IMG/VR virus record: IMGVR_UViG_3300006802_011525
Span: 1-21,760 of that record
Length of the DNA stretch: 21,760 nt
Strand: one strand, 5' to 3'
Source of the DNA: a virus
Part shown: piece after piece, positions 1 to 21,760 of the stretch
Layout: the number at the start of each line of letters is the position of its first letter
Position numbering within the stretch: position 1 is the first letter of the stretch
Translations under genes and position numbers: made by a program
The notes under the pieces: generated by a model
What the model was told of the DNA's origin: nothing
What the model saw: only the letters and a program-made list of their open reading frames with translations
The model's database searches: none

Positions 1-253
1 ACTGCCGCGCCTCGAGTTCACGCTCTGCGCGACTCTTGAGGTTCAGCGGAAGGCCGCGCTTACGGAACTGCGCGTTGAGGTAGGAGCGTGCAAACTCACC
101 AGCCAACTCACCCTGCTCAGACTCGATGGAGTCGATGCGCTCGAGCACCGCGTCCATCGTCACCCCAGCAGAGGCGCGTCGCTGCGGCTGAGGCGCACCT
201 GCCCGCCTGCGGATGGCTGACGTGTCAGAGTTGAGTAGGGATGTGAAGGGCAT
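1..253 (-). CDS. Start of a gene running off the left edge, possible internal virion protein
   Basis: ATG at 253 overlaps the stop of the preceding gene (TAATG) and the frame stays open for 84 codons to the window edge. The visible protein starts MPFTSLLNSDTSAIRRR. It continues through a basic Pro/Gln stretch and then a helical, charged part with DAVLERIDSIESEQGELAGE and LNLKSRAERELEARQ. The first 30 residues look disordered; the rest looks like a coiled coil. Following two ejection-like genes, it may be another internal virion protein, perhaps a large one, but the fold and length are outside the window. The gene is supported by the coupled start and uninterrupted frame. Confidence 0.6.
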   Translation of the reverse strand, partial: MPFTSLLNSDTSAIRRRAGAPQPQRRASAGVTMDAVLERIDSIESEQGELAGEFARSYLNAQFRKRGLPLNLKSRAERELEARQ

Positions 254-975
254 TACTGGATCCCAAGGATGCTATCCACGCTCTCGCCACGCGGCAGGTC
301 GTTGTGCAGGCCCTGGTTCACAAGTTCGCGGAACTGGGCGCTTTCGCCAAGCAGTCTCTGGGCCAGGCCCATGCGCTGCTCCTCTCCGAGAGTCTGGAGG
401 ATGTCGGGCGGAATAACCATCTGCAAAAAGCGAGGCTGAGACGCAACGCCAGTGAGCCACATGCGCCTGCGCTGGCGCCCCGCCTCCATCCCTTGCAAGC
501 GGTGAGACTCCAAGGCCCCCATGATGTCACTTGGAACCCCGCCTCTTGGATTCACTGGGCCCATGACGTCGCCGGGCAATGGCTGGTCAGAGATAGCAGG
601 ACCGCCAAGGCCAGCCATCGGACCAACGGGGTTGGCCCCGGCAAAGCCAGGAGGGGTTTTCTGCACTGCACTGCGAATGATCTCCTTGGCGCCCTTGAGT
701 TGAGCGGCGATCTCTGGCGGCGCACCGTCAGCAGCCCTGTCCAGCTCCGGGAAGATCGAGTCCATGAACTTCGAGAACTTCTCCTGCTCGTCAATCTGAG
801 ACTGGAGAGACCGCACTCGCAGCGGCTGGAGTTGGGACTCGAAAGACTGCGCCTGCTCCCTACCGGCGATCTCAGACTGGATCGCCTTCGCCTGCAACTG
901 ACGCAACGGGTTGAACTGCCCGAAGGCAGACTCACCAGCAGCGAGACCAGCGCCAACTCCGCTAGCAAATGCCAT
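253..975 (-). CDS. Probable internal virion or DNA-ejection protein
   Basis: This 240-aa protein has the same style as its neighbour: an Ala/Gly-rich start (AFASGVGAGLAAGESAFGQF), then a Gln-rich coiled-coil-like stretch (LRQLQAKAIQSEIAGREQAQ, LRVRSLQSQIDEQEKFSKF). The middle is Pro/Gly-rich (GFAGANPVGPMAGLGGPAIS) and probably disordered. The C-terminal ~80 residues are helical (ILQTLGEEQRMGLAQRLLGE). The weakly hydrophobic N terminus could contact a membrane. ATG at 975 overlaps the upstream TAA and has GGGAG (982-986) six bases upstream. It ends in TAATG with the next gene. Function is inferred from composition and position only; I see no catalytic motif. Confidence 0.62.
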   Translation of the reverse strand: MAFASGVGAGLAAGESAFGQFNPLRQLQAKAIQSEIAGREQAQSFESQLQPLRVRSLQSQIDEQEKFSKFMDSIFPELDRAADGAPPEIAAQLKGAKEIIRSAVQKTPPGFAGANPVGPMAGLGGPAISDQPLPGDVMGPVNPRGGVPSDIMGALESHRLQGMEAGRQRRRMWLTGVASQPRFLQMVIPPDILQTLGEEQRMGLAQRLLGESAQFRELVNQGLHNDLPRGESVDSILGIQ

Positions 976-1898
976 TACGCACTCCCGAAGATGCTGCCAA
1001 GTCCGGCGCCGCCAGACGCCAGCAGACCAGACTGGAACCCTTGACGCTGGTTGCTGAACTGAGCGTTGGCGAGATTCGCGCCCTGGTTCCCTGCGAACAC
1101 GTTGAGCCCGAGGCCCTGTAGATACTCACGACCCTGCGGGGCGTTGAAGTTGTTGGGGTCGGCGCTGAAGCCCTGCCCGAACCCAGGCACGCCAGAGAGA
1201 CCGAGTTGCTGCGCATTGCGCACGTCCTCAGCCTGCTGGAACATGCTCTCTGCCTGGAACGCGAGCGGGGCGCTCACACGCTGGAGCAGAGCGTCCGTGG
1301 TGAGGGTTCCAGCCGGGGCGGCACCGCCAAGGGCCCGTTGCAGCCCGCGAGTGACGGCAGGCCCGTAAGCCTCACGCAACTGCTCAGGGCGATTGGTGAT
1401 CTTGTCCCTCAGGAACTGCGGGCCATCCTTGCCGAACAGCAGGTCGAAGTTCTTCTGGGTCTGATCGATCTGCTGCTTTTGCGCGATGTCGAACTGCTTC
1501 TTGAAGAGGTCACGCGCACGATCAGTGTGGATGGCAATGCGGTTGCCGCCGAACTTGATCGTGTCAGCCTTGCGCACACGGGTTCCATCGCTGAGGTACA
1601 GACCCCGCTTGTAACGGCCAGTCTTCTTGTCTCGCTGCCCGACGCCAAAGCTGTCAGCAACGGCCTTTCCGGCGATACCATAGGCAGACGACGCGCCCTT
1701 GGACCCCGGCTTGCGCCCCTTGGGAACCTTGCTTGCAATCAAGTCCTTGAGGTCACCGCCAGCCTGGAGGAAGGCGATGAGCTGGGGCTGGAAGACAGAC
1801 TGCTGGAAGCTGCGAGTCTTTGCCTTGCTCCCTCCCTGGGAGTTGAAGTAGCTGGCTGCTGCGCCGCCAAGCGCCAATCCGCCTTGAATGTATGGCAC
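975..1898 (-). CDS. Probable internal virion or DNA-ejection protein
   Basis: This 307-aa protein begins with a Gly/Ala-rich segment (YIQGGLALGGAAASYF), followed by a basic Ser/Lys/Gln-rich stretch. Long Gln/Lys helices (RARDLFKKQFDIAQKQQIDQ) follow, and then an Ala/Gln-rich region (PLAFQAESMFQQAEDVRNAQ). The C terminus is Gly/Asn/Ser-rich and looks flexible (FQSGLLASGGAGLGSIFG). This composition, with glycine-rich ends and Gln-rich helices, is common in podovirus ejection proteins that leave the head before the DNA. No enzyme motif is seen. GTG 1898 is preceded by GGGAG and lies three bases after the upstream stop. Stop TAA overlaps the next ATG. The role is inferred from composition and from lying after the tail genes. 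Confidence 0.62.
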   Translation of the reverse strand: MPYIQGGLALGGAAASYFNSQGGSKAKTRSFQQSVFQPQLIAFLQAGGDLKDLIASKVPKGRKPGSKGASSAYGIAGKAVADSFGVGQRDKKTGRYKRGLYLSDGTRVRKADTIKFGGNRIAIHTDRARDLFKKQFDIAQKQQIDQTQKNFDLLFGKDGPQFLRDKITNRPEQLREAYGPAVTRGLQRALGGAAPAGTLTTDALLQRVSAPLAFQAESMFQQAEDVRNAQQLGLSGVPGFGQGFSADPNNFNAPQGREYLQGLGLNVFAGNQGANLANAQFSNQRQGFQSGLLASGGAGLGSIFGSA

Positions 1899-1901
1899 GG
1901 G

Positions 1902-2498
1902 TCAGTCTCCCACCAGGGACTTGATATGGGCCTGCGCGGCGTCCGTGATCTTCATGCTGTAGTAAGGCTCCTGCATCTGGACGTTCATCATTCTAAGAAA
2001 TGATGCCCTCTCCATGTTGATCGGCCTGTCAAGTAGATGGCGGGCCATTTCATCGATGATGTCCAGGTCATTGAGGTCGTAGAAGTCCACCTGCATGAGG
2101 TTGGTGGCCCTGGCCTCGATGTGCCTGAGACCCTCCTCTGCCAGGATCACTGACCGCTCTAGCGCCCTGTCCGGGATCTTGCCCCGATACATCCTCTTGA
2201 GCGACTTCAGGACGTCCTTGGGATCCCTGCGGATGATGCACACGGGGAGGTCTGGCTGCTGGGAGTAGTGCCAATCCAGGCATCCAGGGAATATCGGCAG
2301 GCCGTTGTCGGAGTCACCGACCTCGGCGTACTGGCCAAACAGCTCCCCGTTCACAACATCCTCGAGATGGGGCGGGCGACGCATCATCCGGCTGGCGTCA
2401 TGCCAGCAGAACGACAGACCGTCTGTGAACAGGTTGGAGCACCATGCCGTACGGCTGCGCTGGTGCCCTGTGATGAAGAAGTACCGGGGTCTGCTCAT
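1902..2498 (-). CDS. Sulfotransferase-like P-loop protein (second copy, next to tailspike)
   Basis: This 198-aa protein resembles PAPS-dependent sulfotransferases. RYFFITGHQRSRTAWCSNLF (residues 5-24) is a strand plus phosphate-binding loop, with R-S-R-T in place of the common K/R-S-G-T. LPVCIIRRDPKDVLKSLKRM (84-103) holds the R-D-P-x-D-x3-S pattern that binds the 3' phosphate. MQVDFYDLND is in the place of the next conserved strand. It is unlike the first copy in sequence apart from these motifs, so the two are not recent duplicates. ATG 2498 overlaps the tailspike stop (TGATG) and has no clear Shine-Dalgarno, so translation probably depends on the tailspike. Placement between tailspike and ejection proteins is odd for an enzyme and suggests a link with virion or host-surface glycans. 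A nucleotide kinase-like role cannot be excluded. Confidence 0.68.
   Translation of the reverse strand: MSRPRYFFITGHQRSRTAWCSNLFTDGLSFCWHDASRMMRRPPHLEDVVNGELFGQYAEVGDSDNGLPIFPGCLDWHYSQQPDLPVCIIRRDPKDVLKSLKRMYRGKIPDRALERSVILAEEGLRHIEARATNLMQVDFYDLNDLDIIDEMARHLLDRPINMERASFLRMMNVQMQEPYYSMKITDAAQAHIKSLVGD
1907..1911 (-). promoter_or_regulatory. Shine-Dalgarno supporting a GTG start
   Basis: GGGAG on the minus strand lies eight bases before the GTG at 1898 and inside the last codons of the preceding gene. It supports GTG 1898 as the start of the 307-aa gene. Confidence 0.45.
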
Positions 2499-4192
2499 CA
2501 GGTCACGTACGGGGTCGGGGGCGTCCAGGTGGATGCCTGGAAGTCAGGCCCGTCTGACACGTAGTACAGCTTCACGCCAGCAACAACGATGTCTGAGGCC
2601 GCCGTGTCTGCGGCGTCTGCGGCGTCCCGGCGGATGCCGACGAGCAGCGACTGGCCACGAGTGAAGTCTAGGGGCGTGGACAGGGTGACGGTGACCGCAT
2701 CCAACTCGTTGTTGTTGCTCGCCGAAATCGTCACGTTCGTGGTCGTCTCGTCATCCGGCGTGCTCACGTTGTCACCGTCAGTGACGGTCTCCAGCCTCGT
2801 GATGAGGCGCCACACAGCAGCATCGTCTGATGACTGGGCGTTGTACCAGACCTTCACGGCGGTGATCGTGCCGTTGGCCCAGTCGTGAGGGGACGGGACC
2901 ATGGCGGCGATGGTCTCCGCTGACGCGGGGTCGAGCGCCCAGCCGGACCAGATGCTGGCGAACGCGCCCGCTGCGGCCGATCCCTGAGATACGTAGAACG
3001 CTCCGTTCGGGATGTCCAGCTCCCCCGTCATCTTGTAGCGGTGCGTCTGGAACAGGTCGCCGTGCTGGTAGTCCACGACCGTCCAGTGCAACTTAGCCCC
3101 AGACTCGATCACGTTGTCGCGAGCGAAGTTCAGAGCGGCGCTAGCACCCTCTGAGTTCAGGTGCAGGATCTGGTTGCCGTACGTCAGGCTCTCGGCGCGG
3201 AACGGGGCAACAGCGTAATGCACCACGTTGTTGCGTGCGCTGTCCGTCGCCACCGGGGATCCGTCTGGGTCGTCGTAGAATCCGATCGAAAAGCCGCTGC
3301 TACCCGTCAGCCCAGTCTTGGCCTGCACTGTTCCGTGAGCACGATGGATGCGGTTGTTGTCCGTGCCGTACAGCGCCACCAGCGTGCCGTTGTAGACGAG
3401 CCCGTTCGCCCAGATGTCGTTCTGAGCAGAGAGGTTGTCGTACGTGCCCGCTGCGTAGTCGCCACCGCCAATGCGCACGCCGTCAGACGACGCCTCGTTG
3501 GCGCTCGTGGAGGAACCCCAGGTGTACTGAAGGTTCACGCGGCAGCTCTGCTGAAGCACGCCGTTCGCTGAGTCGAGCAGGATGCCAGCGAAGCCCATCT
3601 TGCGGATGCGCAGGTCGAACACCTGCCCAACCGTGGAGGACGCTCGCACGCCAACAGCAGCGCCATCCGTGTCGCCGTACAGCACGAGGTCGCGCATGCC
3701 GCCACCGAACAAGTACTCGCTCGTCGTGCCTGACTTGAACCAGAACATCGTCGTAGTCGCGATGTCGGCAGCAGTCGAGCCATCCCATCCAGAGCCCGTC
3801 CACTTGATCGCGGGGAACACAGAGTCCGTGCCGTTGGCGTTGGTCGTCGTCTCGGACATCGGCCCGACGCCACGAATCAGTACACCCTCGTTGATCGTGA
3901 TCGTCGAGTCGATGACGTAGAACGCAGACGGGACAGGCACCTCGACGATGCCACCACCAACAGCCTCGGCCGCATCAACAGCAGCCTGGAACGCCGTCGT
4001 GTCATTGGTCGTGCCGTCACCAGTCGCGCCGTAACTGAACACGTTGAACACCGGGTAGAGCCCGGTCGCGAAGTCCGAGGCCGCAATGTTCGTGATGAGG
4101 AGCGAGTCCTCAAACTGGTCTTCCCATGCAGCCATGGTGGACGCTGTCTGATTCGGACTAACGCTCGTCCATGGGGTGAATGAGATATCCAT
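2498..4192 (-). CDS. Tailspike with pectate-lyase-like beta-helix (possible glycan depolymerase)
   Basis: This 564-aa protein has a short N-terminal part (~1-45) that probably attaches it to the tail. NVFSYGATGDGTTNDTTAF (50-68) followed by GGGIVEVPVPSAFYV is the signature of the Pectate_lyase_3 right-handed beta-helix. Helix coils continue to about residue 370, with strand repeats such as LVLYGDTDGAAVGVRAS and RIHRAHGTVQ. Residues ~395-545 are a separate beta domain: ASIWSGWALDP, KVWYNAQSSDDAAVW and LLVGIRRDAADAADT. Such spikes bind or cut the capsule or O-antigen of the host. Catalytic residues cannot be assigned by eye, so it could be binding only. No intramolecular chaperone is recognised at the C terminus. 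ATG 4192 and its stop are coupled to the neighbours as TGATG. Confidence 0.82.
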   Translation of the reverse strand: MDISFTPWTSVSPNQTASTMAAWEDQFEDSLLITNIAASDFATGLYPVFNVFSYGATGDGTTNDTTAFQAAVDAAEAVGGGIVEVPVPSAFYVIDSTITINEGVLIRGVGPMSETTTNANGTDSVFPAIKWTGSGWDGSTAADIATTTMFWFKSGTTSEYLFGGGMRDLVLYGDTDGAAVGVRASSTVGQVFDLRIRKMGFAGILLDSANGVLQQSCRVNLQYTWGSSTSANEASSDGVRIGGGDYAAGTYDNLSAQNDIWANGLVYNGTLVALYGTDNNRIHRAHGTVQAKTGLTGSSGFSIGFYDDPDGSPVATDSARNNVVHYAVAPFRAESLTYGNQILHLNSEGASAALNFARDNVIESGAKLHWTVVDYQHGDLFQTHRYKMTGELDIPNGAFYVSQGSAAAGAFASIWSGWALDPASAETIAAMVPSPHDWANGTITAVKVWYNAQSSDDAAVWRLITRLETVTDGDNVSTPDDETTTNVTISASNNNELDAVTVTLSTPLDFTRGQSLLVGIRRDAADAADTAASDIVVAGVKLYYVSDGPDFQASTWTPPTPYVT

Positions 4193-5409
4193 CAGTATCG
4201 GTATCCGTGGAATCGCGAGTTGAGCTGCTGGAACGTCTTGGTGGTCTCAGTCGCGGTATATTGCCAGTTGTTTCCAGCCTGATCGTAAGACCCAGACCCG
4301 CCGTTTGTGGGCAACAACTGCACGGCCAGATTCCCGCTGGCCTCTGTTCCAGAGCCGTTGTTGCCCTGCATGTTCAACTTGCTGAACGTGCTGCCACCCT
4401 GCTGCAAATCAAGCTCGCAATCGAACACTCCCGTAGACCCGCCGACCGTCACGTCAAACGAACGAAACACGCCGACTACAGGCAGGTGCTTGGTTGTTGT
4501 TGCGCCAAACGACGCTTCATCAAAGTCCTGCACGGAGCCATCGATGGTGAACGACCCAATGAGAGTCGCGCCTCCAGTCGCGCTGTAGAGGTCAACGCCC
4601 TCGCCAACCCTGCCAAGCAGGCGGGCGCGAACGAGATGTGTAGTCGCATCCTTAGTGCCGATGGCTTCGGCAAAGCACCCGACAGGAAGGCCGGTTGAGA
4701 GCTTGCTAGACGACGCCCTCGGATCGCCAGGCAGCGAGCCAACCGTGCGGCACTCCCCAGCAACGCTGTACGTCACCAGCCCGTCGCCCTTGGCGATAGC
4801 GCCGTCGGCTTCGCCGTCGTCAGCGAGGATGTCCACCGTAGCCCCACCGGACACCATGGCGACAACGCCTGATGCCGTGGACGCCACGGACTCGAGTGTC
4901 ACGCCGATCACAGCCTGAGACTTCACCGTGTCGGTCGTGTCGAACTCGCGCTCACCAGACGTGCTCGTAGTGCCACGAGTCACAACGCGGTTGGCCTCAA
5001 CCACGCCACCAGATCGGTTGACCATCAACTGGTACGCCGAGTCCACCGGGTGCCAGCCCTCGATGCCATCGATCGTCCAATAGCGCCGCACGATGTTCAG
5101 CGTCGTGTCAGCCCACAGGGGCGCCGTGCTGGTCGGAGCGGTCGCGCCGATGTGCAGGCCAACGCCCAGCCACTCAGAGCCGGTCCAGACGGACACAGCC
5201 CCGGAGGACGTGTCGTGCCACAGCAGGCCAGTCGTTGGGCTGGTCGGGGCAGAGCCACTCGAGACAGACGGTGAAGACCCAGATGCGAAGTGCTCGCGGT
5301 CGATGCCGCCAAACAGCGCCTGGGTGAACCAGAACGTGAAGTCGGCTCTCGTGATCGAATCGTCAGAGTCAAGGTCGAGGCCGGGGGTGATATTCAGCTT
5401 CTTGGCCAT
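4192..5409 (-). CDS. Tail fibre-like virion protein
   Basis: This 405-aa protein has several fibre-like parts. Residues ~50-125 hold two copies of a fibre repeat: APTSPTTGLLWHDTSS with VSVWTGSEW, then APTSTAPLWADTTLNIVRRYW with GWHPV. Residues ~128-270 (LMVNRSGGVVEANRVVTRG, then AVIGVTLESVASTASGVVAMV and DGAIAKGDGLVTYSV) are like the DUF2190-type domain of phage cement and fibre proteins. The last ~130 residues are a beta-rich domain, possibly a jelly roll. ATG at 5409 overlaps the preceding TAA; its TGA overlaps the tailspike ATG. It probably anchors to the tail near the nozzle. The exact role is not shown by the sequence. Confidence 0.7.
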   Translation of the reverse strand: MAKKLNITPGLDLDSDDSITRADFTFWFTQALFGGIDREHFASGSSPSVSSGSAPTSPTTGLLWHDTSSGAVSVWTGSEWLGVGLHIGATAPTSTAPLWADTTLNIVRRYWTIDGIEGWHPVDSAYQLMVNRSGGVVEANRVVTRGTTSTSGEREFDTTDTVKSQAVIGVTLESVASTASGVVAMVSGGATVDILADDGEADGAIAKGDGLVTYSVAGECRTVGSLPGDPRASSSKLSTGLPVGCFAEAIGTKDATTHLVRARLLGRVGEGVDLYSATGGATLIGSFTIDGSVQDFDEASFGATTTKHLPVVGVFRSFDVTVGGSTGVFDCELDLQQGGSTFSKLNMQGNNGSGTEASGNLAVQLLPTNGGSGSYDQAGNNWQYTATETTKTFQQLNSRFHGYRY

Positions 5410-7895
5410 TACGGCTCAGTCTCCAGCTCCACGTTCTCCGGTCGCACGGCAATCCGCACACCGACAACCTCAAACTTTGATTCATTTGTCGAGTTTGAGA
5501 TGCGCCATTGTACCACCCGGCCAGGTCCAACCCCTCCATCCCCGCTGATCGGAAGGTCGGCCGCAGTGATCGGGAGATCCTGAGGGTACAGGGGCAGGTC
5601 GCCAGTGAAGGTCTCATCAAACACCCCCTTCATCGTCGTGACCTTCATCTCGCTGCCGGTGAGCGGGAAGTCACTGGGGGTCAACGGGAAGGCAGACGCC
5701 AGCAGGGGCCATGACTCGTCGGCCTTCGCCTCAGCAGCCTTGGTTCGGATGGGGGTCCAGTCATCGTTCTCGTTCGAGCGGTATTCCAGGAGCGCGATGG
5801 CGCCCTTCTCGCCCACAAACTCGATGTCGTACCAGCGAGCTACCTTGTCCACCTGAGGCAGTCCAAGGTCGAAAGCCTTGGAGGTTTGCCGGTGGGTGAT
5901 CCCCACGCCGTCGTCCGTGTAGCGCCCATCGAAGAAGCGGTAGACCTTGGACGATGGGTTTGCGTACGGGCCTCCATCCGGTGTCGCCGCAGCAGGGGGC
6001 GTGTTGTACACCGTGGTCACTAGCTTGGAGTTGCCATCCAAGATCGAATAGGTGATGCCATCGCCCACCACATACGACCCGCCCATCGTGTAGGCAAAGA
6101 CTAGCTCCACGGAGAGCCGGTCAGTCGAAAGCGGGCTGGTCCAGTCGATCGAGTTGAACTGGATCGTGTACGTTCCCACCCCGTCCGTAGACAGGTCGAT
6201 CTGCCCGGAGCCATCCAGCGAAGCGGCGGCGCCAGAAGGCCCCGTCGCGCTCGTGAATGAGTGCTCCTCCTGAGCCACCCCGCTTGAGTCCACTCGGTGG
6301 AGCTTGGGCAGCAGGGTGACAGCAGTCGTGTTCTGTAGGGACGTGATCTTCAGAGTCAGCGTGTGGCTGCCGCGCCCCCATGCGCTAGCGGCCCCCGGAT
6401 TCCCAGCAGGCGTCGTGTACGCGATGCACGCCGTCTTGCCTCCGACCGACCCAAGCACCGTCGCGGTAGACCCACTCGCGGACGGGTTCGCCGTGAGCGC
6501 CTTGTACGGCGTAGATCCGAACGGATCGATGTACCCGTCCTGCACGGATGTCGGGATCGTGCCGGTCAGGTCAGCGAGGTCATCGTCGCTAGCCGTCAGA
6601 TAAAGCGTCTGTGACGTCGAAGAATCGGACGCGGACGGGACGAGCGTACCTGTGTCCCCGTTCAGCCCGTACAGCCTGAACCCCTCGCCCTCGATGTCAG
6701 ACACCAGCAAGCGGCTCATGGAGTTCGCCATGCGCCACGGGCCGGTAATCGTCCCACGACCAAGGTCGAAGACGAGCCATGTGTCGGGGGTGTCGGAGAC
6801 GCCGCCCGGATAAACGAGATAGATAAACTCTTCGAGGAGCGCGGCCTGGCTGCGATAAAGATATTTCTTGTTTAGGTTTCCAGGGAGTTCCTCGCGAGCC
6901 ATCTCGCTTACCGGCAACTGGACGACGCCTTGATCGTTGCCGAGTTGATTCCTGCGGAGAGACCTGTATTGCCCGTACTGGTCCATGAAGTAGATGTCTT
7001 CGCCCACCTGAACCACCGTGTCGCGGGCGCCGCAGCCGAGGTTGCCCTCAAGGCGCTTGCGCGTAGACAGCAGCGGGTCAGCAGGGTTCACCACCACCTC
7101 TTCGATCTGGTTCTTGAAGAAGATGATGAGGCTCTCTTCCCGCCAGCCGACCATGGCGACGGGCTCTGCGCCCTGCTCAGGGGACAGCTCGATGAACCCG
7201 CCAGCCTCGGAGTTGCCCGAGTTGGCCTGGTCGAAAGCCGTGGCCTCTGGGACCATGTCGGCCCGCGTGGGCAGCAACTTGCTCCAGTACAGCTTGCTGC
7301 CCGACACCAGCCACATCCGGGACAACATGTACACGCCGTCCACCGCGCCGGGCGGCGGGCTCTTGGCGCTCGCACCGGCATCGAACCAGTCACCGCTGGC
7401 GTCCATGACGTGGACGGGCGTGCCGGTTCCGGGAGTCAGCAGCCACAGCAAGTCGTTGCCCTGTACGCACTTAGCGCGATCAGACGTTACATCAAGATCC
7501 CTGAGCACGGACCCCGTTGAGTCCTCGGTGACCGAAGCTGGCTCCCATGACGGGCCAATCGGGGACCGCGTCGTGTACGTCCTCCCGCCTGGGAAGCCGA
7601 CAACGAACAGCCTACTCGCGTCACCTATGTCCATCTCGGCAAACAGCGAGCCGCGCAGAGACGCTGGGCTGATCCCCTCACTCCCGGACTCGATCTCACA
7701 GTATCCGTCCCGCTTTGAAGGGCGGGACTGGTCCTCGAGGCTGACGTTCAGCAGCTCAGGGGATTCGGAGTCCTGAATCTTGCGGGGCGTCCTCCAGCGG
7801 TTGTTGAGGCCGGTGAACGGCTCATCCATGAGAACGACCTCGTCCTCGTGGAGAGTGCCCGTGGCGCTACCCCTGTTTGCTGGCTCGCTTACCAT
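5409..7895 (-). CDS. Tail nozzle-like beta-propeller protein (tail tubular B-like)
   Basis: This 828-aa protein looks like the nozzle that closes the podovirus tail tube (T7 gp12 or P22 gp10 class). The opening FTGLNNRWRTPRKIQDSESP and ELLNVSLEDQSRPSKRDGY (~27-66) has the G-L-N, L-L-N-V and R-x-G-Y pattern of that class. Propeller-blade motifs are MVGWREESLIIFFKNQIEEV (248-267), GEDIYFMDQYGQYRSL and TWLVFDLGRGTITGPWRM (372-389). Near the end, KVYRFFDGRYTDDGVGITHR and TSKAFDLGLPQVDKVARWYD (650-690) are also usual. Residues ~421-645 are an extra Thr/Ser-rich beta domain inserted between blades. A row of seven-residue repeats (735-786) lies near the C terminus. ATG at 7895 overlaps the adaptor stop; TAA overlaps the next ATG. 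Confidence 0.78.
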   Translation of the reverse strand: MVSEPANRGSATGTLHEDEVVLMDEPFTGLNNRWRTPRKIQDSESPELLNVSLEDQSRPSKRDGYCEIESGSEGISPASLRGSLFAEMDIGDASRLFVVGFPGGRTYTTRSPIGPSWEPASVTEDSTGSVLRDLDVTSDRAKCVQGNDLLWLLTPGTGTPVHVMDASGDWFDAGASAKSPPPGAVDGVYMLSRMWLVSGSKLYWSKLLPTRADMVPEATAFDQANSGNSEAGGFIELSPEQGAEPVAMVGWREESLIIFFKNQIEEVVVNPADPLLSTRKRLEGNLGCGARDTVVQVGEDIYFMDQYGQYRSLRRNQLGNDQGVVQLPVSEMAREELPGNLNKKYLYRSQAALLEEFIYLVYPGGVSDTPDTWLVFDLGRGTITGPWRMANSMSRLLVSDIEGEGFRLYGLNGDTGTLVPSASDSSTSQTLYLTASDDDLADLTGTIPTSVQDGYIDPFGSTPYKALTANPSASGSTATVLGSVGGKTACIAYTTPAGNPGAASAWGRGSHTLTLKITSLQNTTAVTLLPKLHRVDSSGVAQEEHSFTSATGPSGAAASLDGSGQIDLSTDGVGTYTIQFNSIDWTSPLSTDRLSVELVFAYTMGGSYVVGDGITYSILDGNSKLVTTVYNTPPAAATPDGGPYANPSSKVYRFFDGRYTDDGVGITHRQTSKAFDLGLPQVDKVARWYDIEFVGEKGAIALLEYRSNENDDWTPIRTKAAEAKADESWPLLASAFPLTPSDFPLTGSEMKVTTMKGVFDETFTGDLPLYPQDLPITAADLPISGDGGVGPGRVVQWRISNSTNESKFEVVGVRIAVRPENVELETEP
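5538..5693 (-). repeat. Seven-residue repeats encoded in the nozzle gene
   Basis: The encoded protein has five units of pattern [A/D]-[F/L]-P-[L/I]-x-x-x in two blocks: AFPLTPS and DFPLTGS, then after a 17-residue spacer DLPLYPQ, DLPITAA and DLPISGD. The repetition is clear in protein and weaker in DNA because codons vary. It probably forms a loop or extended strand on the nozzle. Confidence 0.65.
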
Positions 7896-8917
7896 GGGTT
7901 GTACCCGTAGCGCCCAGAGCCCGTCTGGTCGAGGAAGTTGCCGTACTCAGGGGCCGCGAAGCCACCACGAGACTGCTCGCCAAGGCCCTCGCCAGTAACG
8001 GCCTCGATCTTCTTGGCCTCCATGGCGTTCGCCTGGCTGAACCGCTTGTCGATCCGCAGGAGATCCGCCGCTGCGGCGTAGACCAGCGCAGCAGACACAG
8101 GCACCTCTGGGGCGTCGTCCGCCTTCAGGAGCCGCCTGGGCACCCTGCGCCAGATTACAGTGCCTGCGTAGTCGGCGTCCGGGGTGGGGCCAAGCCGGAC
8201 GAGGGGGCGGGTCTCGATCCTGGACATCGGGTTGGACGCCGCAGTTCCGAACGGAGACTCGATCTTCACCAACTCGGTGGCGCCCGTGATCGTGATGGGG
8301 CCAGCCCAGTTCTCGGAGACCGTTATGCGTTCAATGGGCCACCCCGAAGTGGCCGCCGAAGGAGACGTAACCCCGGTCGAGAATGAACCCGACAGGGCGG
8401 GAGAAACGACCTCTCCGAGGTGACCCGACTGCTGACGATACCAGATGCGTACTGTGGAGATGTTGTCGTTCACCGCATTGCCGGTGATCGTGAACGACTC
8501 AGACGAGGCAATCGGAGTGTGCTGGCATGTCTCGCCAACGATTGCGTAGGCAGCCGGGGCTCCAGTCTCCGTTACGGAATACAGCCTAGACATCTCCTCC
8601 GGGCTGATCTGCCGAAGCTCACGCCTGGAGTTCGAGCCCTGAAGGAACATGGCCTGGACGTTGCGGCAACCCCATGGCAGGGCCGCAAAGGCGGACGCTG
8701 ACTGGAACGTGGCGCTCGTGGAGTCGGCTGGCGCGAACAGGCCGAACTCGTCCGTTCTGGTGAGCGTCGGCCACTCACCCTGCTTGACCGCCCACTCCAT
8801 GGCGCGATTGATAGCAGCGTCGATCTTCTGGACGAGGAGTGAAGACGAAGGCTTGCCGAGGAGGTTCAGCACCTCCGTCCGCATTTCACCAAGGGTTGAG
8901 GTGCCAAGATCGGCCAT
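7889..8917 (-). CDS. Head-to-tail adaptor (connector) candidate
   Basis: This 342-aa protein precedes the nozzle-like gene, the usual position of the adaptor ring that joins portal to tail in podoviruses. The N terminus (LGEMRTEVLNLLGKPSSSLLVQKIDAAINRAMEWAV) has the L-x5-L-x-L helical pattern of phage connectors, followed by WPTLTRTDEFGLFAPADS, a strand-rich part. C-terminal helices include SAALVYAAAADLLRIDKRFSQANAMEAKKIEAV, matching the Ala-rich helix that ends many adaptor or tail-tubular A-like proteins. A beta-rich insertion (residues ~135-225, SESFTITGNAV and on) makes it longer than T7 gp11 (about 200 aa). ATG at 8917 has AGGGAG eight bases upstream; the stop overlaps the next ATG by seven bases. 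Assignment is inference from pattern and order. Confidence 0.65.
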   Translation of the reverse strand: MADLGTSTLGEMRTEVLNLLGKPSSSLLVQKIDAAINRAMEWAVKQGEWPTLTRTDEFGLFAPADSTSATFQSASAFAALPWGCRNVQAMFLQGSNSRRELRQISPEEMSRLYSVTETGAPAAYAIVGETCQHTPIASSESFTITGNAVNDNISTVRIWYRQQSGHLGEVVSPALSGSFSTGVTSPSAATSGWPIERITVSENWAGPITITGATELVKIESPFGTAASNPMSRIETRPLVRLGPTPDADYAGTVIWRRVPRRLLKADDAPEVPVSAALVYAAAADLLRIDKRFSQANAMEAKKIEAVTGEGLGEQSRGGFAAPEYGNFLDQTGSGRYGYNPW

Positions 8918-8925
8918 CGTCGTAA

Positions 8926-8931
8926 CTCCCT
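8926..8931 (-). promoter_or_regulatory. Shine-Dalgarno for the adaptor gene
   Basis: AGGGAG on the minus strand lies eight bases before the ATG at 8917. It sits in a 27-base gap (8918-8944), one of the few real intergenic gaps here. I see no terminator or promoter in that gap. Confidence 0.5.
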
Positions 8932-8944
8932 GTACAGAACGGCA

Positions 8945-9334
8945 TTATGTCATGAGGTGCGTGGCCCCTGCAAACCATCCCATCCAGATCCACTGGACGG
9001 ACGGCAGCGCGTAGGTGTGCCCCGCGTTAGGAATCTTGACGAACAGGTCTTCGATCTCGACCCCATCGGCGTCAGCCAGCCCGCCGAGGACGATCGCGCC
9101 CCACTCCTCGAACTTGACGTTGATGGCGTCCACGTCTCCCGTGACCACTGGGTCTCGAGCCGCGCTCGCATAACCGTTCCAGGTCAGCTCGACTCCGGTC
9201 CCGACGTAGACGTGCGGGATGAGCCCGCCCTCCTTCAGGAGCACTACGTCGATCGGCCCGAGGTACGCCATCGCGATCTCGGCCCACGCCTCAAAGGCTA
9301 CGTTCAGAGCGTCGTACTCGGGAGTCGTGCTCAT
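8945..9334 (-). CDS. Small virion-associated candidate with an internal duplication
   Basis: This 129-aa protein starts at ATG 9334, in an ATGA overlap with the preceding stop. A far upstream in-frame ATG (9643) would add 103 His/Arg-rich residues that are frame-shadow sequence. The protein shows two copies of one motif: DALNVAFEAWAEIAMAYLG (residues ~9-27) and DAINVKFEEWGAIVLGGLA (~75-93). Between them lies a beta-rich stretch (HVYVGTGVELTWNGY), and after the second copy a hydrophobic one (VQWIWMGWFAGATHLM). The hydrophobic end might insert in a membrane or pack in the virion. I recognise no family. A 27-base gap with a ribosome site separates it from the next gene upstream in coordinates. 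Confidence 0.65.
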   Translation of the reverse strand: MSTTPEYDALNVAFEAWAEIAMAYLGPIDVVLLKEGGLIPHVYVGTGVELTWNGYASAARDPVVTGDVDAINVKFEEWGAIVLGGLADADGVEIEDLFVKIPNAGHTYALPSVQWIWMGWFAGATHLMT

Positions 9335-9843
9335 AGCCTGGCCCAGTTGTCCCACCACGTCGGACTGAACGGGAGGGCGTCCGGGAGGATGATGTCCGCT
9401 GCCGTGCATCCCGACCACGCCGCTGTCGTGTTCTGGAGCACGATCCGAAGGGCCAGGTTCGTGTAGCTCGTCAGGTTGGCGCGCTCTGCCGTGGTGAGCG
9501 TGTAGGTGTAGGTGATCCAGTTCCCGCTTACCGGTGCCGAGGCCACCCTCGCTCCAACGATGCCGTCCGTTGCGGATCCCATCTGAATGAGCCAGTTGGA
9601 TTGCGCTAGCCCTGGAATGCGATCCCTGATTCTCACGCGCCACTGGATGTCTCCTGGCTCGGGTGCGCTACTGCTCGTGCAGAGCCCCTGGAATACCTTC
9701 ACGCCCGTCACGTCACGGAAGTAGGTCGTATTGTCGTCTGCTGAGTCGATGCCCTCGTCGATGCACTGGTGGGCCGTCGCAGCGCCGACGAGCGTGACGA
9801 ACCCGTTGATGAGCGTGTTGATCGGGACAGCGACCTGAACCAC
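9331..9843 (-). CDS. Virion protein with jelly-roll-like pattern, GTG start
   Basis: This protein of 170 aa starts at the GTG at 9843, which shares its G with the preceding TAG, the same TAGTG junction as at 11138. CGAGGT lies about eight bases upstream. An in-frame ATG at 9942 would add 33 Arg/His-rich residues that are only the shadow of the upstream gene, so I reject it. The pattern CIDEGIDSADDNTTYFRDVTG, then IQWRVRIRDRIPG, NWITYTYTLTTAE and LALRIVLQNT is one I associate with small beta-sandwich virion proteins found near phage tail genes. Aromatic-flanked beta strands alternate with short loops. No catalytic motif is visible. Exact place in the particle is unknown. Confidence 0.68.
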   Translation of the reverse strand: MVQVAVPINTLINGFVTLVGAATAHQCIDEGIDSADDNTTYFRDVTGVKVFQGLCTSSSAPEPGDIQWRVRIRDRIPGLAQSNWLIQMGSATDGIVGARVASAPVSGNWITYTYTLTTAERANLTSYTNLALRIVLQNTTAAWSGCTAADIILPDALPFSPTWWDNWARL

Positions 9844-11138
9844 TACACATCGACCTCGATGTAGTGAACCGTGACGCCGAGGTCGGTCGCCGTGCCCCCG
9901 CCCGTGGCGATGTTGACGTTCAGCGCGTCGTTCTCGGCGCACTCAAGGAACAGGTCGAAGAGCCCGCCCCCCCCGCTACCGGCGGCCCGCAGCTCGTGTG
10001 AGATAGCCCCGGCGTCGTCCTCGAACGTGAAGATGACATCCGTCGTGCCGTGGTTGGAGACGAACGCCTTGAGGAGCACGATCGCCTTGTTCGCCCCAGG
10101 GGCCAGCACGATCGTGTCTGGGTCCGTGGATAGGTTCAACTCCTGAACCTGGATGGTGTACTTCTTGCCGCTGTACCAGACCTCGTTGATAGACGGCTGT
10201 GCCTGGAGCGACGGAGCATCGCCCAACCTCGCGAAGTAGCACACGCACACGTCGTCGTCGGCAAGGTCCACGCGCCCACGCCCGATCGCAGACACGGCGA
10301 CCGACCACTCACCGGTGGTGTCCGTGCCATCGCCGGTCGCGACGAAGACGGCGTACTTGTGGTCGTCCGACTGCGCACGCAGGTAGATGATCGTGCCGTT
10401 CTGGACACGGTCGCGCACGCTCGCAGTGGAGCCCAGGTCGTCGGTGTCGTTGAAGTAGAGCGTCGTGACGTCACCGATCGCGCTCGATGCGGCATCGAAC
10501 TGCACGTCGCCCACGTCAGGGGTCGCGTCGAGCGTGCTGTCGTACTGGTACAGCGTGGCGAAGGTGCTCTCGTCTGCGAGCAGGAGCGCCTGCACCATGG
10601 CCTGGATGCCAGCCACGGCGGGGTCGTCGTCTGCGAGGGTTGCTCGCTGCGTGAGCGCATCGACGTCCCCGGAGCTGGCGGCCACGCCCGCCTGGCCCAC
10701 GATCGGGTTGACCTTGGCGCGATCGGACTCATCCCAATCGTCCAGGACGTCGAGCAGAACCTTGGCATCAGCCAGGTTCGACTGATTCGTGTCCGCAAAC
10801 GGAAGCAGGCCGTTCGGCTGGAGGGAGAGCGGGACGTAGCCGCCATTGAATATGAAGAAGTCCGTAGACCCGGTCGGGTTGACGACACCGTGGATGGCTA
10901 GCCCGTGGTCTCCGTCCGTATCTGTGTAGAACTCTCCGATCTGGTGTTCGGAGAGCATGTCTACGGTGCCACCACCTCCAGAGACGACATTGACGTCGAT
11001 CTCGCCACTGCTGTTGACCTTGAGGATATTTGCGGTCCCGCCATCAGTACCGTAAACACCCGTGCGCCACAGGTCGTATGTGTAGTTGAAGGCCCTGCCA
11101 ATGAGGGCTCTCCAGCGATCTGAGACATTTCCAGGCAC
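9843..11138 (-). CDS. Beta-rich virion protein, probably tail or head-fibre related
   Basis: This 431-aa protein is rich in Asp, Thr, Gly and Val, like secreted or virion beta proteins. Near the N terminus is a ILKVNSSGEIDVNVVSG segment (38-54). Residues ~215-290 (TTLYFNDTDDLGS, then IIYLRAQSDDHKYAVFVATG) resemble small beta modules seen in phage fibres. The last ~110 residues form another beta-sandwich candidate (TIVLAPGANKAIVLLKAF, EDDAGAISHELRAAG, VTVHYIEVDV) split by a Gly run. It starts with GTG at 11138, which overlaps the upstream TAG, and ends in TAGTG with the next gene. No enzyme motif is seen. Virion role is inferred from composition and location between head and tail genes. Confidence 0.68.
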   Translation of the reverse strand: MPGNVSDRWRALIGRAFNYTYDLWRTGVYGTDGGTANILKVNSSGEIDVNVVSGGGGTVDMLSEHQIGEFYTDTDGDHGLAIHGVVNPTGSTDFFIFNGGYVPLSLQPNGLLPFADTNQSNLADAKVLLDVLDDWDESDRAKVNPIVGQAGVAASSGDVDALTQRATLADDDPAVAGIQAMVQALLLADESTFATLYQYDSTLDATPDVGDVQFDAASSAIGDVTTLYFNDTDDLGSTASVRDRVQNGTIIYLRAQSDDHKYAVFVATGDGTDTTGEWSVAVSAIGRGRVDLADDDVCVCYFARLGDAPSLQAQPSINEVWYSGKKYTIQVQELNLSTDPDTIVLAPGANKAIVLLKAFVSNHGTTDVIFTFEDDAGAISHELRAAGSGGGGLFDLFLECAENDALNVNIATGGGTATDLGVTVHYIEVDV

Positions 11139-11356
11139 TAGCTTGCCCGCCTAACCCAGGAGTCGATCATCTTCTGCAAGTGCTCTACGGTGTCGCCCTT
11201 GCGCTGGCCGTTCATGGCAAGGGTCTCTATGACCACGCCAACGAACTCGTCCAGTGACTTGCGGTGAAGCACTTGAGGGTTTCTCGGATTCCCAACCAAG
11301 ATGCACAACTCGGCCCACGCTGTCGGATGATCGCTGTCTAGCTCATCGACGCCCAT
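11138..11356 (-). CDS. Small unknown protein (72 aa)
   Basis: This short protein matches no family I recognise. It is acidic at the start (GVDELDSDHPTAWAELCILV) and ends in a helix (TVEHLQKMIDSWVRRAS). ATG 11356 has AGGTGG (11363-11368) six bases upstream and overlaps the preceding stop by 14 bases. Its TAG overlaps the following GTG start by one base (TAGTG). Short paired genes before tail genes are assembly chaperones in some phages, but no slippery sequence or tape-measure gene is present to support that here. The gene is supported mainly by its ribosome site and coupled junctions. Confidence 0.65.
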   Translation of the reverse strand: MGVDELDSDHPTAWAELCILVGNPRNPQVLHRKSLDEFVGVVIETLAMNGQRKGDTVEHLQKMIDSWVRRAS

Positions 11357-11831
11357 AGTATTCCACCTGTCGAAGGTACTTGGCGAGGATCTCGACCTCC
11401 GGGATGTCGGGCCACTTCTCTCCGGTCTCCTCGTACAAGCCAGACCGCTTGGCGTTTGCGAGGTTGCGATGCATCCAGTTGGCGAACTCGCTCAGGCTGC
11501 GAACACCGTGGTGCTCCATCGCGAAGTTCGTGATGTACAAGATGTCGTTCTCGTGCTTGAGCCGGTCGGTGTTCTTCAGCACCTCGGGGATGTGGTCGTA
11601 TGCGTCGTGCTTCTCCATCGCCGCAGGACGGTCAAACGGAGACGGCTCGACGTCCCTGGATGGCTTCTTGGCCTCCTTGCCGATAGATGGGATGTCCTTC
11701 AGGAATCCAGCTAGGACAGACTCTCCGCTGATTCCTTCGTCGATGCCGTCTTTTGTGACCCGGCCACCCCCTGGAAGATCGACCCCCAGTTCGTCGCCAC
11801 CTTCGACCAATCGAAGTGCTGCCTCGCCCAT
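11343..11831 (-). CDS. Unknown 162-aa protein overlapping the glycosyltransferase end
   Basis: I do not recognise this protein. The first ~70 residues are Gly/Asp/Pro-rich and look disordered (LVEGGDELGVDLPGGGRVTK). From residue 72 it becomes compact and helical: MEKHDAYDHIPEVLKNTDRL, ILYITNFAMEHHGVRSLSEF and EVEILAKYLRQVEYYGRR. There is no signal peptide or membrane segment. ATG 11831 has an AAAGGA nine bases upstream but overlaps the preceding gene by 121 bases, far more than other junctions here. ATG 11618 would leave a 91-aa protein made of just the compact part, but with no ribosome site. The compact region is what I would trust. It shares no visible feature with the sugar enzymes, so it may begin the tail block. 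Confidence 0.68.
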   Translation of the reverse strand: MGEAALRLVEGGDELGVDLPGGGRVTKDGIDEGISGESVLAGFLKDIPSIGKEAKKPSRDVEPSPFDRPAAMEKHDAYDHIPEVLKNTDRLKHENDILYITNFAMEHHGVRSLSEFANWMHRNLANAKRSGLYEETGEKWPDIPEVEILAKYLRQVEYYGRR

Positions 11832-12673
11832 GTCTGCATTTCCTTTCGCGTAAACGGCAAATCAGATTCCTTCGCCTTGGATGCCTCGATGGCACTCTCT
11901 GTCCATTCGGCCATCCAGTCGCCATCCTCGTAAATACTACCATCCCGCGCATCGGGGCCGAGATCGTACTTGACCGTCTCCGGCAGACTGGAGCCCTTGA
12001 ACCGGCTCGTAATGGGGATGCAGCCCAGCGCCTGGCACTTCATTGCCGTGATGCAACTCGTCTCATAGAAGGCCGTCGGGTAGAGCCAGAACTCGGTCGT
12101 AGACATAGACTCATGAAGTTCTTCGTGGCTAACCATCCCGTGCCACGTCACGCCTTCGGACTCGTACTCCTTGACCATGGCCTCGATCCTGGTCTTCAGC
12201 TCGCGAAGGGCCGGGATCACACTCATCGAACGCTTGTAGTGCGGGGTGAAGCCGTAATAGATGTCCAGGGTCGCAGTCGGGATTGCCTCGCGGATCGTCG
12301 GCCACGCCTTCAGGAGGGCCTCGAGCCCACGGTCAGGGCTGCTGTAGTAGGCAAAGCTGTGCGGGCGGCGCGTCCTTGACTTCAAGGTCATCGCCTCAGA
12401 CATCTCGACCACATCCCTCGAGATCCCGTTGGAGATCGGGACGACAAGGTCTCCCCAGTCAGCCTCGACAAGGGGCTTGGCGTGGAAGTCGGACAGGCAC
12501 ATGGCCCCATCAAGATGCTCCCTCAGCGACTCGGGGAAGGCGCTCATGTTGTTGATGTGGTCGTGAACCCACACATACCTGGCATCAGCCTTGGTGGCCT
12601 TCGGGATCATGTGCGTACCGCGCCACTGAACGAAGACTCCAGGACTGTCGTCCACGAGGCGTAGTGGCACCAC
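11711..12673 (-). CDS. GT-B (GT4-like) glycosyltransferase, C-terminal part of the split protein
   Basis: The frame from GTG 12673 gives 320 aa. It opens with DDSPGVFVQWRGTHMIPKA, which fits the end of the GT-B N-terminal domain. YVWVHDHINN (33-42) is the W-x-H-D segment typical of this group, and DLVVPISNGISRDVV (75-89) leads into the donor-binding Rossmann half. Later motifs are SSPDRGLEALLKAWP, TWHGMVSHEELHESM and FYETSCITAMKCQALG. The last corresponds to the GT4 E-x7-E motif, but the second Glu is Lys (E204, K212). The C terminus (WARQHFDWSKVATNW) is a usual GT4 end. Two starts are possible: GTG 12673 (overlap of 67 bases), or ATG 12610 in an ATGA overlap with the upstream stop, which would drop conserved residues. 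It may not be an independent gene at all. It overlaps the following gene by 121 bases. Confidence 0.75.
   Translation of the reverse strand: MVPLRLVDDSPGVFVQWRGTHMIPKATKADARYVWVHDHINNMSAFPESLREHLDGAMCLSDFHAKPLVEADWGDLVVPISNGISRDVVEMSEAMTLKSRTRRPHSFAYYSSPDRGLEALLKAWPTIREAIPTATLDIYYGFTPHYKRSMSVIPALRELKTRIEAMVKEYESEGVTWHGMVSHEELHESMSTTEFWLYPTAFYETSCITAMKCQALGCIPITSRFKGSSLPETVKYDLGPDARDGSIYEDGDWMAEWTESAIEASKAKESDLPFTRKEMQTWARQHFDWSKVATNWGSIFQGVAGSQKTASTKESAESLS
11841..11846 (-). promoter_or_regulatory. Shine-Dalgarno supporting the ATG at 11831
   Basis: AAAGGA on the minus strand lies nine bases before the ATG at 11831, inside the 3' end of the glycosyltransferase gene. The only later in-frame start, ATG 11618, has no such site. 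This favours the long-overlap start. Confidence 0.5.
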
Positions 12674-14154
12674 ACCACGCCATGCTCGTCCGCCCCGAAG
12701 TCCTCCTCGAGGGGCGAGCAGTAGACCTCCACATGCATACCAGCAGCCACCAGCTCGCGAGAGAGGTAGATGACGGCCTCCTCGGATCCTCCGACCCCCT
12801 TCGCGAGACTAGACGTACTCCAGTTGGCACCAGACGCAGGCCCGCACCAAATCATCACCGTGGTCTTATCCTCCGGCCTGTCGGGGCGCTTGGCTCTGCC
12901 GACATCCGGGATGATGTACATCTCGTCAGGGGCTCCAGCGTAGATGTAGTCCCCTAGATCCTCTGCGACCATGCTGTAGGCCAAGTAGCGCCGCTTGATA
13001 CCCTCCTGGCGGATAAGGGCGTTCATGTGCTCCTCAGCCGCCTTGGAGTCAGGCTTGATCTTGAGCAGCTCCTTGAACGACTCGATGGCCGACTCGTTAT
13101 CGCCAAGTGCGGCGTGCGCCCGTGCCGATGTGTACATCGGGCTATAGGCGAGGAAGTGTCGGTTGACCGCACTCCCCTCGTACACCTGACCGTAGGCCCC
13201 AATGCGACCAATGGCGGCCAGCGCCCCCTTATGGTCGCCCATCTCGCAAAGCACCTGGCCGATGTACACCCAGGGTGTGTCGCGCTCTGGGTGCAACGCA
13301 GCCATCTCGCCATACGTTCCAAGGGCCGCCTCGTGGTGATCGAGGTCGCGCAAGATAGAGCCCAGATTAGTGAGCGCCCTCCACTTCTCATCGTCGGTGG
13401 GGTTGCTCTGGATGGCGGCCTTCACCGCCCGCATGGCGCCGCGATTGTCCTCCAGCGCCAAGTAGGTCGTGCAGAGCCCAAGCCACAAGCGGGCGGTCAT
13501 CTCGCCGCCGTCAGCAACGTACTTCTCAAGGATCCACTTGTTGCGATTGGTGGACCCCATGTGGTCACGGCCGACCTTCAGGTGGCGCATACAGTAAGGC
13601 GCCTTGGTGGCGTCCACCAGCTTGTAGCCGCTGTCGGTGAAGCCACACTGCTCGTGAAGCACGCCATGCCACCTCGCGGCCCCCGTACGGAACACCATCT
13701 GCGTAGCGACCTCGGTGTTGCAGTCCCCGGTCACAGTGTCGAAGTCGTATTCGTACTTCACGGACATCGCGCCAACGTCTGGATTGGCGAACGACTTCTC
13801 TACGTCCTCTCTCCAAAGAGCGCCAGACTCCAGCACGGTGTCGCTGTCGATCCAAAACCACACGTCGCCGGTGACGTGCTCAAGAGCGCGATTGCGAGCC
13901 TCGGCAAAGTCGTGGATCCAGCCCTCTTCTTGGTTTCCGTCCTGATCCTCCCATGTGTCGAAGTTCAATGGGACGCCGATGTCGTCGCACACATCCCTGG
14001 CCACGTTCTCGATGTCCATGCTCAGGGACTGGCCTGGCACGCACGTCTGAACAATGCAGACCTCGTCTGCAAACGGAACCGTGGACATGAGGCTCCTGCG
14101 AAAGTCCGCAGCGGAAGACCCGCCACGCACAATCATAGAAAGCGTAATCTTCAT
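12607..14154 (-). CDS. GT2 glycosyltransferase with TPR repeats and the N-terminal half of a GT-B domain
   Basis: This 515-aa protein has three parts. Residues 1-200 are a GT2 domain of the TPR-associated type: KITLSMIVR at the start, WIHDFAEARNRAL (79-91) and the metal-binding WFWIDSDTVL (99-108). The usual D-x-G-S-x-D turn is replaced by VQTCVPG (35-41). Residues ~220-380 form about four TPR-like helical hairpins (ARLWLGLCTTYLALEDNRGA; WVYIGQVLCEMGDHKGALAA; YTSARAHAALGDNESAIESF). From residue 431 a new alpha/beta domain begins (TTVMIWCGP, then GVGGSEEAVIYLSRELVAAG), which is the acceptor-side Rossmann half of a GT-B enzyme. That domain breaks off after GVVWCHYASW and ends at a TGA at 12607. 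Its continuation is in the -1 frame in the next gene. The original protein was probably one ~830-aa polypeptide. Confidence 0.82.
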   Translation of the reverse strand: MKITLSMIVRGGSSAADFRRSLMSTVPFADEVCIVQTCVPGQSLSMDIENVARDVCDDIGVPLNFDTWEDQDGNQEEGWIHDFAEARNRALEHVTGDVWFWIDSDTVLESGALWREDVEKSFANPDVGAMSVKYEYDFDTVTGDCNTEVATQMVFRTGAARWHGVLHEQCGFTDSGYKLVDATKAPYCMRHLKVGRDHMGSTNRNKWILEKYVADGGEMTARLWLGLCTTYLALEDNRGAMRAVKAAIQSNPTDDEKWRALTNLGSILRDLDHHEAALGTYGEMAALHPERDTPWVYIGQVLCEMGDHKGALAAIGRIGAYGQVYEGSAVNRHFLAYSPMYTSARAHAALGDNESAIESFKELLKIKPDSKAAEEHMNALIRQEGIKRRYLAYSMVAEDLGDYIYAGAPDEMYIIPDVGRAKRPDRPEDKTTVMIWCGPASGANWSTSSLAKGVGGSEEAVIYLSRELVAAGMHVEVYCSPLEEDFGADEHGVVWCHYASWTTVLESSFSGAVRT

Positions 14155-14912
14155 TGCGTCTCCCTTAGATCCCAAGAGCCGCCAGAAGACTTAAACACGA
14201 AGTCCTTCTTGGCTGCCTCTAGCTTGCTTGTCATGAGGTTGTACATCTCTTTGCGCTTCTCACCCCACGCGGAGTGCGGGCGCTCGTGCCAGAGCTGATA
14301 CGCACTGACTCCGTGGTCTTCGTCGAAGTACACGGGCTGCAAGCCTCGACCGCGAATGAGGCACGCAGCGAACCAGGCGTCCTCCCAGAACAGATGGGTG
14401 AAGTCCTCGTCTCGGCCTCCAACGCCATAGATGTCCTTCTTCTTGAGGGCAGTCATTGCGAACATGGGGTCTCTGGAAAACCCGGCAGAAACACACCCCG
14501 GCGGAACCTTGCCGTTCGTCAGAACCTGAGTGCGCCCAAGCGTGCCGTCCTCGTCCAAGTCCCACACGGCACCGACGTTGTACATGCGCGGGCGCTCCTC
14601 GCAGAGCACCTCCATGCAAGTATCCGTCTGCATGACAACGTCATCGTTCATGCACAGGATGATGTCGCCACGGGCCGCCCGGTAGCCACGGTTCAGCGGC
14701 TCAGATGGGCCTGCTGGGTATGGACGATCGTTGTAGATGTACTCCACGATGCGACCCTCGCACACCGCCTGAGTGTCGTCCGTGGAGCCATCGTCGACCA
14801 CGATGATCTCGTAGTCGAATGACACTCGCTGTCTCTTGATGGCGTCCAGTACCTGAGCCAGCGCCCAGGACTTGTTGTACGTCGCCATGACGACGCTGAC
14901 CTCAATACCCAT
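14151..14912 (-). CDS. Glycosyltransferase family 2 (GT-A fold)
   Basis: This 253-aa protein moves a sugar from a nucleotide-sugar donor to an unknown acceptor. VSVVMATYNKSWAL (residues 6-19) and EIIVVDDGSTDDT (35-47) are the signature of family 2. MNDDV (88-92) is the acidic metal-binding motif in place of DxD, and FWEDAWFAACLIRGRG (175-190) carries the catalytic-base-like ED pair of this family. No membrane segment is seen, so it should act in the cytoplasm. I chose the ATG at 14912 because GT2 proteins begin like this, and it overlaps the upstream stop by only 11 bases. A start at 14975 would add 21 residues (PLIALESSHLRIGSQEW and on) with no GT2 similarity. Next gene begins in an ATGA overlap. 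Confidence 0.85.
   Translation of the reverse strand: MGIEVSVVMATYNKSWALAQVLDAIKRQRVSFDYEIIVVDDGSTDDTQAVCEGRIVEYIYNDRPYPAGPSEPLNRGYRAARGDIILCMNDDVVMQTDTCMEVLCEERPRMYNVGAVWDLDEDGTLGRTQVLTNGKVPPGCVSAGFSRDPMFAMTALKKKDIYGVGGRDEDFTHLFWEDAWFAACLIRGRGLQPVYFDEDHGVSAYQLWHERPHSAWGEKRKEMYNLMTSKLEAAKKDFVFKSSGGSWDLRETQ
14160..14166 (-). promoter_or_regulatory. Shine-Dalgarno deciding the GT2-TPR start
   Basis: AAGGGAG on the minus strand lies five bases before the ATG at 14154. That ATG also forms an ATGA overlap with the stop of the preceding gene. Together these reject the upstream TTG at 14175, which has no such site. Confidence 0.6.
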
Positions 14913-15489
14913 AGGCGGCCACCATTCCTGCGAGCCAATCCGTAGGTGGCTCGACTCGAGGGCAATCAAAGGCACGCTTCAAATCCAACCCCACTGGGCC
15001 AATAGGGTCGGCGCCAAGAAACGCAGCGAGCCTATCTGTGTAGCCTCCTGACCCATGGTGCAAATCCTCGAATCGCATGTCGATGCTTGGCATGGAGCCG
15101 CGCACCTCACCGGCACGAATGTTGAAGAGGATCCAGTCAAGGTATCTCGCCTTCACGCCAACGTCCGGGCCAAGGCGCTCATTCGTGGCATCGCGAACCC
15201 TGGCCAGGATCGCCCTTGGATCCCTCATGCAATGGACGTACACGCAGTCACCGCCGACTCCGCTGCAAAGAGCCAGTGTGCGCCCGGCTAGCTTCACGGC
15301 GGTGCCCGCCGGGAGACTCTCTAGGTACCCAACCGCGTCGCCCCCTGAGAGCAGCAACGTGTTGAGTTCCAGGTCGTCAAGGGACGTGTTAACCCTCGGC
15401 GGCTGCTCGTAGCCCATGCCGTACACAATGCGTGCAGTGACTCGCGAACCTGAGCCGCCGTAACCGCCGATCAAGACCAGATCCCTCAT
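14902..15489 (-). CDS. Sulfotransferase-like P-loop protein (first copy)
   Basis: This 195-aa protein resembles PAPS-dependent sulfotransferases. The N terminus MRDLVLIGGYGGSGSR (1-16) is a beta strand plus a Gly/Ser-rich phosphate-binding loop in the place of the 5'-phosphosulfate loop. VYVHCMRDPRAILARVRD (83-100) matches the strand and R-D-P helix that bind the 3' phosphate. DMRFEDL (137-143) matches the common R-x-E-D-L strand, and the C terminus (GLDLKRAFDCPRV) contains the usual Asn/Arg-like acceptor-end region. Such enzymes move sulfate from PAPS to sugars or other hydroxyl and amine groups. Length is short for the family (250-300 is usual), so it may be a minimal version. It lies between a methyltransferase and a GT2 gene; a sugar substrate is inferred. 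A kinase of similar fold cannot be excluded. Confidence 0.7.
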   Translation of the reverse strand: MRDLVLIGGYGGSGSRVTARIVYGMGYEQPPRVNTSLDDLELNTLLLSGGDAVGYLESLPAGTAVKLAGRTLALCSGVGGDCVYVHCMRDPRAILARVRDATNERLGPDVGVKARYLDWILFNIRAGEVRGSMPSIDMRFEDLHHGSGGYTDRLAAFLGADPIGPVGLDLKRAFDCPRVEPPTDWLAGMVAAYGY

Positions 15490-15989
15490 GCCTTGATCCC
15501 GCTGTAATACGAGTCAACTCCGTTCCAGCCAGACTGGCCCGTTCCGTCCACCCCAAGGGAGAGCATCTCGCCTGCCAGCTCGTGGTGCGACACGCCGGAG
15601 TAGTGCTTGCCGTCTGGGGCGACCTCGACCTCGTGCATTCCTCGAGCCGGGGCAGCGCACGTCAGCACCACAAGGCCGCCAGGCACGAGGTATTCAACGC
15701 CCTTGGCTAGCGACTCGCGCCAGAACGGATCGTGCTCAAGCATCTCACTTGAGATGAGAACGTCGAATCTCGCCCCGCCGTCAAGGTCAAGCTCGTGGCA
15801 CAGGGATACGACATCAACGTCCGGGCCAGCCCTCCAATCAACGCCGACGTACTCTTTGGGATCAGTGAAGAAATCCCTGACGGTGCCGTTGATGTTGTAA
15901 GAGCCCAGCTCCAGGACAGAGGCGTTGCGGAAGTACGCGGGATGCTTGGCCTTGACGGTCTCTATGAACCGCCTCTGGTGTTCGTGCAT
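15486..15989 (-). CDS. SAM-dependent class I methyltransferase
   Basis: This 167-aa protein has the order of motifs of a small Rossmann-fold methyltransferase. Motif I is VLELGSYNINGT (residues 25-36), in place of the common E/D-x-G-x-G-x-G loop. Motif II is YVGVDWRAGPDVDVV (47-61), whose acidic residue would bind the ribose of S-adenosylmethionine. Motif IV is FDVLISSEMLEHDPFW (75-90), like the type-11 methyltransferases, and the post-motif strand is LVPGGLVVLT (101-110). The substrate is unknown. It has no DNA-methylase DPPY or NPPY catalytic motif, and with three sugar-transfer genes following, methylation of a sugar or capsular intermediate is the best guess. Its stop and the next ATG form an ATGA overlap, which links it to the sulfotransferase-like gene in one translational unit. 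Confidence 0.8.
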   Translation of the reverse strand: MHEHQRRFIETVKAKHPAYFRNASVLELGSYNINGTVRDFFTDPKEYVGVDWRAGPDVDVVSLCHELDLDGGARFDVLISSEMLEHDPFWRESLAKGVEYLVPGGLVVLTCAAPARGMHEVEVAPDGKHYSGVSHHELAGEMLSLGVDGTGQSGWNGVDSYYSGIKA

Positions 15990-15995
15990 GGTTGT

Positions 15996-16001
15996 CTCCT
16001 T
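15996..16001 (-). promoter_or_regulatory. Strong Shine-Dalgarno at the start of the sugar-modification cassette
   Basis: AAGGAG on the minus strand lies six bases before the ATG at 15989, in the 12-base gap after the 133-aa gene. It fixes the methyltransferase start. It is stronger than most ribosome sites in the window, many of which depend on overlap with the preceding stop. Confidence 0.6.
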
Positions 16002-16403
16002 CTAAGACGAAGGAAACGATACACCACCGAAGGTTCGATTCACACGCTCTTTTCGAGTCGTTTTCGCCTCAGGCAACAGCTCGTCCACGACCGCCTTCCA
16101 TAGGTCAGATGGAACGAACTTGGCGCCCTCTTGCTGTCGGTCCCAGTGCTGCGCGGCCTGCGCAGGCCATCCGATCTTTTGCAGGCCACGGATCATGCCG
16201 TACACGACAAAGGACGGGGCGTCCTCCATCGCGAGCATCTCCTTGTTCTGCGACCAGCCACCCGTCCACTCATGAGCCTCTGCAAGGCCGCGCTGCTTGA
16301 GACGCCACCGCTGGACTTCAACGGGGTCGATAGCCTGCCACTCACGGCAAACCTTACGCGCAAGAGCTAGTTCGCGCTTGTGCTTGACGTGAGTGGCAGG
16401 CAT
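16002..16403 (-). CDS. Unknown 133-aa protein after the capsid gene
   Basis: I do not recognise this protein. The N terminus is strongly basic (PATHVKHKRELALARKVCREW), and it is rich in Trp (six residues), Gln and Lys. Predicted helices include NKEMLAMEDAPSFVVYGMIRG and KFVPSDLWKAVVDELL. The tail (TTRKERVNRTFGG) is again basic. No transmembrane segment or catalytic motif stands out. ATG at 16403 lies 12 bases after the capsid stop, with a weak GAGGG across that stop. Genes here are often head-completion or accessory proteins, but this one also borders the sugar-modification cassette and could belong to either. Charge pattern suggests nucleic-acid or protein binding; that is speculation. Confidence 0.68.
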   Translation of the reverse strand: MPATHVKHKRELALARKVCREWQAIDPVEVQRWRLKQRGLAEAHEWTGGWSQNKEMLAMEDAPSFVVYGMIRGLQKIGWPAQAAQHWDRQQEGAKFVPSDLWKAVVDELLPEAKTTRKERVNRTFGGVSFPSS

Positions 16404-16416
16404 ATCAGATCAACCC

Positions 16417-17367
16417 TCAGCCGCCAACGCTGACATCGAGGTTGATCGCGTGGAGCATCTTCTCGTCGTTGCCGTAGTTGAGCGTCAACTCGGAGATGAT
16501 GACCAGGGTGTCCGCATCCTTCGTCTTCGCCACCGGCTGGAGGTGGGTCCGATCCAGGTACGCCTTGGAGAGGTCGCGACGATCGAACAGAAGGAACTCG
16601 GCGGTGGCCGACTCGCCAATCGTGTTCGACATGTCGCGGCAGAGGTGCATGTCCACTTCACCGAACGAAGAGAAATACTTCGTAACGGTGTGGACCACGT
16701 CGCGAGTGCGAACCTCCATGTTGCGCACAGCGCCAAGGCTGGCGAACTTATCCACTCCGCGCTTGATCTTGGAGTTGGAGAAGAAGTCCACCATCGGAGC
16801 GTCGGTCTTGGTCCACAGAGTCTCGAGTGCATCAATGAGCACCGTCTCCGTGAAGAACGCAGTTCCATGCGCCGAGGCGTTCGCCGCCGAGGCAATCATT
16901 CCGTTCATCACGGACGGAATGTCGGTGGTGCCGACCGTCACCGTGCCGTTGATGAGCTGGTACTCGATCGCCGTGCGGTGGACGTAGGTGAAGTGGTCAA
17001 TCTGGTCCTGCCAGATATCGCTCACACCATAGTGCGACTCTGCCTGGGACCGACGAGTGACCTCAACGCCAGTGTGGAAAATCTCGGTGTAGTTGAACTT
17101 CCGAGACGGGACATCCACTTCCTGGCCCGTAAGCGCGACACCCTCGAGCTTTGAGCCATCGCTGGCGGCGACCGTTGCGCGATCTGGAACACCACGAACC
17201 TGCCACTGGTGATAGGCCGACTTGGCCTCAGACATGCCAGTGATCTCGAATGCCGGAGTGGCACGCGGATCCTGGTCGATGATGCGCTCCATGAGGTCGA
17301 GACGACGCCATGCAGTGCCATCAGCAGGCCCTAGTCCTGCGAGATAAGACTGACCAAAAGAACTCAT
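16417..17367 (-). CDS. Major capsid protein, SU10/DUF5309-like HK97 fold
   Basis: This 316-aa protein is the shell subunit. The pattern at residues 88-140 is characteristic of the SU10-like (DUF5309) major head family. PSRKFNYTEIFHTGVEVTRR is followed by a helix SHYGVSDIWQDQIDHFTYVH and by RTAIEYQLINGT, the long spine helix that ends in a Glu-rich turn. Before it comes the N-terminal arm with DPRATPAFEI, where a TP motif is usual. The C-terminal half has beta strands such as AEFLLFDRRDLSKAYL and ADTLVIISELTLNYGNDEKMLHAINLDV, typical of the P-domain. ATG at 17367 has a good Shine-Dalgarno nine bases upstream. Its placement after scaffold supports the call. The family name is from motif recall rather than a search. 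Confidence 0.85.
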   Translation of the reverse strand: MSSFGQSYLAGLGPADGTAWRRLDLMERIIDQDPRATPAFEITGMSEAKSAYHQWQVRGVPDRATVAASDGSKLEGVALTGQEVDVPSRKFNYTEIFHTGVEVTRRSQAESHYGVSDIWQDQIDHFTYVHRTAIEYQLINGTVTVGTTDIPSVMNGMIASAANASAHGTAFFTETVLIDALETLWTKTDAPMVDFFSNSKIKRGVDKFASLGAVRNMEVRTRDVVHTVTKYFSSFGEVDMHLCRDMSNTIGESATAEFLLFDRRDLSKAYLDRTHLQPVAKTKDADTLVIISELTLNYGNDEKMLHAINLDVSVGG

Positions 17368-17418
17368 GATATTGGACTCCTAGTCCGATGGAAAAGAAGT
17401 CGCGGCACAGTCAGGCTC
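17368..17418 (-). promoter_or_regulatory. Capsid gene leader with Shine-Dalgarno in a small inverted repeat
   Basis: This 51-base stretch is the longest non-coding gap in the window. TAGGAG (17377-17382 on the minus strand) lies nine bases before the capsid ATG. It sits inside a perfect 5-base inverted repeat, GGACT-AGG-AGTCC (17374-17386), with a three-base loop. The stem is short, so it may open easily. I see no clear sigma-70 promoter or terminator here. Confidence 0.5.
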
Positions 17419-18291
17419 CTAGCGAATGTGCCCGTTGCTGCGCAAGCCGTCGAGGAATGCGTTCAACTCCAGCTTGCCAGCCTTACGAGACGCTCGTAGA
17501 TCACCTGATGCACCCTTTCTCTTGAGGGCGGCGAGTTCGTCCGTGTCGAGGGCTCCGCGACTTCCGCCCCCGGACTCCAACGCTGAGTGCCTGGGGTCTT
17601 CACCCCGTCCACCTCGGCCATTCTTGTTCATCCTGGATGAAGCCTCCTTGAAGGCCATCTTGATGATGAAGTCCTGCCCTGCGTTATCCGCAGTCACGTC
17701 CCCGCTGTCGATGTATTCCTGAATCACCGACGCGGTCATCTTGTTCAGATCGCTCGACTTGTTCACGGCATCGAAGCCGTAGTTCGTGACGAGGAACTGA
17801 GTGAGGGCGTTCTTCGCTCCCGCCTGCTCATCCATGGCGGCCCGCTCAGAACGAAGCTCCCCGACGCGCTCAGACGACTTGATGTCGGCAATGCGCTCGG
17901 TAATGTCCGTCAGCATCTCCGGGACGTTGATCCCCTTGAGCGCCGACTTGGCCTCCTGCCGCGCCTCGGGCGTGGCATCTGGATCCATGGCAAGCTCCTG
18001 ATGCTCAAGGATCTTGCGCTGAATCCCCTTCAACTCGCCAACCGTCTGATACCGATCGAGCCCCTGTGGCTCCGCTTGCGGCCTGTTCGGCTGGTTACTC
18101 ATGTTGTTGATCTGCTCCCTCATGGCGTTCAGTTCACCTTCGAGGAGAGCGGCTTGCCGCTCGGCAGCCTCGGCCCGCTCACGGGCTTCGTGCTTCTGTC
18201 GCGTGATCTTGTCGATCCGACGACGCTCCCACTGCGGCATGTCCTCGGCATCTGTGCCGATGTCTTCCATCCCGGACTGGTTGTCCGTCAT
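17419..18291 (-). CDS. Probable capsid scaffolding protein
   Basis: This 290-aa, highly charged protein sits directly before the major capsid gene, where phage scaffolds normally lie. Residues ~20-65 form a long Arg/Glu/Ala-rich coiled coil (ERRRIDKITRQKHEARERAE and on). The middle is helical and acidic (GLDRYQTVGELKGIQRKIL). A Gly/Arg/Asn-rich linker (NKNGRGGRGEDPRHS) leads to a basic C-terminal helix (GDLRASRKAGKLELNAFLDGL) that could bind the capsid shell, as scaffold C termini often do. There is no protease motif. ATG at 18291 overlaps the upstream TGA (TGATG) and has GAGGGAG (18299-18305) seven bases upstream. The role rests on position and composition, since scaffold sequences are poorly conserved. 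Confidence 0.72.
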   Translation of the reverse strand: MTDNQSGMEDIGTDAEDMPQWERRRIDKITRQKHEARERAEAAERQAALLEGELNAMREQINNMSNQPNRPQAEPQGLDRYQTVGELKGIQRKILEHQELAMDPDATPEARQEAKSALKGINVPEMLTDITERIADIKSSERVGELRSERAAMDEQAGAKNALTQFLVTNYGFDAVNKSSDLNKMTASVIQEYIDSGDVTADNAGQDFIIKMAFKEASSRMNKNGRGGRGEDPRHSALESGGGSRGALDTDELAALKRKGASGDLRASRKAGKLELNAFLDGLRSNGHIR

Positions 18292-18668
18292 CAGTAAACT
18301 CCCTCGCCCGCAGGCGATTGACCGGCTGACTGCATATGGCTTGCGATGGCCGCTTCCATATTTGCGTCGTCCGTAAACCCTTGATACTGCCTAGTTTGCA
18401 TCTCTTGCAAGTCTTTTTCTGACGTGATCCCCTCAAGCTCCACGATGAGCTTGTGGAGAAGTTGAGCCTCAAGCCTCAGGATGGCGGCCTGAGACTGGTC
18501 AATATCATCCCGGAGCCACTGGCTCCAGAGTGCGCGAAGCTCCCCCTCAAGCATGTCCGTGAGGGCATGGTAGCCACGGTGCTCTCGGAGCGACGCCAGG
18601 TCTTCGTCGGCCTTGGCTTTGCGCTCGGCCCACGAGTTACCCATCAAATACCGCAGTCCTGAACTCAA
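18291..18668 (-). CDS. Small helical protein of unknown function, TTG start
   Basis: This protein of about 125 aa lies between portal and scaffold and is predicted to be mostly helical. LREHRGYHALTDMLEGELRALWSQWL runs into DQSQAAILRLEAQLLHKLIVELEGI, which has heptad-like spacing of leucines. I recognise no family. The preferred start is TTG at 18668, in a TTGA overlap with the portal stop and preceded by a strong AGGAGGAG (18670-18677). The spacing is tight at about 3-4 bases. An ATG at 18644 is the alternative and would remove eight residues, but it sits about 25 bases from the same Shine-Dalgarno. The stop overlaps the next ATG as TGATG. Small coiled-coil genes here may help head assembly; that is inference from position only. 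Confidence 0.72.
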   Translation of the reverse strand: MSSGLRYLMGNSWAERKAKADEDLASLREHRGYHALTDMLEGELRALWSQWLRDDIDQSQAAILRLEAQLLHKLIVELEGITSEKDLQEMQTRQYQGFTDDANMEAAIASHMQSAGQSPAGEGVY

Positions 18669-20884
18669 GCTCCTCCTGACCCAAGAAGGGCCTGCGTCCG
18701 CTGCAAGTCGGCCTCAGCCACATTGCCCCCCTCGATGATGGGCTGGAGCCCCTTGTGGGGCATGCCAGACCGGATCTCCCTGAGCACCGCCGCGCCTCCT
18801 TCAGGCGTTGATGCGGCACCCTGCTGTAGCCTCTCGGCCTCTTCCTTGAGCGCGATGGCCCGCTGTGCAGTAGCCTGCTGCTGCTCGATGAACTGCTGCA
18901 TCTCTTCGGGCGAACGCTTGCGCATGAGCCGCATCGACATCGTCGGATCCATGCGGTCGAAGACCTCCTTCACGCCCTCGGCAATATCCGGCACATAGCG
19001 CGGGTCGTTCTGCACAAGCGGCTGCGTCTTGATGAGCATGTCAAGCGCCTGCATCGACTGCTGCAACTTGAACCCAGGGTCCATGTCGCCAACGGCGCCG
19101 CGAGGGACGATCATGAACTCGCCACGGATGTCGTGCTGCGTGTACTTCTTGAGCGGCTCATTGGCCACCGAGGCGTAGAACTCCTCCGGCCCGTACTGCC
19201 TCCAGAGATCCCACACCTGCCGGTAAATCTGACCGCGACCGTACTGGAAGTACATGCCTCGCAGACCGTGGCTGTTCTGCGAAGAGCCGCTCTGCTCGCT
19301 AACCTGCGTGGCAGTCGGCGGCCGATCCTGTCGCAACTCGTTGACCGTCGTGTTCAGTCGGCCGCCGGTCACGCGACTGATGAGGTTCTGCATCAGGAGC
19401 ATGGGCCGCTCAAGAGCGAGCGCGGTTGTGTTCACCGGGATGGGCGCAAGGTCATCATGGTTGCGCACAGGGTACATGCCGTGCGGAAGCCAGCGCATCT
19501 TCTGGGGGTTGATTCCAGAGTTGATGCGGTAGGTGAACGACTGGGCGGTGGCCTTGACGAGGCCGTTCAGCTCAGACCGCATGAGAGCGGTCATGTGCTC
19601 CTCGAGCCCCTTGATCTTCTCAGGGATTCCGCGAGAAGCGATGAACATCGGGTCGTTCATCTCGTAGACAGTCTCGACCATCGGCCACGCCCCGTGGGCG
19701 TAGTCGAACTCAACAGCACGCAGGACGGTGCCCATCTGCCGCTCGAACGTGACGACGACGGGGACGGGAACGCCACTGGCGTTTCTCTTGTAGCAGTACG
19801 CCTCCGTGATCTTGAACCGCTCGTCGTCCTGGTCCACCTCGTAGAAGGTGTCGGAGCGAGAGCGCATTCCGTCATGGATTCGGTTCTGGTCGATCTGGCC
19901 TGCGCGGCGCGAAGAGTCAGAGTTCTCCAAAACCTCAGCAACTGCGTCCTTGTCCCAGACTCCACTGAAGGCACGCATTTGCAGGTCGTGCTCGTTGAAC
20001 CACATATCGTGCGCTACGCGGCTGGCCGTCTTAATGCTTCGCGTTCCCTGTGGAACAAGCACAGACTCGGGCTCGCACGAGATAACACGCGGAGAGTCCT
20101 CGACAACCTGCGTGACCACCATGTCCAGAACGGCGTCGTTGTTGTTGGCCTTGATGAACTGCATCGCCTCCATCGCGGCAATGCGGTCCTCGCGGTTCTC
20201 CAGGTCGAGGTTGAACGCATCGACCACGATGGACTCGATCTGATCCGCGTGCTGCCCGAAGTCTTCGCGGGCAAGAACGAAGACGCCCATCTGCATGTAC
20301 GCCTGCTGCTCTTGCGGAGACACGGCATCAACGATCTGAATCTTCTTCAGGACGTCAGGCAGTGAGTTGCGGTCGTACCGCTCGCGGCGACGCTCTGTGA
20401 GGTAGCTGTACACCACCTTGTCAATGCTGTGCCCGTGCTGGAGAAACGACTCCACCGAAAGGGCAACCTGCTTGAAGTAGTCCGGGACTCCGCGCTCGCC
20501 CATGCGGTGGCGCAGGAGGTTCTCCATGGCGACGCCAGCCGCTGTAGCTTGTGGCTGCGACTCCGGCGTCAAAGGCTGGAAGTCGCAGATGCGCCCATAC
20601 GGCAACGCCATGTTCATGATCGCGGGCTTGGCCTCGTCGATCTCGATGTCGCTCGCCGGATAGTTGAAGTCGCTGGCGTTGGGCCACGGGAAGTTGGTCC
20701 CACGACGATTCATCTGCTGGTAGCGACGGTCGTAGGCACGGCGCTTGGCGGCCCAATACTGGTCGATCGCCTGAGCGTCGCTATTCAGGTCACTCGCAAG
20801 GCGAGGAATGAACTCCTCGACAAACTTGTTGTCGCGACGCAGGCGCCGGGCCTGTGTGATCGAGGAGTTCGTCTCAGAAGCCAT
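18665..20884 (-). CDS. Portal protein
   Basis: This 739-aa protein has the features of a large podovirus-type portal, the dodecameric ring at the head vertex through which DNA enters and leaves. The N-terminal part carries a DQYWAAKRRAYDRRY helix (residues 41-55), then FPWPNASDFNYPASDIEID (65-83), a P-W-P-x-A-S-D pattern I associate with portals of this size. It is followed by helical clip and stem-like regions. The last ~100 residues are Gln- and Glu-rich (EEMQQFIEQQQATAQRA) and probably form a coiled coil or barrel-like helix. ATG at 20884 overlaps the upstream TAA by one base. The stop TGA overlaps the TTG start of the next gene. Location between terminase and scaffold/capsid is the classical portal slot. 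I am sure of the role class, not of the subfamily. Confidence 0.85.
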   Translation of the reverse strand: MASETNSSITQARRLRRDNKFVEEFIPRLASDLNSDAQAIDQYWAAKRRAYDRRYQQMNRRGTNFPWPNASDFNYPASDIEIDEAKPAIMNMALPYGRICDFQPLTPESQPQATAAGVAMENLLRHRMGERGVPDYFKQVALSVESFLQHGHSIDKVVYSYLTERRRERYDRNSLPDVLKKIQIVDAVSPQEQQAYMQMGVFVLAREDFGQHADQIESIVVDAFNLDLENREDRIAAMEAMQFIKANNNDAVLDMVVTQVVEDSPRVISCEPESVLVPQGTRSIKTASRVAHDMWFNEHDLQMRAFSGVWDKDAVAEVLENSDSSRRAGQIDQNRIHDGMRSRSDTFYEVDQDDERFKITEAYCYKRNASGVPVPVVVTFERQMGTVLRAVEFDYAHGAWPMVETVYEMNDPMFIASRGIPEKIKGLEEHMTALMRSELNGLVKATAQSFTYRINSGINPQKMRWLPHGMYPVRNHDDLAPIPVNTTALALERPMLLMQNLISRVTGGRLNTTVNELRQDRPPTATQVSEQSGSSQNSHGLRGMYFQYGRGQIYRQVWDLWRQYGPEEFYASVANEPLKKYTQHDIRGEFMIVPRGAVGDMDPGFKLQQSMQALDMLIKTQPLVQNDPRYVPDIAEGVKEVFDRMDPTMSMRLMRKRSPEEMQQFIEQQQATAQRAIALKEEAERLQQGAASTPEGGAAVLREIRSGMPHKGLQPIIEGGNVAEADLQRTQALLGSGGA
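18670..18677 (-). promoter_or_regulatory. Shine-Dalgarno deciding a TTG start
   Basis: On the minus strand the bases read AGGAGGAG just before the TTG at 18668. They lie inside the last codons of the portal gene. This is among the strongest Shine-Dalgarno matches in the window and favours the TTG start over the ATG at 18644. Confidence 0.55.
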
Positions 20885-21213
20885 TACTTCAGTATCCAGT
20901 CAAGAGCGGGCGGGCGCCGCACGGACTCAGGGTGAGTCCATCCGTTCACCGCATCCCATCGGCGGCGCGGCGAATATCCATCGGGCTTCAGCCAATACAC
21001 GCTGTGGACCTCGACGCCGTTAATGAGCCTCGTGCGATTGTCGTACCATCGAACGCTTTCGATAGGGCCGCCAGTCCACTCAGTGTGCTCGCCGCCCTCG
21101 TTGGAGCTGTAGAGCGGCGGTTCGAGCCCTCGCAGTTCGCTGAGATCCCAGCGTGCGGCGCACTTGGCACGCTTCACGTCAAACTCAACGCTGTTGGTCT
21201 GCCGCAGGCTCAT
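20884..21213 (-). CDS. Small unknown protein between terminase and portal
   Basis: This 109-aa protein matches no family I recognise. It is rich in Trp, Arg and Glu, with a WTGGPIESVRWYDNRTR stretch and a VHSVYWLKPDGYSPRRRW stretch that suggest a small beta-rich fold. No signal peptide or membrane segment is visible. ATG at 21213 follows the terminase stop directly, with a GGAG about 9 bases upstream. Its TAA overlaps the portal ATG by one base (TAATG). Small genes at this place in phage genomes are sometimes head-completion or packaging accessory proteins, but nothing in the sequence proves that here. The gene itself is well supported by the tight junctions on both sides. Confidence 0.72.
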   Translation of the reverse strand: MSLRQTNSVEFDVKRAKCAARWDLSELRGLEPPLYSSNEGGEHTEWTGGPIESVRWYDNRTRLINGVEVHSVYWLKPDGYSPRRRWDAVNGWTHPESVRRPPALDWILK

Positions 21214-21760
21214 CTACCAGTTCTCCATGTCCTCGAGCGCCTGATCGTAATGGCTGTGGAATCCCTCAGACCAGTCACGCCAATCGACGTACCCCTGCTC
21301 GCGTGCAAGGCAGTATCTGAGAGCATCCATCGGATCCTTGCCGATGTCCTTTGGCTTTACCGGCCCCTGGCGCTCAGGGTCCGACGAGCCACGATCATCC
21401 CAGATATAGTTCTCAAACGCAAACCTGAGGTTTGTGCATCGCTCGCTCACATAAAGCATGGGCCGATTGGTCTCACTCAACTCCTGGCTCGTGTCGTAAG
21501 ACAGCAGCGTGTGGATCAGTGAATGGCCAAAGTCCAGCTTGTCGTTCACGTCCGACTCAAAGTAATACCCGCGATCCCGCATCTCCTCGACAAGGGTCTT
21601 GCTGCCCTCCGCTGTCCTGACGGGTGTTCGGCTCATGTTAGGGTCGAACTCCCGGAACAGGATCCGCTTGTCGCCGCCGGGGATGTCGCGCTCCTTCTCG
21701 GCTATGATCTCTGCGTAGCGGTCCAACCCGTACGAGCAGGCGCCCATGCGGAAATAGTCC
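21214..21760 (-). CDS. Terminase large subunit, C-terminal nuclease part (5' end outside window)
   Basis: The reading frame is open to the right edge of the window, so this is the last ~181 codons of a longer gene. Codons before the first in-window ATG (21747) read DYFR without a stop. The visible part looks like the RNase H-like nuclease domain of large terminases, which cuts concatemeric DNA during head filling. A DFGHSLIHTLLS stretch is followed by a PMLYVSERC strand and then by GKDPMDALRYCLARE. The last motif fits the conserved D-A-x-R-Y segment carrying a metal-binding Asp near the end of the family. The ATPase domain would lie outside the window. Position directly upstream of the portal supports the call. 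The stop TAG abuts the next ATG with no gap. The terminase assignment is inference from motifs and gene order. Confidence 0.8.
   Translation of the reverse strand, partial: DYFRMGACSYGLDRYAEIIAEKERDIPGGDKRILFREFDPNMSRTPVRTAEGSKTLVEEMRDRGYYFESDVNDKLDFGHSLIHTLLSYDTSQELSETNRPMLYVSERCTNLRFAFENYIWDDRGSSDPERQGPVKPKDIGKDPMDALRYCLAREQGYVDWRDWSEGFHSHYDQALEDMENW

Follow-up and report, generated by a model that had tools for sequence, protein, structure and literature searches.

Comparable gene architectures are known both from a phage isolate and from other glycosyltransferases. The protein UOF78238 of the phage isolate ctKR88 (MW202524, Manatee Spring) has the same GT2-TPR-GT4 domain order as the locus analyzed here, encoded in one ORF of 762 codons (stop counted). 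This ORF directly follows the capsid gene, which matches the location of the gene in the window. It is 29% identical to the window protein over its length; its frame is unbroken, and it aligns without interruption across the point at which the window changes frame. In other relatives, the GT-B enzyme is divided over two ORFs, which in several cases meet in an ATGA junction; unlike in the window, the division falls in the linker that connects the Rossmann domains, not within one of them. Alg13/Alg14 and EpsE/EpsF provide a precedent for GT-B enzymes made from separate genes (PMC8993221). However, they belong to another glycosyltransferase family and their halves meet at a domain boundary, and nothing in them corresponds to a gene interrupted within a Rossmann domain. 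In the literature, we found nothing specific on the GT2-TPR-GT4 phage family.

The window, that is, the whole stretch of DNA that was analyzed, is a linear viral record of 21,760 bases of the IMG/VR type, from a tailed phage; its genes include those for portal, capsid, and tail spike. Its GT2-TPR-GT4 locus is very probably a single glycosyltransferase gene that has lost its frame through a small indel. The features concerned are the following.

12607 to 14154, minus strand: ORF1, 515 aa, from the ATG at 14154 to the TGA at 12609-12607
ORF1, residues ~1-215: GT2-like domain (Pfam Glycos_transf_2, 20.5 bits, below the cut-off)
ORF1, residues ~220-375: TPR region (TPR_2, 5e-12)
ORF1, residue ~430 (GVGGSEE) to W501: start of the GT4 (GT-B) domain (Glyco_transf_4, E 0.011)
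12631 to 12670, minus strand: frame-change zone, in which all joins score within ~4 bits of the best; best point 12652 (W501 / D in the -1 frame)
12611 to 12652, minus strand: -1-frame stretch DDSPGVFVQWRGTH, 5' of the ATG at 12610, carrying the conserved strand V-F-[IV]-x-W-R
12607 to 12651, minus strand: frame-0 tail of ORF1 past the break, 14 residues (TTVLESSFSGAVRT) and the TGA, with ATGA at 12610-12607
11711 to 12610, minus strand: ORF2, taken from the ATG at 12610; matches Glyco_trans_1_4 with E 1e-5 and reaches 277 bits against the family profile
12341 to 12430, minus strand: inter-domain linker (NGI to SSPDRGLE), intact in the window and the place of the split in 13 relatives

The original prediction held that the 515-aa gene ends with a partial GT-B domain followed by 14 unrelated residues and a TGA, and that this domain is carried on in the -1 frame. 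Both statements are borne out. After ...GVVWCHYASW, ORF1 runs into the TTVLESSFSGAVRT tail, which has no counterpart in relatives; its match to the family profile ends at profile position 491, leaving 13 residues past the match. The -1 frame instead reads DDSPGVFVQWRGTH-MIPKATKADARYVWVHDHINN..., with DDSPGVFVQWRGTHMIPKATKADARYVWVHDHINN... running on to the stop at 11711. ORF2 covers what is left of the N-terminal Rossmann domain, together with the entire C-terminal GT4 domain (SSPDRGLE, ETSCITAMK). Its frame is open upstream to 12808, with GTG starts at 12673, 12670, and 12655; the -1-frame stop nearest upstream of the join is a TAG at 12811, which leaves ~155 bases open where at least 80 had been proposed.

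The usual GT4 motif is E-x7-E. In ETSCITAMK (12060-12030, minus strand) the window follows the family consensus E.SCITAMK, with a lysine in place of the expected second glutamate. At its 3' end (11831-11711, minus strand), ORF2 may extend for as many as 120 bases into the next ORF, which is in a different frame and has its putative start at 11831.

To place the join, each possible join was scored against a family profile built from 42 distinct fused relatives, with the window left out. The joined protein reaches 517.8 bits, against 229.3 for ORF1 alone and 277.3 for ORF2 alone. It gives a single continuous match from profile position 7 to 768, far above chance, in which both Rossmann domains are matched. 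The range from 12670 to 12631 brackets the join predicted at 12655-12640, and the frame favored by codon usage, as judged from the window's own genes, changes there as well. At the best point, the alignment reads ASW/DDSPGVFVQWR in the window versus AKWDPDRALDLFVAWR in L009. The one uninterrupted reading frame that characterizes the family is thus absent from the window, with the frame change at ~12652. Placing the indel in the homopolymers GGGG (12696-12693) or CCCC (12714-12711), both upstream of the best place, lowered the score.

We gathered relatives from viral and bacterial contigs, adding ~115 further loci. The GT4 domain is unbroken in 101 of the 120 loci compared (window not counted), lies in two ORFs in 13, and is represented by its C-terminal part only, or by no usable match, in the remaining 6. 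All 13 natural splits fall at profile positions 567-579, in the linker between the Rossmann domains, and have clean ends. The break in the window, at profile position 491/493 and inside the N-terminal Rossmann domain, is unique among the loci compared, and none of the 120 changes frame at that point. In the tree, the window groups with the fused loci L009, L036, and L120, its nearest relatives (support of 0.91 for the group with L036). These results support the reading that had been suggested, namely a single GT-B domain disrupted by an indel. Two findings had been named as speaking against that reading, namely separate genes in relatives without a fused homologue, and a 515-aa C terminus complete by itself; both were looked for, and neither was encountered.

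The two-gene GT4 loci (L039, L040, L043, L044, L050-L053, L055, L057, L058, L072, and L003) share a common layout, with an N chain that ends in NGI/NGV.. and a C chain that starts with M.RN..YxSSYDRGLE. An ATGA junction occurs in at least six of them (L039, L043, L052, L057, L058, and L072). The halves are separated by additional DNA in L044 and L055, and in L003 (5172-7208; MW202497) they flank a GroEL gene and two small ORFs. Some split versions have a methyltransferase domain attached to the C-terminal GT4 chain; it was tested in L052 (6225-7541), where it matches Pfam Methyltransf_23 at 2e-20, and long C chains are also found in L043 and L057. Since two-gene loci are scattered among fused loci in the tree, splitting (or re-fusion) of the GT4 gene may have occurred more than once.

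The place of the break was mapped on a structural model of L009, restricted to its GT4 part (mean pLDDT 83.8, pTM 0.83) and folded with an alignment of the window and IMG/VR loci only. The model resembles solved GT-B enzymes, PimA and AviGT4 among them. The break in the window maps to the loop between strands 74-78 and 88-94, the latter being the W-R strand, which reads VFVQWR in the -1 frame of the window and VFIAWR or LFVAWR in relatives. This strand is absent both from ORF1 and from the product of a restart at the ATG at 12610. The upstream -1-frame stretch that carries it is worth 14.5 bits (277.3 from 12673 versus 262.8 from 12610). Such conservation of the codons for strand 88-94 in the -1 frame would be expected if this frame was translated in the whole protein until recently.

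The ATGA at 12610 had raised the alternative that translation of ORF1 ends at its TGA and that of ORF2 begins anew at the ATG overlapping it, giving by design a GT-B enzyme that assembles in trans. The junction is indeed present at the end of ORF1, and the related two-gene loci with ATGA show that the principle exists in the family. Yet the natural splits, without exception, lie in the linker, whereas the window is split some way upstream of it and adds 13-14 unrelated residues. A restart would also leave the conserved W-R strand in neither chain although its codons are kept in the -1 frame, and only weak Shine-Dalgarno pairing is predicted in front of 12610 (-3.8 kcal/mol versus -8.4 for ORF1). 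Natural split GT-B enzymes are divided at the linker and keep all core elements, whereas the window loses strand 88-94. While the ATGA itself stands, we therefore consider coupled translation of two chains very unlikely. Marginally less credence still attaches to the broader idea that a working GT4 enzyme is made despite the break within the N-terminal Rossmann domain, be it through frameshifting at a site that has no known slippery motif or through complementing chains.

Two further explanations would make the frame change functional by slippage. Programmed -1 ribosomal frameshifting, yielding a short protein along with the full-length enzyme, would fit the direction of the change, the overlap that is open for ~200 bases, and the presence of family motifs in both frames. 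However, the overlap lacks a classical X-XXY-YYZ heptamer throughout, not only near the join as had been noted. The looser motifs of PRFect still rest on runs of equal bases (PMC10885494), and from 12692 to 12606 no base is repeated more than twice in succession. The sole weak candidates (GGGGG at 12799-12795) switch frame upstream of the best place and would put ~48 unrelated residues in the domain, which lowers the family score. Downstream RNA structure does not exceed chance (fold z-scores of -0.8, -1.2, and +1.2, for folds without pseudoknots), and relatives are fused without a frame change, so that there is no conserved recoding site. We regard programmed frameshifting as highly improbable. 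Phase variation, in which slippage would toggle the gene on and off and the contig would show the off state, draws on the fact that glycosyltransferase genes are classic targets of such switching. However, the join contains neither a homopolymer tract nor a tandem repeat, the best tandem re-pairing leaves at least two mismatches, and none of the 120 relatives is broken at the site of the window; the probability of phase variation is close to negligible.

We thus favor an indel, which we infer from relatives of ~30-40% identity. It would sit in the loop that precedes the W-R strand in the first (N-terminal) Rossmann domain of GT4, and its effect on the frame would be that of a deletion of 3n+1 bases (or a gain of 3n+2). 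A deletion is the most likely type. In the joined protein, the loop from GV to the W of WR has 20 residues, compared with at least 21 in 137 of 142 aligned rows and 22 in 90 of them. Because the loop is two residues under the commonest length, a deletion of ~7 bases fits better than the loss of one base or the gain of two and, judged from distant relatives, would be preferable to a single-base error. The shorter loop could, however, also be natural. A gain of two bases scored 515.8 bits, versus 517.8, and made the loop shorter still. Family motifs and codon bias are kept on each side of the join, each in its own frame, which suggests that the indel is recent. As written, the gene would yield a truncated protein made up of the GT2 and TPR parts and an incomplete Rossmann domain; of GT4, no more than a fragment would be produced, so that GT4 activity should be lost in the version of the window.

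The indel may be either a genuine mutation of the phage or an error of assembly or sequencing. A DNA pattern that spanned the join with a variable gap revealed no near-identical sister across it, and a nucleotide search with the locus against phage records gave no match. When ORF2 or the capsid protein served as a single query, protein scans of viral contigs likewise returned no relatives, and hence no sister phage was found. Damaged copies of the same gene family do occur elsewhere in IMG/VR: like the window, L018 and L011 have the gene cut by a small deletion or rearrangement. Unlike in the window, the breaks fall in the GT2/TPR part, and near-identical intact sisters exist (L019 for the former, L010 and L027 for the latter). 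L018 lacks 25 bases that are present in L019, to which it is 98.6% identical, and this deletion could be a mutation. L011 equals L010 on both flanks but is rearranged and frame-broken within the gene, damage that looks like an assembly error.

Between the capsid and tail genes of the window, several modification-type genes lie in a row (14151-15989, minus strand). The genes before the broken one comprise a methyltransferase-like ORF, a 195-aa ORF, and a GT2 glycosyltransferase. Together with the broken gene, this run suggests a cassette for the modification of surface glycans or of the virion.

The break in the window is an ordinary one, and the two-gene GT-B relatives are of greater interest. 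For metagenome contigs, the case advises caution, as a lone frame break is not evidence of recoding when the gene is intact in some 100 relatives and none of them has the same break. At the same time, it brings to light a phage GT-B family that truly includes two-gene members, split at the linker and often coupled through ATGA, in which the assembly of GT-B halves could be tested.
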